Notes under the pieces: model-generated | The model's input: only the letters and a program-made list of their open reading frames with translations | The model's database searches: none | What the model was told of the DNA's origin: nothing | Program-made: the position numbers and the translations under genes | Shown here: in pieces, positions 1 through 64,000 of the stretch | Numbering within the stretch: position 1 is the first letter of the stretch | How the letters are laid out: the number at the start of each line of letters is the position of its first letter | From: Pseudomonadota bacterium | GTDB lineage: Bacteria > Pseudomonadota > Alphaproteobacteria > Acetobacterales > Acetobacteraceae | Direction: 5' to 3' | DNA: 64,000 nucleotides | Assembly: GCA_021818425.1 (NCBI GenBank) | Contig: JAKAEC010000004.1 | Span: forward strand, 1 to 64,000

Positions 1-1260
1 TCATGAAGCTGTATGCGGACCATAATAGGGGCCGCGTACAACGCGCTGCGGCCAACCGCCGTTCAGCCGTGCGGCAAGATGGCGCTGGATGAGCCAAACG
101 GGCTCTTCCAGATGACTAAGTGGCCCCTGCCTGGCAAAGCTGGATTTGAGACCAGCCTGCACGGCGCGGTTTACTTCCATGTCCTCAACGTGGAAGTTCC
201 TCAGTAGTTCCTTCTCGGCCTCTAGCGTGGCGGCAAAGTTTGGTGAGACCATGGCTTCACGGGTGACCAACGTCATGGTCTGCAATCGGCAATGCTCCGC
301 GCCCAAAGGAAACAGGCGATACCAAAGCAACCTATCCGGCATCGTAAGGAACATAAAGAAAGGATGCCCAACAAATAGCCCCCATTCTTTGGTCTGTGTG
401 CTGGTAATGCCGTCAATCAACATGAATCCGGCGGGCTGGTCGCCGCGTACCTTCGCCGCGTCGATCTCCGCGCAGAACTTGGCTGTGAAGGGCAGATGAG
501 CATGCACGTAGAATGGGTGCTCAGGCTCCGTCCACGTATTCTGCCCTGGCATGATCGGGTTCAACGTCGTACGGTGGGCACCGATATGGTGGTAGGATTC
601 CATCCAATTCTCCACCATTACTTTCCAGTTGAAGGCACAGTCCCAATCCATGCTAATGACGATCTGCATCTCCTCGAACCGCCAGGGGGCAAGCAGCTCA
701 TCAAGGTCGCCGTAAACCTCGACAAGCGGTGGAGCCGTACCGTCGAAATTCACAAATACGAAGCCGTTCCAGATTTCGCTGCGCACTTCGCCCAATGGCC
801 AATCCTGCTTGGCGAAGCCCTCCGCCTGCTGCATATGCGGGCAACTGCGCAGCTTGCCGTCCATTTCGAAGGACCAAGAATGATAAGCGCAAACAAGATG
901 AGCGGCGTGGAGGCGACGGGGAAATCCATTCTCCAGTGCAATCATGTCCAGATTCCGGTGCGGACAGACACGAGAGAGCACATGCACGTTGCCCGCCGCA
1001 TCACGCGTAACCACCAACGGCTCCCCCAGCATATCCAAGGCCAGGCAGTCGCCGGTTTGCGAAACCTCCGAAACACGCGCAACGCATAGCCAACCGGCGC
1101 GGAAGAGCTTCTGCTCTTCCAACTCATAAAACCCCGCAGAAAGATAGGCCCCTGCGGGCAATGACCGTGCCCTGGCCAAAGGAACCGAGGCCGTCTCGGC
1201 GACACGTACGCAAAGGGCGGAAATCTCGTCGAATACCACATTGCCTCCATCAAAGTGCAA
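1..1260 (-). CDS. Rieske [2Fe-2S] aromatic-ring-hydroxylating-type oxygenase, alpha subunit
   Basis: 419 aa ORF; Rieske motif CPH-RNLD...CAYHSWSF (CxH...CxxH); downstream catalytic domain with NWKVMVENWMESYHH (mononuclear Fe His motif). Confidence 0.9.
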   Translation of the reverse strand: MHFDGGNVVFDEISALCVRVAETASVPLARARSLPAGAYLSAGFYELEEQKLFRAGWLCVARVSEVSQTGDCLALDMLGEPLVVTRDAAGNVHVLSRVCPHRNLDMIALENGFPRRLHAAHLVCAYHSWSFEMDGKLRSCPHMQQAEGFAKQDWPLGEVRSEIWNGFVFVNFDGTAPPLVEVYGDLDELLAPWRFEEMQIVISMDWDCAFNWKVMVENWMESYHHIGAHRTTLNPIMPGQNTWTEPEHPFYVHAHLPFTAKFCAEIDAAKVRGDQPAGFMLIDGITSTQTKEWGLFVGHPFFMFLTMPDRLLWYRLFPLGAEHCRLQTMTLVTREAMVSPNFAATLEAEKELLRNFHVEDMEVNRAVQAGLKSSFARQGPLSHLEEPVWLIQRHLAARLNGGWPQRVVRGPYYGPHTAS

Positions 1261-1431
1261 TGAAATTCACAAATGCCGACTGATCCTGGATCGAAATGGA
1301 TTTGCGCAGTCAATCGATCACGTGTTATCCGGGGCCAGGCTGCCACACCGAGGCAGATTATTCATTAGTCCGTGGCGTCAAAATAGTCTTTTTGGGAAGC
1401 AAGGTTGCCAGAACGTGCAAGCAAGGGACTT

Positions 1432-2370
1432 TCATACGCCCATCGCTAGCCCATATTCGTGCGCCAGCTCGGTAAGGACATTCAAAGCTGACGGGGAGAG
1501 AGGCGCGCGCGCGCGTGTGGCGAGCTCAAACTCTACCGCATAGCCAAAACGGCGGGGCTGTACTGGGCGCAGCGGCAAAGCAAAGTGCGTGGCCCGTACG
1601 TAATGGTCCGGCAGATAGCCGATATAGCGGCCGGTGAGCACCAGTAGGGCTACACCCTCAACGTCATTTGCCGTGGCTGTGCGAACGAAGCCGCCGGCAA
1701 GCTGCCTAGCTTCGTCCTGCTCGGCATAACTACGGCCCACCACCTCGCAGCCCATCAGCATTTCCACTGGGACCTCATCCGGACAATAACTGTAAAGCGG
1801 GTGCGTCTCTGCGCAATAAAGATTGTTCTGCTCGGCATAAAGAAAGCGATAATTTAACCCTGGCAAACGCTGGTGTACGGGGACGATGGCGGCATGCAGC
1901 CGCTCCTCCAGCACGGCCTTTTCCAGGAGATTCGGCGGGTCGACGCAGATGTTTACCTGCGCGCGCGGAGCCCGACGCTTGGCCGCAGCCAGCACTCGTG
2001 GCAGGCGAAAATTCGAATCCGTCACCAACGTATCGATAAGACCAAGATTGAAGTCGCCTGTTATCTCCGTGTGGATATTGTTTATCCTCTCGCGAAAACC
2101 TTCCAATGCGCTCAACAATTGCCGCACCGCCGCCAACACGGAACGACCCTGATCTGTGAGCGCGAACCCGCCGCGCCCACGTCGACAAAGTGTTACGCCA
2201 AGCCTCGTCTCCAGCGCTTTCAGCTGCTTACTGATGGTGGAAAGCCCCACTTGAAGTTCCGCCTCCGCCGCGGTGAAGCCGCCCGCCTCTGCCACCGTAG
2301 CGAAAAGCCGCAGCAGCCGGAGATCAACATCGCCCAAATTGCCTCTAAAGGGTGCCGGCCTGCGGGACAT
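1432..2370 (-). CDS. LysR-family transcriptional regulator
   Basis: 312 aa; N-terminal HTH (DLRLLRLFATVAEAGGFTAAEAELQVGLSTISKQLKALETRLG) and LysR substrate-binding domain. Confidence 0.92.
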   Translation of the reverse strand: MSRRPAPFRGNLGDVDLRLLRLFATVAEAGGFTAAEAELQVGLSTISKQLKALETRLGVTLCRRGRGGFALTDQGRSVLAAVRQLLSALEGFRERINNIHTEITGDFNLGLIDTLVTDSNFRLPRVLAAAKRRAPRAQVNICVDPPNLLEKAVLEERLHAAIVPVHQRLPGLNYRFLYAEQNNLYCAETHPLYSYCPDEVPVEMLMGCEVVGRSYAEQDEARQLAGGFVRTATANDVEGVALLVLTGRYIGYLPDHYVRATHFALPLRPVQPRRFGYAVEFELATRARAPLSPSALNVLTELAHEYGLAMGV

Positions 2371-2575
2371 ACTTGCCTAATAAAGAAACTTGTGAGGCAC
2401 ATCAAGCCATGTACCCGAAAAAAAACTGCCGCTATCGGTAAGCATCGCTAATATTTAAACCATTTTTTCGAAAGATAATACCGAAAGAGTTAATTTATGC
2501 ATTCTTTTTCATCCTTTGCTTAACAAGTAATCATTTTTTGTCGGTGGTATTCAACACTTTTTTAAGGACGCAACG

Positions 2576-2638
2576 ATGATGCATGCCGTGAAGCAGGCTT
2601 TACGCGCCATTCAGGCGCGCGTGGCCGGTGATAGATGA
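2576..2638 (+). CDS. Putative 20-aa leader ORF (MMHAVKQALRAIQARVAGDR) overlapping the desaturase start (ATGA)
   Basis: AAGGA Shine-Dalgarno 5' of ATG at 2576; stop TGA 2636-2638 overlaps downstream ATG 2635. Confidence 0.4.
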   Translation: MMHAVKQALRAIQARVAGDR

Positions 2639-3642
2639 AAGCCGCTTCGCTGTTCCGCTACCCCGGCAGCGCCGGATACAACGTCGCGGGCTTGGCCTAT
2701 GCCATGTTCGGCTATGTGGGCGGTTTGCGTCTGATCACCCCCAGCAATCTGCTTTTAAACGTAGCGGGCACTGTGCTGCTGGCACACAGCCTCGTGGTCT
2801 GCGCCTATTTCATTCACGAATTCGCACATGGCACGGTGTTCCGCGCGGCGGCAAACAACGATCGGGGAGGCGAAGTTATGGCCTGGATCACTGGCGCGTG
2901 CTTTGCCTCGTATCACGGCTTGAAAGAAAAGCATTTGCGTCACCATGCGGAGCGAATGGATGTTGCAGAATTTGATTATCGAAAGATTCTACGTCGGGCT
3001 CCAACTTGGGCATGCAAGGCTGTACTGGCCTTGGAATGGGCCTATATTCCTGCGATAGAATTGCTCATGCACGGGCTGGTAGTGCAGGCACAGTATAAGG
3101 GCAGCGCCGCCATGCGCAGGCGGGCAAACAATCTGCTAGCCTCACGCATCAGCTTTTTTGTGCTGCTCGGCCTTGTCGCACCACGTGCCTTGGCCTGCTA
3201 CGCCGTCGCCTATTTGATGATGCTGCAGGTGCTGCGCTTCATGGACGCGTACCAGCATACATTTGACGTCTGTATTGCTTCCTCATCGTCCCCTGCATCA
3301 GACAATAAGTTGCGCGACCGGGCCTATGAACACGCCAACACATATAGCAACATTCTGTCTCTCTCCAACCCATATCTCAATCTGCTAACATTGAATTTTG
3401 CCTATCACAACGCGCACCACGCCCGCCCAGCCGCACCCTGGCACGAACTGCCCGCGCTGCATGAAAAGCTTTATGGCAGAGATCAGACGCAAGTGCTGAC
3501 AGCGCGAGAATTGCTAAGAAGCTATCACTGCAACCGCGTAAAGCGAATATTAGCCCCGGATTATGGTGAGGTCCACCCCGAGGGCGACAGGGCGCACGAT
3601 TTCCTGGGCGCCGTTGGCGTGTCCTTTCTCACGGCAATTTGA
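2635..3642 (+). CDS. Membrane fatty-acid desaturase / hydroxylase-like di-iron protein
   Basis: 335 aa; three histidine boxes HEFAH, HLRHH, HNAHH; multiple TM segments. Confidence 0.85.
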   Translation: MKAASLFRYPGSAGYNVAGLAYAMFGYVGGLRLITPSNLLLNVAGTVLLAHSLVVCAYFIHEFAHGTVFRAAANNDRGGEVMAWITGACFASYHGLKEKHLRHHAERMDVAEFDYRKILRRAPTWACKAVLALEWAYIPAIELLMHGLVVQAQYKGSAAMRRRANNLLASRISFFVLLGLVAPRALACYAVAYLMMLQVLRFMDAYQHTFDVCIASSSSPASDNKLRDRAYEHANTYSNILSLSNPYLNLLTLNFAYHNAHHARPAAPWHELPALHEKLYGRDQTQVLTARELLRSYHCNRVKRILAPDYGEVHPEGDRAHDFLGAVGVSFLTAI

Positions 3643-3709
3643 CTCCGCTAACCGGCACGAATTTCGAAGCGATCATATCTCCAACAAGACCGTGTAGTTG
3701 AGGTAAACA

Positions 3710-5023
3710 ATGGCAAGTAAGAAATTTCATCTGGGTTGGTTCATGAATTTTACCCCGGATGAATGGCGCGAACCGTTTGGCCAGGGCGGTACACCCTGGG
3801 ATGGTCAGTTCTATATCGAAATGGCACAAACCTTAGAGCGAGCATGCTTTGATTACATCATGATCGAGGACAAGTTAATGGTCTCGGAAACCTACGGCGG
3901 CTCGCGCGAGCTTGGCCTACGCAGCGGCGTCATGGCACCTAAGCACGACCCAGCACCACTGGCCGTCGCCATGGGCATGGCGACAAAACATCTCGGTGTC
4001 GTTGCTACAATGTCCACCCTCGCCTACCCACCGTTTCTAATGGCACGACTGTCCTCGACCATCGATAGCCTAATCAAGGGACGCTTCGGCTGGAATGTAG
4101 TTACAAGCGCTGAAGATCTTGCTGCGCAGAATTTCGGGTTGGATAAGCTGCCGCCGCGTGAACTGCGCTACGAGATGGCCGAGGAATATATGGAGGTGAT
4201 GGGCAAGCTGTTCGACAGTTGGGAGCCGGACGCTGTGGTTCGCGACCACGAAAGAGGTATTTACGCCGACCATACCAAAGTTCGCCCCATCAATCATCAA
4301 GGCAAATACTTCAAAGTGCGCGGCCCGCTGAACACGGTTCGATCCCCGCAAGGTCGCCCTGTGTACCTCCAAGCTGGCGCCTCACCACGCGGGCGAGACT
4401 TCGCCGCCAAACATGCTGATTCTATTGTTTCCGTGGCCAGCGGCGTGGAATCGATGAAAGTCTTCCGGGACGATATACGAGCGCGTGCCGCTGCCGTTGG
4501 ACGCGACCCTGACAGCATTAAGGTCATGTTCTGCGTTACCCCAGTACTTGGCGAAACCAATGACAATGCGCATGAGAAATTGCACCGTCGACTCAATACC
4601 CCACAATTCATCGACGACATGCTGGCTTCCATCTCCGCCATCACCGACATCGATTTTTCTAAGTTTGATCTAGAACAACCGTTGCCAGAAAAGCTCGTTA
4701 CCAATGGTGAGCAAGGCTCTCTGGACAAGTTTCAACAATGGGGATCCGGCAAAACCCTGCGGCAGTTAGTGGTTGATGGCGCGGGGGGAATGGTCTCGTC
4801 TGTCGAGCTGATCGGCACGCCAAAATCCGTGGCGGAGCGCATGGCGGAGGTGATGGAGCAAGTCGGAGGAGATGGCTTTCTAATCACTACACCGGTTCTA
4901 AGGGTTGGTCGGCACTATCTTGTGGAAGTAGCAGACGGGTTAGTTCCTGAGTTGCAGCGCCTGGGTTGCGTGCGCACCGCATATACACACCAACTGCTTC
5001 GCGAAAATTTGCGGGAATTCTGA
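3710..5023 (+). CDS. FMN-dependent monooxygenase, NtaA/SnaA/DszA (bacterial luciferase-like) family
   Basis: 437 aa; typical N-terminus (FHLGWFMNFTPDEWREPFG..PWDGQFY), GRFGWNVVTS, GRPVYLQAGASPRGRDFAAKHAD motifs. Confidence 0.9.
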   Translation: MASKKFHLGWFMNFTPDEWREPFGQGGTPWDGQFYIEMAQTLERACFDYIMIEDKLMVSETYGGSRELGLRSGVMAPKHDPAPLAVAMGMATKHLGVVATMSTLAYPPFLMARLSSTIDSLIKGRFGWNVVTSAEDLAAQNFGLDKLPPRELRYEMAEEYMEVMGKLFDSWEPDAVVRDHERGIYADHTKVRPINHQGKYFKVRGPLNTVRSPQGRPVYLQAGASPRGRDFAAKHADSIVSVASGVESMKVFRDDIRARAAAVGRDPDSIKVMFCVTPVLGETNDNAHEKLHRRLNTPQFIDDMLASISAITDIDFSKFDLEQPLPEKLVTNGEQGSLDKFQQWGSGKTLRQLVVDGAGGMVSSVELIGTPKSVAERMAEVMEQVGGDGFLITTPVLRVGRHYLVEVADGLVPELQRLGCVRTAYTHQLLRENLREF

Positions 5024-5030
5024 ACTGGTT

Positions 5031-5045
5031 TGGCATCCTTTTTGC
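5031..5045 (+). promoter_or_regulatory. Putative sigma-54 (RpoN) promoter upstream of ABC transporter
   Basis: TGGCAT-CCTTT-TTGC; GG and GC doublets with exact 10-nt spacing; about 65 nt upstream of the SBP start. Confidence 0.55.
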
Positions 5046-5110
5046 GTTGTTATTTTTTGTAAACCGCTCCTTCTACAACGACTTTGCCTTCTGTTCATAA
5101 GAGGATTTTC

Positions 5111-6106
5111 ATGAAACGGGCTTTCAAACTGACATCCCTGCTATCCGCCGCAGCACTTTCGCTTCTAATCGGCGTGTCGGCTAAGGCTGAAACACCGTTG
5201 CGCATTGGCTTCAGCGACTGGCCCGGCTGGACCGGCTGGCAGATCGCCATCGACAAAGGCTGGTTCAAACAGGCCGGCGTTGACGTTGACATGCAGTGGT
5301 TTGACTATTCTGCGTCACTAGATGCCTTTTCTGCAGGCAAACTTGACGGCGATTTCGTTGCCACCAGCGATGCCTTGGCCGAAGGTGCGAACGGGACAAA
5401 GAATGAGCTGATCATGCTTACCGATTATTCAAGCGGTAACGACCAGATTTTAGCAAAGCCCGGCATTACCAACATCAAGCAACTCGCCGGGCAGAAGGTC
5501 GGCATTGAAGTCGGATTGCTCGAGCAGATGCTGCTCGACCATGCGCTAAAAGCCAACGGCATGACATTGAATTCGGTTCAACTCGTCAACACTGTTACAA
5601 ACAACACGCCGCAGGTACTGGCTTCCGGCGCTGTCGCCGCTATCGGCGTCTGGCAGCCAATTGCCGACCAGGCACGCCTCGCCTTACCTGGCGCGCACGC
5701 CATTTACACGTCGGCCCAGGCACCCGGGTTGATCTATGACGGACTGATTGTCACGCCGCAGAGCCTAGCCGAACGTCCGCAAGATTGGGCGAAGGTGATT
5801 AAGGTATGGTACCGCATCGAAGCCTACATCAACAATCCGAAAACTCATGCGGAAGCGTTGAAGATTATGGCCGCGCGCGACGGCGTATCGCCGCAAATCT
5901 ATCAGCGTTATGTGAAGGGCACACATCTGCTTAGCGTCGAGGAAGCCAAGGCCGCCTTCGTGCCTGGCCCTGGACTGAACTCCATCTACGGCTCCGATGC
6001 CAACGCCGATGCCTTCAACGTTCGCAACGGTGTTTATAAAACACCCCAGAATATCAAGGATTACATCAACAGCTCTTTGATAGACGCCTATAAGGAGAAC
6101 CATTAG
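5111..6106 (+). CDS. ABC transporter substrate-binding protein of urea-carboxylase-region (NitT/TauT-like) type
   Basis: Signal peptide MKRAFKLTSLLSAAALSLLIGVSAKA; PLRIGFSDWPGWTGWQIAIDKGWF..GVDVDMQWFDY..SLDAF resembles periplasmic proteins next to urea carboxylases; ORF opens at 5084 but 5111 ATG has the SD and signal peptide. Confidence 0.85.
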   Translation: MKRAFKLTSLLSAAALSLLIGVSAKAETPLRIGFSDWPGWTGWQIAIDKGWFKQAGVDVDMQWFDYSASLDAFSAGKLDGDFVATSDALAEGANGTKNELIMLTDYSSGNDQILAKPGITNIKQLAGQKVGIEVGLLEQMLLDHALKANGMTLNSVQLVNTVTNNTPQVLASGAVAAIGVWQPIADQARLALPGAHAIYTSAQAPGLIYDGLIVTPQSLAERPQDWAKVIKVWYRIEAYINNPKTHAEALKIMAARDGVSPQIYQRYVKGTHLLSVEEAKAAFVPGPGLNSIYGSDANADAFNVRNGVYKTPQNIKDYINSSLIDAYKENH

Positions 6107-7122
6107 TGCTGAATGCGTTGGAGATCGCGGGCACCAAACCGGTCCTCTCCGAAACTGGTGACGCGGTGCCAGGACAATGGTTCCGGGTCCGCGCGCCGTT
6201 ATCGCGGCGGCTGCGAATACTCCTTGCCGTTTTCTCCTTCCTGCTACCGCTCGCGGTTTGGTCCGCCGTAAGCTACGTTCCGTTCATTTGGCATCCGGAT
6301 ATGCTGATCTCAAACCCCGGTGATGTCGATTACCTTATGCCCGGCATGCGCGTGAAAAAGGCGACATTTGCCTTGGAAATCGCCAACGCTAAGGCCAACC
6401 ACGCAGCGCCCCCTCAGGGCATACCATGCAACCCAGTTTATCTGCCGGCACCAGGCGAAGTGCTGAAGGCATTCTACACTTCGTTTACCACCCCACCACG
6501 GGATCAGAATGGATTATGGCTACATCAGAGCCTTTGGCAAAGCATCCAGACAATTTTTTGGGGCTTCGTGATCTCCTCGCTTATCGGCGTACCGCTTGGA
6601 ATACTTTGCGGATCGCATAGCGGAGTGGCTAAACTTGTTGAGCCATTCATAGAGTTCTTCCGCTATCTCCCCGCCCCGGCCTTCGGCACTCTGGCAGTGG
6701 CAGTGCTTGGCATCTATGCTGGACCAAAGATTGCCATCATTGTCATCGGTACGCTGTTTCAGCAAATCCTGATCATCGCCAATACGACCCGTAAGGCGGA
6801 CTTCGCGCTGGTGGAAGCAGCCCTCACGCTGGGTACGCGCAACCTACGACTTCTTACCAGCGTCATCATTCCCAGCGTGCTGCCGGACCTCTACCGGGAC
6901 CAAAGAATTCTACTCGGCTGGGCCTGGACATATCTAATTGTGGCCGAGTTAATCGGTGCCACCAGCGGAATTTCGTTATTCATCACTCAGCAATCGCGCT
7001 ATCAGCATTACGCCAATGTCTACGCAGCCATCGCGATGATCGGCATTCTGGGACTGGGTACAGATTTGGTTCTAGCCGCCCTCGGACGCAAACTCTTCCC
7101 CTGGGATAAGGCCGCCGCATGA
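6106..7122 (+). CDS. ABC transporter permease (NitT/TauT-like)
   Basis: 338 aa, GTG start; BPD_transp_1 features, EAALTLGTRNLRLLTSVIIPSVLPDLY. Confidence 0.88.
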   Translation: MLNALEIAGTKPVLSETGDAVPGQWFRVRAPLSRRLRILLAVFSFLLPLAVWSAVSYVPFIWHPDMLISNPGDVDYLMPGMRVKKATFALEIANAKANHAAPPQGIPCNPVYLPAPGEVLKAFYTSFTTPPRDQNGLWLHQSLWQSIQTIFWGFVISSLIGVPLGILCGSHSGVAKLVEPFIEFFRYLPAPAFGTLAVAVLGIYAGPKIAIIVIGTLFQQILIIANTTRKADFALVEAALTLGTRNLRLLTSVIIPSVLPDLYRDQRILLGWAWTYLIVAELIGATSGISLFITQQSRYQHYANVYAAIAMIGILGLGTDLVLAALGRKLFPWDKAAA

Positions 7123-8018
7123 GCTCCAGTATGATCTCCTATCTCGAACAGCCTATCGATGTGCAGGCGCGTCTGGCCCGGCTCAAGGCTCGAAATATCA
7201 TTCTCAGCGTTGAAGATCTTAGCAAGAGCTTTGCCTCGAGCAAGGACGAAATTATCGCTCTTGAATCGCTGTCTTTTAGTACCCATCAGCGTGAATTTCT
7301 TTGCGTGATCGGTCCGTCTGGCTGTGGCAAATCTACCCTGGCGCGTATTCTTGCAGGGCTAGAGCCCGCCAGCGGCGGCGTGGTGCGACTGGATGGAAGG
7401 CCCGTGCAAGGCCCAGGACGCGAGCGCGGCATGGTTTTTCAGGGCTATACGCTGTTTCCTTGGCTCAGTGTGCGGCGCAATGTGATGTTTGGCTTGCGCA
7501 TGGCCAATATCAGCAAAGCGGAAGCGCAGCGCCAAGCAGATGAATGGCTGGCACTGGTGGGGTTAGAGAAGTTTGCCGATGCGTACCCGCATCAGCTCTC
7601 GGGGGGCATGAAACAGCGTGTGGCAATCATCCGAGCGTTGGTGAACCGCCCACGCGTGCTGCTGATGGACGAGCCGTTCTCGGCCCTTGACGCGCAAACT
7701 CGCCAGCGCATGCAGGCTTATTTGCTAGAAATTTGGCGAAAGGTGGATATCACCATCATCTTCATCACCCATGATCTGGATGAAGCCGTGTTTCTGGCAG
7801 ACCGTATCCTGGTTCTGGACGCACACCCCGGCCGCTTGCGGGAAATGATCGAGGTCCCCTTACCCCGACCGCGCGACGCCGCACAACTCGCGAGCCCGGC
7901 TTTCATCGCAACCAAGGCCCGGCTGGAAACGCTGATCCATGGCACCGCAACTAATGGGGAGGATGAACCTTACCCCACCGTTCCCTTGCTAACGAATGTA
8001 AGTGACGAAGTGGAATAG
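7119..8018 (+). CDS. ABC transporter ATP-binding protein
   Basis: Walker A GPSGCGKST, signature LSGGMKQRVAI, Walker B VLLMDEPFSALD; overlaps the permease stop. Confidence 0.95.
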   Translation: MSSSMISYLEQPIDVQARLARLKARNIILSVEDLSKSFASSKDEIIALESLSFSTHQREFLCVIGPSGCGKSTLARILAGLEPASGGVVRLDGRPVQGPGRERGMVFQGYTLFPWLSVRRNVMFGLRMANISKAEAQRQADEWLALVGLEKFADAYPHQLSGGMKQRVAIIRALVNRPRVLLMDEPFSALDAQTRQRMQAYLLEIWRKVDITIIFITHDLDEAVFLADRILVLDAHPGRLREMIEVPLPRPRDAAQLASPAFIATKARLETLIHGTATNGEDEPYPTVPLLTNVSDEVE

Positions 8019-8021
8019 CTT

Positions 8022-9806
8022 CTACTTAACCTGAGACGCCCCCCAGTAGGCGCGCCAGCCGCCATGAGCGGTAATGTCCGCCGCCCCTTCTAACGCATAA
8101 GCCTCACACAGGAAGCCGGGATGCACGGAACCGTCCTCCAGCGTCACGCGGCCGATGACCATTGGGGCGGGCAGAGTGGCCACAAAATGGCCAAAGGCGG
8201 ACGGACTGAGGCTCCACAATTCGACCGCGATGCCGGCACCAGAAAAACCGGGCGTTTGCGCTAGCCCAGGCTTGGGCGGGTTCGTGGCCAGGGCGAAGAG
8301 CCGGTAGTCTGGTGCTGTGAAAGCCGGGCGGATGAGCCGGGCACCTAGACTGGTGAGTTCATGGTTTAGCACCATGCCAGAGAGATGGGCACCAGCGACT
8401 ACGAGGCTGACCTCATTCGACGGCCCTTCGTAACGCCCGTAAGGCTCAGCCCGGGTGAGGCCCGCCCCAGCGCCCAGGGCATTGTGCAATTTATCGGCGC
8501 AGACCGCCAATGAGGCTTCCGAGAAGGCAGGGCCGATGAGGGTAACGCCAAAAGGCAAGCCATCTGGCTTGAACCCGGCCGGCAGGGCGATGGCGGCCAT
8601 ATCCAACAAATTCACGAAATTGGTGTAGAGGCCGAGGGTTGAATTGTGCTTTACAGGCTCGGCCAACATTTCTTCAATGGTGAAAATGGTAGGAGCCGTA
8701 GGCAGCAGCAGCGCGTCGCATTTGACAAACTCCGCCATTGTGAGTTGACGCAGGGCCTGGACCTTGTAGATATCGTCAAATGCATCAGCGGCTGAGAATT
8801 TATGGCCGCCTTCAATAATGGCGCGGACCACGGGGAATACATCATCCGCATGACGCCGCATGAAAGCACGAGTGGCAGCGGTGCGCTCAGCCAAGAAGGC
8901 GCCCCCATAGAGCAGCGCAGCAATATCACGGAAGGGTGCATAATCGATCTCCACCAATTCCCACCCCAAAGCTTTGGCCTTGCCCAGGGCGGCTTCGTAG
9001 AGGGCGAAGGCTGCTACGTCTCCGGCAAAATCCTTGTCTTTTCCAGCCAACACGCCCAGGCGTGGAACGGCAGGCAGAGGATGGTTGGCGGGGGGACGGG
9101 AATAGGCGTCTGACGCATCATAACCTTCAGCGGCACTTAGCACCGCCATCGCATCCGCCACGCAATTAGCGAAGATGGAAATGCAGTCCAGGCTCTTGCA
9201 GGCGGGCACAACACCGGTGGCAGAGAGGCGGCCGATCGAGGGTTTAAGCCCAATGAGGTTGTTGAAGGCGGCGGGTACACGACCCGAGCCGGCGGTGTCC
9301 GTGCCCAGGGAGAAGGCAGCTAGGCCAGCACCCACGGCTACTGCCGAGCCGGAAGAGGAGCCGCCGGATACATAAGCGGTATTGAACACCGAGCGCGGGG
9401 CGCCATAAGGGGAGCGCGTACCATTCAGCCCAGTGGCAAACTGGTCCAGATTTGCCTTGCCTATAAGCAAGGCGCCCGCGGCGCGCAGGCGGGCGATAGT
9501 GGTGGCGTCCTGCTCTGGTATATAGGCAAAGGCTGGGCAGGCCGCGGTGGTGGGCAGACCCGTGACGTCTATATTATCCTTGACCACGTACGGGATGCCG
9601 TACAGCGGCTTACCCGCCGAGCCTTCCAATTCAAGTTTCGCTGCTTCGGCCAGCAGATTTTCCGCTTTTACCAGAGAGATGAAGACCGCTTTGTCAGAAT
9701 AGGTGGCGATGCGCGCCAGAAAGGTTTTCACCAGCGCCGTAGGCGTTATCGTTCCTGCTTCGTAACCAGACCGGATGGCCGAGAATTCAAGAAGATCTAG
9801 GGTCAT
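8022..9806 (-). CDS. atzF: Allophanate hydrolase
   Basis: 594 aa; amidase-signature domain (GSSSGSAVAVGAGLAAFSLGTDTAGSGRVPAAFNNLIGLKPS) plus C-terminal allophanate hydrolase domain. Confidence 0.92.
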   Translation of the reverse strand: MTLDLLEFSAIRSGYEAGTITPTALVKTFLARIATYSDKAVFISLVKAENLLAEAAKLELEGSAGKPLYGIPYVVKDNIDVTGLPTTAACPAFAYIPEQDATTIARLRAAGALLIGKANLDQFATGLNGTRSPYGAPRSVFNTAYVSGGSSSGSAVAVGAGLAAFSLGTDTAGSGRVPAAFNNLIGLKPSIGRLSATGVVPACKSLDCISIFANCVADAMAVLSAAEGYDASDAYSRPPANHPLPAVPRLGVLAGKDKDFAGDVAAFALYEAALGKAKALGWELVEIDYAPFRDIAALLYGGAFLAERTAATRAFMRRHADDVFPVVRAIIEGGHKFSAADAFDDIYKVQALRQLTMAEFVKCDALLLPTAPTIFTIEEMLAEPVKHNSTLGLYTNFVNLLDMAAIALPAGFKPDGLPFGVTLIGPAFSEASLAVCADKLHNALGAGAGLTRAEPYGRYEGPSNEVSLVVAGAHLSGMVLNHELTSLGARLIRPAFTAPDYRLFALATNPPKPGLAQTPGFSGAGIAVELWSLSPSAFGHFVATLPAPMVIGRVTLEDGSVHPGFLCEAYALEGAADITAHGGWRAYWGASQVK

Positions 9807-12800
9807 CAGTGCGCCTCCGAGGCAATCACGCCAAGGCGTTGCCCGGCGCGGATGGCTTGACCTGGAACGGCGCTGAGCGAGGAGATGCGGCCTGAGGAGA
9901 CAGCCCGCACTCGCACTTCCATCTTCATCGATTCCAAAATCATCACCACATCCCCGCGCTGCACCAGGGCGCCGGGTTCGGCTAGGATTTGCCAGATGCT
10001 GCCAGGCACCGGGGCGGCGATGGCACGGCTGCCGACGGGCAAAGGCATTTCCTCAGGTTCTGGGGCGATGTCCGGCTCCTCGAAACTATTCAGCCCTTTT
10101 AGGGCCCAATCCTCCCGCTCGGCAGCGAAGGCTGCACGTTGGCGGGTTTGAAAAGTAACAATGCTCTCAGCGTTTTCGGCGCAGAAGGCATGGTAGTCAC
10201 GTAGCGAGAACTGGCTTTCCTCGATACGCAGCTGATATTTGCCCTGAGGGAAAGCGTCCCTAGCTTCCAGAAGCTCTTCTTCGGAAACTTCTATGAACCG
10301 GATCCGGTCAAAATGCCGCAGCAGCCAGGGTTTGCCGGGTTCAAAGGGCGGTGTCTGGCGGTGCGTGTTCCAGACCTGTACGGTGCGGCCGAAAAGCTGG
10401 TAGCCGCCGGGTCCTTCCATGCCGTAGACGCACATATAGGCGCCACCGATGCCGACAGCGTTCTGAGGAGTCCAGGGTCGGGCAGGATTATATTTGGTGG
10501 TAACGAGGCGATGGCGAGGATCGTATGGCGTGGCGACGGGGGCGCCGAGATAAACATCGCCCAGCCCGAGCACAACGTAGGAGGCATCGAAGATGATGCG
10601 TTTCACGTCCTCAATGCTGTCCAGCCCGTTGATGCGGCGGATGAATTCGATGTTGTCCGGGCACCAAGGGGCATTGGGGCGAGTGGTCTCCTGATATTTG
10701 CGCATGGATAGGCGAATTTGGCTGTCGTTCCAGGAAAGCGGCAGGTAAACCGTGCGAGCCCTCACCACCATGTCTTCAGGTACTGGCATGGTGGGAAGAA
10801 GTTTTTCCATCGCCGCCAGCATTTTCATTGGTGTGGTCTGGGTAGAATCGAAATGAACCTGCAATGATCTGATGCCGGGAGTAAGGTCGACGACGCCCGG
10901 CAGCTTTGCTGCTTCCAGCGCGTCACGTAGTGCCTGGGCACGCAGGCGGAGTTCAAAATCCAGTTTCATTTCGCCGAATTCAATAAGAATGTCTTCATCG
11001 CCAGCGCGACGGACCACAACATCTTTGTGGGTAGAGATGATGGCGGGGGCGGTATCGGCACGGACGAAGCGGAGTTTGTCGCCTGGCTTGAGTTGGCCAA
11101 GTTTCCAGCGGTCTGCTTTGGTGACCACGGCAGGGCAGACGAAGCCGCCGAGAGAGGGCCCATCCGGGCCTAGCAGGATCGGCATGTCACCCGTGAAGTC
11201 TATGGCACCGATGGCGTAGGCGTTGTCATGTATGTTGGAAGGGTGCAGACCCGCCTCCCCGCCATCCCTCCGCGCCCATTCGGGCTTGGGACCGATGAGA
11301 CGCACCCCCGTGCGGGCGGAGTTGTGGTGCACTTCGTAGGTGGCCGCGAATATGGTAGAAATATCTTTATCCGTGAAAAAATCGGGTGCGCCGTGAGGGC
11401 CGTAGAGTACGGCAATATCCCAGTCGTGGAAGAAGGCGGGCGGTGTGAGCGGCGGTGTCGCCGGTACTGGGACCGACGGATTGAAGCGCAGGGTATCGCC
11501 CGCACGCAAGGCGTTGCCGGTGGCGCCGCCGAAGCCTCCGAGGGTGAAAGTGGCGGTAGAACCTAGATAGTCAGGAGCGCGGAAGCCGCCGGAGATGGCG
11601 AGGTAGGTGCGATGACCTGGGCCTTCGACCACTCCAAGCTCCAGCACTTGCCCCGCCTTCACGGACACGGGCTGGTGATAAGGGATGGGGGTTTCATCCA
11701 ACAGAGCAGGCATATGCGCGCCAGAGAGGGCGATGAGCGTGTCGGCAAAAAAGCGCAGAGTAGGCCCAGTGTGGGTAAGTTCCAGCGCCACCGCATCCAG
11801 CCTGTTACCAAGCAACGCGTTAGCGTGGTTGTGGTGGAGATCGTCCATCGGCCCGCTAGGGGGGACGCCAACTTCCCAGTAACCCAAACGCCCCGGCAGA
11901 CTTTGCAGGCTGGACTGCGCACCAGGGTCCAGCACCTCCGCAGCGTATGGCATGAAGGCAAAATTGGTAAGGCTACTTGTGGTCATTTCACCCGCGATAA
12001 AATCTGGCAGGGCTAGGATGGCCTGCAGATAATCGAGATTGGTCTCGATACCGAAAATCTCGCTCTGCTTCAGACCGGCCTGCAGATTGGCCAGCGCCTC
12101 CGCACGGCTGGGACCACTAGCAATGAATTTCGCCAGCATCGGATCGTAGAAAGGTGAAACGTCCGTACCGGCCTCTACCCACTTCTCCACGCGTAACGAT
12201 GGGCCGGGCTTAAAGGCGGTGATCATGCCGCTGGAGGGTGCAAAATTGTTGCCTGGATTTTCCGCGTAGATGCGAACTTCAATAGCCGCACCCTGCGGCT
12301 TGAGGGTCGCTTGTGCGGGAAGGGTAAGAGTGCCAGCTGCTTGCTCGATCATCCAGCGGACGAAGTCAACACTATAAATTTCTTCCGTCACGCCATGTTC
12401 GACCTGTAGGCGCGTGTTCATTTCCAGGAAGTAGAACTCTTGTACCTCGGCGTCGTAAATGAACTCAACTGTGCCCGCGGATTCATATTGCACGGATGAG
12501 GCAAGCGCGACGGCAGCGTTCTGCATCGCGGCCAAGGTGGCATCGAACAAATTGGGGGCGGGCGTTTCCTCCACCACTTTCTGGTTTCGGCGTTGGAGAG
12601 AACAGTCGCGCGCGCCAAAGGCGACTACACCACCCTTGCCATCACCGAAAATCTGCACCTCGACATGGCGGGCACGGACGACGTATTTTTCAAGGAACAA
12701 GGCGGCATTGCCGAAATTATTCTCTGCGAGGCGAGCGATGCTATCATATTTGTCCCCCAGCTCTACATTGTTGTGGCATAGCACCATACCAATACCACCG

Positions 12801-13285
12801 CCTCCGGCGCTGCTTTTCAGCATCACTGGGTAGGTGATGCGTTTGGCCTGGGCCAAAGCTTCCTCAAGCGTGGAGAGAACGGAGGTGCCGGGCAGCATGG
12901 GAACGCCTGCTTTTTGCGCAAGGTCTCGAGCGGTATGTTTCATCCCGAAACCCCGCAAATGTTCAGGCCGGGGACCAATGAATTTGATGCCAGAAGCGGC
13001 AAGACGTTCGGCGAACTCCACGCGCTCGGAGAGGAAACCATAGCCCGGATGCACGGCCTGCGCGCCCGTTTCCTGGCAAGCTCTGATGATGGCGTCGATG
13101 TTCAGATAGCTCTCGGCCGCTGATGGCGGGCCTATGCGTAACGCTTCATCCGCCGCCAGCACGTTGGGAGAAAAACGGTCGGCATCTGAATATACCGCCA
13201 CAGATCTAATGCCCATATCTCGCAGAGTGCGGCAGACACGTCCCAAAATTTCGCCACGATTGGCGATAAGAACTTTACTGAACAT
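9806..13285 (-). CDS. Biotin-dependent urea carboxylase / guanidine carboxylase
   Basis: 1159 aa; biotin carboxylase domain (MFSKVLIANRGEI...), AHS1/AHS2-type carboxyltransferase region, biotinyl motif ILESMKMEVRV; guanidine-I riboswitch upstream favours guanidine as substrate. Confidence 0.95.
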   Translation of the reverse strand: MFSKVLIANRGEILGRVCRTLRDMGIRSVAVYSDADRFSPNVLAADEALRIGPPSAAESYLNIDAIIRACQETGAQAVHPGYGFLSERVEFAERLAASGIKFIGPRPEHLRGFGMKHTARDLAQKAGVPMLPGTSVLSTLEEALAQAKRITYPVMLKSSAGGGGIGMVLCHNNVELGDKYDSIARLAENNFGNAALFLEKYVVRARHVEVQIFGDGKGGVVAFGARDCSLQRRNQKVVEETPAPNLFDATLAAMQNAAVALASSVQYESAGTVEFIYDAEVQEFYFLEMNTRLQVEHGVTEEIYSVDFVRWMIEQAAGTLTLPAQATLKPQGAAIEVRIYAENPGNNFAPSSGMITAFKPGPSLRVEKWVEAGTDVSPFYDPMLAKFIASGPSRAEALANLQAGLKQSEIFGIETNLDYLQAILALPDFIAGEMTTSSLTNFAFMPYAAEVLDPGAQSSLQSLPGRLGYWEVGVPPSGPMDDLHHNHANALLGNRLDAVALELTHTGPTLRFFADTLIALSGAHMPALLDETPIPYHQPVSVKAGQVLELGVVEGPGHRTYLAISGGFRAPDYLGSTATFTLGGFGGATGNALRAGDTLRFNPSVPVPATPPLTPPAFFHDWDIAVLYGPHGAPDFFTDKDISTIFAATYEVHHNSARTGVRLIGPKPEWARRDGGEAGLHPSNIHDNAYAIGAIDFTGDMPILLGPDGPSLGGFVCPAVVTKADRWKLGQLKPGDKLRFVRADTAPAIISTHKDVVVRRAGDEDILIEFGEMKLDFELRLRAQALRDALEAAKLPGVVDLTPGIRSLQVHFDSTQTTPMKMLAAMEKLLPTMPVPEDMVVRARTVYLPLSWNDSQIRLSMRKYQETTRPNAPWCPDNIEFIRRINGLDSIEDVKRIIFDASYVVLGLGDVYLGAPVATPYDPRHRLVTTKYNPARPWTPQNAVGIGGAYMCVYGMEGPGGYQLFGRTVQVWNTHRQTPPFEPGKPWLLRHFDRIRFIEVSEEELLEARDAFPQGKYQLRIEESQFSLRDYHAFCAENAESIVTFQTRQRAAFAAEREDWALKGLNSFEEPDIAPEPEEMPLPVGSRAIAAPVPGSIWQILAEPGALVQRGDVVMILESMKMEVRVRAVSSGRISSLSAVPGQAIRAGQRLGVIASEAH

Positions 13286-13291
13286 GGCTGC

Positions 13292-13906
13292 CTACTCGCT
13301 GACAATAATCTGGATGGCTGTGGGGGTGAAACCGTTGCAGGGGTTATTCACCTGCGGGCAGTTGGAAACGAGCACCAGCACGTCCATTTCCGCCTGCAAT
13401 TCCACATAGCCTCCGGGCTTAGAAACGCCGTCATCGACCGTGAGCTCTCCATTGGTATTGATGGGTACATTCATGAAGAAATTCACGTTGGAAACGAGAT
13501 CTCGCTTGCTCATACCGTATTTGGCAAGCTCGACGATAAAATTCTCCCGGCAGGAATGCATGAAACGTGTCTCATTCCCGAAGCGAACTGTATTACTCTC
13601 GCAGGAGCAGGCACCAGCGCAGGTGTCGTGAAAACCACAGCTGTCGGCAACAAGTTTCATCATCGGACGACATTCGTTGGAGAGCAACGTGGAACCGGTG
13701 GAAAGATCGTAGCGTCCACCATGCTCAACTTGAGCTGCCAACGTGTCCTGGGCGGAGTAGCGCTCTGTCGTATCATGTGAATTGTAGAAGAGCGCATCCA
13801 CCGCTTGCTGACTTTCAAGGTCAATAATACGCAGTCTCTGGCCCCTTTTCAGAAGAGTGGAATAGGGTGCGCCAGCAGGAACGTGAGTGTCAGAAATAAT
13901 GATCAT
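13292..13906 (-). CDS. Urea carboxylase-associated protein 2 (DUF1989; carboxyguanidine deiminase subunit-like)
   Basis: 204 aa; Cys-rich motif DSCGFHDTCAGACSCESNTVRFGNETRFMHSCRENF; operon position. Confidence 0.88.
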   Translation of the reverse strand: MIIISDTHVPAGAPYSTLLKRGQRLRIIDLESQQAVDALFYNSHDTTERYSAQDTLAAQVEHGGRYDLSTGSTLLSNECRPMMKLVADSCGFHDTCAGACSCESNTVRFGNETRFMHSCRENFIVELAKYGMSKRDLVSNVNFFMNVPINTNGELTVDDGVSKPGGYVELQAEMDVLVLVSNCPQVNNPCNGFTPTAIQIIVSE

Positions 13907-14685
13907 TTAGCGAAATACCGGTCGTTATTGATGAAACCACGCGCAGCTTCCTCAGTGAATTGGCGACAGAGATCATGAGCGCTGACTGTCGGGGCGCGCC
14001 AAGCGATATAAGAGATGGGGCCGGTTGCCTCCTGCACCGGGCTCAGCGCGTGCGGGGTATTGGAGATGGTAATCAGCAGATCCATCTCCGCGCGCAGCTC
14101 AACCATGGCACCCTGCGGCGGATTGTGACGCCAGCGTATGATACCTTGATTGTCTACCGCGACGGGGGAAAACAGAGAGATAGCGGGAGCGACATCGCGT
14201 CGGGAGAGACCAAATTTGGCGGCAGCACTGCGCAGATTGTCCCGCCCATTGCGGCCTTGCGTTTGCATGGGGCCATTAGGGCCGACAATGGAATCATGCC
14301 CGGCACCTGTATCTGCGACGATAGAGGCAAGCACGCGCCCCATGTCAGAAAAGAGCACGCGGCCGGTGGTGAGGTTGGTGGTCCATTGCAACTTGGTCGT
14401 GTCGCCGGCGTTGAAACGTTCGGAGGTATCTTCCGCGTTCCACATGAATAGGGTAGCACCCGGCGTACCGGATAAATTGGCGATGCGGACGGCGGCACCG
14501 CGCTGCAGACGTAAGTTCACATACCAACCGGGAGGAATGGCATCTTCTAAAAAAACATCTTCTGGCTTGATGTCTACGAATTTTGTTTCAGGCTTTGGGG
14601 CTATGGCACGGGCGTGAGCGGCCTCCTGCAAGGCTTCGTAGCGTTGGCGGTATTGCGCGGGGGTGAGTTTGTCGAGTTCAAGCAT
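13903..14685 (-). CDS. Urea carboxylase-associated protein 1 (DUF1989; carboxyguanidine deiminase subunit-like)
   Basis: 260 aa; DUF1989-type VLFSDMGRVLASIVADTGAGHDS...NGRDNLRSAAAKFGLSRRDVAPAISLF; overlaps UAAP2. Confidence 0.87.
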   Translation of the reverse strand: MLELDKLTPAQYRQRYEALQEAAHARAIAPKPETKFVDIKPEDVFLEDAIPPGWYVNLRLQRGAAVRIANLSGTPGATLFMWNAEDTSERFNAGDTTKLQWTTNLTTGRVLFSDMGRVLASIVADTGAGHDSIVGPNGPMQTQGRNGRDNLRSAAAKFGLSRRDVAPAISLFSPVAVDNQGIIRWRHNPPQGAMVELRAEMDLLITISNTPHALSPVQEATGPISYIAWRAPTVSAHDLCRQFTEEAARGFINNDRYFAK

Positions 14686-14725
14686 TCGCTTGTCTCCACT
14701 GCAGTATGTTTGAAAAGTTCGACAT
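14678..14725 (-). CDS. Putative 15-aa leader peptide ORF (MSNFSNILQWRQANA) in guanidine operon leader
   Basis: GGAGGG SD 6 nt before ATG; stop TGA overlaps the first codons of the UAAP1 gene. Confidence 0.4.
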   Translation of the reverse strand: MSNFSNILQWRQANA

Positions 14726-14766
14726 CAGAATCCCTCCGTTGAATAACTACGCTTCAACGATACGAA

Positions 14767-14811
14767 GGATACGGCTGAGAGCTGATGCGTATCCCGCGCA
14801 TCCTTACTCTC
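14767..14811 (-). promoter_or_regulatory. Riboswitch expression platform with mutually exclusive hairpins
   Basis: (a) GAGAG(14807-14811)/CTCTC(14777-14781) plus GATGCG(14797-14802)/CGCATC(14784-14789) versus (b) GGATACG(14788-14794)/CGTATCC(14767-14773); the two share bases. Confidence 0.6.
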
Positions 14812-14910
14812 CCGGGCTTTTGTCCCGCCGTGCATCATGCGGATATCTCCCACATGACCGCCGCTCTCGGACCAGACACTGGATGAATATCCAGCCGGAA
14901 CCCTAGCGGC
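14807..14910 (-). ncRNA. Guanidine-I riboswitch (ykkC class) aptamer
   Basis: Minus strand reads GCTAGGGTTCCGGC...TCTGGTCCGAGAGC...CACGGCGGGACAAAAGCCCGGGAGAG, carrying the conserved ykkC elements CTAGGGTTCCG, TGGTCCGAGAG and ACGG..GGGA.AAAAGCCCGGGAGAG. Confidence 0.96.
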
Positions 14911-14938
14911 CTTTCCAATTATCTTGGCAATTTATTCT

Positions 14939-14955
14939 GGCAATTATCGTGCCAA
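14939..14955 (-). promoter_or_regulatory. Putative sigma-54 (RpoN) promoter of guanidine operon
   Basis: TTGGCACGATAATTGCC; matches YTGGCACG-N4-TTGC with GG-N10-GC; predicted start about 14928 lies just 5' of the aptamer. Confidence 0.75.
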
Positions 14956-15101
14956 TCCCCAACTCTTTATAGACCGGGGATAGCGATGCCAACATGCTGC
15001 TGCGTGCTTAAAAAAAAGCCCTGCAAGTCCATTTTTCCATCAAATATCGCCCTCATGTATCAGCTTCCGCAAAGCTGGTCTGGGTGGCGCGTCTTTCGGC
15101 T

Positions 15102-16361
15102 CTAAAACAGCCCCGCGCCAGAGAGACCGCCATAAACGCCTAGCCCGGCCGTAGTTGCCGAAAGCAGAATGGCGAGTCCGGCGTACCAGCCACGCAGCCG
15201 CATTTCAGCAGGCAGAGCCTTTAGTCCCAGCATCACCAGAAAGCCGAGCACCAGCGGTAGCAACAGCGCGTTCATTACCTCAACGGCAATATTCAAAATG
15301 ACAAGATTCGGCACCACCGCCACCAGCACAGCACCACACACCAGGCACGCCGCGTAGACGCCATAAAACCATTTAGCCCGGAAGGGGTGGTCCTCCAGCG
15401 ACCGACGATAGCCGGTAACCTCACCAAGCCCCCAGGCAAGTGCCAACGAGGCAACAATTGAAGCAACCAGCCCCGCCCCCAATACGCCGATGCCAAAAAC
15501 AAGTTTGCCCATGGTGACACCGAGATACGGAGTGAGCGCTGCCGTTATATCCCCAACGGTATTGAGGCTGGCGTTGGGGTTTTTCAGACCGATCGTGGCC
15601 GCAGTTGCGATCAGCACCGCCGCCATCACTAGCTGGGTAACAACTGAGCCGATGGCGGTATCCAACCGAGCATAGCGGAAATCCGCGAGGGACAATTTTT
15701 TGTCGGCGATGGCAGATTGTTGGTAGAAAATCATCCAGGGCATGATCACCGCGCCGATATTGGCGGCGACGAGGTAAAGGTAGTCCTGGTTACCCAAGGC
15801 AGGCTGCAGCATCTGAGCAGCGATTTGATGGCCGTTCGGCTTCGAGAGGAAAGCTATGACGAAAAAAACGAATTCGAACAGCCCCAACGCAATCGCCACC
15901 CGCTCCACTCGACGGTAAGAGCCCGTGAGAGCCACAACAAGCAGAAACAGCACAGATAGGCTCAGCGTGGCGTCACGCGGTACGCCATAGAGCTCGCCGA
16001 CACCGGCCACGCCAGAAAATTCAGACAGCAGCGCTCCGACCGTAGCCACCGCCAGCCCCCCGGCGGAAAGCCAAGCCCACCCCTCGCCAAACGTATCACG
16101 AATCAGCTCTCCGTGGCCTTTGCCGGTGAAGATGCCGAGCCGGACCGTAAGCTCTTGCACAACGTACAGGATGGGGATGAGCAAGAACTGCAGCAGTAAC
16201 AGCCGGTAACCCCAAGCCACGCCAGATTGAGAAGCAGTAATGATGCTGCCCACCTCGGTATCGGCCAGCATGACAACGAGCCCAGGTCCAAATACGGACA
16301 AAAAAGGCAGGGCGGCACGGCGAGCGGGCGAAGCAGACTGAGGCAAGACGGTTCCTGACAT
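15102..16361 (-). CDS. Nramp-family divalent metal transporter (non-canonical motifs)
   Basis: About 420 aa; FGPGLVVMLADTEVGSIITASQSGVAWGYRLLLLQFLLIPILY; multi-TM; ORF opens at 16421 but ATG 16361 fits family N-terminus better. Confidence 0.85.
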   Translation of the reverse strand: MSGTVLPQSASPARRAALPFLSVFGPGLVVMLADTEVGSIITASQSGVAWGYRLLLLQFLLIPILYVVQELTVRLGIFTGKGHGELIRDTFGEGWAWLSAGGLAVATVGALLSEFSGVAGVGELYGVPRDATLSLSVLFLLVVALTGSYRRVERVAIALGLFEFVFFVIAFLSKPNGHQIAAQMLQPALGNQDYLYLVAANIGAVIMPWMIFYQQSAIADKKLSLADFRYARLDTAIGSVVTQLVMAAVLIATAATIGLKNPNASLNTVGDITAALTPYLGVTMGKLVFGIGVLGAGLVASIVASLALAWGLGEVTGYRRSLEDHPFRAKWFYGVYAACLVCGAVLVAVVPNLVILNIAVEVMNALLLPLVLGFLVMLGLKALPAEMRLRGWYAGLAILLSATTAGLGVYGGLSGAGLF

Positions 16362-16366
16362 GCAAT

Positions 16367-16381
16367 TGAGAATAATTATCA
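16367..16381 (-). promoter_or_regulatory. Putative Fur-family operator
   Basis: TGAGAATAATTATCA, one mismatch to the 7-1-7 Fur box TGATAATnATTATCA, immediately upstream of the Nramp start. Confidence 0.6.
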
Positions 16382-16461
16382 ATAAGCGAGGCGGCGTAAT
16401 GCAGCCAGCCTTTCCTGTCAATGCAGAGCCGCGCCCCAGCGCCTGCCGGCGAGGGACCTAT

Positions 16462-17289
16462 CTAGCGCTGGGTTTTGGGACAGTAAAATGTGCTGCGGCC
16501 AGATTGCGTGATCTGCCTGATGCCCATGCACGCAGGAGGGCCAGGGCAACGCTCGCAGGGCTCGCCCGTGCGACCGTACACTTTCCAAGCGTTCTGAAAA
16601 TAGCCAAGCTCGCCGCTCGGCTGCACATAATCACGCAAGGATGATCCCCCCGCCGAGATCGCTTCAATCAGCGTGGCGCGCACCGCCTGAGCCAGCATCT
16701 CCAGCCTGGGACGGGAGATTTTCCCCGCCGCGCGGGTGGGCAGAATACCGGCTCGGAACAGCGCCTCGTTTGCATAAATATTGCCAATCCCTGCCACAAC
16801 CCGCTGGTCCAACAGCACAGCCTTTATAGGAGCGGAACGCCCCTCCACCGCCGCAGCGAGATAGGCGCCAGAAAATTCATTACCCAGCGGCTCTGGTCCC
16901 ATCCCGGCCAGCAGCTTGTGACTGTCCTCATCCACGGTTCGCACGAGGTCCAGCGTTCCGAACCGGCGAGGATCCACAAAGCCAACGCGCCCGCCGTCCT
17001 CGGTCTCAATGGTCAGATGCTCGTGCGTGGCCTCTGGCTTGTCCAACAGCATCCTACCAGACATGCCAAGGTGTATCAGTACCGACCAGCCATTATCCAG
17101 CTGCATGAGCATGAACTTACCGCGCCGCCTAAAACCCTTCACGGTGGCGCCGGTCAGCACGCGCGGCAGCTCTGGCGGCACCGGCCAACGAATATCAGCA
17201 CGGCGCAGAATGGCGCGAACAATGCGCCTTCCGGTCAAATGACCGTCCAGCCCGCGCATCACGGTTTCGACCTCGGGGAGTTCCGGCAT
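16462..17289 (-). CDS. mutM: Formamidopyrimidine-DNA glycosylase
   Basis: MPELPEVETVMRGL N-terminus; zinc-finger C..C..C..C-terminal region. Confidence 0.96.
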   Translation of the reverse strand: MPELPEVETVMRGLDGHLTGRRIVRAILRRADIRWPVPPELPRVLTGATVKGFRRRGKFMLMQLDNGWSVLIHLGMSGRMLLDKPEATHEHLTIETEDGGRVGFVDPRRFGTLDLVRTVDEDSHKLLAGMGPEPLGNEFSGAYLAAAVEGRSAPIKAVLLDQRVVAGIGNIYANEALFRAGILPTRAAGKISRPRLEMLAQAVRATLIEAISAGGSSLRDYVQPSGELGYFQNAWKVYGRTGEPCERCPGPPACMGIRQITQSGRSTFYCPKTQR

Positions 17290-17315
17290 GGCAAAACCAA
17301 GCTATAAAGGTCGCC

Positions 17316-18068
17316 ATGAACCAGAGCAATGAAAGCGATACCGCCGATTTCGGTTTCCGTTCCGTCCCCCGGGAGGAGAAAAGCTCCCTTGTGCGGCAAG
17401 TATTCGATTCCGTGGCGGGCAAATACGACATCATGAACGATCTAATGTCGTTCGGTGTCCACAGGCTCTGGAAACGCGATTTCCTCACTATGTTGGACCC
17501 TCGCCCACATCGCAAACTGCTGGATTTAGCGGCGGGCACCGGGGACATCACGTTCGGCTGGCTGCAACGCGGCGGCGGACCCGTGGTGATGTCGGATATC
17601 AACTCCTCCATGCTGGACGTGGGGCGAGACCGCGCCACTGCCAACGGCTATCTGGGCGATATCGAGTTTCTTGTGGCGGACGCAGAAAACCTGCCGCAGC
17701 CAGACAGGACGTTCGACCGTATCTCCATGGCTTTCGGCCTGCGCAACTGCACAAACAAGCAAAGAGTGATCGAGGAGGCCCTTCGCCTGCTTCGCCCAGG
17801 TGGGCGCTTCCTAGTGCTGGAATTCTCCAAACTGCAGATCGCTGGGTTAGAAAAGCTGTACGACGCTTGGTCTTTCCAAGCTTTGCCCAAAATCGGCGGC
17901 CTCGTTGCCAAGGATTCTGAAAGCTACCGATACCTTGCCGAGAGTATCCGCATGTTCCCCCCTCAGGACGAATTGAAGCGAATGTTCGAAGCTGCGGGAT
18001 TTGAGCGGGTATGCTACCGCAACCTCTCCGGCGGCATCGCCGCCATTCATGCCGGCTGGAAGCTGTGA
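17316..18068 (+). CDS. ubiE: Bifunctional demethylmenaquinone / 2-methoxy-6-polyprenyl-1,4-benzoquinol methylase
   Basis: [55 protein letters not shown]-terminus. Confidence 0.96.
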   Translation: MNQSNESDTADFGFRSVPREEKSSLVRQVFDSVAGKYDIMNDLMSFGVHRLWKRDFLTMLDPRPHRKLLDLAAGTGDITFGWLQRGGGPVVMSDINSSMLDVGRDRATANGYLGDIEFLVADAENLPQPDRTFDRISMAFGLRNCTNKQRVIEEALRLLRPGGRFLVLEFSKLQIAGLEKLYDAWSFQALPKIGGLVAKDSESYRYLAESIRMFPPQDELKRMFEAAGFERVCYRNLSGGIAAIHAGWKL

Positions 18069-19246
18069 AGCAAATCCTGCTCATCGTCGCGGGCGGCATC
18101 GCGGCCTATAAGACACTGGAACTGGTGCGCTTGGCCACCAAGGCGGGCATCGGCGTCACGGCCGTGCTCACCAAATCGGGCGCACAATTTGTCACCCCGC
18201 TCTCGCTCCAGGCCCTTACCGGGTCCAAAACCTATCAAGACCTTTTTTCGCTGACCGATGAGAGCGAGATGGGCCATATCGAATTGTCCCGCGCAGCGGA
18301 TTTGGTGGTGATTGCCCCCGCCACGGCGAATATTCTGGCCAAGATGACAGTGGGGCTGGCGGACGATTTGGCTAGCACGCTGCTGCTGGCGACAGACAAG
18401 CCCGTTCTGGTGGCCCCGGCCATGAATGTTCGCATGTGGCAACACCCAGCCACTGAGGCCAACATTAACCTTCTGAAACAGCGTGGCGTGCTAGTGGTGG
18501 AACCGAATGAAGGCCCAATGGCCTGCGGCGAATATGGCCCCGGCCGTTTGGCGGAGCCTTTGGAAATCCTGTCTGCCATTCAGGCCGCGCTGAATGACGG
18601 CCCTCTACGGGGTAAGCACGCTATCGTCACCTCCGGCCCCACCCATGAGCCAATCGACCCGGTGCGCTTCATCTCCAATTACTCCTCCGGTCGCCAAGGC
18701 CACGCCATTGCCGCTGCCCTAGCGGCTTTGGGTGCCCGCGTCACACTCATCTCCGGTCCCGTCGCTTTGCCGGACCCGCCAGGGTTAACCACCATCCGTG
18801 TGAAAACCGCATGCGAGATGCAATCCGCCGTGCAGGATGCCCTGCCGGCCGACATTGCCGTGTGTGCTGCTGCAGTAGGAGATTGGCGCGCAGCAGCTGA
18901 AGCCAGGCATAAAATCAAGAAGGACGGCGGAGCACCACCTACCCTCGCTTTGGCCGAGAATCCAGATATTCTGGCGGGCCTCTCCGCGTCCGGCCCATTA
19001 CGCCCCCTCTTAGTTATCGGCTTCGCGGCGGAGACTGAGAAACTGGAGGAACATGCCGTCGCCAAGCGCTCCCGCAAGGGGTGCGACTGGCTAGTCGCCA
19101 ATAATGTCGGCGGTACCGGTATCATGGGCGGTAACGAAAATGAGGTGCTGCTGCTTACCGAAGCAGGCAGTGAACATTGGAACCGCATGAACAAGCTGGC
19201 AGTTGCACAGCGCTTGGCGGCGAAGATTGGAGATTATTTCAAATGA
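18065..19246 (+). CDS. coaBC: Bifunctional phosphopantothenoylcysteine decarboxylase / phosphopantothenate-cysteine ligase
   Basis: [56 protein letters not shown] start 18065 overlaps ubiE stop. Confidence 0.95.
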
Positions 19247-19692
19247 AATCTATTGGCGTAAAAATTCGCCGTCTGCCCCATGGCCAGGGCCTAGACCTTC
19301 CAACCTACGCCACAAAAGGTGCCGCAGGCATGGATCTTCTGGCCGCAGTGCATTCGCCCGTTACCATTGCGCCCGGCCAGCGCGCACTTATCCCCACGGG
19401 CTTTTGCATCGCCCTGCCTGACGGCTATGAGCTACAGGTGCGCCCTCGCTCCGGCCTCGCGCTGAAAAACGGCATCACTTTGCCCAATTCCCCTGGCACC
19501 ATCGACGAGGATTATCGCGGGGAGGTCGGTGTCATTATCTTGAACACTGGCGATGCACCGTTTGAGGTCACTCGCGGCATGCGGATCGCCCAGGCTGTGC
19601 TGGCCCCGGTGGTGCGAGCCGCGTGGGAAGAAGAGGCAAGCCTGTCTGAAACCGGCCGTGGTGACGGCGGGTTTGGCTCTACAGGGCATTGA
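19243..19692 (+). CDS. dut: dUTP diphosphatase
   Basis: [45 protein letters not shown] motifs; ATG 19243 overlaps coaBC stop. Confidence 0.96.
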
Positions 19693-19807
19693 CTCCACGA
19701 AAAAACAACTCCTTCTGTCATGGAAGCGCAACGTGTCCCCCGGTGACAAAACCGCGCCACATGGCTAAGGGGGAGGGTGACACCTTCACCCGAAGCCAGG
19801 CGGCCTG

Positions 19808-21535
19808 ATGCGAAATTTCACTCCCCCTGCCCTGGCTGGGCACCGCATACCAAACCGTTTTGATGGCGCGGCTCTGTTGATCGTCATGGGGCTGCTGATC
19901 GCACTGGTGGAGGTCGGCCGTACGACTATCGGCACGCCTATCGCACAAATCCAAAACACGCCCATCCATCTGGACCCGGCTTGGCTGCCTTATTACGCTC
20001 TGCGCTCTACTGCGAGAATGTTCGTGGCACTGCTCTTCTCGCTCGTCTTCACCTTCACCTATGCCACGTTGGCGGCCAAATCCCGCCGAGCAGGCATGGT
20101 GCTCATCCCGATCCTGGATATCCTCCAATCCGTGCCCATTCTGGGTTTTCTTACCTTCACGACCGTATTCTTCCTACATCTTTTCCCCGGTCGGGTTATG
20201 GGGGCGGAATTGGCCTCGGTATTCGTGATTTTCACCAGCCAAGCCTGGAACATGGCATTCAGCTTCTACCAATCCCTCACTACCCTGCCGGCGGACCTGC
20301 AGGAAGCGTCGCGCAGCTTCCGCCTCTCCCCGTGGCAGCGTTTCTGGAAGCTGGACGTGCCTTTCGCCATGCCTGGGCTAGTCTGGAACACAATGCTCTC
20401 GATGTCCGGCGGTTGGTTCTTCGTAGTGGCATCTGAAGCGGTCACGGTTGGCAATACCCAATTCACCCTGCCTGGAATTGGCTCCTACGTGGCGGTAGCA
20501 CTGAAGAAGGAGGATCTCCCCGCGATCCTCTATGCCATCCTGGCAATGCTGGTGGTGATTCTGCTCTACGATCAGCTGCTATTCCGGCCATTGGTTGCTT
20601 GGTCCGGCAAATTCCGGTTCGAGACCACAGCCGCCATCTCTGGCCCTGAGCCCTGGATGCTGAAGATGCTGCGCCGCACCGCCCTGTTCCACACCATAGG
20701 TGAGATGATCGGGGGCGTGTTCGCCAGCGTTTTCCGACTCCGTCTCTCCTTCCGCCAGCCTGGCCGGATGGATGAAACCAGCGAACCCTCACGGATGATC
20801 GACGGCATTTGGTTCGCGATGATCGCTGCCGTGGCCATCGACGCGGCATTTCATATTGTGGCCTATGTGTCAGCCACACTGCATTGGCAGGATTTGTTCA
20901 CCGCTTTGCTGATGGGCGTCTACACGGCAATCCGCGTTGCCGTGCTTATGATCGTCGCCTCACTAATCTGGGTGCCGATCGGCGTCTGGATCGGGCTTCG
21001 CCCTAGAATCACTCGTATCGCCCAGCCAGTCGCGCAGTTCCTGGCCGCCTTCCCGGCCAATCTCTTGTTTCCACCAGTAGTGCTGGCGATCGTCTATTTC
21101 CACGTCAACCCGAATATCTGGCTCACGCCCCTGATGCTGATCGGCACGCAATGGTATCTGCTATTCAACGTCATCGCCGGCGCCGCCGCCTTTCCGGGGG
21201 ACATGAAGGAGGCCATCGCGAATTTCCATATCCGCGGCCTGCTCTGGTGGCGCAAGGTGATGATTCCTGGCATACTGCCTTACTTCATTACAGGCGCGCT
21301 CACGGCCTCGGGCGGTGCCTGGAATGCCTCCATTGTCGCCGAGGTGGCAAGCTGGGGTCGCCACAGGCTCGTCGCCCAGGGGCTAGGCGCTTATATTGCC
21401 CAGGCCACCTCGACAGGTAATACGCCCCGCGTTGTGCTTGGCGTTGTGGTAATGTCCTGCTTTGTGATCTTCTTCAACCGCATCCTGTGGCGGCCGCTTT
21501 ACGCCTACGCAGTCCGTCGTACCACGCTGGGTTAA
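19808..21535 (+). CDS. ABC transporter permease with duplicated permease domains
   Basis: 575 aa, two copies of BPD_transp_1-like domain (LQEASRSFRLSPWQRFWKLDVPFAMPGL; MKEAIANFHIRGLLWWRKVMIPGILPY). Confidence 0.87.
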   Translation: MRNFTPPALAGHRIPNRFDGAALLIVMGLLIALVEVGRTTIGTPIAQIQNTPIHLDPAWLPYYALRSTARMFVALLFSLVFTFTYATLAAKSRRAGMVLIPILDILQSVPILGFLTFTTVFFLHLFPGRVMGAELASVFVIFTSQAWNMAFSFYQSLTTLPADLQEASRSFRLSPWQRFWKLDVPFAMPGLVWNTMLSMSGGWFFVVASEAVTVGNTQFTLPGIGSYVAVALKKEDLPAILYAILAMLVVILLYDQLLFRPLVAWSGKFRFETTAAISGPEPWMLKMLRRTALFHTIGEMIGGVFASVFRLRLSFRQPGRMDETSEPSRMIDGIWFAMIAAVAIDAAFHIVAYVSATLHWQDLFTALLMGVYTAIRVAVLMIVASLIWVPIGVWIGLRPRITRIAQPVAQFLAAFPANLLFPPVVLAIVYFHVNPNIWLTPLMLIGTQWYLLFNVIAGAAAFPGDMKEAIANFHIRGLLWWRKVMIPGILPYFITGALTASGGAWNASIVAEVASWGRHRLVAQGLGAYIAQATSTGNTPRVVLGVVVMSCFVIFFNRILWRPLYAYAVRRTTLG

Positions 21536-21540
21536 ATGCC

Positions 21541-22860
21541 ATGGACCAGATTACCCCGCCTCTCGTCTCCGTGCGCAATTGTCGCCAAGCATATCACAAG
21601 GACTCCAGCGCCGATCTGGTAGTGCTGGACGACGTGAACCTTACGCTGCACGAGGGTGAGATCGTTGCCTTGCTCGGCCGCTCCGGTTCGGGCAAATCTA
21701 CGCTGCTGCGGATCGTCGCCGGATTGCTGAAACCAACATCCGGCGAGGTTAACTGGCGCGGCAAACCGCTCAAGGGCCCCGCCCCTGGTGTAGCCATGGT
21801 TTTCCAGAGCTTCGCCCTATTCCCCTGGCTGACGGTGCAAGAAAATGTGGAACTCGGCCTAGAAGCCCTTCGCGTTGGCAAAGATGACCGCGAGGAACGG
21901 TCCGAGGAAGCTATCGACCTCATCGGCTTGGGCGGCTACGACGGCGCCTACCCCAAGGAGCTGTCCGGGGGAATGCGCCAACGCGTGGGATTGGCTCGGG
22001 CTTTGGTGGTGCACCCCGATCTGCTGTTAATGGACGAACCTTTCTCGGCACTGGACGTTCTGACCGCCGAAACGCTGCGCACCGACCTCATCGACCTCTG
22101 GATGGATGGCAAGCTGCCCGTAAAATCCATCCTTATCGTAACTCATAATATCGAGGAGGCGGTGCTAATGGCGGACCGCATCCTGGTCTTCTCCTCCAAC
22201 CCAGGCCGAGTGGCACATGAGTTGAAGGTGCCCTTCACGCACCCGCGCAACCGCTTCGACCCTGCCTTCCGCCAGATGGTGGACGATATTTACGGCATCA
22301 TGACCCGCCGCAAAGCACCCGAGGTTCATGCCGCCGCAGCTCCCCCCAATCCGTTCGGGCATGCGTTACATCCGGTTGGAACCAACCTTATGGCCGGCCT
22401 GCTGGAAACGCTACGTGGCCAGCCCTATAATGGGCGGGCCGATCTTCCCGCTCTTGCCGCAGCGCTGCAATTCGAGGTGGATGAACTGCTGCCGCTGGGC
22501 GAAACACTGAGCATGCTGGGTTTTGCCCTGCTGGAGGAAGGCGACATCCTGATCACGGAAACCGGCCGCCATTTTGCCGAAGCTGAAACGGAAGACCGCA
22601 AGGAAATTTTCGCCGAAGCGCTACGAACTCATGTACCGCTGATCACCGAAATCCGCAGCGTGATCGACCAACGCTCCAACCACCGCGCTGCCGCCGTGCG
22701 CTTCCGCGACCAGTTGGAGGACCACATGTCCCCCGAATACGCGGAAGAAACGCTGCGCACCGTCATCGCCTGGGGCCGCTATGCCGAAATTTTTGAATAT
22801 GACGAGGAGGCGCAGCAATTCGGCCTAGAGGAAGAGGACGAAGAGGAGCACGAGGCATAG
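21541..22860 (+). CDS. ABC transporter ATP-binding protein with C-terminal AAA-associated domain
   Basis: Walker A GRSGSGKST, LSGGMRQRVGLARAL, LLMDEPFSALD; extra C-terminal ~150 aa acidic domain. Confidence 0.9.
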   Translation: MDQITPPLVSVRNCRQAYHKDSSADLVVLDDVNLTLHEGEIVALLGRSGSGKSTLLRIVAGLLKPTSGEVNWRGKPLKGPAPGVAMVFQSFALFPWLTVQENVELGLEALRVGKDDREERSEEAIDLIGLGGYDGAYPKELSGGMRQRVGLARALVVHPDLLLMDEPFSALDVLTAETLRTDLIDLWMDGKLPVKSILIVTHNIEEAVLMADRILVFSSNPGRVAHELKVPFTHPRNRFDPAFRQMVDDIYGIMTRRKAPEVHAAAAPPNPFGHALHPVGTNLMAGLLETLRGQPYNGRADLPALAAALQFEVDELLPLGETLSMLGFALLEEGDILITETGRHFAEAETEDRKEIFAEALRTHVPLITEIRSVIDQRSNHRAAAVRFRDQLEDHMSPEYAEETLRTVIAWGRYAEIFEYDEEAQQFGLEEEDEEEHEA

Positions 22861-22918
22861 CGCCCGGTGTCTGCCCGGCACGGCGGCGTCAGCGGGAAGA
22901 TTATAAAGGTCGGCGGAT

Positions 22919-22945
22919 GCCAATACGTCAATATTGGCGGCTTTT
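22919..22945 (+). terminator. Putative intrinsic terminator between convergent ABC and trmB genes
   Basis: GCCAATA-cgtcaa-TATTGGC followed by GGCTTTT. Confidence 0.4.
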
Positions 22946-22951
22946 CCCTGG

Positions 22952-23620
22952 TTATCGCTTGATCAGCGACCAGTAAAGCGGCCTGCGCCCAGCGATGATG
23001 GCCTTGGCCTCGTAGCGCGTGTGGGGCCAACCTTCCGGGTGGATGTCCATGCGGCTGACTGTAAACAGATCCTGGGCCGACAGAACCTCGTCCGTCCATT
23101 CCTGGTAGGTTGGATCGTCAGAAGCAATGCGCCATTCCCCACCGGGGCGCAGGGCACGCGCCACCTCCGGTACGAGCGCCGGATGCACGAAGCGACGCTT
23201 GGCATGGCGGGCTTTCGGCCAGGGGTCGGGAAACATCAGGAACAATTTTGATAACGCGCCATTGGTGAAGCCCCGAAGCAAGGGGCGGGCGTCGTCTGGA
23301 TAAAGCCGTAGATTCGGTAAGGGCACGGGCTCGCCCACCCCATCCGGCGCGATGCGCGAGAGCAGCGAACAGATGCCGTTATCGAACACTTCCGCCGCGA
23401 TATAGCCGATACTGGGGTTCTTTGTGGCCAGCTCGTAGGCGTGCTCGCCACCGCCAAAGCCTACCTCAAGCCATAGTTCACGGTAATGGACTGTGAAAGG
23501 TGCATCAGGCCAGGCAGTTTTGGGTAAGAACTCCTCCAACAACCATTCTTGGCGGGGGCGCAGCTTTTTGCCGCGGGAACGGCCATAAAGCCGGTCAGGG
23601 GGGGATTTCAGGGTTGTCAT
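22952..23620 (-). CDS. trmB: tRNA (guanine(46)-N7)-methyltransferase
   Basis: EVGFGGGEHAYELA, FMFPDPWPKARHAKRRFV. Confidence 0.95.
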   Translation of the reverse strand: MTTLKSPPDRLYGRSRGKKLRPRQEWLLEEFLPKTAWPDAPFTVHYRELWLEVGFGGGEHAYELATKNPSIGYIAAEVFDNGICSLLSRIAPDGVGEPVPLPNLRLYPDDARPLLRGFTNGALSKLFLMFPDPWPKARHAKRRFVHPALVPEVARALRPGGEWRIASDDPTYQEWTDEVLSAQDLFTVSRMDIHPEGWPHTRYEAKAIIAGRRPLYWSLIKR

Positions 23621-24525
23621 ACGGAATTCCTTTGCCTGCGCACCAACGCCACGCCAAGCCCCGCCACCGCCATGCCCACCCAGGCCATTAGCGGCATTGC
23701 TTCATCCAAAAGCGCCCAAGCCATTAGCCCGGAAATCGGCGGCACCAGATAGAACAGGGTCGATACCTGTGAGGCGCGACCAAAACGCAGCATGGCGATA
23801 TAAAGAGAAATTGCCACGAGCGAATTGGCGATGACGAGATACGTCATCGTTACAATAAACGGCGTTGTCACGTCCACGCGAAAGTCCGTTGATGCGACGG
23901 GCAGCGTCGTCACCAACCCCACCGCATATTGCACCATGTTGGACGTTACGGGATGCATGAAGGTACCAAAGCGCTTTTCGTAAAGTGTCGCCCCCGCCAT
24001 TCCGAACAACGCGCCAAAGGAAAACAGCAAGCCCCATGGAGAAATATGCCCGGTCTCGCCATAGCCTAGAATCGTCACCACCGCGCCACAAAAGCCGAGC
24101 CCCAACCCCACCCAGCCCTTGGCGCCGATTTTCTCGCCGACCAGCGCCGGCGCCAACACACCCACCAGAATCGGCTGCAGCGACACCACCAGCGCCACTA
24201 CGCCCGCCGAAATTCCCCTTGAAAAGGCCGCATAGCACATGCCGAAATAGACGGTCTGAATGCAGAACCCCACCACCGCCGCATGCAGCCAAGCGATCCA
24301 CCGTTTAGGCAACGGCGGGCGCAGCCAAATGGCGCAGGGAATGAGAACGAGCAAGGCCAGCGCATAGCGCAATACCAGGAACGTGAAGGGCGCGGCATAT
24401 TGAATGCCTATTTTGGAGACCGGAAACCCCGCCGACCAAAACAACAGGAACAGAACCGGTGCCGCGCGCAGCCAAGGCGGCGAGGATGAAGCAGATTCAG
24501 TTTGTGCGGGAGAATTCGGGTTCAT
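23617..24525 (-). CDS. EamA/DMT-superfamily transporter
   Basis: About 10 TM segments; WSAGFPVSKIGIQYAAPFTFLVLRYALALL; EamA repeat. Confidence 0.88.
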   Translation of the reverse strand: MNPNSPAQTESASSSPPWLRAAPVLFLLFWSAGFPVSKIGIQYAAPFTFLVLRYALALLVLIPCAIWLRPPLPKRWIAWLHAAVVGFCIQTVYFGMCYAAFSRGISAGVVALVVSLQPILVGVLAPALVGEKIGAKGWVGLGLGFCGAVVTILGYGETGHISPWGLLFSFGALFGMAGATLYEKRFGTFMHPVTSNMVQYAVGLVTTLPVASTDFRVDVTTPFIVTMTYLVIANSLVAISLYIAMLRFGRASQVSTLFYLVPPISGLMAWALLDEAMPLMAWVGMAVAGLGVALVRRQRNSV

Positions 24526-24602
24526 TATGCCACAAAAATTTGGCCCAGGGCATCAGCCCCAGGCCAGCCAACTGCGTATCCTCGCGCTAGAAGACTGCAA
24601 GG

Positions 24603-25790
24603 TTAACGGTTAAACGCACTCTTTAGCGCAGGCGCCAGATCGGTCTTCTCCCACGTGAAGGTGCCCAACTCCTCGTCTGGTGCGCGGCCAAAATGACCAA
24701 AGGCGGAAGTCGGCACATAGATCGGCCGATTGAGCTGCAAATGCTCGCGGATTCCACGCGGGGTGAGATTCACCAACTCTCGCAAGGTTCTCTCCAGCTT
24801 CGCCTCGTTCACATCCTTCGCCGTGCCATGCAGATCGACATAAAGTGAAAGCGGCTGGCTAACGCCAATGGCATACGAGAGCTGTAAGGTGCAACGCTCG
24901 GCCAGGCCCGCGGCCACCACGTTCTTTGCGAGGTAGCGGCAGACATAAGCCGCAGAACGGTCCACCTTTGTAGGGTCCTTGCCGGAGAACGCACCGCCGC
25001 CATGTGGGGCCGCACCACCATAAGTGTCAACGATGATCTTGCGACCAGTAAGGCCGCAATCGCCATCCGGCCCGCCGATCTCAAATATGCCGGTCGGGTT
25101 GACATAAAACTCATCATCCTTGGGCATCCAGCCATCAGGCAGGGCAGCGGCAACGATCGGGCGTAGCATGTCCTTCACCCGCTCCGGCGTGAAGCCAGGC
25201 TCATGCTGAATGGAAACCACAACGGAAGTCGCACCCACGGGCTTGCCGTCCAAATATTTCAGCGTCACCTGGCTCTTGGCGTCCGGCAACAGCCCTTTCA
25301 CTTGGCTGTCGGCAGTCCGACGCAGCTCAGATATCCGGCGCAGGATCAAGTGGGAATAATATATCGGCGCGGGCATCAGCGCCGGGGTTTCTGTGCAAGC
25401 ATAGCCAAACATAATGCCCTGGTCGCCGGCGCCTTCGTCCTTATTGCTGGCCGCGTCCACGCCCACCGCAATATGCGCGGACTGGGCATGCAGGTGCACG
25501 GCAATCTCGGCGTTTTTCCAGGAAAAGCCCTCCTGGTCATATCCAATATCGTGCACCGCCAGACGCGCCAGATGCGCCAGATACTCCTTGGTGATGCTTT
25601 CCGGACCACGTACCTCACCCGCGAGGATGATACGGTTGGTAGTCACCAGCGTTTCACAAGCCACGCGCGCATAGGGGTCGGCCGCCAGATAGGCGTCCAC
25701 AACCGTATCGGAAATCCGGTCGGCAACCTTGTCCGGATGACCCTCGGAGACGGACTCAGAGGTGAATAGAAATTCTCCGCGATCGCGCAT
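24603..25790 (-). CDS. metK: S-adenosylmethionine synthetase
   Basis: [51 protein letters not shown]. Confidence 0.97.
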
Positions 25791-25795
25791 GCAAA

Positions 25796-25885
25796 TCCCC
25801 CGTATAACTTAAGGCCGGGTCCCGATGGCGTATTAGGGGGCTGGGGTCAATATGCTATGCTTTCGAAAACCCGGCATGAAAGGGT
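25796..25885 (-). promoter_or_regulatory. Candidate structured 5' leader of metK with potential SD sequestration
   Basis: GCCGGGT(25869-25875)/ACCCGGC(25814-25820) 7-bp stem; loop CCCCC(25836-25840) complementary to the GGGGG SD (25797-25801). Confidence 0.35.
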
Positions 25886-25901
25886 TGCGCTCTAGATGTG
25901 C

Positions 25902-26663
25902 CTAAAGGCGCAGAAAATCCCTCATGCCATAAAGCCCTGCAGGTTGTGCGTGTAGCCACAAGGCCGCGCGCACGGCACCGGAGGCAAACACCCGCCGGTC
26001 GAAGGCATGGTGAGTCAGGCTGATCTGCTCGTCGCCGGCGGTAAAGAGCAAGGTGTGAGAGCCAACGATCTGTCCACCTCGCAGCGTCGCGAAACCGATC
26101 TCGCCATCTTTGCGCGGCCCGGTATGGCCATCCCGGCCAGAGACGATCACGTCAGCTAGGTCAACGCTCCGCCCCGCTGCAACTGCCTGGCCAATAGCGA
26201 GCGCCGTGCCGGAAGGCGCATCCACCTTCTGACGGTGATGCATTTCTACAATCTCGGCATCGTACTGGCTGGCAGGCAGAGCATGGCCAAGCTTTTCAGC
26301 TAACAGCAACAGCAGATTCACCCCTGTGCAGAAATTCGGCGCAGCTATGATGGGGATAGTCCTCGCAGCCGCCCGAATTGCAGCCTCGTCCTCTGTTCCG
26401 TAACCGGTGGTGCCCAACACCCAGGGCGTTTCGGTTTCGGCTAGGGCCAGGGCATGGGCATGCACGGTACTGGCATGGGTAAAGTCAATCACCACGTCTG
26501 ATTCCTGCGCCAGGGTGGTGATGTCCGGGAAATGCGGCGTCCCCGCCAGCCCTGCGCCGGAGCGACTGATGCCGCCGACGAGCGTGGCAGCGGCAGCAGC
26601 TTCCTGCGCTAGAAAAATACCCATGCGGCCGGAAATGCCGGCGATGCCAATACGAATGCTCAT
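25902..26663 (-). CDS. dapB: 4-hydroxy-tetrahydrodipicolinate reductase
   Basis: IRIGIAGISGRMG; EIVEMHHRQKVDAPSGTAL; start assigned at 26663. Confidence 0.96.
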   Translation of the reverse strand: MSIRIGIAGISGRMGIFLAQEAAAAATLVGGISRSGAGLAGTPHFPDITTLAQESDVVIDFTHASTVHAHALALAETETPWVLGTTGYGTEDEAAIRAAARTIPIIAAPNFCTGVNLLLLLAEKLGHALPASQYDAEIVEMHHRQKVDAPSGTALAIGQAVAAGRSVDLADVIVSGRDGHTGPRKDGEIGFATLRGGQIVGSHTLLFTAGDEQISLTHHAFDRRVFASGAVRAALWLHAQPAGLYGMRDFLRL

Positions 26664-26765
26664 GCGCCATAAATAGCCAGTTTTGGCGTACGTCAAAACC
26701 TGAAGATCAAATGTTTTTGTGTCTACGTTAAACAGCCGGTAATTCCGTTACAGCACCATCGCGTT

Positions 26766-27620
26766 ATGGCAATCAAAATGATGCTGCGCACCAAGGCCGC
26801 TTTCCGCCTCGCGTTATGCTTAAGCGTCAGCGCTTGCACTGGCAGCCACGAAAAATTCACCGCAACGTCAGACGGCAGCAATGTGCTGAACGTAGCGGAT
26901 GCTGCTATCGCTGGCGGCAATGTCAATATGGCGCTGAACATTTCGCGATCCGTGCTTGCCCGAGACCCACACAATCTCGACGCGCTTTATCATGAGGGGG
27001 CCGCCTATTACGCCATGGGACGGTGCGAGGATGCAATCGCCGCCTATCAGCGCGCCTTGCAGAGCGACCCGCATTCTTCCCAAGCGCAAACTGGCATCGG
27101 GCGTTGCCTAATCCGGCGCAACGCCCTTGAGGCCGAACGAGCATTCACGTCCGCCGTAGCAGATGATCCAGACAATGCCGCTGCACAGAGCGACCTTGGC
27201 GTGGCCCGCGCCCTGGGCGGCGATTTCAACGGCGCCATAGAGCCGCTGCAGAAATCTCTACTGCTAGCGCCAGGAAATACAGCGACGGAGACCAATCTAG
27301 GCTTGGTGCTGGCGCTTTCCGGTGACAGCGCCGATGCGCTCCAATATCTCGGCCCGCTGGCGATTTCGCCCAACGCTACGCCAAAAGTCCGCGCCGATTA
27401 CGCGCTGGCACTGGTGGGCGCCGGGCGGCAGGACGAGGCTTGGCACGTGCTGGCGGTGGACTTACCGCCGGATAAGCTACGCGCCGCTTTACACGGCTAC
27501 GAGGCGTTGCTTTCTTACCAAACCAAGCCTGATCACAAAGCTGATCGAGCTACCCAGGCAGTGCGGCCTCCGACCGATGACGCACCGAACGTTCAGCTCG
27601 CGAACGAAGCTACTTTCTAA
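26766..27620 (+). CDS. Tetratricopeptide-repeat lipoprotein-like protein (TadD-like)
   Basis: Signal/lipobox-like LCLSVSACTGS; repeated TPR motifs. Confidence 0.75.
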   Translation: MAIKMMLRTKAAFRLALCLSVSACTGSHEKFTATSDGSNVLNVADAAIAGGNVNMALNISRSVLARDPHNLDALYHEGAAYYAMGRCEDAIAAYQRALQSDPHSSQAQTGIGRCLIRRNALEAERAFTSAVADDPDNAAAQSDLGVARALGGDFNGAIEPLQKSLLLAPGNTATETNLGLVLALSGDSADALQYLGPLAISPNATPKVRADYALALVGAGRQDEAWHVLAVDLPPDKLRAALHGYEALLSYQTKPDHKADRATQAVRPPTDDAPNVQLANEATF

Positions 27621-27624
27621 AGCC

Positions 27625-29259
27625 CTACATGCCGCCTTGATAATTCGGGCCACCCGCGCCCTCTGGTACAACCCAGTTGATGTTTAGCGTGGGATCCTTG
27701 ATGTCGCACGTTTTGCAATGCACACAGTTCTGCGCATTGATTTGCAGCGAAGGTTCATTCTTTTCCGAGCCAACGATTTCGTACACACCGGCCGGGCAGT
27801 AGCGCGTCTCCGGGCTCGCATAGTCGTTGTAATTCACGCTGATCGCGAGTGCCGGGTCCAACAGCTGCAAATGCGCAGGCTGGTCTTCCTCGTGATTGGT
27901 GTTGGAAAGGAATACGGAAGACAAACGGTCGAAGGTAAGCTTGCCATCGGGTTTGGGATATTCGATGGGCGTGCAGTCCTTAGCCTTCTTCAGCGCAGTA
28001 TTGTCGGCATGATTCTTCAGCGTCCACGGCGCCTTGCCTTTAAACACGTAGGTTTCGAGCGCTGCATTCACGAGGCCGCCATAGAAGCCAAATTTGGCGA
28101 AACCAGGCCGGATGTTGCGCACCGCATATAGCTCCGGCCACACCCAGCTCTCTTGCAGCTTTTGCGGATACGCTGAAAGCGTGTCTGGCTTATCCGCCGC
28201 AAACGCCTCGGCAATCGCCTCTGCAGCGACCATTCCAGACTTCATCGCGGTGTGCGTACCCTTGATCTTCGGCACATTCAGCGTACCCGCGGCGCAGCCG
28301 ATCAGCACGCCACCTGGAAATGCGAGCTTCGGCAGAGATTGAAATCCACCCTCGTTGATGGCACGCGCGCCATAGCCAATGCGCTTCGCACCGTCGAAAA
28401 CCGGCGCAATGGCGGGATGTGTCTTGAAACGCTGCATCTCCTGGAAGGGCGAAAGATAGGGATTGGAATAATCCAGACCTACAACGAACCCAACCGAAAT
28501 GAGATTTTCGCCGAAATGGTAAAGGAACGACCCCCCGTATGTGTCTTTTGAAAGCGGCCAGCCAATGGTATGCTGCGTTAGGCCCTTGTGAAACACCTCT
28601 GGCTTCACTTCCCACAGTTCCTTTATGCCAATGCCATAGGTCTGCGGGTCCACGCCCTTGCGCAGATCGAAGGCATTTTCGAGCTTCTTGGTGAGCGAGC
28701 CCCGACAGCCCTCGGCAAAGATCGTGTAGGTGGCACGCAGCTCCATACCGCGGGCATAATTGTCGGTGGGTTCGCCATCCTTACCGATGCCCATATCCCC
28801 CGTGGCAATGCCCACGACACGGCCATTCTCGATCAGCGTTTCGGCAGCGGCGAAGCCAGGATAGATCTCCACCCCCAGCTCTTCGGCCTGTTGGCCGAGC
28901 CAGCGCACCACATTGCCGAGCGAGACGATGTAGTTGCCGTCATTATGCATCTGCGGCGGGGTGGGTAGCTTGCGCGCGCCATTTGGCGAGAGCATCAGGA
29001 ACTCATCCGCCGTGACGGGTGTCGCGAGCGGAATCAGGCCGGGGTCGATATCAGGAATCAGTTCTCGCAGCGCGCGCGGCTCCAGCACCGCTCCAGAGAG
29101 GATATGCGCGCCGACCTCAGAGCCCTTTTCGACAACGCAAACGGAGAGTTCCGAGTGCAGTTGCTTCAGGCGGATGGCCGCCGAAAGCCCGCCCGGCCCG
29201 GCACCCACAACCACCACATCGAATTCCATCGCCTCACGCGGCGGGGCCTCGTCCGACAT
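27625..29259 (-). CDS. Electron transfer flavoprotein-ubiquinone oxidoreductase
   Basis: VVVVGAGPGGLSAAIRLKQ; C-terminal 4Fe-4S NAQNCVHCKTCDIKDPTLNINWVVPEGAGGPNYQGGM. Confidence 0.96.
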   Translation of the reverse strand: MSDEAPPREAMEFDVVVVGAGPGGLSAAIRLKQLHSELSVCVVEKGSEVGAHILSGAVLEPRALRELIPDIDPGLIPLATPVTADEFLMLSPNGARKLPTPPQMHNDGNYIVSLGNVVRWLGQQAEELGVEIYPGFAAAETLIENGRVVGIATGDMGIGKDGEPTDNYARGMELRATYTIFAEGCRGSLTKKLENAFDLRKGVDPQTYGIGIKELWEVKPEVFHKGLTQHTIGWPLSKDTYGGSFLYHFGENLISVGFVVGLDYSNPYLSPFQEMQRFKTHPAIAPVFDGAKRIGYGARAINEGGFQSLPKLAFPGGVLIGCAAGTLNVPKIKGTHTAMKSGMVAAEAIAEAFAADKPDTLSAYPQKLQESWVWPELYAVRNIRPGFAKFGFYGGLVNAALETYVFKGKAPWTLKNHADNTALKKAKDCTPIEYPKPDGKLTFDRLSSVFLSNTNHEEDQPAHLQLLDPALAISVNYNDYASPETRYCPAGVYEIVGSEKNEPSLQINAQNCVHCKTCDIKDPTLNINWVVPEGAGGPNYQGGM

Positions 29260-29361
29260 TGTTGAGTTCCTCGTTGTGACAAAGTCACCATGGTCTAGTG
29301 ACAAACACACCGACGCGTAAAGGGCTGGCGGGGATGACAGAGCCAAGATAATGCTTCGGCT

Positions 29362-30141
29362 ATGGAGTTCAGTGACGCGTTGCGGCTGCAATTGGAGTGG
29401 GGTGCTGATGAGGCGTTGCTAGATACGCCACAGGACCGTCGTCGCGCGCCAACTCTGCCTTCTGGCGTTCAAGAACCATTAGCTCCTCGACCGCGCCTAG
29501 CGCGCCCGGTAGCTGTGGCAACATCCGCCGGACCGGAAGCATCCGCGCAACTCGCTGCCAGCTGTACGACATTGGCAGCGCTGGAAGAGGCCATGCGCGG
29601 CTTTTCTGACTGTGCATTACGGGACACTGCCACCCAGTTGGTCTTCGCCGATGGCGCGGCCGATGCGCGGCTTGTCATCGTGGGCGAAGCGCCAGGCGGC
29701 GAGGAAGACCGCGTCGGCAAACCGTTTGTCGGCCCAGCAGGCCAGTTGTTGGACCGGATGCTGGGCTCAATCGACCTGGACCGCACAAAGGTACGAATCA
29801 TCAATACCGTGCCCTGGCGCCCGCCCGGCAACCGCACGCCAACGGAGGCCGAAATTGCGATGTGCCTGCCTTTTTTGCACCGGCACATCGCACTGATCGC
29901 CCCGGCAGGTCTGCTTGCCCTGGGCGCCGTAGCAACTAAGGCGCTGCTGGGCACGAAGGCACAAAACGGCATCAGACAAATGCGAGGGAAATGGCAGCAA
30001 GTGCGAATCGAAGGCTTGCCGACGCCTCTGCCCTGCCTGCCGACCTATCACCCAGCCTATCTGCTGCGCATGCCTCTGGCAAAACGCGAATCGTGGCAGG
30101 ATTTGCTGCAACTGCGCAGTTGGCTGGAAGATCACGCCTAA
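29362..30141 (+). CDS. Uracil-DNA glycosylase, family 4 type
   Basis: VIVGEAPGGEEDRVGKPFVGPAGQLLDRML; LPTYHPAYLLR. Confidence 0.93.
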   Translation: MEFSDALRLQLEWGADEALLDTPQDRRRAPTLPSGVQEPLAPRPRLARPVAVATSAGPEASAQLAASCTTLAALEEAMRGFSDCALRDTATQLVFADGAADARLVIVGEAPGGEEDRVGKPFVGPAGQLLDRMLGSIDLDRTKVRIINTVPWRPPGNRTPTEAEIAMCLPFLHRHIALIAPAGLLALGAVATKALLGTKAQNGIRQMRGKWQQVRIEGLPTPLPCLPTYHPAYLLRMPLAKRESWQDLLQLRSWLEDHA

Positions 30142-30299
30142 ATTAACCAAATTTTCATGGCATTAATTTACGTTCCTCTCTGGAATTCCGCGCCAAACTA
30201 TGGCAAAAATGTGGTGAACTATGCGGCCGTCTTTGTGAAAAAAGATGTTGGGCGCCGTTTGGGCTTGCGTGATTATTAAGACCTGTGTAGGTCGACGTC

Positions 30300-31961
30300 A
30301 TGCGAGGAGCTATAAAACCGCTCTCCCGCCTGAACGTTACGCGCGTGGTGTTTGCTGCGGCGTCCGTTTTCGTCGTTGCTTGCATGCTTCCTGTGCAAGC
30401 TAAGGCGAAGTCCCCCTATGCGGGGCAAGGGCCGGGAACGACAACGCCCCCCACCCAGCCGGCTGGCGGCATTAACGGGGATTCGGTAGCTTATGCTGTG
30501 CCGCGCAACACCCCTTCGGGTGGTGTAGAGGTGGCGCTGCCACAACCGCTATCCCCTAGCGACGTGGCCTTTTACCGACGCGCCCTGCAGTTGCAGCAGA
30601 ACGGCAAGTTCACCGCCGCCGACAAGATGTTGGCGCGCGTCTCCGATCCCAGCCTTATCGGCGTGGTTCTGGCTAAACGCTACCTGAGCGCCAACTACAT
30701 CACCAAACCTGCGGAACTGACCGCTTGGTGGGCTAAATATTCGAATGAACCTGAAGCGCCAGCCATTTATGCTCTAATGTGCCACAAGCTGCCCCGCGCT
30801 GCATTGCCGGCTGCCCCAAAGCTCGCTTTGCTACCAGAAGAAACGCTAAGCGACGAAGGCGCGGCACAGCCTTCTTGGGCCCCAGAAAACGCAATTTGGC
30901 GCCGCGCATTTATGGTTGGGTTGAACGATTGGAAGAATAACGACCTTGCCGCCGCAGCAAAAGTTTTCTGCAGAACGGCTCAAATGCACGGCATCTCCGA
31001 TGATGATCGCGCCGCTAGCGACTTCTGGGCCGCCCGCGCGGCGCTGCGTCAGCAAGAACCAGATCAATATCTTGACTGGCTGCACCAAGCCTCATGGTCG
31101 GGTGACACTTTCTATGGCATGCTCGCCAAGCGCCTACTCGGCCAGGGCTTCAATCACACTGGCGTCGCTACGACATTGACGGAGGCAGATGTCTCTGCTG
31201 TCGACTCCCTGCCGGATGGGCGGCTAGCCTTTGAGATGCTTCAGGTTGGATTGACTAACGAGGCCGAAACAGCGTTGCGCGCGCTATGGCCGCAGATGCG
31301 GTCTACCCCCGGCCTAAGCCACGCCGTGATGGCAGTAGCCGCGCAGGCAGGACTGGTAAATGTAACCATCGCCATCGCGAATATTCAGCCGGCCCCGGCG
31401 AATGAAATCGCGGGTGCCCACCTGCCATTGCCTGCAATGCGCCCACAAGGTGGTTTCAGAGTAAGCCCGGCGTTACTTTATGCGTTGGCCCGCACCGAAT
31501 CAGGCTTCGATGCCACGGCAGTGTCCCGCGTCGGCGCACGCGGGTTAGTACAGCTGATGCCCGAAACCGCCGCCAATATGCGCCGGGCAGAAGGCGTGAC
31601 CGGATCGATCTACAATCCTTCTGCCAATCTCGCGCTTGGCCAAGCCTATCTAAAATATCTTGGGCATTGGCCTGGAATCCGGGGCAATCTGCTTGCTATT
31701 CTTGCCAGCTATAATGCTGGGCCGGGCGCCGCCTCTGCTTGGTACAAAGCAATCGGGAACCATTCCGACCCGCTAATGTTCATCGAAACAATCCCCGACG
31801 TCCAAACCCGCCGCTTCGTGCATCAAGTGTTGGCCGATAGCTGGATTTATGCCGAGGAAATCGGCCTGAAGCCACGCAGTCTAGATGCGCTGGCAGAAGG
31901 TGATTTTCCAACGTTGCACGACTTTAACCCTTCCCTTATTGAAACGGCAGACGCACAATGA
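30300..31961 (+). CDS. Soluble lytic murein transglycosylase
   Basis: SLT domain LLYALARTESGFDATAVSRVGARGLVQLMPETA; ILASYNAGPGAASAW. Confidence 0.92.
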   Translation: MRGAIKPLSRLNVTRVVFAAASVFVVACMLPVQAKAKSPYAGQGPGTTTPPTQPAGGINGDSVAYAVPRNTPSGGVEVALPQPLSPSDVAFYRRALQLQQNGKFTAADKMLARVSDPSLIGVVLAKRYLSANYITKPAELTAWWAKYSNEPEAPAIYALMCHKLPRAALPAAPKLALLPEETLSDEGAAQPSWAPENAIWRRAFMVGLNDWKNNDLAAAAKVFCRTAQMHGISDDDRAASDFWAARAALRQQEPDQYLDWLHQASWSGDTFYGMLAKRLLGQGFNHTGVATTLTEADVSAVDSLPDGRLAFEMLQVGLTNEAETALRALWPQMRSTPGLSHAVMAVAAQAGLVNVTIAIANIQPAPANEIAGAHLPLPAMRPQGGFRVSPALLYALARTESGFDATAVSRVGARGLVQLMPETAANMRRAEGVTGSIYNPSANLALGQAYLKYLGHWPGIRGNLLAILASYNAGPGAASAWYKAIGNHSDPLMFIETIPDVQTRRFVHQVLADSWIYAEEIGLKPRSLDALAEGDFPTLHDFNPSLIETADAQ

Positions 31962-32491
31962 GCCGCATTGACAAAAGCCGCCCTTTTATCCCCGTGCGCA
32001 TCGCTGTCGCCACCATATCCGACACCCGAACGCAAGCCAACGACACCTCGGGCGATGCGCTAGCGGACCGCGTCACTGAGGCAGGACACGAGTTGGTGGG
32101 GCGTACCATCATCAAGGATGACGCCGATCTGATCGAGATTCAGCTACGCGCCTGGATCGCCGACCCAGCCGTGGATGTAGTAATCACCACCGGTGGCACA
32201 GGAGTTACGGGCCGGGATGTAACGCCGGAAGCATTTCATAGAGTGGCTGAAAAAATTATCGAAGGCTTCGGTGAGCTGTTCCGCATGCTCTCCTATGCCA
32301 AAATCGGTACCTCCACCATGCAGTCCCGCGCGGTGGGTGCCGTGGCCAATGGCACATATCTCTTCGCCCTACCTGGTTCCACGGGCGCAGCGAAGGATGG
32401 CTGGGACGACATTCTGCGCTTTCAACTCGATTCACGCCACCGGCCGTGCAATTTGGTGGAGCTGATGCCTCGGCTCAAGGAACATTTTTAA
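31958..32491 (+). CDS. moaB: Molybdenum cofactor biosynthesis protein B
   Basis: [55 protein letters not shown]. Confidence 0.93.
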
Positions 32492-32500
32492 TGAATACTC

Positions 32501-32528
32501 AATAGCCGCATGACGCGGCTATTTTTTT
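32501..32528 (+). terminator. Rho-independent terminator of moaB
   Basis: AATAGCCGC-atgac-GCGGCTATT followed by T tract. Confidence 0.85.
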
Positions 32529-32537
32529 AACCACAAT

Positions 32538-32552
32538 GTTCTTCTTTTGTTC
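32538..32552 (+). promoter_or_regulatory. Putative LexA (SOS) box, alphaproteobacterial type
   Basis: GTTC-TTCTTTT-GTTC (GTTC-N7-GTTC), abutting a TTGACT -35 (32553-32558) with CTTAAT 17 nt downstream. Confidence 0.7.
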
Positions 32553-32597
32553 TTGACTTGCGGATCTGAAATGATCTTAATCAATCAAGAACGGAGC

Positions 32598-33710
32598 ATG
32601 AACAAGATGTCTGTTTCCTGCGTAAAAATTAAACAGCACGCCAGTTATGGCGCCATCAAAGGGCGTGGCACGGTATTGAACCCTTCCACCCGTTTTGAAA
32701 CGGCGCGACAGGAAGCCTTCGACGATGGATGGGACCGTGAAGATGAAGCTGAACGGCCGCAAACCGCGCTAGTCCGTGACACCACGCGCAGCATTATTGT
32801 CCGGAACGACAGCCCTGATCTTGCCTTCGATATGAGCTTGAATCCCTATCGTGGCTGCGAGCACGGCTGCATCTATTGCTTTGCCCGGCCCAGTCACACG
32901 TATCTCGGCTTTTCCGCCGGTTTGGATTTCGAGACGAAGATCGTATTCAAGCCGGAGGCACCTCGCCTGCTGGAAAAGGAACTTTCGCGTCCAAGCTATA
33001 AGCCAGGGGTGATCGTGCTGGGCTCCAACACTGACCCATACCAGCCGGCAGAGCGTACGCTCCGCCTGACTCGCTCTGTACTGGAAGTGCTGGAGCGATT
33101 TAACAATCCTGTTGGCATCGTGACCAAATCCGCAGGTGTTGTGCAGGACAGGGAAATTCTCGCCCGCATGGCCGCGAAGAGACTGACGAAGGTACATATT
33201 TCTATCACCACCCTGGACCCCGTCCTAGCTCGCGTGATGGAACCGCGCGCTGCTTCACCAGCCCGGCGCATAGCTACGATCTCTAAGCTGGCCGAAGCTG
33301 GCATTCCAGTGGGCATTATGGCCTCACCTATGATCCCTGGCCTGAACGACGCCGAGATGGAGCACATCCTTGAGGAAGCCCAAAAGGCAGGCGCTACCAG
33401 CGCCTACACCACCATGCTACGCTTGCCGCATGAGCTGGGGGCCCTGTTCACGGACTGGTTGCAGAAATACCTGCCCGAACGTGCCGCTCATGTACTCAGC
33501 CTGATCCGGCAAAGCCGAGCCGAAAAATTGAATGATTCACAATTCCACGCACGATTCGCGGGCACCGGCCCTTATGCCACGATGATGGCACAACGCTTCT
33601 CGCGCGCAGTGAGACGGCTGGGGCTAGATGAGAAAAGGCCGCATCTGGACACCTCGCAATTCCGCTTACCCGGGCGCTGCTTGGTCAACGAGCAAATGAG
33701 CCTGTTCTAG
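32598..33710 (+). CDS. PA0069/SplB-like radical SAM protein
   Basis: SLNPYRGCEHGCIYCFARPSH (CxxxCxxC cluster), LGSNTDPYQPAE, PGLNDAEM. Confidence 0.9.
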   Translation: MNKMSVSCVKIKQHASYGAIKGRGTVLNPSTRFETARQEAFDDGWDREDEAERPQTALVRDTTRSIIVRNDSPDLAFDMSLNPYRGCEHGCIYCFARPSHTYLGFSAGLDFETKIVFKPEAPRLLEKELSRPSYKPGVIVLGSNTDPYQPAERTLRLTRSVLEVLERFNNPVGIVTKSAGVVQDREILARMAAKRLTKVHISITTLDPVLARVMEPRAASPARRIATISKLAEAGIPVGIMASPMIPGLNDAEMEHILEEAQKAGATSAYTTMLRLPHELGALFTDWLQKYLPERAAHVLSLIRQSRAEKLNDSQFHARFAGTGPYATMMAQRFSRAVRRLGLDEKRPHLDTSQFRLPGRCLVNEQMSLF

Positions 33711-33764
33711 GATGCGATGCATCGTGCTGAAACACGCGAACAATTTCATCACAGGAGTACGATC

Positions 33765-33992
33765 ATGGAGTGGCTTTTCTGTATAAACCCAAGAGTTATA
33801 ACAGGCTTCGTCTCAGCTCTTGGTTGTTTTTACTTTCTGTGCATATGCATGGAAGACATAAAAACGTTGATAGCTTATCGCTGCGCCACACGCCCCCGCA
33901 CCAAGCCTCGGGCGAGGCATGAGCGCGTGAGATTTCCGCACGTTGCTCCGTACACAAATCATATCCGCGCATCCGTTCGCCGTGCGGGCTAG
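33765..33992 (+). CDS. Possible small membrane protein (75 aa, one TM, Arg-rich tail)
   Basis: AGGAG SD upstream of ATG; hydrophobic ITGFVSALGCFYFLCICM. Confidence 0.3.
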   Translation: MEWLFCINPRVITGFVSALGCFYFLCICMEDIKTLIAYRCATRPRTKPRARHERVRFPHVAPYTNHIRASVRRAG

Positions 33993-34028
33993 GCCAAACA
34001 GCATAGGATACTCAGAAAAGCTTCGCTT

Positions 34029-34922
34029 TTACTTATGAATCATCGTTCCGATGCCATGCTCGGTGAATAGCTCTAAGAGCAGAGCATGCGGCACGGTACC
34101 ATCTAAAATGGTTGCCCCCTTAACGCCCTGCGTTACCGCCTCCATGCAGGTCTCCACCTTCGGGATCATCCCGCCGGAGATTGTGCCATCCGAGATCAAC
34201 CCACGAATCTGTGTCAGCGACAAATCGGCCAGTAACTGCCTACTCTTGTCCAACACACCCGGCACATCGGTCAGCATCAGCAGGCGCTGCGCATTCAACG
34301 CACCCGCAACGGCACCCGCAACCGTATCAGCATTGATGTTGTAGGTTTGTCCATCTTCGCCGGCCCCCACTGGGGCGATAACGGGGATTAGCCCAGCACC
34401 CGTCAGCGCATGGATAACGCGTGTATCAATGAACACCGGCTCACCCACATAGCCAAGGTCCAACACCTGTTCAATGGCGGAATCAGGATCCTTGTAGGTC
34501 CTGCTCAATTTGCGTGCGCGGATCAGCCCGCCATCTTTGCCGGAGATGCCGACCGCCAACGCGCCGGCGGCATTGATCAGCCCCGCCACCTGTTTGTTCA
34601 CCGTGCCAGCGAGTACCATCTCCACGACCTCGACCATGGCGGCATCTGTCACGCGCAGCCCTTGCACGAAGCTGGATTGAATGTTGAGGCGCTTGAGCAT
34701 TGCGTTAATCTGCGGCCCGCCGCCATGCACTACCACGGGGTTAATGCCTACCTGCTTGAGCAGCGCAATGTCGCGGCCGAATTCGTTGGCAAGCGTCCCA
34801 TCCATTGCATGACCGCCATATTTTACCACGATCGTAGCACCCGCGTAGCGACGCAGATACGGCAACACCTTGGTAACGATATGCGCTTCCCGGGCGGCGT
34901 CGGTGATATCTTGGCTATTCAT
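34029..34922 (-). CDS. argB: Acetylglutamate kinase
   Basis: [46 protein letters not shown]. Confidence 0.96.
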
Positions 34923-34929
34923 CTCATCC

Positions 34930-35661
34930 TCAGTCAACAAATTCAGCAATGGCGGCGCGCAACTCATCGATTCCAATGCCACCAACACTGGATGTGGTAA
35001 TGATCCGGTTCATCGCTGCAGGGTGCTTCGCCGCTAGGGCCAGAACCTCCTCCTGCTTACGCTTCAGAGGATCAGGTTTCACGGAGTCAACCTTGGTCAA
35101 CACCATTTGGAAAGAGACGGCGGACTGGTCCAGCAATTCCATTACCGTCTCGTCAGAGATCTTGATCTCCACCCGCGCATCCAGAAGCAAGAAAACACGG
35201 CGCAGATTGGGGCGACCACGCAGATAATCCAGCATGAGCCCCTGCCAATCGCGTTTGATCTCCTTCGGCGCCTCGGCATAACCATAGCCTGGCATATCCA
35301 CTAGCACCACTGACCCTGCTTGGCACTCGAAGAAATTTAACTGCCGCGTGCGCCCCGGCTGGTGCGAAACCCGCGCAAGCGCCTTGCGCCCGGTGATGGC
35401 ATTGATGAGCGAGGATTTGCCGACATTGGAACGCCCCGCCAGCGCAATCTCGTTGCCGCGCGGCGCTGGCAGATGTTCCAGCGCCTGAGCAGCGTAATAG
35501 AATTCGCAAGGCGAGGCAAAGAGCTTCCGCCCTGCCTCGATCTGTTCCGGGCTTGGCCCGGAGATGTCAAATTTCAGCCCTTCACCAGAGCCGTCTTCTT
35601 GGGCTCCGCCGCCCGGTGCATGATCAACCATTGCTGCCCCACGGAAAGAATGTTGTTCCAT
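34930..35661 (-). CDS. engB: Ribosome biogenesis GTP-binding protein YihA/YsxC
   Basis: [37 protein letters not shown]. Confidence 0.94.
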
Positions 35662-37313
35662 GTCCAGTATAAAACTAGACCCGCCGGCGAGCGCGCCAGC
35701 ATGAAAGTGAACAGAATTGGCATCAACTGGAACATGCGCTGTTGTGCTGGATCCGCCGGGGCAGGATTCAGTTTCTGCTGTAGGAACATGGTAACACCCA
35801 TGATCAACGGTAGCAGACCAACGTGCAAGATCGGGCTGATCATCGTCGGATCGAACGGAAGCAAGCCGAACAGGTTAAAAATGTTCGTTGGATCAGGCGC
35901 AGAAAGGTCGCGGATCCAGCCATAGAATGGAGCATGGCGCATTTCTATGGTGATGAAGATGACCTTGTAGAGCGAGAAGAATACGGGAATCTGCAGCAGC
36001 ATCGGCAGACAGCCCGAGGCTGGGTTGATCTTCTCGGTCTTATACAGCTCCATCGTTGCCTGCTGGAGCTTGGCTTGGTCGTCTTTATATTGCTCCTTCA
36101 GTGCTGCGATCTTCGGCTGAACAGCCTTCATCCGGCCCATAGAGCGGTAAGAATAGCTGGCCAGCGGGAAGAAGAGCACCTTCACTCCCACGGTGAAAAT
36201 GAGAATGGCCAAGCCGAAATTGCCTGTAAGCGTGTTTAGCCAATCCAGGCAGAAGAAGATCGGCTTAGTAATGATATAGAGCACACCGAAATCAACCGCC
36301 TTGTAGAAATTCGGTATGTGATAGGCCGACTGGTAATAGTCCAGAATCTTTACGACCTTGGCGCCAGTAAAGAGATGGCTAGTGAAACTCGCCTGCCCAC
36401 CAGCCGGTACAGTCAGAGGGTTCTGGGTGATGAAGCTCGTCTGATAAGCGTTGCCATTGCCTACGCTTACCTTGCCATAACTCATGGTCGCGCTCATCTG
36501 CGCGCCCTGGTCCGGCGCTATAGCTGTCAGCCAGTATTTATCGGTGATACCGCTCCAGCCGCCAGGACCAGAAGTGGAATAGGCGACGCCGTTAGACGCT
36601 TTCTCACCGGCTTTCTTCAGCGCGTCATATCCCTCCTGCTTCAGCGTACCGTTAAACACGCCAAGCGGTCCATTGAATAGCACCCAACTCGACGGCACCT
36701 TCGGTTTATAGTCCCGCACCACACGCGACCAGGGAAAAACCGAGACCGCAGACGCACCGTGGTTCACCACAGTCTGCGTAACGGTGAACATGTATTTGTT
36801 GTCGATTGTTAAGATCAGCTGGAAGATCTGCCCCTGGCCGTTGTTCCAAGAAAGCGTCACGGGGGTGGATGGCGTAAGTTCTGTGGCGCTTGGCGTCCAG
36901 ACGGTATTATTGTTTGGCACCTTTATGCCGGCCGGCGCAGTCCAACCAAATTGCGCATAAGATGGCCTGTCGCTACCGCGTCGGCCCTCTATCTGCACCA
37001 GCGGCGAATTCTTCGCGATGGTCTCATGGTAATCCTTGAGCACCACGTCATCGAACACCGCGCCGGTCAGGCCGATACTACCCTTAAGCATCGGCGCGTT
37101 CACGGCTAGCCGCGGGCCGTTGACGGATGCGCTCTGCACCGTACCGGGTCCGCCGGCGCCGCTCGGGGCATGGGTGGTGCTGACCGCTTTTATGGCCTGC
37201 TGCTCGGTCTGCGCAGGCGTGGGCGCCGGGAAAAACCGTTCCTGAATCACTGTGAATACGGCCATGATGCCGAACGATATGGCAAGGGCGAGGATGAGGC
37301 GCTTCGAGTCCAT
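35574..37313 (-). CDS. yidC: Membrane protein insertase YidC
   Basis: N-terminal MDSKRLILALAISFGIMAVF; YidC/Oxa1 domain; GCLPMLLQIPVFFSLYKV. Confidence 0.96.
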   Translation of the reverse strand: MDSKRLILALAISFGIMAVFTVIQERFFPAPTPAQTEQQAIKAVSTTHAPSGAGGPGTVQSASVNGPRLAVNAPMLKGSIGLTGAVFDDVVLKDYHETIAKNSPLVQIEGRRGSDRPSYAQFGWTAPAGIKVPNNNTVWTPSATELTPSTPVTLSWNNGQGQIFQLILTIDNKYMFTVTQTVVNHGASAVSVFPWSRVVRDYKPKVPSSWVLFNGPLGVFNGTLKQEGYDALKKAGEKASNGVAYSTSGPGGWSGITDKYWLTAIAPDQGAQMSATMSYGKVSVGNGNAYQTSFITQNPLTVPAGGQASFTSHLFTGAKVVKILDYYQSAYHIPNFYKAVDFGVLYIITKPIFFCLDWLNTLTGNFGLAILIFTVGVKVLFFPLASYSYRSMGRMKAVQPKIAALKEQYKDDQAKLQQATMELYKTEKINPASGCLPMLLQIPVFFSLYKVIFITIEMRHAPFYGWIRDLSAPDPTNIFNLFGLLPFDPTMISPILHVGLLPLIMGVTMFLQQKLNPAPADPAQQRMFQLMPILFTFMLARSPAGLVLYWTWNNILSVGQQWLIMHRAAEPKKTALVKG

Positions 37314-37318
37314 CAGGG

Positions 37319-37552
37319 TCAGCTATCCTTAGGAATGGGGACCGGATCGTATCCGCCGGGGTGGAAAGGGTGGCAGCGTAGAATGCGCCGGGCCGCAAGC
37401 AGGCTGCCCTTTGTGGCGCCATGGCAGGCCAGAGCCTCACGCGCATAAGCGCTGCAGGAGGGATAGAAGCGACAATTCGCGCCAATGACCGGGCGTAGCG
37501 TGAGTTCATAGGCGCGCACAACGCCGGAGAGCATCATGGCCGCCGGGCTCAT
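37319..37552 (-). CDS. yidD: Membrane protein insertion efficiency factor
   Basis: YELTLRPVIGANCRFYPSCSAYAREAL; LRCHPFHPGGYDPVP. Confidence 0.95.
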   Translation of the reverse strand: MSPAAMMLSGVVRAYELTLRPVIGANCRFYPSCSAYAREALACHGATKGSLLAARRILRCHPFHPGGYDPVPIPKDS

Positions 37553-37896
37553 GCCAGCGCCTCATTAAGCGCCTTGGCAAGGTTTTGCCTAAGCCGAGAG
37601 AATTCAACCTCACCGGTTTCGCGCCGGGCAATCAGCACCAGCTCAACCCCCGGAAGGCTTTGCCCGGCCAGCAACAGCCGCACCGCCTCCCGCAGCCGAC
37701 GTTTGGCGCGGTTGCGAGTAACGGCATTGCCGACCTTCTTGGTGGCCGTGTAGCCCACGCGCAGCACGTCAGCCTGGCCATCATTAGCGGCCTGAAGCAC
37801 GAAGCCTTGCTTGACGATCTTTTTACCCCGCGCAGCGAGGCGCAAAAACTCTGCGCGCCGGGTCAACCGTGCGGGCGGGGTTTGGGCCTTGGCCAT
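37549..37896 (-). CDS. rnpA: Ribonuclease P protein component
   Basis: RRAEFLRL; KKVGNAVTRNRAKRRLREAVR. Confidence 0.94.
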   Translation of the reverse strand: MAKAQTPPARLTRRAEFLRLAARGKKIVKQGFVLQAANDGQADVLRVGYTATKKVGNAVTRNRAKRRLREAVRLLLAGQSLPGVELVLIARRETGEVEFSRLRQNLAKALNEALA

Positions 37897-37924
37897 CAGC
37901 GTGGGCGGCGCGCCAGGCGCGCGA

Positions 37925-38059
37925 TCAGGCGGAGAGCTTGGCGCGCCCCTTGGCGCGGCGGCTGGCGATCACCTTGCGGCCACCGACCGTCGCCATGCGG
38001 GCGCGGAACCCGTGCCGGCGTTTGCGGACGAGCTTGGAAGGTTGATAGGTCCGTTTCAC
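37925..38059 (-). CDS. rpmH: 50S ribosomal protein L34 (GTG start)
   Basis: (V/M)[43 protein letters not shown]; 44 aa, absent from the supplied ORF track because of length. Confidence 0.96.
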
Positions 38060-38175
38060 GGTGTTCTACTCCAGCAAAAAACAAACAAAACCATTCGCCG
38101 GACCGTCCCCGGCCCGGCGTGTTGGCGGGGTATAGGCGTGGGCACCCTTTCCCGTCAATCTCAACGAAGCGCCTT

Positions 38176-38630
38176 ATGATGGCGAGTACGGAGACGAGCA
38201 TGCATTTCGAAGAATTTTCAAAACTTTAGCCTACGGCGACGGCTGGCCTGTGCAGCCTCACCACCGCCACGAAAGCCGCTGGACTTGACCGAGCATTGAC
38301 GGAAATCGTCAAAATCCGTGCATCGCAGGTGAATGGCTGCACTTTCTACGCCTAGTTTCACTTGAACATAGCGCGCAAGCTTGGCATCGCACAAGCAAAG
38401 CTGGACCTACTGGCAGTATGGCGCGACGCAAATGTCTTGTCGGCTCGCGAGCAAGCCGGCCTGGGCTGGACCGAACGACCCACCACCCTACCACATACCT
38501 AGCCAAAGCTGAGCGGGCGGGGGCACGACTCGCCTTTCCCGACAACGAATTCGCCCAATTTTGCACTGCTATTGCAGGCGTCAATGCCTGGAATCGTACC
38601 GCCACCGGGCTTGGCTTTCCGCCCCCGTGA
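38176..38630 (+). pseudogene. Decayed AhpD/carboxymuconolactone decarboxylase-family gene
   Basis: Conceptual MHFEEFSKL*PTATAGLCSLTTATKAAGLDRALTEIVKIRASQVNGCTFYA*FHLNIARKLG...LGWTER then a frame change to FPDNEFAQFCTAIAGVNAWNRTATGLGFPPP. Confidence 0.8.
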
Positions 38631-38639
38631 TAACATCGG

Positions 38640-39608
38640 TTGCCAAGACTCGCGAAGGGCGCTCACAAGTCGGTCAATGCCATGCTGTCACGATCGCCTG
38701 CCCGCTCTGGAACAGCTCTAGCCCTTCAAGGGGGGGGGGCACACGGCGCCTTCACATGGGGCGTCCTTGATCGTCTGCTGGAAGATGGCCTCAGCTTCGA
38801 TGCGGTCACTGGCGTGTCTTCCGGTGCGATGATCGCGGCGATGGCGGTGCAAGGCATGGTTCACGGCGGCCCGCAAGGCGCACGCGAAATGGTTTCCATG
38901 TTCTGGTCCAAAGTAATGGAGGGCAATCTCTTCGGCAGCATCCCGGCCAGTCCGCTTGACTGGATGTGGGATACGACGAGGGCGCTAAGCCAGGATTTCG
39001 CCTGGACGGGCCTGACCCAAGCTCTGCGGCTGTTCGACCCCGCGCACCTTAACCCGATGGGGCAGAATCCACTAGAGAATCTATTGCGCGAGTTGCTGGA
39101 CGTTGAGGCGATTTGCAGCCCCAGTGCCGCGCGGCTTTATGTCGGCGCCACTGACGTGGAAAGCGGCGAGTCCGTTGTATTTTCCAACAGTCAGACCGGC
39201 ATCCAGGAACTGCTGGCCTCAGCGTGCATCCCGATGATGTTCCCCTCCGTGAAGATTAAGGGCCGGCACTACTGGGACGGCGGCTATAGCTGCAATCCGC
39301 CCTTGGCTCCGGTGCTTACGCCCCTGCCGGAGCATCTGATTCTTATCCGCGCCCAGCCCAGGCAGCGCCAGGGCGTGCCAAGCTCGACGGCAGACATTGT
39401 TCACCGCCTCCACGAAATTGCGTTTCAGGCACCGCTTTCAGCCGAGCTTTCCATGCTGCCCCGCCAAGTGAAGCTTCTGGACATCCCCGCCGACGATGCT
39501 CTTGCCCAGCATCCGCTGAACTCTAAATTGAACACAGACCGCTCTTTCCTTGAACAGCTTTTTGCGGCCGGACGGAAAGCAGCGACAGCCGTGCTGCGCG
39601 CCCGATGA
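38640..39608 (+). CDS. Patatin-like phospholipase
   Basis: LALQGGGAHGAFTWGVLDRL oxyanion motif; GVSSG (GxSxG); DGGYSCNPP; actual start may be 38682. Confidence 0.9.
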   Translation: MPRLAKGAHKSVNAMLSRSPARSGTALALQGGGAHGAFTWGVLDRLLEDGLSFDAVTGVSSGAMIAAMAVQGMVHGGPQGAREMVSMFWSKVMEGNLFGSIPASPLDWMWDTTRALSQDFAWTGLTQALRLFDPAHLNPMGQNPLENLLRELLDVEAICSPSAARLYVGATDVESGESVVFSNSQTGIQELLASACIPMMFPSVKIKGRHYWDGGYSCNPPLAPVLTPLPEHLILIRAQPRQRQGVPSSTADIVHRLHEIAFQAPLSAELSMLPRQVKLLDIPADDALAQHPLNSKLNTDRSFLEQLFAAGRKAATAVLRAR

Positions 39609-41017
39609 GCTGGATTTCACGCTTCAAACCGCAGCCGGCCTCGTTATCCAGCAAGGTGCTATGGTGTACAGTTGCCTCGATCCTGCTCATTGAAATCCTG
39701 GCAATGATCCCGGTTCTGGGGCAACAACGCAAACATTGGATGGACGACACCGCGCGTCGCGCCGATATCACCGCAAGCGCACTACAAGCCTCACCCGCCG
39801 CCGATGCCAGCCGCCTATTACAGCTAGCTGGCATCCAACACCTGACGTTGATTTATTCCCGCAGACAAACACAGAGTTGGCAGATACCGAGCTTTAAGCC
39901 CGGCACATTTCCACTTGTCGTGCCCGGTGACGCTTCCATCGCCCAAGACGCATGGAGCGCCTGTCGGCGGATCATCGGATATGCCCCGGCTGAGGAAACA
40001 ATCAAGTTTTCCTCAACGGCATTCCCGGGCGAGACGATGGCTGTCGTACTCGATACCGCACCGCTGACAGCCATGCTCCGGACTTACGTGCGCATTGCCT
40101 TGGGCATGATCGTCATCCTCGCGCTGCTCTCTGGGCTTCTGGTTTATACCGTACTCAATTGGCTGCTGGTGCGGCCGATGGAGGTTCTTACCGCGGCAAT
40201 CATCCGCTTCCGCGAGGCGCCTGAAGAAGCTAATATCAGCGGCTTGGACTGGCTGGCCGCACGGCCAAAGGACGACATTTCCTCGGCCGCCCTCGAACTG
40301 AAATATATGCAGGAAGAACTGCGTGCGGCCCTCTGGCGGAATGCGCGGCTAGCAGCAGTGGGCACGGCCGTCGCAAAAATCGCTCATGATCTACGCAATA
40401 TCCTCACCTCTGCCCTACTCGTCGCCGACCGGCTTCAAGACGTGGACGACCCCGTGGTCAGGCGCGCCGCCGGAACCCTCATCCCATCAGTGGAACGCGC
40501 AGCGCATCTAGTGAGCAGAACGGTAGACTTCGCACGTGAAGGCCGAATGCCGGTCAATCGTACAGCCGTATGTATTCGTGCCCTTATCGACGACGTTATT
40601 CAGACATTGGCACCGGAGGGTGCTCCCTGGACGATCGAGAACAGGGTACCCTTGTCGCTCGTGCTGCCCTTGGACCGTGACCACTTATATCGTGTCTTTA
40701 CCAACCTGATTCGCAACGCCACTGAGGCGGGCGCCACAAGGGTTCGCCTGAGCACGCAAAACTATGACGGCCAAACATGGCTAAGCGTGGCCGATAACGG
40801 GCCTGGCCTGCCGGAACGCGCTAGGATCAATCTTTTCAAGCCATTTGCCGGCGCTGCCCGCAACGGCGGCACGGGCCTTGGCTTGACCATCGCACGCGAT
40901 CTAATCCGCGCCCACGGTGGCGATCTGGTGCTGAATCATACGGGACACGACGGCACAATTTTTTCCATGCTCCTTTCTGTGCAAGAAGTGCATGACCGGA
41001 TGGCGACAGTTGCCTGA
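39605..41017 (+). CDS. Sensor histidine kinase
   Basis: Two N-terminal TM segments; H-box AKIAHDLRNILTSALL; N-box FTNLIRNATEA; DNGPGLP; GGTGLGL. Confidence 0.9.
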   Translation: MSWISRFKPQPASLSSKVLWCTVASILLIEILAMIPVLGQQRKHWMDDTARRADITASALQASPAADASRLLQLAGIQHLTLIYSRRQTQSWQIPSFKPGTFPLVVPGDASIAQDAWSACRRIIGYAPAEETIKFSSTAFPGETMAVVLDTAPLTAMLRTYVRIALGMIVILALLSGLLVYTVLNWLLVRPMEVLTAAIIRFREAPEEANISGLDWLAARPKDDISSAALELKYMQEELRAALWRNARLAAVGTAVAKIAHDLRNILTSALLVADRLQDVDDPVVRRAAGTLIPSVERAAHLVSRTVDFAREGRMPVNRTAVCIRALIDDVIQTLAPEGAPWTIENRVPLSLVLPLDRDHLYRVFTNLIRNATEAGATRVRLSTQNYDGQTWLSVADNGPGLPERARINLFKPFAGAARNGGTGLGLTIARDLIRAHGGDLVLNHTGHDGTIFSMLLSVQEVHDRMATVA

Positions 41018-41165
41018 TCTCACCCGGCTAGTGCTGGGGGTATGACCTTGCCCTGAACCCCCAAAGTCTCAGAAATTATTTTTGACCCACGGTAGACGCA
41101 TAGCAAAAACACGTTATTTTTTCTCCCTGATTGCAATATACAAAAAAATCCTTTTCTAATCGTCT

Positions 41166-41738
41166 ATGCTTCCTTTGGCGCTTAACCCTTCATTCCTGCG
41201 GCTTGGTCTCGCCGGGTCCGGCCCGCTTGCCCGGCGCCGGCTGCAAGCACTGCTCCGAGCCGGAGCCGGGCGTAACCTGGACGTTTTCACATCCGACCCC
41301 GAACTTGCTCGCGAAACGGATGCCGCCGCCGTGCCACGCCTGCCGGAGGCAGCCGATTTCAGCCGGCTGCACGTATTGTGGATCGTAGGGCTGGAGGAAA
41401 CGACCTACCGGCCCTTGGCCGATGCTGCCCGCGCTGCGCGAGTGCTAGTGAATGTAGAGGACGTGCCAGAACTTTGTGATTTCCATTCGGTCGCTGAAAT
41501 CCGCCGCGGTGATCTGCTGCTGACCGTCTCCACTAACGGTCAGGCGCCCGGCTTAGCGGGCGTCATCCGCAAACGGCTGGAAGCATGCTTTCCTGAAAGC
41601 TGGGCAGCGCGCGTCAAAGAAATAGCGACGTTGCGGAAGGGCTGGAGCGAGGAACGACTGCCGATGCCCGAGGTGGCGCAGCGCATTGACACAATTGTAG
41701 AAGCGCGCTGTTGGCTCAGTTGCCAAAGGCAGGGCTGA
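41166..41738 (+). CDS. Precorrin-2 dehydrogenase / siroheme synthase N-terminal domain protein
   Basis: LRLGLAGSGPLARRRLQALLRAGA; VNVEDVPELCDFHSVAEIRRGDLLLTVSTNGQAPGLAGVIRKRLE. Confidence 0.85.
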   Translation: MLPLALNPSFLRLGLAGSGPLARRRLQALLRAGAGRNLDVFTSDPELARETDAAAVPRLPEAADFSRLHVLWIVGLEETTYRPLADAARAARVLVNVEDVPELCDFHSVAEIRRGDLLLTVSTNGQAPGLAGVIRKRLEACFPESWAARVKEIATLRKGWSEERLPMPEVAQRIDTIVEARCWLSCQRQG

Positions 41739-41798
41739 TAGCCCGTTATCTCATTGTTCGCAAAGACCGGCCTTCGCGGCCATTCGGATATTTTCCTT

Positions 41799-42512
41799 AT
41801 GCTCGACAACCTGCCCTCCCCCGCCGAAAGTATTTCGGTTCTGCGCAACGCCATTACCCACCAGTTTCCTGGTAGGATTGCGCTGGTCTCATCATTTGGC
41901 GCGGAATCCGCCGTCCTACTGCACATGGCCTCACAAATCGACACCGCCCTACCGGTTATTTTTCTCGATACCGGCAAGCTGTTTCCGGAAACCCTGGCCT
42001 ATCGCGATGCGCTAATTGCGGCGCTGAGCCTGACCGACGTCCGGTCGATCCAACCCTCTGGCAAACAGCTTGCGGCTTACGATCCTGACGGACGGCTGTG
42101 GGAAAAAGACCCAGATTTATGCTGTGCAATCCGCAAGACCAACCCATTGGACGATGCGTTGGAGGGTTTCGAAGCCTGGGTCACCGGCCGTAAACGAAAC
42201 CAATCCTCCACACGCGCGAATCTGCAACTGCAGGAGATAGGTGCCGACGGGCGCATCACCGTCAACCCTCTGGCGTTCTGGGATGACACGATGCTGGAAG
42301 CCTATTTTACAGCACATAGCCTACCTCGGCACCCGCTTGAGGCGGGGGGCTATACCTCCATCGGCTGCGCCACCTGCACGGTAAAGCCGCTTCCCGGTGA
42401 GGATAAACGCTCTGGCCGCTGGGCAGGGCAGGGCAAGGTTGAATGCGGTATCCACATGCCACGCGCCATGACCAAGCCAGATTGGCCGGAAAACCTCACA
42501 TTCGACGTCTAA
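41799..42512 (+). CDS. cysH: [4Fe-4S] adenylyl-sulfate/phosphoadenylyl-sulfate reductase
   Basis: SSFGAESAVLLHMA; DLCCAIRK...YTSIGCATCTVKP...ECGIH, the CC..CxxC pattern of iron-sulfur APS reductases. Confidence 0.92.
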   Translation: MLDNLPSPAESISVLRNAITHQFPGRIALVSSFGAESAVLLHMASQIDTALPVIFLDTGKLFPETLAYRDALIAALSLTDVRSIQPSGKQLAAYDPDGRLWEKDPDLCCAIRKTNPLDDALEGFEAWVTGRKRNQSSTRANLQLQEIGADGRITVNPLAFWDDTMLEAYFTAHSLPRHPLEAGGYTSIGCATCTVKPLPGEDKRSGRWAGQGKVECGIHMPRAMTKPDWPENLTFDV

Positions 42513-42662
42513 AGGGCGGCCGCGATGGCCGTGCCCGCTATGCTGCGGCGCAGTACAACAGCTTTACATAAGGCCGTGGATTGAATAACGCTTCCGGCGT
42601 TGCGTCCCGTCAGGATAGCCGTCCTGATGCCCTTAGCTAGTCAAAACGAGAAGGTGAAGCAA

Positions 42663-43976
42663 ATGGCCCAATCCCCAACAAGCAAGCAGGTCGGCACGGC
42701 GACGCTCACGTTTAACCAGAAGACCGCCACATTGCCCGTGCTGGCCGGCACACTCGGCTCCGAGTGTGTAGATGTACGCAAACTCCAGAGCGAGCTTGGC
42801 ATGTTCACCTTCGATCCGAGTTACGGTGCCACGGCCTCTTGCGAAAGCTCAATCACCTATATCGACGGCGATGACGGTGTACTGCTCCACCGCGGCTACC
42901 CAATCGAACAGCTCGCGGAAAACTCATCCTTCCTTGAGGTGGCTTATCTGCTTCTCTACGGCTCGCTGCCCACCGCAACTGCGCTGGAAGCCTTTACTAC
43001 CGGTATTACCCGCCACACCATGCTGCACGAACAGATTCGCCGCTTTTGGGATGGTTTCCGCCGTGACGCGCACCCGATGGCGATGCTCTGCTCCGTCGTC
43101 GGCGCAATGTCCGCGTTCTATCCGGATAGCATCGACATTCACGACGCGCGCCAAAGGGAGGTTTCTGCGCATCGGTTGATCGCGAAAATGCCGACGATCA
43201 CTGCCTGGGCGCATAAATACAATGCCGGCCAGCCTTTCATGTACCCGCGCAACGACCTCTCTTACGCGGAAAGCTTCCTTTATATGTTCCACGCCGTTCC
43301 GACCGAGACATACAAACCCAACCCGGTCCTCACCAAGGCGATGGACCGAATCCTGATCCTGCACGCGGATCACGAGCAAAACGCTTCTACCTCCACCGTA
43401 CGCTTGGCGGGCTCCACTGGCACCAATCCCTTCGCCTGTGTCGCCGCGGGCATTGCCTCGCTCTGGGGCCCAGCCCATGGCGGCGCCAACGAGGCGGTGC
43501 TGAAAATGCTGGCAGAGATCGGTCACAAGGACAATATCCCCGATTTCATCAAACAAGTGAAAGACAAAGACTCCAACGTAAAGCTGATGGGCTTCGGCCA
43601 CCGCGTTTACAAAAACTACGATCCGCGTGCTAAGATCATGCAGAAGACCTGTTACGAGGTTCTGGATGAACTTGGGATCAAGAACTCTCCTACGCTCGAC
43701 CTTGCGATGGAGTTGGAGAAGATTGCCCTGGAGGACGATTATTTCGTCTCCCGCAAGCTTTACCCGAATGTGGATTTCTATTCTGGCATCATTCTAAGCG
43801 CGATGGGCTTTCCCACAACCATGTTCACGCCCATCTTTGCGCTAGCCCGTACGGTCGGTTGGATCAGCCAGTGGAAGGAAATGATCGAGGACCCGACCTA
43901 CCGGATCGGCCGTCCACGTCAGATCTATACCGGCGCTGCGCAGCGCGATTATGTGCCGCTCGACCAGCGTGGCTAA
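42663..43976 (+). CDS. gltA: Citrate synthase
   Basis: [60 protein letters not shown]. Confidence 0.97.
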
Positions 43977-44053
43977 TGCGGCAACACCGCTCAAAGGCCA
44001 AGCTCTGAAATGGCCTGTCATTATAAAAGGAGCTCTCGATTGTGAGCTAACTG

Positions 44054-44083
44054 TGTACCCCAGCCCAAACAAGCTGGGGTACA
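44054..44083. other. Perfect 11-bp stem hairpin
   Basis: TGTACCCCAGC-ccaaacaa-GCTGGGGTACA; no U-tract on either side. Confidence 0.6.
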
Positions 44084-44720
44084 GAAGACGATCCAAACAT
44101 TAAATGGATACGAATAGCAAACCCATCTTATGTTACCCGGTATTGGTGTTCCAATCGCAAAATTCGTAACATCAAATTTTCTGTAAATCAGGACATTAAT
44201 ATAGTGATTCTAATGAGAGTCTGATCCCAAAATACGCGACATTTCAAATCACAAATTTAGGAATAGTCATATTGGGAGCGCAGTAGCAAACCGATTTCCA
44301 GCTCTTTTGCGTATCAACTCGCCTCCAGCGTCACATTATAGGCCACAAAAACCTGCCAAGCCCCCAGGTGAAGATCGTGCCGACATTGCCGAAGCTGAGA
44401 CCTTTGGCGAATTGCAGAGCCATCTGACCACCATAAATTATGCCCGTTTCTAGCTCAGCGCTATACAGACGACATCAATGATGCCGTCCCTTTGGCTGGT
44501 ATTAATGCTGAAGCTGAAGGTGATCTCAGGCAGAGAGCGCTGTTCTAACTCATGTCCATCACGGCCTGCGCACCACCCAAGTGCTTCAAGAAATTCGGGC
44601 GGGCAAAACGGTATCCAGCGCGCGGTCCGCAGGGCCGCACCAAGACCCTTGCCTCATCCGCCAGGGCAGCGTAAGCCCCGGCCTCACGATCATTCAGAAT
44701 TCAATCCGCAAGGCAGTTAC

Positions 44721-45287
44721 ATGAAGCAGCAGGCTAACCTTATCCGCGCCGGCCAGGTCATCGAGCACGAAGGTGCACGCTGGACTGTGCTGAAGCAGCA
44801 GATTATCACCCCAGGCAAGGGCGGCGCCTTCATCCAGGTAGAAATGCGTAACCTAAAGACCGGCAACAAAACCAATGAACGCTGGCGCACAGCCGACACC
44901 GTGGAACGCCTAACCACCGAGGACCGCGACTACACCTATTCTTACACCGACGGCGACAATCTGGTGCTGATGGACCCTGAGACCTTCGAGCAGTTCATGG
45001 TGCCCTCCGCCATCCTAGGAGACTCCGCACCCTTCCTGCAGGACAACATGCCCGTTTCCGTGGCGCTAGTGGAGGGCGATCCGGTTGGCATCACGCTGCC
45101 ACCACATGCCACACTGGAAGTTGTCGAGGCGGACCCAGTGGTAAAAGGGCAAACCGCCTCCTCATCCTACAAACCAGCCAAGCTATCCAACGGCGTGAAG
45201 ACGCTGGTGCCCCCCTTCATTGAGGCCGGTGAGCGCATCGTCGTGCGCACAGAGGATGGCTCCTATGTCGAGCGCGCCAAGGGCTAA
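44721..45287 (+). CDS. efp: Elongation factor P
   Basis: MKQQANLIRAGQVIEHEGARWTVLKQQIITPGKGGAFIQVEMRNLKTGNKTNERWR; ATG 44721. Confidence 0.96.
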   Translation: MKQQANLIRAGQVIEHEGARWTVLKQQIITPGKGGAFIQVEMRNLKTGNKTNERWRTADTVERLTTEDRDYTYSYTDGDNLVLMDPETFEQFMVPSAILGDSAPFLQDNMPVSVALVEGDPVGITLPPHATLEVVEADPVVKGQTASSSYKPAKLSNGVKTLVPPFIEAGERIVVRTEDGSYVERAKG

Positions 45288-45311
45288 CTGCACAACGTAA
45301 TGAGATTTGTC

Positions 45312-45346
45312 CGGGCGGATGGGGCGACCCGCCGCCCGTTTTTTTG
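45312..45346 (+). terminator. Rho-independent terminator of efp
   Basis: CCGGGCGGatGGG-gcga-CCCgCCGCCCG followed by T7. Confidence 0.85.
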
Positions 45347-46192
45347 TCAGAGGATTGTTTCGCCATGATGCCACGCCTTTCCGCGCATATGACGGTGATG
45401 CACAACGCCGCGAACAAGGCCGCAAAGCGCCTACTCCGCGATTTCATGGAAGTTGAGAACCTTCAGGTGTCGGTGAAGGGGCCGGGCGACTTCGTTAGCC
45501 AAGCAGATATGCGCGCCGAGCAGACACTGCGCGAGGAACTGGAAAAGGCCCGCCCCGGCTATGGCTTTCTGATGGAGGAAAGCGGCGCTTCTGGCTCGGA
45601 TAAATGGACTTGGCGCTGGGTTGTGGACCCATTAGACGGTACTACAAATTTCCTACACGGCATCCCGCATTGGGCCATCTCCATCGCACTCGAAAAACGC
45701 TTGACCGACGGTAGCAGCGAAATCAATGCCGCCGTGATCTACTCCCCAGTCAATGGCGAGATGTTCTGGGCAGAGAAGGGTATGGGCGCCTATCTCAACG
45801 ACAAGCGACTGCGCGTTTCCGCAAGACGCGATCTGCGCGAGGCGCTTTTCGCTACTGGCATTCCCTTTGCCGCCACCTCCTCAGGTAACCGCCTAGCCTT
45901 CGCCCGTACGCTGGGCGCGCTGATGCCCGCTACAGCTGGCGTCCGCCGCTTTGGCTCCGCAGCATTAGACCTAGCCTGGGTGGCGGCCGGACGTTACGAC
46001 GGTTATTGGGAAATGGGCATCAAACCTTGGGACATCGCGGCTGGCATGCTTATCGTGAGAGAAGCTGGCGGCTACGCCACCGATGGCGTTGGCCGGGACA
46101 ATATCGAAGAAGTGGTCGTGGCAGCCAACCCGCATCTCCATCCGAAGCTCCTGGAGGTGGTGCAGGACGGTCTGGCGGCCAGGCGGGGTTAA
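45344..46192 (+). CDS. suhB: Inositol monophosphatase family protein
   Basis: EESG; DPLDGTTNFLHGIPHWAISIAL; GSAALDLAWVAAGRYDGYWE; start may lie at 45365 or 45389. Confidence 0.93.
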   Translation: MSEDCFAMMPRLSAHMTVMHNAANKAAKRLLRDFMEVENLQVSVKGPGDFVSQADMRAEQTLREELEKARPGYGFLMEESGASGSDKWTWRWVVDPLDGTTNFLHGIPHWAISIALEKRLTDGSSEINAAVIYSPVNGEMFWAEKGMGAYLNDKRLRVSARRDLREALFATGIPFAATSSGNRLAFARTLGALMPATAGVRRFGSAALDLAWVAAGRYDGYWEMGIKPWDIAAGMLIVREAGGYATDGVGRDNIEEVVVAANPHLHPKLLEVVQDGLAARRG

Positions 46193-46208
46193 GGCTAGGC
46201 TGCCGGGC

Positions 46209-46802
46209 GTGAAGACTTCGTACTGGCTGCCCTTCCTCGTCGCCCTCGTCCCGACTTGCGCCTACGCGCAAGTGACGGTGAATCCCGCCGCCCTACAGCA
46301 ATTGCAGGGTTTACCCCAGGCCACACCATCAGTCGGAAAGCAGTCCGCCTTAGCTAAGCCGGTTTTAGGCAAGCCAGCGGCGCATCCTTCGCTTCGCACC
46401 AGGCTGAAAGTGCTTTCACCTACGAAGCCAACTAAGCCGCCCCCGTCAGCAAAAGAACAAGCCGCGCCCGTACCGCCCCCCCCCGTGCCCGCCAAACCCG
46501 CGGCGTGGCCTGTCGCGCGCATCAAATTCGCCCCGGGCAAAGCGACGCTGCCCACCGGCGCCGCCGCTACGCTCAAGCCGTTTTGTACCTCGGGCACAGA
46601 GATTCAAATCGTCGCCCACGCACCGTCCGACCCATCCGACCCGTCCGGCGCGATGCGGCTTTCGCTAAATCGCGCATTCGCCATCCGCGATGCGCTGGCC
46701 GCCTGCGGCGTGCCCACACAGAATATCATCCCGCGCGCCGCTGGCAATGTGCCTGGCGCAGACGACAATGAAGCCCTTATCGGAGCGAGCGCCGCGCCAT
46801 GA
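46209..46802 (+). CDS. Secreted OmpA-domain-like protein with Pro-rich linker
   Basis: GTG start with signal peptide VKTSYWLPFLVALVPTCAYA; C-terminal OmpA-like IKFAPGKATL...LSLNRAFAIRDALAACGVPTQNIIPRAAG. Confidence 0.7.
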   Translation: MKTSYWLPFLVALVPTCAYAQVTVNPAALQQLQGLPQATPSVGKQSALAKPVLGKPAAHPSLRTRLKVLSPTKPTKPPPSAKEQAAPVPPPPVPAKPAAWPVARIKFAPGKATLPTGAAATLKPFCTSGTEIQIVAHAPSDPSDPSGAMRLSLNRAFAIRDALAACGVPTQNIIPRAAGNVPGADDNEALIGASAAP

Positions 46803-47938
46803 CCAAGCCGACCAGCTACCTTATCCGCATGATCCTGTTCTGCGTAGTGGTTTATGGTGGTGCGGCGGCGCTCTCGCCTACGCTGGCGCATTTCTTCATG
46901 GCCAATCCGGTCATCAACTCCGTTATATTTGCGGTTGAGATCTTCGGCGTATTCTGGAACATTCGGCAAGTGCAGAAACTCTACCCGGAGGCTGCCTGGG
47001 TGGAGGAATTCCGCCGTAACCGCCAGAAGCTGGTGGAGGCCACGCCGCCGGCGCTCCTTGCCCCTATGGCCCGCATGCTTCACGGCCGAGCGGATGGCGA
47101 GCGGCGGATCACCCTTTCCGGTCAGTCGATGCGTACTATTCTGGACGGCGTTTCCTCCCGGCTCGATGAATCCCGTGAACTTTCGCGCTACATCACCGGG
47201 GTAATGATCTTCCTCGGCTTGCTCGGCACCTTTTGGGGGCTATTACATACCGTCTCCTCTGTCGCGCAAGTCATCAACGGCATGAACCTCGCGGGCGGAG
47301 ATGTAAACGCGATGTTCGCGCAACTCAAATCTGGCCTCGCCAAACCTCTAGCTGGCATGGGCACGGCCTTCTCCGCCTCGATGTTCGGCCTTTCCGGCGC
47401 GCTGATCCTGGGCTTTCTAGATCTCACTGCCGGGCAAGCGATGAACCGTTTCTTCAATGAGCTAGAGGAATGGCTGGCCACCTTGACGCGACTTGGCACC
47501 GGCGCCCTCGGCGGTGACGGTGAGACCAGCGTGCCCGCCTATGTGCAGGCCCTGCTGGAACAAACCGCAGAGAACATGGAACAACTGCAACGCATGCTAG
47601 CCCGCGGCGAGGACAGCCGTGTTCAGGGCAACAACGCCCTGCGCGTCCTAACTGACCGCATGGCCGATCTCGGCGACACGCTGCGCCTACAGCATCAGCT
47701 GATGGAAAAAGTGGCCAGCGCGCAACTCTCGCTCTCCCCCGCCCTGACTAGACTGTCCGATGCACAGAACAGCGGCGACGATATCTCCCGTGCGCATCTG
47801 CGCAATATAGAACTACTGTTGAACCGTTTCATGACCGAGGCCGAACAGGCTCGCAACCAGGCCATCACGGATCTACGCGGCGACCTTCGTCTGCTCACGC
47901 GCACTCTTTCAACGAGGCTGGAGGAGCCGAGATCATGA
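46799..47938 (+). CDS. MotA/TolQ/ExbB-like proton-channel protein (non-flagellar)
   Basis: GVMIFLGLLGTFWGLLHTVSSV; AKPLAGMGTAFSASMFGLSGALILGFLDL. Confidence 0.85.
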   Translation: MTKPTSYLIRMILFCVVVYGGAAALSPTLAHFFMANPVINSVIFAVEIFGVFWNIRQVQKLYPEAAWVEEFRRNRQKLVEATPPALLAPMARMLHGRADGERRITLSGQSMRTILDGVSSRLDESRELSRYITGVMIFLGLLGTFWGLLHTVSSVAQVINGMNLAGGDVNAMFAQLKSGLAKPLAGMGTAFSASMFGLSGALILGFLDLTAGQAMNRFFNELEEWLATLTRLGTGALGGDGETSVPAYVQALLEQTAENMEQLQRMLARGEDSRVQGNNALRVLTDRMADLGDTLRLQHQLMEKVASAQLSLSPALTRLSDAQNSGDDISRAHLRNIELLLNRFMTEAEQARNQAITDLRGDLRLLTRTLSTRLEEPRS

Positions 47939-49053
47939 GTCGGCGGCGCAGCAACGGCGCCAACGGTCTGGAAGCTTGGCCAGGCTACGTCGATGCGCTT
48001 TCCACATTGCTCATGGTCACCATCTTTGTGCTACTGGTGTTTGTGCTGGCAGAAGCCTTTCTTTCCAGCGCTCTGACAGGATCGGACAATACGATCAGCC
48101 AGCTGAAGGAACAGGTTGCCGAGCTAACCAAAAGCCTCTCGATGGAAAGCTCGAAGGATGCCACCTTGTCGCAGGAACTGGCCGCACTAAATGCCCAACT
48201 AGCCGCTGCACAGACCGCGAATGCTAACCTCAGTCAGCAACTTTCCACTGCTAACTCAACTCTCTCGGGACTGCAGACAGCACAAACGTCCCTACAAAGC
48301 CAGCTTTCAAATGCCCAGGAGGCTCTAGCATCGGCCACCGGACGCATCGCAATTTTGCAGGCGCAAGCGCCCAACAACAGCGATCTGCAATCCAAGCTCA
48401 CCAACGCCCAAAAGCTAAACAAGCAGGATGCGGCGCAGATTGCACTGCTCAACCAACAGATGGCGGCCCTGCGCGCGCAACTTGCCGCGCTGCAAGTAGC
48501 ATTGGATGCAGCCAAGACCGCTGACACAAAGGACAAGGTGCAGATCACGGACCTTGGCAAGCAGCTCAACGAGGCGCTGGCCCGGAAAGTTGAAGAGTTG
48601 CAGAAATATCAGAGCGTATTTTTCAAGACGCTCAGCCAAAGCCTGCAAGGTGAGAAGAATATAAAAGTCGTGGGAGATCGTTTTGTATTCGAAAGCGACA
48701 TACTGTTTCCCGTGGATCAGGCCACTATCACCCCGGCGGGTAAGGCAGAGATTGGCCAGGTGGCAAGCGCCGTAAAGAAGATTGCCACTAAGATTCCGTC
48801 GAACGTCAACTGGGTACTTTCAGTAGACGGCTATGCCGATGCGCAACCGATCAAGGGCGGGCCGTATAAATCCAATTTTGACCTATCTGCCGCCCGCGCG
48901 CTAGCCGTACTGGATCTGCTTATCGCCGATGGAGTGCCAACAAACCGGCTGGTTACCTCTGCGATGGGTGCCAACGACCCCATCGCGACTGGCAATACCC
49001 CGGCGGACTATGCGCAAAACCGACGCATAGAATTCCGCCTCACAACGCCGTGA
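47935..49053 (+). CDS. MotB-like peptidoglycan-binding protein with coiled coil
   Basis: WPGYVDALSTLLMVTIFVLLVFVLAE TM; long Ala/Gln/Leu coiled coil; OmpA domain SAARALAVLDLLIADGVPTNRLVTSAMGANDPIATG..AQNRRIEFRL. Confidence 0.87.
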   Translation: MSRRRSNGANGLEAWPGYVDALSTLLMVTIFVLLVFVLAEAFLSSALTGSDNTISQLKEQVAELTKSLSMESSKDATLSQELAALNAQLAAAQTANANLSQQLSTANSTLSGLQTAQTSLQSQLSNAQEALASATGRIAILQAQAPNNSDLQSKLTNAQKLNKQDAAQIALLNQQMAALRAQLAALQVALDAAKTADTKDKVQITDLGKQLNEALARKVEELQKYQSVFFKTLSQSLQGEKNIKVVGDRFVFESDILFPVDQATITPAGKAEIGQVASAVKKIATKIPSNVNWVLSVDGYADAQPIKGGPYKSNFDLSAARALAVLDLLIADGVPTNRLVTSAMGANDPIATGNTPADYAQNRRIEFRLTTP

Positions 49054-49610
49054 GCGAGGCTACTGTCATTCAGAAGGCGGCACTGCGACGTTTGATGCTC
49101 GCTCGGCGTGCAACCCAGAGCCCTATGCTAGGCAACACCCTAGCAAAACACGTCCTGGAAAGTGGCATCATTCCGAACGATGCGGTGGTCGGCGGTTTTT
49201 TCCCTATGCGCGGCGAAATCGACATCATGCCGCTGCTGCACGCGCTGCACGCGCGCGGTCACCGGTTGGCGCTTCCGGAAACCCTGCCACCAGGCAAGGC
49301 ACTACTCTTCCATGCATGGACACCTTCCACGCCCATGCGGCCTGGCCGGTACAAAACCCAATACCCTGACACGCCGCCCCTTGCCCCGAATTTCCTGCTC
49401 GTGCCGTTGCTTGCTTTCGACGCACGCGGCCATCGGCTGGGTTACGGTGGCGGTTACTACGACCGCACCCTCGCAAGGCTTCCAAACGCCTTCTGGCTGG
49501 GCTGCGCCTATGCGACGCAGGCGGTGGAATGCATCCCCACCGAACCAACAGATCTTCCTCTGCATGCGGTCGCCACCGAGATTGGCATCACCTGGGCACG
49601 ACAGGATTAA
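49050..49610 (+). CDS. 5-formyltetrahydrofolate cyclo-ligase
   Basis: VVGGFFPMRGEIDIMPLLHAL; FDARGHRLGYGGGYYDRTLA. Confidence 0.93.
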   Translation: MSEATVIQKAALRRLMLARRATQSPMLGNTLAKHVLESGIIPNDAVVGGFFPMRGEIDIMPLLHALHARGHRLALPETLPPGKALLFHAWTPSTPMRPGRYKTQYPDTPPLAPNFLLVPLLAFDARGHRLGYGGGYYDRTLARLPNAFWLGCAYATQAVECIPTEPTDLPLHAVATEIGITWARQD

Positions 49611-49735
49611 AAGCTCAGTTTCGGCAAACCGCCTCGCAAGCACAGCCCATATTCTGGCAAGAAATTTGAAACTTGCGGCCATACCACCCGGGGGCGCAGC
49701 ATACCGCTCTAATTAGGCGGATAAGGATCAGGATC

Positions 49736-50014
49736 ATGCCAAAACTTCTGGGGCCAGACGCACTCAAGACACTACCCGCGAACTGGCACCTGCGTCGGGA
49801 CAGGAAAGCCATCGTGCAGGATTTCACTTTCAAGACCTTCGCCGAGGCTTTCTCCTTCATGACACGCGTGGCGTTACTCGCGGAAAAGGTCGACCATCAT
49901 CCAGACTGGTCGAATTCCTACAACAAAGTCAGTATATCGCTTTCCTCGCATGATTCCGGCGGAGTAACACAAAAAGACGTGATGCTCGCTACGGCGATTA
50001 GTACTCTCATCTGA
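49736..50014 (+). CDS. Pterin-4a-carbinolamine dehydratase
   Basis: About 92 aa; [52 protein letters not shown]. Confidence 0.92.
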
Positions 50015-50027
50015 CTGCCACGACAGG

Positions 50028-51425
50028 TTATTTGGCAGGCTTCACCGGCACCCAGCGCGGCCCCGGATTACTGCCGTCCTGCATCGCTCCCGTGATCAGG
50101 AACACAGCTGGATCCGCGCCCAGCGCCTCGACCTGTTTGCGAACATCCTGAGCCGTGATCACGACTATTCCGTTCACCTGCCGGATTACATTCCCCGCCA
50201 CGATGCCAGCCTTTGCGGCCGGACCAGTGGCAGAGGTGATGGAAACGCCGTTGGCCGCCGGCTTGCCCGCCAACCCCAGGCCGTAGGCGCTCAGCGTCAC
50301 CGGGACGGGTGGCGGCGTCTGGCGCTCGGCAATGCTTTCATCCTGCGCGGGTGGAGGGACAGCGATGACGAGCTGCGCTTGCCGCGCCGTGCCGTTACGG
50401 ATGAAATCGACCTCCACACTTTGTCCCGCCTGATACTCGGCCGTGCGGATGACCAGCGCCCGCGAATTGGCGATCTTTAAGCCGCCCAGAGCAGTGATCA
50501 CATCTCCCGGCCGCAACACCGACGTGGCGGGCGAGTTTTGGAAAACAGCGCCAACAAGAACCCCTCTGGCATTGGGCAGTCTTAGAGCCGCCTGGATTTG
50601 CGGCGTGACTTCCTCGGTCCCTACGCCCAGCCAACCTCGCGTCATCTTGCCGCTATGCGCCAGCGCCTCGGCCACCGGCTCTGCCATGGCCGACGGGATA
50701 GAAAAGCCAATTCCGTCAGAGGTACCGTTGGGCGCATAGATCGCCGAGTTTACGCCGATCACCTGTCCTTTTAGATTGAATAGCGGACCGCCGGAATTGC
50801 CCTTGTTGATAGCGGCGTCCGTCTGGATGAAATCATCAAATTTGGTGTCGCCAATTTGCCGGTGCAGGGCGCTGACAATCCCTGCAGTGTTAGTGTTAGA
50901 CATGCCGAACGGGTTGCCAACGGCTAGCACCCAATCTCCCACGCGAAGTTTTGCGGAATCGCCGAATCGCAGAAAGGGCAACGGATGCCCGGCATCCACT
51001 TTCAACACCGCTAAGTCAGCATCTTCGTCACGCCCTGCGATGATGGCGGGGTAAACCGTGCCGTCCGGGAAGGTCACGGTTACGTTATTGGCACCGTTCA
51101 CCACATGGTTGTTGGTAAGAATGTAGCCAGAGGGATCGAATACGAAGCCAGAGCCCAAAGACTCGACGGTTTTAGGCGGCGGAACCACGGTACTTGCGGC
51201 GTCGCCAGGGGTGTCTGCGGTAGGATGAAAAACGCTGGCACGGTCCTTGCCGCTACCACCATCCAGCGGCGGGTTCTTCGGCGCAGGCGCCATGGCGGCG
51301 ATGCTGACCACGGCCGGCGCCACCTTGGCGGCAAGGGCCGCCATGGATGGAAGCAGCTCCGAGGCATTGGCCGCCGGTGCGGCAAGCAGTAACAGGACGG
51401 GAAGCACGCGCACCAAAATCTTCAT
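50028..51425 (-). CDS. DegP/DegQ-type periplasmic serine protease with PDZ domains
   Basis: GSGFVFDPSGYILTNNHVV; GNSGGPLFNLKGQVIGVNSAI; signal peptide from ATG 51425. Confidence 0.93.
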   Translation of the reverse strand: MKILVRVLPVLLLLAAPAANASELLPSMAALAAKVAPAVVSIAAMAPAPKNPPLDGGSGKDRASVFHPTADTPGDAASTVVPPPKTVESLGSGFVFDPSGYILTNNHVVNGANNVTVTFPDGTVYPAIIAGRDEDADLAVLKVDAGHPLPFLRFGDSAKLRVGDWVLAVGNPFGMSNTNTAGIVSALHRQIGDTKFDDFIQTDAAINKGNSGGPLFNLKGQVIGVNSAIYAPNGTSDGIGFSIPSAMAEPVAEALAHSGKMTRGWLGVGTEEVTPQIQAALRLPNARGVLVGAVFQNSPATSVLRPGDVITALGGLKIANSRALVIRTAEYQAGQSVEVDFIRNGTARQAQLVIAVPPPAQDESIAERQTPPPVPVTLSAYGLGLAGKPAANGVSITSATGPAAKAGIVAGNVIRQVNGIVVITAQDVRKQVEALGADPAVFLITGAMQDGSNPGPRWVPVKPAK

Positions 51426-51489
51426 GCGGCAAGAGTGGCCAGAGCCGACGATCTTCGCAAGAGGGGTAGAGTGGTCTATCTCACAATCC

Positions 51490-52506
51490 ATGACCGAAGC
51501 AGAGATTCGCGATGCCCTCGCCCCGTTCAATATTGGCCGCCGCATAGACGGCGTGCATGTCCAGGATGGCCTTGTACAGGTCAGCCTTCGCGCCACCCGT
51601 GAGGAAGCAGCGGCGCTTGAACCCTTGCGCCGAGATATCGAGGCCCGTTTGAAGGCCATGCCTGGAGTACAGTCCGCCGCTGTGGTACTCACCGCTCATT
51701 CCGGCCAGCCCGCTGCCCCCGCAGCACCGGTGCAGGAACCGCCATTACTGCCGGGCGTGAAGCATATTGTCGCGGTGGCATCAGGCAAGGGCGGCGTTGG
51801 CAAATCAACTGTCGCGGTGAACCTCGCCGTAGCCCTAGCACAGCGCGGGCTTGCCGTTGGCCTGCTGGACGCGGATATCTACGGCCCCTCTCTACCAAAA
51901 ATGCTCGGGCTGAGCTCCAGACCCGCCGTCCTGAACAACATGATGCAGCCACTCACCGCTTTTGGGATCAAGGCGATGTCCATTGGTTTCATGGTGCCGG
52001 AGGACAAGGCAATGGTCTGGCGCGGGCCGATGGTGATGGGCGCACTTAACCAGTTGCTTGGCCAAGTGAACTGGGGTGCACTAGATGTGCTAGTAGTGGA
52101 CATGCCGCCTGGCACCGGAGATGCACAGTTGACAATGGCACAGAAGGCTAAGCCCTCCGGTGCGGTTATCGTCTCTACCCCGCAGGACCTGGCCTTGATG
52201 GACGCACGGCGCGGCGTGCAGATGTTCAAACAGGTCGGCATCAACGTGCTCGGCGTGGTGGAGAACATGTCTTATTTCTGCTGCCCCAATTGTGGCCACC
52301 GCGCAGAGATTTTTGGTCACGGAGGGGCTAGAGCGGAGGCGCAGAAAATGGGCGTGCCATTCCTGGGCGAAGTGCCGCTAGAGCTTAGCGTTCGTGAGGC
52401 GGGGGATGTCGGCAAGCCGGTCACGGCGCTGGAGCCTGACAGCGCGGTGGCAGCGGGCTTCTGCCAAGTGGCCGAGGGCGTGGCCAAGGCCCTAGGGCTG
52501 CACTGA
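51490..52506 (+). CDS. apbC: Mrp/NBP35-family iron-sulfur cluster carrier ATPase
   Basis: VASGKGGVGKSTVAVNLA; VENMSYFCCPNCGHRAEIFGHGGA. Confidence 0.94.
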   Translation: MTEAEIRDALAPFNIGRRIDGVHVQDGLVQVSLRATREEAAALEPLRRDIEARLKAMPGVQSAAVVLTAHSGQPAAPAAPVQEPPLLPGVKHIVAVASGKGGVGKSTVAVNLAVALAQRGLAVGLLDADIYGPSLPKMLGLSSRPAVLNNMMQPLTAFGIKAMSIGFMVPEDKAMVWRGPMVMGALNQLLGQVNWGALDVLVVDMPPGTGDAQLTMAQKAKPSGAVIVSTPQDLALMDARRGVQMFKQVGINVLGVVENMSYFCCPNCGHRAEIFGHGGARAEAQKMGVPFLGEVPLELSVREAGDVGKPVTALEPDSAVAAGFCQVAEGVAKALGLH

Positions 52507-52514
52507 ATATTTTC

Positions 52515-52961
52515 ATGATGAGTGAGATAGGCTTCTACCACCTTACCCGCACTGATGTTGCCGCGGCGCTGCCAACACTTCTGGGGCGTACCCTGGCAGC
52601 GGGTGAAAAGGCGGTGGTGGTATGTGCCGATGAACGCCAGATGGAGGCGCTGGATAATGCGCTCTGGCAATGCCAAAGTCCTGACTGGCTGCCCCACGGC
52701 ACTGCCCAAACTCCTCACCCCGAATGGCAACCAATTTATTTGACGACGGCACCAAAAAACCCCGCAGGAGCGCGCTTCCTGTTCCGCACAGGCGGCGTGG
52801 AAACGCCACCCGAGCCCTACACGCGCGTGTTCGACCTGTTCGACGGCAACAGCGAGGCAGAAACCCTCGCTGCCCGACAGCGCTGGCGCGTTGCCAAGGA
52901 GGCGGGCCACAGTCTTACTTATTGGAAACAAGAAAACAGTGGCTGGGTGAAGGCTGGGTAA
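52515..52961 (+). CDS. holC: DNA polymerase III chi subunit-like protein
   Basis: EIGFYHLTRTDVAAALPTLLGRTLAAGEKAVVVCADERQMEALDNALWQ. Confidence 0.88.
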   Translation: MMSEIGFYHLTRTDVAAALPTLLGRTLAAGEKAVVVCADERQMEALDNALWQCQSPDWLPHGTAQTPHPEWQPIYLTTAPKNPAGARFLFRTGGVETPPEPYTRVFDLFDGNSEAETLAARQRWRVAKEAGHSLTYWKQENSGWVKAG

Positions 52962-53312
52962 TCAGTGGCCCGGTCGCACAATTTTCTGCCATCCGCATGT
53001 TTGGAAATGCCGCGCACTGTATGAGTGCCGCCCGCTGCATGGACAGCTTAAGCACTGAATGGTTCTGGAGATGCACCCATCCCCAGATCATGGCCAAGGG
53101 CAACCGAGCGCTCGGCTTCCGTGGCTGACGACCCAGCAATACAGCGCCGAGGAGATTCCAGCAGCGTGGATAGATGCTACACGCAACCACATGCAGTTGG
53201 GCAGGAATCTGCCCCCCACAAGACACCCGTCGCGCCGCTCGCTGGATTTCCGGCGGACGGCCGAGTTTGTTATTGCAGATAAGCCGCCATACCGGCCAAA
53301 GGTAGGCGGACC

Positions 53313-53819
53313 TTAACCCGCGAAAGCGCTTTCCACTTCGGCCCACTCCTTCGTCCAAGACGGCGGGTCCTGCTGCGGCACGGCGTTCAGTACCGTCGTT
53401 GGTGGAACCAGTCGGCCCTCCTTTGTAAACGCCGCGCGAACCACGGCCCCGCAAGCCACTCCTTCGGGAACGCTGAATACTTGTTGCACGTAAATCCAGC
53501 GTTCGTCCCAACCAAGCACGTTGGTTGCCAAACTAAAACGCACGAAGGGCGCAACCGGCCGACGAAAGCGTAATGCCGCGCCGCCTAACACCATCCCCAG
53601 CTTCTGCCGGTGCATCTGCCGCCATACGCCGGAACGCAGAAGCATGTCCACACGACCCAGATCCATCAGCGCCAGATAACGTGAATTGGTCATGTGTAGG
53701 TTCAGGTCCAAATCAAGCGGCCAGACCCGAAAGCTGAGAGCGAACACCTCATTCACCCCCAGCTTCGGCCGCCGCCAAGCGCCCAAAATAACGCTCAGAA
53801 GCCGGAAAATGAGGTTCAT
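53313..53819 (-). CDS. Hotdog-fold acyl-CoA thioesterase-like protein
   Basis: DLDLNLHMTNSRYLALMDLGRVDMLLRSG. Confidence 0.82.
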   Translation of the reverse strand: MNLIFRLLSVILGAWRRPKLGVNEVFALSFRVWPLDLDLNLHMTNSRYLALMDLGRVDMLLRSGVWRQMHRQKLGMVLGGAALRFRRPVAPFVRFSLATNVLGWDERWIYVQQVFSVPEGVACGAVVRAAFTKEGRLVPPTTVLNAVPQQDPPSWTKEWAEVESAFAG

Positions 53820-55444
53820 GCGCTCTGCTTGTCCTGCGCTTCGGCCACCAATTCTTTGCGGGAAAGCTTGCCTACCACGGTTTTCGGCAGCGCAGTACGG
53901 AACTCAATCCATTTCGGCCGTTCTACCGGGGAAAGACGCTCGGCCAAAAAAGTCTGCAATTCCGCCTCGGTAATCTGTATGGCATCTCGAAGTCTTACGT
54001 AAGCTTTGGGTACTTGGCCGCGCTTGGCATCCGGCACGCCAATCACTACTGCCTCCAGCACCGCCGGATGCTGGTAGAGCGCATCCTCGACCATGCGCGG
54101 ATATACGTTGTAACCACCTGAAATAATTAAATCTTTAATCCGGTCAACCAAGAAGATATAACCATCCTCGTCGATATACCCCACATCGCCGGTGCGTAGT
54201 GCACCGTCGATGAATACCTTCTTCGTCTCGTCCGCGTTGTTCCAATAACCCAGCATCACTTGCGGGCCACGCACACAAACTTCACCACGCTCGCCCTGCG
54301 CTACGATACGGAAAGGATCATCCAACGCTCGAATTTCCACGGTTGTCTCATCCAAGGGCAGACCGATGGAGCCATCGCGCACTGCACCAAATAGATTGGC
54401 CGCCACCACGGGCGAGGCTTCGGAGAGCCCATATCCTTCAACCAGTTGACAGCCGGAGAGCTGCTCGAAGCGCGTTCGGATTTCGGCGGGCAACGGCGCG
54501 GCACCGGAAACGCAAAAGCGGATGGAGGCCAGTTCCCATTTTTCTTTTGCAGCTGCCTCGTTGATATTTGCATATATGGTTGGCACGCCGGGGAAGAAAA
54601 GCGGTTTAGTGCGCGCCAACGTCTTGCGTAGCAATTCCTTTTCGTAACGCGGCAGCAGAATCATATTCAAGCCCAGCGCCGTGGAAAGATTCATAGCCAC
54701 CGTCATCGCAAACACGTGAAACAATGGCACGAGAGTGAGCATACCAGAACCTGGCGGAATCTCAGGCAGCCTCCTGGCTACCTGCGCGCAATTAGCGGTG
54801 AGGTTGGCATGGCTCAGCATCGCTGCTTTCGGAATTCCGGTGGTGCCGCCGGTGTATTGCAGAACTGCTACATCCTCTAAAGGGTTGCAGGTTACAGGAC
54901 GCGGCGCAGCGCCTGGTGCCACCAGCGCACTGAAAGAAACGTGCCTTGCATCCACCGGGATGTCAGCCAAGCTCTTGCGTTTTGTCAGCCAGAAACCAAA
55001 GCGTTTCAAGGGGTCCAGACATCCCAGTATCGAACCAACAATGAGATGGCTCAGCGACCCGTCCGCCACGATAGGTGCAAATTTCTCGTATAGATCTCTT
55101 ACATCTAGCGTCACCGCAATGCGTGCGCCGCTGTCCGCTAAAAAATGTCGAATCTCGCTTTCCGCATAAAGCGGGCTGAGGTTTACTACCACACCACCCG
55201 CTTGCAAAATGCCATAGTAACAGACAACATAATAAGGCGTGTTCGGTAGACACAAGGCTACGCGAGTACCTTTTATCACGCCCAGACGCTGAAAGCCCGC
55301 CGCCGCACGTGAAACTTGCTGGCCCAACTCCGCATAGCTCGTGCGCTTGCCCAAAAAATCCATAGCCGTAACGCCAGGAAACCGCGCCACGACCTCACTT
55401 AGAAGGGCGTTCACCGACTGAACCGGGATAGCCGTTGCCGTCAT
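53816..55444 (-). CDS. fadD: Long-chain fatty-acid-CoA ligase / AMP-binding enzyme
   Basis: LQYTGGTTGIPKAAMLSHANL; YGLSEASPVV; RTGDVGYIDEDGYIFLVDRIKDLIISGGYNVYP. Confidence 0.93.
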   Translation of the reverse strand: MTATAIPVQSVNALLSEVVARFPGVTAMDFLGKRTSYAELGQQVSRAAAGFQRLGVIKGTRVALCLPNTPYYVVCYYGILQAGGVVVNLSPLYAESEIRHFLADSGARIAVTLDVRDLYEKFAPIVADGSLSHLIVGSILGCLDPLKRFGFWLTKRKSLADIPVDARHVSFSALVAPGAAPRPVTCNPLEDVAVLQYTGGTTGIPKAAMLSHANLTANCAQVARRLPEIPPGSGMLTLVPLFHVFAMTVAMNLSTALGLNMILLPRYEKELLRKTLARTKPLFFPGVPTIYANINEAAAKEKWELASIRFCVSGAAPLPAEIRTRFEQLSGCQLVEGYGLSEASPVVAANLFGAVRDGSIGLPLDETTVEIRALDDPFRIVAQGERGEVCVRGPQVMLGYWNNADETKKVFIDGALRTGDVGYIDEDGYIFLVDRIKDLIISGGYNVYPRMVEDALYQHPAVLEAVVIGVPDAKRGQVPKAYVRLRDAIQITEAELQTFLAERLSPVERPKWIEFRTALPKTVVGKLSRKELVAEAQDKQSA

Positions 55445-55445
55445 C

Positions 55446-55919
55446 TCAGCCTCCTGCGCAGGGTGCCAACGCCATAGCCGGACGAGTCCAGACTTCGGAA
55501 CGGCCAAGTAGCGGAATTCCGACGTAGCCGCGCACATGCAGCACGCCATCCGTCGCCATATACATTATGCAATGATAGGTTTTGCCATTTTCAGGATCGT
55601 AGACCCAGCCGCCTCGCCAGCCACCTTCGCCATCCGACACAAAACCGCCCAGAACAGAAAGCCCGCAGAGCGTCCTGCCTCGGAGCGCGACATCGGGGTT
55701 GCGACTATCGGTTTTGGGCTTGCCAGTCGAATCCAGAGGCACGCGCAGCCATTCGATCTTGCCACACAAACTGCCCCCGCATCGCAAAATCTCAATCCCG
55801 GCCTTACCGGTGTGGTCAAGCCACCAGCCCACAGGGGTATTATCCGCCCAGGCCGGCTGGCAAGCCCAGGCAAAACAGATCAAGGCCAGGAAGATTTTCG
55901 CGTGGCATTTGAAAGCCAT
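55446..55919 (-). CDS. DUF2147-family secreted protein
   Basis: Signal peptide; GWWLDHTGKAGIEILRCGGSLCGKIEWL; GGWRGGWVYDPENGKTY. Confidence 0.87.
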   Translation of the reverse strand: MAFKCHAKIFLALICFAWACQPAWADNTPVGWWLDHTGKAGIEILRCGGSLCGKIEWLRVPLDSTGKPKTDSRNPDVALRGRTLCGLSVLGGFVSDGEGGWRGGWVYDPENGKTYHCIMYMATDGVLHVRGYVGIPLLGRSEVWTRPAMALAPCAGG

Positions 55920-56069
55920 CTCTTGCTTTTCATCCCTATTTGGTGTTTTATGTGCACAATACGTTAGGCATCAGCCCTATACAACAGCTAATGACAACAA
56001 AATTAGAAAACGACGAACAAAGAAAAATAGCTCGACAGCACTAACAAGCTGAGGAGGAATAACAATACA

Positions 56070-57404
56070 ATGAAAACCGAACCTTCCGTGAAACGACATT
56101 CGCTTGCCGCATCCATGCTCGGTGTCGTCGCTTGCCTTGGCCTCACGCAAGCGGCGTACGCCTCGGGTTTTGGCCTGCGGGAGAGTTCGGCTGACGCGCT
56201 GGGAAATGCGTTCACAGGAGGCGAGGCCAAAGCCTATGACGCCGGCACCGTCTGGGCCAACCCGGCCGGCATGGCGCTGCTGCAGCAGAATGAGTTTGAT
56301 GGCGATGTAAGTTATATCGGCCCCTCAGCTACATTTTCGGGCTATAACACTAACCCGCTCACCGGCGGTACTGTCAACGGCGTGCAGGGTGGCAATGCAG
56401 TCGCACCTGCGGCCTCTGGTGCTCTGTTCGGCGTTCTGGCTCTGGCACCAGACTGGAGGCTCGGCTTTTCCGTCACCAACCCTTATGGTGAGCGCACATC
56501 CTACCCCAGCAACTTCGTCGGCCGCTATCAGAGCCTCGTCTCTAGCATCACCGGCATCGATTTTGATCTCGCCATGTCCTACAAGTTCAACAACCATGTC
56601 TCCGTCGGAGGCGGTCCGGTTTTTGAATATTTCGATGCACGGCTCACTCAGGCACTGAACGTGCCAGTGCTAAGCGCTGCCACCGGCCAGGATCCGATTG
56701 CCGATGTCTACGGCAGCGATGTCGGGATTGGCTATAATCTTGGGATCCTCTACAGAATTGACAACGCGACGCGCATCGGCATCGATTATCATTCCCGCAT
56801 CCGCCATGATATCATGGGCACACAGCGGATTACTGTTCCGACAATCTATTCCGCGCTGAGCCCCGCCACAGCTGCGCTGCTGAACGCAGGCAACAGCAGT
56901 GCCAGCACCACCATCACCATGCCAGATTCGGTGGATATGGGGGTTTATCACCAGATTACGCCGGCATGGGCGGTCATGGGCAGCTTGCAGTGGACCCATT
57001 GGGCGCTACTCAACAGCATACATGTAACGCCCACAAATGGCTATCCGGGCACTACAATTTACGAGAACTGGCGCAATACGTGGTTTCTGGGCATCGGCAC
57101 CAATTATCAGCTAACCGACCGGATCATGCTACAGGCTGGCTTCGCCTTCGATGAATCTCCAGTTACGAATTCCAACCGCACCTCTCGCGTACCAGATGCC
57201 AACCACTACGACCTTGGCATGGGCGTGCAATACAAGATCACCCCGGCGGCGACATTCGACTTTGCCTACTGCCATGTATTCTCACCGGGCGGCAGCATCA
57301 ATAGCACTGCCTCCAGCACACTGCCAACACCCAGCGGCACACTTATTGGCAGCTACGCGATCTCGGATAATTCCATGACCGCCGGTGTGACAATGAAGTT
57401 CTGA
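56070..57404 (+). CDS. FadL/OmpP1-family long-chain fatty acid outer-membrane transporter
   Basis: Signal peptide; SGFGLRESSADALGNAFTGGEAKAYDAGTVWANPAGMALL; terminal aromatic F. Confidence 0.93.
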   Translation: MKTEPSVKRHSLAASMLGVVACLGLTQAAYASGFGLRESSADALGNAFTGGEAKAYDAGTVWANPAGMALLQQNEFDGDVSYIGPSATFSGYNTNPLTGGTVNGVQGGNAVAPAASGALFGVLALAPDWRLGFSVTNPYGERTSYPSNFVGRYQSLVSSITGIDFDLAMSYKFNNHVSVGGGPVFEYFDARLTQALNVPVLSAATGQDPIADVYGSDVGIGYNLGILYRIDNATRIGIDYHSRIRHDIMGTQRITVPTIYSALSPATAALLNAGNSSASTTITMPDSVDMGVYHQITPAWAVMGSLQWTHWALLNSIHVTPTNGYPGTTIYENWRNTWFLGIGTNYQLTDRIMLQAGFAFDESPVTNSNRTSRVPDANHYDLGMGVQYKITPAATFDFAYCHVFSPGGSINSTASSTLPTPSGTLIGSYAISDNSMTAGVTMKF

Positions 57405-57408
57405 ATAC

Positions 57409-57876
57409 GTGAGGGCCAGGATGCCGAATCGCGACTCTCTCTATACGGTTACACAGCTGGGCGCTGAGCTTGGCATCACGGTGCGGACGCTATACTTCTA
57501 CGAAGCGCAGGGGCTTATCTCACCTCGCCGCGCAGGTAACACACGCGTCTATTCGCAACGCGACCGCGCGCGCATGATCCTTATTTTGCGCGGCAAGCGG
57601 CTTGGCTTCTCGATTAAAGAGATCAAAGAATATCTTGAGCTTTACGATACCGACCCTACGCATGGGCAGCAGACAAGGGTACTTCTGAAAGCCGTGCAGA
57701 ACCGCATCCACAGGCTAGAAGAGCAACGTCACGCTTTGGATGAGACGCTTGCCGAATTGCGCAGCATCGTGCTGCAATGTGAAGAAGCGCTAGCGACGGC
57801 GGCCCGACCCACCTCGGCGTCGAAACCCAGCCAATCGAGAAAAGCCGCCTCCAAAACGATCGGGAGATCACCGTGA
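57409..57876 (+). CDS. MerR-family transcriptional regulator
   Basis: YTVTQLGAELGITVRTLYFYEAQGLISPRRAGNTRVYSQRDRARM. Confidence 0.92.
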   Translation: MRARMPNRDSLYTVTQLGAELGITVRTLYFYEAQGLISPRRAGNTRVYSQRDRARMILILRGKRLGFSIKEIKEYLELYDTDPTHGQQTRVLLKAVQNRIHRLEEQRHALDETLAELRSIVLQCEEALATAARPTSASKPSQSRKAASKTIGRSP

Positions 57877-59009
57877 CCCAAGCCGTTATCGCGGGCTATG
57901 CCCGCTCCCCCTTTACCCTCGCCAACAAGGGCGCCCTAGCCCGCACCCGCCCTGACGACATCGCAGCCGAGCTCATCGCCGACCTCGTTGCCCGCACGGG
58001 CGTTATTCCGTCCGATTTAGAGGCTGTCATCGTCGGCTGCGCCTTTCCCGAAGGCGAGCAGGGCCTGAATATCGCCCGGCTGGTTGGACTTCATGCCGGC
58101 CTGCCACAATCCGTCGGCGGCTACACAGTGAATCATTTCTGCGGCTCGTCTATGCAGGCAATACACATAGCCGCCGGGCATATCGCTACTGGCTCTGGCG
58201 AAGTGTTCATCGCCGCTGGGGTTGAGAGCATGAGCCGCGTGCCGATGATGGGCTTCAACCCGCTGCCCAACCCAGCCCTCTACGCTAAGCTTCCCGCCGC
58301 CTATATGAGCATGGGCGAAACTGCTGAGAACGTAGCAAAGAAATGGAACATCTCCCGTGCCGAGCAGGAGGCGTTCGCGGTGGAAAGCCAACGCCGTGCC
58401 GCCGCCGCTGCCATCGCCGGAAACTTCAAGGACGAGATCGTCCCGATCACCACCAAATCCGGCAAGGTGGAAGTGGATGGCTGTCCACGGCCCGAAACTA
58501 CGGCCGAGGGTCTAGCTGACTTAAAGCCCGCCTTCAGTACCGACGGCTCCGTTACCGCCGGCACCTCCTCACCACTCACTGACGGCGCCTCCGCCGTGCT
58601 GGTCTGCTCGGAAGATTATGCTGCCAGACATGGCCTCAAGCCGCTGGCGCGCCTCGTCTCTGCAGCAACCGCGGGCTGCGCGCCGGAAATCATGGGCATC
58701 GGTCCCGTTGTCGCCACCAAAAAGGCGCTGGCGCGAGCTGGCCTCTCCGTATCGGACCTCGACGTGGTGGAGCTGAACGAAGCCTTCGCCTCCCAGTCGC
58801 TGGCCTGCATCCGTGATCTTGGGCTGGACTCGAAAAAAGTGAATATCGATGGTGGTGCCATAGCACTTGGCCATCCGCTGGGTGCCACAGGCGCGCGCAT
58901 AACCGGCAAAGCAGCATTGCTGCTGGCGCGCGTTGGCGGTCGCTATGCCTTGGCCACGCAATGCATCGGCGGTGGCCAGGGCATAGCGACCATTCTGGAG
59001 CGCGTATGA
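57873..59009 (+). CDS. fadA: Acetyl-CoA C-acyltransferase (thiolase)
   Basis: VNHFCGSSMQAIHIAA; NIDGGAIALGHPLGATGARI; QCIGGGQGIATI. Confidence 0.95.
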   Translation: MTQAVIAGYARSPFTLANKGALARTRPDDIAAELIADLVARTGVIPSDLEAVIVGCAFPEGEQGLNIARLVGLHAGLPQSVGGYTVNHFCGSSMQAIHIAAGHIATGSGEVFIAAGVESMSRVPMMGFNPLPNPALYAKLPAAYMSMGETAENVAKKWNISRAEQEAFAVESQRRAAAAAIAGNFKDEIVPITTKSGKVEVDGCPRPETTAEGLADLKPAFSTDGSVTAGTSSPLTDGASAVLVCSEDYAARHGLKPLARLVSAATAGCAPEIMGIGPVVATKKALARAGLSVSDLDVVELNEAFASQSLACIRDLGLDSKKVNIDGGAIALGHPLGATGARITGKAALLLARVGGRYALATQCIGGGQGIATILERV

Positions 59010-61276
59010 TGGAAACCATCCGCAAGGCCGCCGTTATCGGCGCCGGCACCATGGGAGCGGCGATCGCCGCTCAATTCGCCAATGCCGGCGTGCCTGTGCT
59101 GTTGCTGGACATCGTAAAGGACGGCGCCAAAAACGCCATCGCCAAAATGCTCAAAACCGAGCCAGCACCTTTCATGTCCAAATACGCCGCCAAGCTGGTG
59201 ACACCGGGCAACATCGAGGACGATTTGTCCCAGCTTTCCTCCTACGACTGGGTAGTCGAAGCCATTATTGAGCAACTGGACCTAAAGCAGGAGATTTATC
59301 GCAAGATTGACGCGGTGCGCCGCCCTGGCACGGCAGTGTCCTCCAACACCTCGACCATCCCGCTCGCCAAGCTCACGGAAGGAATGCCGGAGAGCTTCAA
59401 GCGGGATTTCATGATTACCCATTTCTTCAATCCGCCGCGCTATATGCGCTTGCTGGAGTTGGTGACCGGCCCGAAAACCGACCCGTCCCTCGCCAGCACG
59501 GTCGCTAATTTCTCCGACCTCATGCTCGGCAAAAGCGTGGTGAATGCCAAGGATTCGCCGGGCTTCATCGCCAACCGCCTTGGCGTTTTCTGGCTTCAAA
59601 CCGGCGTTATCGAGGCCATGGACCAAGGACTGACTGTCGAAGAAGCCGACGCTATCATGGGTCGCCCATTCGGCCTCCCCAGAACCGGCGTGTTCGGCCT
59701 TATCGACTTAGTGGGTCTGGATTTAATGCCCCACATTAATGCCAGTCTCGCTGGCTCGCTGCCGCAGGCTGACGCCTTCCACATCGCCAACCGTGACCTG
59801 CCGCTGCTCAAGAAAATGATCGAGGACGGCTATACGGGCCGCAAGGGCAAGGGCGGATTTTACCGCAAAGGATCAAAAGGCCGCGAAGCCATCGACCTCG
59901 TTACCGGCAATTATCGTCCGGTGCAAAAATCTAAAGCTCCGGAAACGCGTGATCTGCGCACTGTTCTTTTGGAATCCGATTACGCGTGGCGTGTGATGGG
60001 GCAAACCCTCGCTTACGCCGCTTCCCTGGTGCCAGACGCGGCGGAGGATATTCACGCCATCGATGAAGCAATGCGCCTTGGCTATAATTGGAAGTCCGGC
60101 CCCTTCGAATTGATCGACAAAATTGGTGCGGACTGGCTAGCCGAAAAGCTCGCAATGGAGAATCTTCCTGTCCCTGCCTTGCTCGCCACTGCAAAGGGCA
60201 CAAGCTTCTACCGCACAGAAAACGGCAGCCGCGAGTACCTAGGCCGGGACGGTGCCTACTATAAGCTCACTCGCGCACAAGGTGTGCTGATGCTGGAGGA
60301 CATAAAACTCACATCCAAAGCGTTGCTAAAAAACTCGTCCGCTGCATTGTGGGACATTGGCGATGGAGTGCTCTGCTTCGAGCTAACCTCAAAAAGCAAT
60401 AGCTGGGACCAGAATAACCTTGAACTTCTTGAAAGAGCCATCGACCTCGTACCGCGTGGCCACCAGGCACTCGTGATCTATAACGAGGGTTCACATTTCT
60501 CCGCCGGCGCGAATCTCGGCCTTGCCCTCTTTGCCGCCAATATCGCGGCCTGGGGCGAGATTGACAAGCTCGTCGCCACAGGCCAGCGCATTTTCAAGAA
60601 ACTGAAATATGCGCCCTTCCCCAGCGTCGCGGCACCGTTTGGCATGGCGCTGGGCGGGGGGTGCGAAATCGTTCTGCATTCCTCCGCCGTGCAAGCGCAT
60701 GCCGAAACTTATATCGGCCTCGTGGAATGTGGGGTGGGCCTCGTGCCCGCGTGGGGCGGCTGTTCGGAAATGCTCGCCCGTTGGACGACCAACAAATCCA
60801 TGCCGCACGGTCCCATGCCCGCGGCATCCAAGGTTTTTGAGACGGTCAGCACCGCCACGGTCAGCAAATCCGCTGCCAACGCCAAGGAGCTTCTGTTCTT
60901 GCGCGAGACGGATGGCATCACAATGAACCGCTACCGTTTGCTGGCTGACGCCAAAGCGAAGGCACTTTCCTTGGTAGAAAATTATACCCCGCCCGAGCCA
61001 TTCACCTATCAGCTTCCTGGGGAGGATGGCCGCGTCGCCTTCACTATGGCGGTGAAGGATTTCCGCAAGAAGGGCCTTGCCACGCCCTATGACGAGATCG
61101 TAGCCGGTGAGCTTGCGACCGTGCTCTCTGGTGGCCAGGTGGACATCATCGACCGGCCGAGCGAGCAGGATATTCTAACTCTCGAACGTGCCGCCTTCAC
61201 GCGGCTCATCCGAAAAGACGGCACGCTGGCCCGCATTGAAACAATGCTCACCACCGGCAAGCCGCTTCGCAATTAA
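59006..61276 (+). CDS. fadB: 3-hydroxyacyl-CoA dehydrogenase / enoyl-CoA hydratase fusion
   Basis: AAVIGAGTMGAAIAAQFANAGVPVLLLD; ITHFFNPPRYMRLLELV; C-terminal crotonase GGGCEIVLHSSAVQAHAETYIGLVECGVGLVPAWGG. Confidence 0.95.
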   Translation: MMETIRKAAVIGAGTMGAAIAAQFANAGVPVLLLDIVKDGAKNAIAKMLKTEPAPFMSKYAAKLVTPGNIEDDLSQLSSYDWVVEAIIEQLDLKQEIYRKIDAVRRPGTAVSSNTSTIPLAKLTEGMPESFKRDFMITHFFNPPRYMRLLELVTGPKTDPSLASTVANFSDLMLGKSVVNAKDSPGFIANRLGVFWLQTGVIEAMDQGLTVEEADAIMGRPFGLPRTGVFGLIDLVGLDLMPHINASLAGSLPQADAFHIANRDLPLLKKMIEDGYTGRKGKGGFYRKGSKGREAIDLVTGNYRPVQKSKAPETRDLRTVLLESDYAWRVMGQTLAYAASLVPDAAEDIHAIDEAMRLGYNWKSGPFELIDKIGADWLAEKLAMENLPVPALLATAKGTSFYRTENGSREYLGRDGAYYKLTRAQGVLMLEDIKLTSKALLKNSSAALWDIGDGVLCFELTSKSNSWDQNNLELLERAIDLVPRGHQALVIYNEGSHFSAGANLGLALFAANIAAWGEIDKLVATGQRIFKKLKYAPFPSVAAPFGMALGGGCEIVLHSSAVQAHAETYIGLVECGVGLVPAWGGCSEMLARWTTNKSMPHGPMPAASKVFETVSTATVSKSAANAKELLFLRETDGITMNRYRLLADAKAKALSLVENYTPPEPFTYQLPGEDGRVAFTMAVKDFRKKGLATPYDEIVAGELATVLSGGQVDIIDRPSEQDILTLERAAFTRLIRKDGTLARIETMLTTGKPLRN

Positions 61277-61288
61277 GGAGAAGAGGCC

Positions 61289-63070
61289 ATGCAAACCTAT
61301 ACCGCTCCATTGCGGGACATGCGCTTTGTTCTGCACGAGTTACACCCCGCCAAACCCCTGCCCGGCACCGAGGACTTCACACCTGAATTGCTGGACACGA
61401 TCCTGGAGGAAGCTAGCAAATTTTGCGCCGAGGTACTGCTACCGCTCAACGCCCCCGGAGATGAGGAAGGTTGCCATTACGAGAATGGCGTCGTCCGCAC
61501 CCCAAGAGGTTTCAAAGAAGCGTACCATGCCTTTAACGATGCAGGTTGGGGAGCCTTAAACTCCGATCCGCAATATGGCGGCCAGGGCTTGCCGGAAACG
61601 GTGGCGAAGTTAGTGGAGGAGATGATCTGCGCCTGCAACATCTCCTTCGGCCTTTACCCCGGTCTCTCCCACGGTGCTTACGTGGCGCTGAAAGGCCACG
61701 GTTCAAAGGAACTGAAGGATTTCTATCTGCCCAAACTCGTTTCAGGCGAATGGTCGGGCACCATGTGTCTCACTGAGTCTCATTGTGGCTCGGATCTCGG
61801 CTTGCTCCGCACCAAGGCAGTCGCTCAGGAGGATGGCAGCTATAAACTTACTGGCTCAAAAATCTTCATCTCCGCCGGTGAGCATGACATGTCCGAAAAT
61901 ATCGTCCATCTCGTGCTTGCACGCCTGCCTGATGCGCCACCCGGCATCAAGGGCATCTCTCTTTTTCTGGTACCGAAATTCCTACCTGCGGAAAATGGCA
62001 AGCTGGGTGCGCGTAACGGCGTGTCCTGTGCAGCCATCGAGCACAAGATGGGTATCAAGGCTTCCGCCACCTGCCAGATAAATTTCGACGACGCGACAGG
62101 CTGGCTCGTCGGCATGCCTAATAAGGGAATGCAGGCAATGTTCGTGATGATGAACTCTGAACGCCTCTCTGTGGGCACGCAAGGATTAGGGATCGGTGAA
62201 GCCGCATACCAGAGCGCAGTTGCCTATGCCAAGGACCGCCTGCAGGGCCGCTCCCTTGCAGGTGTCAGATACCCGGAAAAGCCGGCCGACCCGATCATCG
62301 TTCACCCGGATATCCGCCGGAATCTGATGACGATGCGCGCCTATAACGAAGGCTGCCGCGCGCTCGGCGTGTGGGTTGCAAGCGTCATGGACGTGGCGCA
62401 GCGCAGCGCGGATGAGAAAGAGAGAGCCGAAGCCGAAGAATTCGTTGCCGTGCTAACCCCAGTGGTGAAGGCCCTCTTCACAGATCTCGGGTTCGAGAGT
62501 GCCAACCTCGCAATGCAGACATATGGCGGTCATGGCTATATCCGTGACCACGGCATAGAACAACTGGTGCGCGATTCCCGCATCGCCATGATCTATGAAG
62601 GTACCAACGGCATCCAAGCGCTCGATCTTGTGGGCCGCAAACTACCCGCCAATATGGGTCGTTCCTTGCGCCGTTTCTTCCACCCGGTGGCGGAATTCAT
62701 CGAAGCCAACCAAAACGACCCCATCGTCGGCACGCTGATACAGGGGTTTGCCCGCGCGTTCGGGGCCTTACAACTCGCCACTGGCTTCATCGCTGAAAAG
62801 GCACTGAAAGATGCTGAGGAAGCAGGTGCGGCCGCCACTGACTATCTACGCATGTTCGGGCTGGTCGCACTTGGCTTCATGTGGATGCGCACCGCCAAGA
62901 TCGCGGCGGAAAAAATGATGCAGTCCGGCCCCGACCATGAGTTCTACAAAGCCAAACTTGCCACTGCGCGCTTCTTTGCCGAGCGTATCCTACCGCAGGC
63001 GGGTGCACTGCTGTTCGCCGTAAAATCCGGCAAGGCTTCGCTGATGGCGCTCGAAGACGAGGCTTTCTGA
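61289..63070 (+). CDS. fadE: Acyl-CoA dehydrogenase
   Basis: MCLTESHCGSDLGLLRTKA; LAMQTYGGHGYIRDHGIEQLVRDSRIAMIYEGTNGIQALDLVGRKL. Confidence 0.95.
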   Translation: MQTYTAPLRDMRFVLHELHPAKPLPGTEDFTPELLDTILEEASKFCAEVLLPLNAPGDEEGCHYENGVVRTPRGFKEAYHAFNDAGWGALNSDPQYGGQGLPETVAKLVEEMICACNISFGLYPGLSHGAYVALKGHGSKELKDFYLPKLVSGEWSGTMCLTESHCGSDLGLLRTKAVAQEDGSYKLTGSKIFISAGEHDMSENIVHLVLARLPDAPPGIKGISLFLVPKFLPAENGKLGARNGVSCAAIEHKMGIKASATCQINFDDATGWLVGMPNKGMQAMFVMMNSERLSVGTQGLGIGEAAYQSAVAYAKDRLQGRSLAGVRYPEKPADPIIVHPDIRRNLMTMRAYNEGCRALGVWVASVMDVAQRSADEKERAEAEEFVAVLTPVVKALFTDLGFESANLAMQTYGGHGYIRDHGIEQLVRDSRIAMIYEGTNGIQALDLVGRKLPANMGRSLRRFFHPVAEFIEANQNDPIVGTLIQGFARAFGALQLATGFIAEKALKDAEEAGAAATDYLRMFGLVALGFMWMRTAKIAAEKMMQSGPDHEFYKAKLATARFFAERILPQAGALLFAVKSGKASLMALEDEAF

Positions 63071-63146
63071 AAACGCTCCTAACTTTAGCGCCGGAACAGA
63101 TGTCTATGGGCCATTTGACCGTAGACTTCTCACTGCCTACCGCAAT

Positions 63147-63174
63147 AAAAAACCCGGAGCGCGAGCGCTCCGGG
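63147..63174 (-). terminator. Rho-independent terminator of cyo operon
   Basis: Minus strand CCCGGAGCG-CTCG-CGCTCCGGG followed by TTTTTT. Confidence 0.88.
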
Positions 63175-63200
63175 CCATTAACCAACACGGATTTCGTCAA

Positions 63201-63584
63201 TCACTGCAGCAATGTTGGTTGCGAGGCCGCGGCGGCGCTAGTCGGCATCACCATGGTGCGCTGATTAAGTGACTGAAACATCCACACTGTTAGCCCCACC
63301 GTAATGATGAACAGCGGTAATGTAAGGATGAGAGAAACTCCCTTCCAAATTTGCGCACGGGAAATGTCCAGCCCGTAGAACAGCGTCGCCTGCGAAAACA
63401 ACGCCAGCGCGGCCAAGCCGCCCACCAATTCCACGAAAGACTGGTAAGGCAGATCGTGACGCATGGTCACAATAAGCGCCGCCCCCATCAGCACTACGGT
63501 GCTGACGAAACCCGCGATATAGCGCATCGCGCTACCCTGACGAACTTCCGGATGCGCGAGAGGATCGGAATGAGAACCGGCCAT
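63201..63584 (-). CDS. cyoD: Cytochrome o ubiquinol oxidase subunit IV
   Basis: Three TM segments; MRYIAGFVSTVVLMGAALIVTM; LFIITVGLTVWMFQSLNQRTMVMP. Confidence 0.87.
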   Translation of the reverse strand: MAGSHSDPLAHPEVRQGSAMRYIAGFVSTVVLMGAALIVTMRHDLPYQSFVELVGGLAALALFSQATLFYGLDISRAQIWKGVSLILTLPLFIITVGLTVWMFQSLNQRTMVMPTSAAAASQPTLLQ

Positions 63585-63586
63585 CT

Positions 63587-64000
63587 TCAGGCTCCAATCA
63601 TGTAAACATAAACATACAAACAAACCCAGATAGTTGCCTGAAACTGCCAGAACATGCGTAGGTTCAGCATCCGTGCCACCACCATGTCATTGAAACCAAA
63701 AAGCGGGATCTGCACAAGCATCACCAACATCCACAGAATGCCAACGCCCATATGGATCGCGTGAGTCAGGATGAGCACAAAATAAGCAGAGAGATAGCCA
63801 GAGCGATCCATGCCATCGCCATGCGCGGCCAGCGTGGCCAAATCGTTAACCCCAAAAGCCAAAAACACCAATGCCAGCACAATGGCAGCGATAATCCCCA
63901 CGGCCGTGCCGCCACGTTTGCCATTTTTCATGGCCACCGTAGCAAGGCTGTAGCAGGTCACAGAGCCGAGCACGGCAATGGTCTGCCAGAATCCCTCAAT
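63587..64000 (-). CDS. cyoC: Cytochrome o ubiquinol oxidase subunit III (5' end beyond window)
   Basis: YFVLILTHAIHMGVGILWMLVM; NLRMFWQFQATIWVCLYVYVYMIGA; frame stays open to the window edge. Confidence 0.88.
   Translation of the reverse strand: MEGFWQTIAVLGSVTCYSLATVAMKNGKRGGTAVGIIAAIVLALVFLAFGVNDLATLAAHGDGMDRSGYLSAYFVLILTHAIHMGVGILWMLVMLVQIPLFGFNDMVVARMLNLRMFWQFQATIWVCLYVYVYMIGA

Follow-up and report, generated by a model that had tools for sequence, protein, structure and literature searches.

A Guanidine-I Riboswitch behind a Predicted Sigma-54 Promoter in a Probable Guanidine-Nitrogen Assimilation Locus of Acidocella

The 64,000-nt stretch of DNA analysed here (the window) very probably holds an Acidocella locus for the assimilation of guanidine nitrogen, in which two inputs, nitrogen status and guanidine itself, would act in series; this two-input logic is read from the sequence. 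A predicted sigma-54 promoter, a guanidine-I riboswitch and a degradation operon follow one another on the minus strand, and a probable guanidine importer converges on the operon. The placement of a sigma-54 site before the riboswitch is widespread in the carboxylase-linked loci of Pseudomonadota. The host assembly is a 2.1 Mb draft, 86% complete, and its nearest named relatives are Acidocella species. An earlier note on this DNA includes neither the promoter nor the probable importer, and it does not speak of a leader that likely acts on translation.

The Guanidine-I Aptamer

The earlier note had proposed a guanidine-I (ykkC) riboswitch at 14807-14910, just before the carboxylase operon, and a covariance-model search as the check. 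The Rfam model RF00442 (Guanidine-I) matches the minus strand from 14917 to 14807 over its full length (model positions 1-107 of 107), with 91.6 bits against a gathering cut-off of 63 bits (E = 3.2e-15). The element is real, and only its 5' end had been misplaced: it is 7 nt longer on that side (14917, not 14910). The three ykkC motifs that had been quoted, CTAGGGTTCCG, TGGTCCGAGAG and CACGGCGGGACAAAAGCCCGGGAGAG, are present on the minus strand as written. In 13 aligned aptamers, that of the window included, CTAGGGTTCCG, CCGAGAG, CACGG and AAAAGCCCGGGAG are invariant; as in known guanidine-I RNAs, the aptamer is full-length and its core is conserved across the aligned homologues. Guanidine-I is the only Rfam family with a match at the gathering threshold across the 64 kb, and the search of the whole assembly (a MAG) found no guanidine-I element other than that at 14917-14807. 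The RNA is confirmed as an aptamer, and presumably it is a genuine guanidine-sensing switch.

The Degradation Operon and the Substrate of Its Carboxylase

The aptamer ends 122 nt before an operon of four co-directional genes on the minus strand, encoding two DUF1989 subunits, a carboxylase and an allophanate hydrolase. The adjacent DUF1989 pair (both PF09347) is of the UAAP1 and UAAP2 types, each above its family cut-off: cgdA (13903..14685) matches TIGR03425 with 225 bits (cut-off 206) and cgdB (13292..13906) matches TIGR03424 with 308 bits (cut-off 285), and the two products are the assigned subunits of carboxyguanidine deiminase. The third gene, gca (9806..13285), encodes a biotin-dependent carboxylase of 1159 residues with the biotin site ESMKM at residue 1118. 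The last one encodes the allophanate hydrolase (8022..9806), with amidase and AH_C domains (PF01425, PF21986) and 749 bits to TIGR02713. Coordinates and family matches bear out the order UAAP1-UAAP2-carboxylase-allophanate hydrolase that had been described behind the riboswitch. The mislabelling foreseen for 9806-13285 is real as well: the carboxylase scores 1677 bits (cut-off 1304) with the NCBIfam family TIGR02712, which is named 'urea carboxylase'.

The paper that defined CgdAB, together with an aspartate rule for these carboxylases, is reportedly that of Schneider in 2020. As given in PMC11410670, guanidine carboxylases have Asp at the positions corresponding to 1330 and 1584 of Kluyveromyces lactis, and Asp1330 separates them from urea carboxylases; PMC12186494 likewise sets Asp (guanidine carboxylase) against Asn (urea carboxylase). 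The K. lactis urea amidolyase/urea carboxylase (5i8i/3va7) shares with the window enzyme the domain order biotin carboxylase, carboxyltransferase, BCCP. In the alignment of the two, D696 (codon 11198-11200) faces N1330, so that the window has Asp where K. lactis has Asn, and D910 (codon 10556-10558) faces D1584. Both diagnostic positions are Asp in 80/80 of the closest carboxylases in the species collection, and a guanidine-I element is present in 56 of these 80 loci. Taken together, the Asp pair, the DUF1989 pair, the allophanate hydrolase, the guanidine-I element and a urease encoded separately in the MAG support the claim, already made in the note, that the protein is a guanidine carboxylase instead of a urea carboxylase, its substrate being assigned from sequence.

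Like the guanidine carboxylase operons of P. syringae, Vreelandella boliviensis and enterobacteria, the operon combines the four enzyme genes and the diagnostic Asp residues with a guanidine-I element in front. It differs from them in that cgdA-cgdB-gca-allophanate hydrolase stand directly behind the riboswitch, the importer lies outside the riboswitch operon and there is no internal guanidine-II; a second guanidine riboswitch was searched for within the operon and was not found. In some other Acidocella loci, further genes lie between the riboswitch and cgdA: metallophosphoesterase-like, APC permease, nucleotidyltransferase-like and glutamine-synthetase-like genes (L034, 3818-8542; L140, 2552-7353), or a glutamine-synthetase-like gene alone (L115, 9973-11340).

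The minus strand also carries an Nramp-family transporter gene (15102-16421) upstream of the riboswitch. Its candidacy as a partner was dropped, because neither A. facilis nor the other Acidocella loci examined have it next to the riboswitch; its presence is probably incidental.

A Predicted Sigma-54 Promoter before the Riboswitch

A predicted sigma-54 (RpoN) -24/-12 promoter, TGGCACGATAATTGCC (14939..14954, minus strand), agrees with the consensus at 10 of 11 positions; 21 nt separate it from the aptamer, a placement in which the window differs from known guanidine-I elements. Sites were scored against TGGCACN5TTGCW, with the GG (-24) and GC (-12) cores required and the threshold set at 9/11 or better in the 100 nt upstream. 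TGGCAC-N5-TTGC or a near variant precedes every aptamer in the 10 Acidocella leaders compared. At the threshold, a site is found in all 10 of these leaders and in 50 of 54 other carboxylase-linked guanidine-I leaders (60/64), while mononucleotide shuffles give 0.34 expected sites in 64 leaders. Among 33,290 random 100-nt segments, taken from 3.3 Mb of single-strand sequence of the same 80 loci, 1.35% reach at least 9/11. The MAG encodes rpoN (PF04552, E 1e-65).

So that similarity to the window would play no part in the choice of loci, the count was repeated in 398 Pseudomonadota genomes sampled evenly, 57 of which contain guanidine-I and 56 the carboxylase. Outside the window's own genome, this sample holds 76 guanidine-I elements, of which 56 were classed as linked to the carboxylase, the last 16 from a reading of their listed coordinates. 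A sigma-54 site precedes 49 of these 56 and is not detectable before the other seven, counts that are not independent since many genomes belong to shared genera (the carboxylase-linked set fetched first comprises ~21 genera). By their downstream gene, the remaining 20 elements belong to 15 ABC importers, four EamA-type exporters and one guanidinase. Importer leaders have a site in 10/15 cases, or 10/11 where the genome has rpoN, and in 0/4 where no rpoN match exceeds the cut-off, rpoN having been checked in 14 of these genomes (directly in G134, G197, G266 and G378 and in the genomes without a site). The fifth importer leader without a site is that of G378, where rpoN is present and the best score is 8/11. 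No site was found before the exporters (0/4, only four sequences, with rpoN in two of these genomes) or before the sole guanidinase gene, although rpoN is present in that genome.

Because the spacer between site and aptamer ranges from 3 to 83 nt, conservation of the RNA alone does not account for the site. No NtrC-like site upstream was better than those of shuffled sequence, and NtrC as the activator is therefore a guess. In one operon region of G408 (G408:C1:136914-142969), and also in G392, G206 and G341, two to three guanidine-I elements are arranged serially, with a sigma-54-like site before each.

The control of this operon type by sigma-54 has a precedent; what appears to be undescribed is that it is combined with the riboswitch and that exporter leaders lack it. 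COG3665 is presumably the DUF1989 family. A survey published in 2025 (PMC12316311) lists COG3665 genes among those with a predicted sigma-54 promoter, 59% of them labelled urea carboxylase, so that sites before DUF1989/'urea carboxylase' genes had been predicted already. When nitrogen is limiting, an ntrC mutant of B. cenocepacia shows a loss of expression across I35_7282 to 7286 (log2 -6.0 for the 'urea carboxylase'); these genes are annotated as a urea carboxylase, the ABC periplasmic protein and "aminomethyltransferase" belonging to it, and a phosphodiesterase (PMC5491218). It is an operon of the gca type. The NtrC/sigma-54 regulon of B. cenocepacia (BCAS0267a to BCAS0272) and the COG3665 genes of PMC12316311 thus represent the same operon type under nitrogen control, and in the accessible portions of both sources, the genes are named urea carboxylase with no tie to guanidine or to a riboswitch. 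The open-licence literature, to which the search was confined (subscription papers being outside its scope), yielded no text tying guanidine riboswitches to RpoN, NtrC or sigma-54. The phosphodiesterase of the NtrC-dependent B. cenocepacia cluster may be compared with the metallophosphoesterase-like gene of Acidocella operons.

The Leader and Its Micro-ORF

The predicted expression platform (14728..14806, minus strand) has no U-tract. Its predicted structures comprise helix A (14802-14797/14789-14784), which the aptamer tail GAGAG extends by pairing with CUCUC (14781-14777), helix B (14795-14788/14773-14766), an alternative to helix A as the two share nucleotides, and an anti-Shine-Dalgarno helix (14769-14762/14739-14732). 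A Shine-Dalgarno sequence, GGAGGG (14732..14737, minus strand), lies 70-75 nt after the aptamer, in a region predicted to be paired with a probability of 0.93. It precedes a 15-codon micro-ORF (14678..14725, minus strand; MSNFSNILQWRQANA, then a stop), whose stop overlaps the start of cgdA (ATGCTTGA) and which is a probable translational coupler.

All 10 Acidocella leaders have a start codon with a Shine-Dalgarno sequence ~79-84 nt after the aptamer. In A. aminolytica, G011 and G012, the first gene begins at this start codon; in G014, the codon opens a longer ORF. In the other six (the window, A. facilis, G004, G005, G017 and G023), it opens an ORF of 13-15 codons with a stop that overlaps the start of the first gene. 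The peptide sequences are not conserved; hence, position rather than product seems to matter. In G004, the alignment reads as a change of the shared base from G to A with both of its partners changed from C to T (GATGTG/CACATC and GGGATACA/TGTATCCC). Such a three-way compensatory change would fit the requirement of a switch and is suggestive only, as one event in seven sequences; the leader model is based on these seven close sequences and this change. The leader seems to switch translation by way of the micro-ORF, and in this apparent mode, with an expression platform lacking an intrinsic terminator, the window differs from known guanidine-I.

An ABC Importer Convergent with the Operon

Three genes on the plus strand, convergent with the allophanate hydrolase gene, encode an ABC importer: a substrate-binding protein of the NMT1/SsuA type (5084..6106, PF09084), a probable guanidine binding protein, a permease (6106..7122, PF00528) and an ATPase (7119..8018, PF00005). 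A second sigma-54-like site (P2), TGGCATCCTTTTTGCG (5031..5046, plus strand), precedes the binding-protein gene with 9/11 positions; its equivalents in relatives score 9/11 (G001), 10/11 (A. facilis) and 11/11 (G012, G014). The genes at 5084-8018 were at first taken for an unrelated sulfonate-type transporter. Importer homologues that are 51-69% identical adjoin the carboxylase operon in Thiobacillus, Methylotenera and others, and those of Acinetobacter are 47-63% identical. A guanidine-I element lies upstream of a homologous binding-protein gene in six gca-linked loci (L062, L065, L070, L071, L077, L107) and also in G309 and G420. The permease type occurs in five of the 398 Pseudomonadota genomes, and in four of these the carboxylase or guanidine-I is its neighbour.

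Among Acidocella with the riboswitch directly before cgdA, the importer is found in 5/5 genomes, convergent in the window and in A. facilis and elsewhere in the assembly in G004, G012 and G014. It is absent where the riboswitch operon holds a different ABC importer (G011, G024) or an APC permease (G017, G023). The position of homologues directly behind guanidine-I, along with the importer's own predicted sigma-54 promoter, indicates that it is probably a guanidine importer, under the control of nitrogen status rather than of the riboswitch.

An NtaA/DmoA-type flavin monooxygenase gene (3710-5023, plus strand) lies directly upstream of the importer, as in all Acidocella loci with intact context (G000, G001, G012, G014 and A. 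facilis; also L112, L137, L138, L033). It was not found near homologous importers outside Acidocella, and neither a guanidine riboswitch nor a sigma-54 site was found in the search before this gene. A possible role of the enzyme is to free guanidine from an N-substituted form. Close to it, at the edge of the window (1-2370, minus strand), are ORFs resembling a Rieske-type ring-hydroxylating oxygenase and a LysR-type regulator.

Thiobacillus-type loci without guanidine-I (L044, 5604-8459; L147; L149) contain the importer, then creatininase-like, glutamine-synthetase-like and ribbon-helix-helix (NikR/CopG-like) genes, then cgdA, with sigma-54 sites before the importer. In G345 (L147 8011-12989), the importer, creatininase-like and glutamine-synthetase-like genes form a cassette, and the 18 kb examined contain neither carboxylase nor guanidine-I; this points to a role of the cassette beyond the carboxylase pathway.

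Alternative Explanations

The family name of TIGR02712 would fit a true urea carboxylase/allophanate hydrolase pathway, with the riboswitch merely an inherited leader. This is highly improbable: the Asn at K. lactis 1330 that marks urea carboxylases is absent from the window enzyme and from its 80 closest relatives, the DUF1989 pair is present, the leader is guanidine-specific, and the urease encoded separately in the MAG makes a urea carboxylase dispensable for the use of urea. It is somewhat less improbable, while still distinctly so, that the -24/-12 sites are due to chance or to another regulon and that the operon is not nitrogen-controlled. The missing NtrC-like site would be in keeping with such a case, as would the score of P2, only 9/11. 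Against it stand the enrichment (49/56 versus the 1.35% background), the variable spacing, which excludes conservation of the aptamer itself as the cause, the absence of sites before exporters and in rpoN-lacking genomes and the ntrC-dependent expression in B. cenocepacia (PMC5491218).

How the riboswitch acts and what the importer carries are less settled, each with a competing explanation that is unlikely without being far-fetched. According to PMC12186494, guanidine-I is usually a transcriptional ON switch, and intrinsic terminators were detected after 9/44 aptamers outside Acidocella; the riboswitch could thus act by termination, through Rho or an unrecognised terminator, the micro-ORF being incidental. 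In all 10 Acidocella leaders, that of the window among them, the search for a terminator-like structure after the aptamer found none, although with so crude a detector (9/44 elsewhere), a missing terminator is not claimed as special to Acidocella. The conserved position of the Shine-Dalgarno sequence in a region predicted to be mostly paired, and the overlap of the micro-ORF stop with the first gene in 6/10 leaders, argue for the translational switch. As for the importer, weak similarity to sulfonate-binding proteins would suit sulfonate or taurine, and the monooxygenase directly upstream in Acidocella would suit a substituted guanidine that this neighbour converts to guanidine. The G345 cassette, with no gca or guanidine-I nearby, means that the substrate may be broader than guanidine. 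The guanidine-I elements directly upstream of homologues in eight loci and the mutual exclusion with other in-operon importers point instead to guanidine as the substrate.

Proposed Mechanism

Under nitrogen limitation, an enhancer-binding protein, most likely NtrC, would activate the sigma-54 RNA polymerase, and transcription would start ~10 nt before the aptamer. Free guanidine would then fold the guanidine-I aptamer, whose identity is established and whose switching is presumed. With no guanidine, the GAGAG tail would pair with CUCUC, helix A would form and UCCUUCGU would remain available for masking the Shine-Dalgarno sequence; in the presence of guanidine, helix B would form instead and release that sequence. 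Ribosomes would then translate the 15-codon micro-ORF and, through the overlap of its stop with the cgdA start, reach cgdA. According to the functions assigned from the gene families, Gca (ATP, biotin) would carboxylate guanidine to carboxyguanidine, CgdAB would deiminate this to allophanate, and the allophanate hydrolase would yield two more ammonia and CO2. The convergent ABC importer, with its own predicted sigma-54 promoter and no riboswitch, would bring in guanidine. Import would thus track nitrogen status alone, while degradation would need both nitrogen starvation and guanidine.

Implications

The natural role of guanidine is still debated. The locus corrects a standard misannotation (urea carboxylase), and a probable guanidine importer family is named. 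A broad regularity is indicated, in which assimilation-linked guanidine riboswitches stand behind sigma-54 promoters and exporter-linked ones do not. In general, guanidine-I elements of nutrient use probably form the second input of an AND gate, with sigma-54 (nitrogen starvation) as the first, while those of export are not placed behind sigma-54; in Acidocella, this second input would be translational, via the coupling micro-ORF. Such a gate is a possible reason why these operons might stay silent in nitrogen-rich media despite added guanidine. If the general reading is true, the promoter type would provide a simple genomic test that tells, genome by genome, whether an organism treats guanidine as a nitrogen food or as a toxin.

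Follow-up and report, generated by a model that had tools for sequence, protein, structure and literature searches.

How is a guanidine assimilation operon switched on in a cell that may or may not be short of nitrogen? Guanidine riboswitches have so far been treated mainly as ligand sensors, and the natural role of guanidine is debated. In the 64 kb stretch of DNA analysed here (the window), which comes from an apparently acid-loving bacterium of the Acetobacteraceae, a guanidine-I riboswitch is preceded by a sequence resembling a sigma-54 promoter, and this arrangement raises several questions. Does the sequence act as a promoter? Is it a peculiarity of this locus? Which activator would work on it, and what would a promoter of this kind add to a riboswitch?

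The riboswitch and its operon are typical (Table 1). The aptamer scores well above the Rfam cut-off of 63 bits and is followed by genes for UAAP1, UAAP2, a urea/guanidine carboxylase and allophanate hydrolase, the known guanidine assimilation set; judging from the riboswitch, the carboxylase would be specific for guanidine. The window thus shares both the aptamer family and the operon content of guanidine-I (ykkC) carboxylase operons. It differs from them in that its ABC transporter lies outside the operon, nearby, with a -24/-12-like site of its own.

Table 1. Coordinates of the promoter, leader and operon features in the window
Feature	Position	Strand	Basis
Weak candidate NtrC site GGGCTTTTTTTTAAGCA, 67 nt upstream of the -24 box	15005..15021	minus	held-out p = 0.22
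Sigma-54 -24/-12 promoter element TTGGCACGATAATTGCC	14939..14955	minus (14955-14939)	sequence, shuffles, conservation
Predicted transcription start, +1 = G, 12 nt after the -12 C	14928	minus	inferred from the sigma-54 spacing rule
Guanidine-I riboswitch aptamer (RF00442)	14807..14917	minus	91.6 bits, full-length match
Expression platform	14727..14806	minus	folding, prediction
Predicted anti-anti-SD GGGATACG	14795-14788	minus	folding
CGTATCC, partner of the anti-anti-SD	14773-14767	minus	folding
Predicted anti-SD ATCCTTC	14770-14764	minus	folding
SD GGAGGG	14737-14732	minus	folding
15-codon leader ORF MSNFSNILQWRQANA, stop overlapping the UAAP1 start (ATGCTTGA)	14678..14725	minus	sequence
UAAP1, urea-amidolyase-associated protein	13903..14685	minus	TIGR03425, 225 bits
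UAAP2, urea-amidolyase-associated protein	13292..13906	minus	TIGR03424, 308 bits
Urea/guanidine carboxylase	9806..13285	minus	TIGR02712, 1677 bits
Allophanate hydrolase	8022..9806	minus	TIGR02713, 749 bits

Several neighbouring genes deserve mention. The ABC transporter (5084-8018; urea/sulfonate-type binding protein, permease and ATPase) runs convergently towards the guanidine operon behind a second intergenic -24/-12-like site, TGGCATCCTTTTTGC (5031-5045, plus strand), where there is no riboswitch; the transporter that the operon lacks may be this one. A membrane fatty-acid-desaturase-like protein (PF00487) is encoded at 2635-3642 (plus strand). Since an apparent homologue is the first gene after a sigma-54 and guanidine-I leader in another locus (L014), this protein may act on a guanidine compound. 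Other genes that come first behind such leaders encode a type III glutamine synthetase family protein (TIGR03105; L018, Acidocella sp. genome G283), an unexpected riboswitch target, calcineurin-like phosphoesterases (L026, L035) and an AiiA-like lactonase-fold protein (L033). A possible counterpart of the phosphoesterase and lactonase-fold genes is NtrC-dependent BCAS0267a of Burkholderia cenocepacia, whose annotation is cyclic-nucleotide phosphodiesterase. Immediately upstream of the promoter is an NRAMP-family transporter gene (15102-16421, minus strand), and in Caballeronia a gene annotated as a divalent metal cation transporter (L214 1675-2970) is likewise found upstream of the guanidine operon.

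The promoter element and its conservation

It was originally predicted that a near-consensus sigma-54 promoter with exact GG-N10-GC spacing precedes the riboswitch and that transcription starts from it a few nucleotides before the aptamer. The element is indeed present: GG at -24 and GC at -12 are separated by ten bases in a TGGCAC..TTGC context, and the sole mismatch to YTGGCACG-N4-TTGCW among the fixed positions is the last one (C, not A/T). Exact TGGCAC-N5-TTGC occurs only three times in the window, and the two copies elsewhere (51236, plus strand; 56890, minus strand) are within or opposite long ORFs. Shuffling of the 100 nt that precede the aptamer core at this locus gave a 10/10 match in 3 of 20,000 shuffles; the match is good, but the motif itself is short. 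The predicted start falls 11 nt before the Rfam aptamer match and 17 nt before the first P1 pair at 14911, as had been anticipated, so the leader would essentially be the riboswitch.

Is the pairing of promoter and aptamer found elsewhere? Guanidine-I riboswitches were gathered in three genome draws, at the levels of family, class and phylum, giving 109 riboswitches from 88 proteobacterial genomes; three loci were omitted from the counts (L090, no core found; L095, weak match; L176, duplicate). Each was scored by its best match to ten fixed positions (TGGCAC-N5-TTGC) upstream of the conserved core GCTAGGGTTC, with a threshold of at least 9/10. Such a site exists within 100 nt upstream of the core in 75 of the 109 loci, and in 81 when the range is extended to 112 nt; the latter are spread over 27 of 34 families, 41 of 58 genera and 67 of 88 genomes. 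Named carriers include Acidocella facilis, A. aromatica, Rhizobium johnstonii 3841, Sinorhizobium sp. B11, Peteryoungia desertarenae, Burkholderia stagnalis and Pantoea agglomerans; the site of Caballeronia sp. M1242 reaches 8/10, and in Thioclava no such site precedes the guanidine-I riboswitch. By the same threshold no site was found on the opposite strand (0/109), 200-500 nt upstream (0/327) or before guanidine-II (0/30), TPP (0/28) and glycine (0/30) riboswitches, and dinucleotide shuffles reached it in 0.57% of cases. The remaining 28 riboswitches, some of them in rpoN-bearing genomes, have no 9/10 site, and thus the pairing is common and not obligatory. As read from these sequences, the -24/-12 element together with the guanidine-I aptamer is a conserved module, beyond the local feature for which it was originally taken.

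The distance between promoter and aptamer is also informative. In the 81 loci with a site of at least 9/10, a gap of either 14-32 nt, in a group that takes in all Acetobacteraceae having the site, or at least 49 nt separates the -12 GC from the core, and it is never shorter than 14 nt. Because P1 starts 4 nt ahead of the core and transcription would begin 12 nt after the -12 C, no predicted start lies more than 1 nt inside P1; a gap of 15, as in some Acetobacteraceae, would place it exactly at the first P1 base pair. Random placement would often cut the aptamer, and the observed limit therefore provides independent support for the -24/-12 site setting the start. The gap in the window is 32 nt, compared with 19-21 in the nearest relatives, apparently because a unit of 12-13 nt is repeated: a three-copy tandem repeat lies between promoter and aptamer (14916-14956). 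A second -24/-12 element created by this repeat was ruled out, as the GG is not at the right place.

These comparisons bear on two other explanations. Since the window site looks imperfectly palindromic and is situated inside the tandem repeat, TTGGCA-N7-TGCCA could be read as a repressor operator or a chance palindrome with no promoter function. The relatives, however, retain the TGGCAC and TTGC letters and neither the palindrome nor the repeat, on which ground we reject this reading; the positional limit relative to the aptamer and the specificity controls also argue against it, and it is scarcely credible. Alternatively, a housekeeping promoter or read-through from the upstream NRAMP gene could provide the main transcription, with the -24/-12 element minor or a relic and the riboswitch the sole control. 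In favour of this, divergent guanidine-I pairs in some Acetobacteraceae lack a good -24/-12 site, and some of them have TTGACC-like boxes. No sigma-70-like promoter match was found at 14600-15250 of the window, however, and a relic would decay, whereas the site is conserved across genus and phylum at distances that the aptamer limits. This makes sole control by the riboswitch very unlikely, and the -24/-12 element is taken below as the sigma-54 promoter of the operon.

Two groups of loci without a good site are of interest in their own right. In the divergent pairs (L009/L029, L010/L030, L012/L031 and L017/L034), a carboxylase is read one way and an APC-type permease the other, and rpoN is absent or low-scoring in their genomes. 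In rpoN-bearing genomes of one genus (g143), the guanidine-I leaders of three loci (L076, L082 and L087) share a conserved TGTAATTGTATACAGAG that may be an operator of GntR type.

RpoN, NtrC and candidate enhancers

A sigma-54 promoter requires its sigma factor and an activator. The genome of the window, a 2.1 Mb draft that is 86% complete and whose named close relatives are Acidocella, encodes rpoN (PF04552, 220.7 bits). Among 80 riboswitch genomes tested, rpoN is missing in three, none of which has the site, as against 58 of 75 scored rpoN-bearing genomes (Fisher p = 0.015). The sigma-54 reading is thus supported on four grounds: phylum-wide conservation with clean controls, rpoN in the genome, rpoN-less genomes without the site, and the start-site limit.

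Which activator would act on this promoter? Two strong sigma-54 activators are encoded in tandem in the window's genome, NtrC with GAFTGA (ELFGHERGAFTGA) and an NtrX-like protein without it, so that NtrC is the only GAFTGA-bearing activator detected. The GAFTGA check was needed because Caulobacter NtrC, which lacks GAFTGA, acts on sigma-70 promoters (PMC12421884). Further TGGCAY-N5-TTGC sites lie between genes elsewhere in this genome, ahead of amtB (two in tandem), rpoN, dusB-ntrBC and an ABC transporter, a set typical of an Ntr regulon. In the single-contig relatives G100, G157 and G200, NtrC and NtrX are likewise the sole strong activator matches, their sites being only 8/10.

Enhancer-like sequences are enriched upstream of the -24 box in the locus set. 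At 80-100 nt from the box, 16 matches of at least 9/12 to the E. coli NtrC consensus form a peak where 0.8 would be expected, and the palindrome YGCC-N9-GGCR occurs 34 times where 4.2 are expected. A 17-bp palindromic profile with TGC-N11-GCA geometry was cross-validated between Acetobacteraceae and other families: trained on the latter and applied at p <= 0.05, it identified 12 of the 21 loci from Acetobacteraceae (1.1 expected), and the reverse test identified 37 of 69 (3.5 expected). It also gives a top match in the amtB promoter of the window's own genome (CGCCTATAATTTAGGCA). Taken one per genus, the palindromes are phased with the helix (p = 0.0001). The window's own best candidate, GGGCTTTTTTTTAAGCA, is not significant alone in the held-out test, though it lies close to the mean helical phase of the relatives (about 1.2 bp away); stronger sites stand in L007, L021 and L070. 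The window's best match to the E. coli consensus, 7/12, was discarded as chance level. The original prediction had named NtrC as the activator and proposed an upstream search for an NtrC-type enhancer. NtrC control is supported by the activator set, by the enriched, phased and cross-validated palindromes of the relatives and by the ntrC dependence in B. cenocepacia described below, the candidate site in the window itself being weak.

The weakness of that site favours another possibility, namely that the sigma-54 promoter is served by a different enhancer-binding protein, sensing guanidine, carbon or redox state, and that something other than nitrogen is the second signal. In some relatives there are 8-14 matches to PF00158, several of which are full sigma-54 activators, and at 86% completeness another activator could be missing from the set detected here. 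Against this, the window's genome shows NtrC alone with GAFTGA, the complete relatives have only NtrC and NtrX, NtrC-type sites recur helically phased across the set, and the B. cenocepacia ntrC data point the same way. A different activator is therefore unlikely, and NtrC is the activator that we consider further.

NtrC-like sites are also found where the promoter is not. Among loci without a -24/-12 site, 5 of 18 reach palindrome p <= 0.05, including both rpoN-less genomes of one family (f23), where the palindromes lie upstream of the guanidine-I leaders (L171, L178). Genomes of this family with rpoN absent or divergent have no good -24/-12 site and carry NtrC-like sites in at least two of three cases. 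By analogy with the report on Caulobacter, we conjecture that NtrC acts there with a housekeeping sigma factor.

A proposed two-signal gate on guanidine assimilation

How could the leader RNA complete the control? Folding of the window's leader suggests two states. In one, the aptamer tail GGGAGAG is free and pairs with CUCUC, and an AUCCUUC/GAGGGAU hairpin shuts the SD; in the other, the tail is held, and pairing of GGGAUACG with CGUAUCC leaves the SD open. The alternative pairing partners recur in four relatives (L036-L039), with a paired change in L039 (GGGGUAC/GUACCC). By folding energy the ON structure is clear in the window and L038 only; L036, L037 and L039 favour the closed form in the model, which makes the energies ambiguous in three of the five leaders. 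No terminator-like site was found in the window's leader. This folding model suggests that guanidine frees the ribosome-binding site (translational ON type). The UAAP1 start is overlapped by the leader ORF, of which L036, L037 and L038 retain the frame and the overlap but not the amino acids; this suggests translational coupling.

The proposed sequence of events is as follows: under nitrogen limitation, NtrC~P would switch on the RpoN promoter, and transcription of the UAAP1-UAAP2-guanidine carboxylase-allophanate hydrolase operon would begin a few nucleotides ahead of the aptamer. Without guanidine, the 3' tail of the aptamer would pair downstream and the anti-SD hairpin would close the ribosome-binding site. 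With guanidine, the tail would be held in the aptamer, GGGATACG would pair with its CGTATCC partner and the site would open. Expression of the operon would then require a shortage of nitrogen together with the presence of guanidine. What can be read directly from the sequences is the promoter element with its conservation and spacing, rpoN, the GAFTGA-bearing NtrC, the aptamer, the operon and the NtrC-type sites in relatives. The AND logic, which follows from the layout of promoter and riboswitch, is inferred, as are the start site, NtrC binding in the window and the direction of the switch. Taken together, a gate requiring both nitrogen limitation and guanidine very probably controls this operon. 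The broader reading, in which one sigma-54/NtrC-aptamer module operates across Proteobacteria, nitrogen status licensing the transcript and guanidine its use, and the nitrogen input is kept where sigma-54 has been lost, is one that we favour with some reserve.

Each half of this arrangement has known counterparts. With the Ntr regulon the window and its genome share the -24/-12 element, a GAFTGA-bearing NtrC, NtrC-type palindromes in the locus set and the amtB, rpoN and dusB-ntrBC sites; unlike the usual Ntr genes, which have no riboswitch, the window's transcript meets a ligand gate in its own leader. In a study of B. cenocepacia H111 (PMC5491218), an ntrC mutant under nitrogen limitation has lowered urea carboxylase (-6.0), and a related ABC-transporter protein and an aminomethyltransferase are lost or down; equivalent genes are thus ntrC-dependent, like the control proposed here. 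The genes are given there as urea carboxylase and related proteins. A relative, B. stagnalis (L213), carries two guanidine-I aptamers, and TGGCACGCATCTCGC lies upstream of the one on the UAAP1 side. Tandem PRPP/guanine riboswitches (PMC5912903) also place two inputs on one leader, but both are RNA aptamers, whereas the window combines a sigma-54 enhancer promoter with an aptamer. In Vreelandella boliviensis, growth on ammonium in place of guanidine lowers the proteins of the riboswitch operon by about three orders of magnitude (PMC12508155); this comparison agrees with a two-input gate but does not separate the two inputs. The papers covered on guanidine-I carboxylase operons do not treat the promoter: the words 'RpoN', 'NtrC' and 'sigma' are absent from a 2025 review (PMC12186494). 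A literature search, with subscription papers mostly outside its coverage, found no paper linking a guanidine riboswitch with sigma-54, RpoN or NtrC. Promoter type and riboswitch are each known; that the two regularly go together has apparently not been described in the literature searched.

An NtrC/sigma-54 promoter before most of the surveyed assimilation-type riboswitches would mean that guanidine is handled as a last-resort nitrogen source. It is predicted that riboswitch reporters assayed in ammonium-rich media or placed behind foreign promoters miss half of the control. Nitrogen status and guanidine would be its two knobs in culturable species such as Acidocella facilis, A. aromatica, Rhizobium johnstonii 3841 and Pantoea agglomerans.
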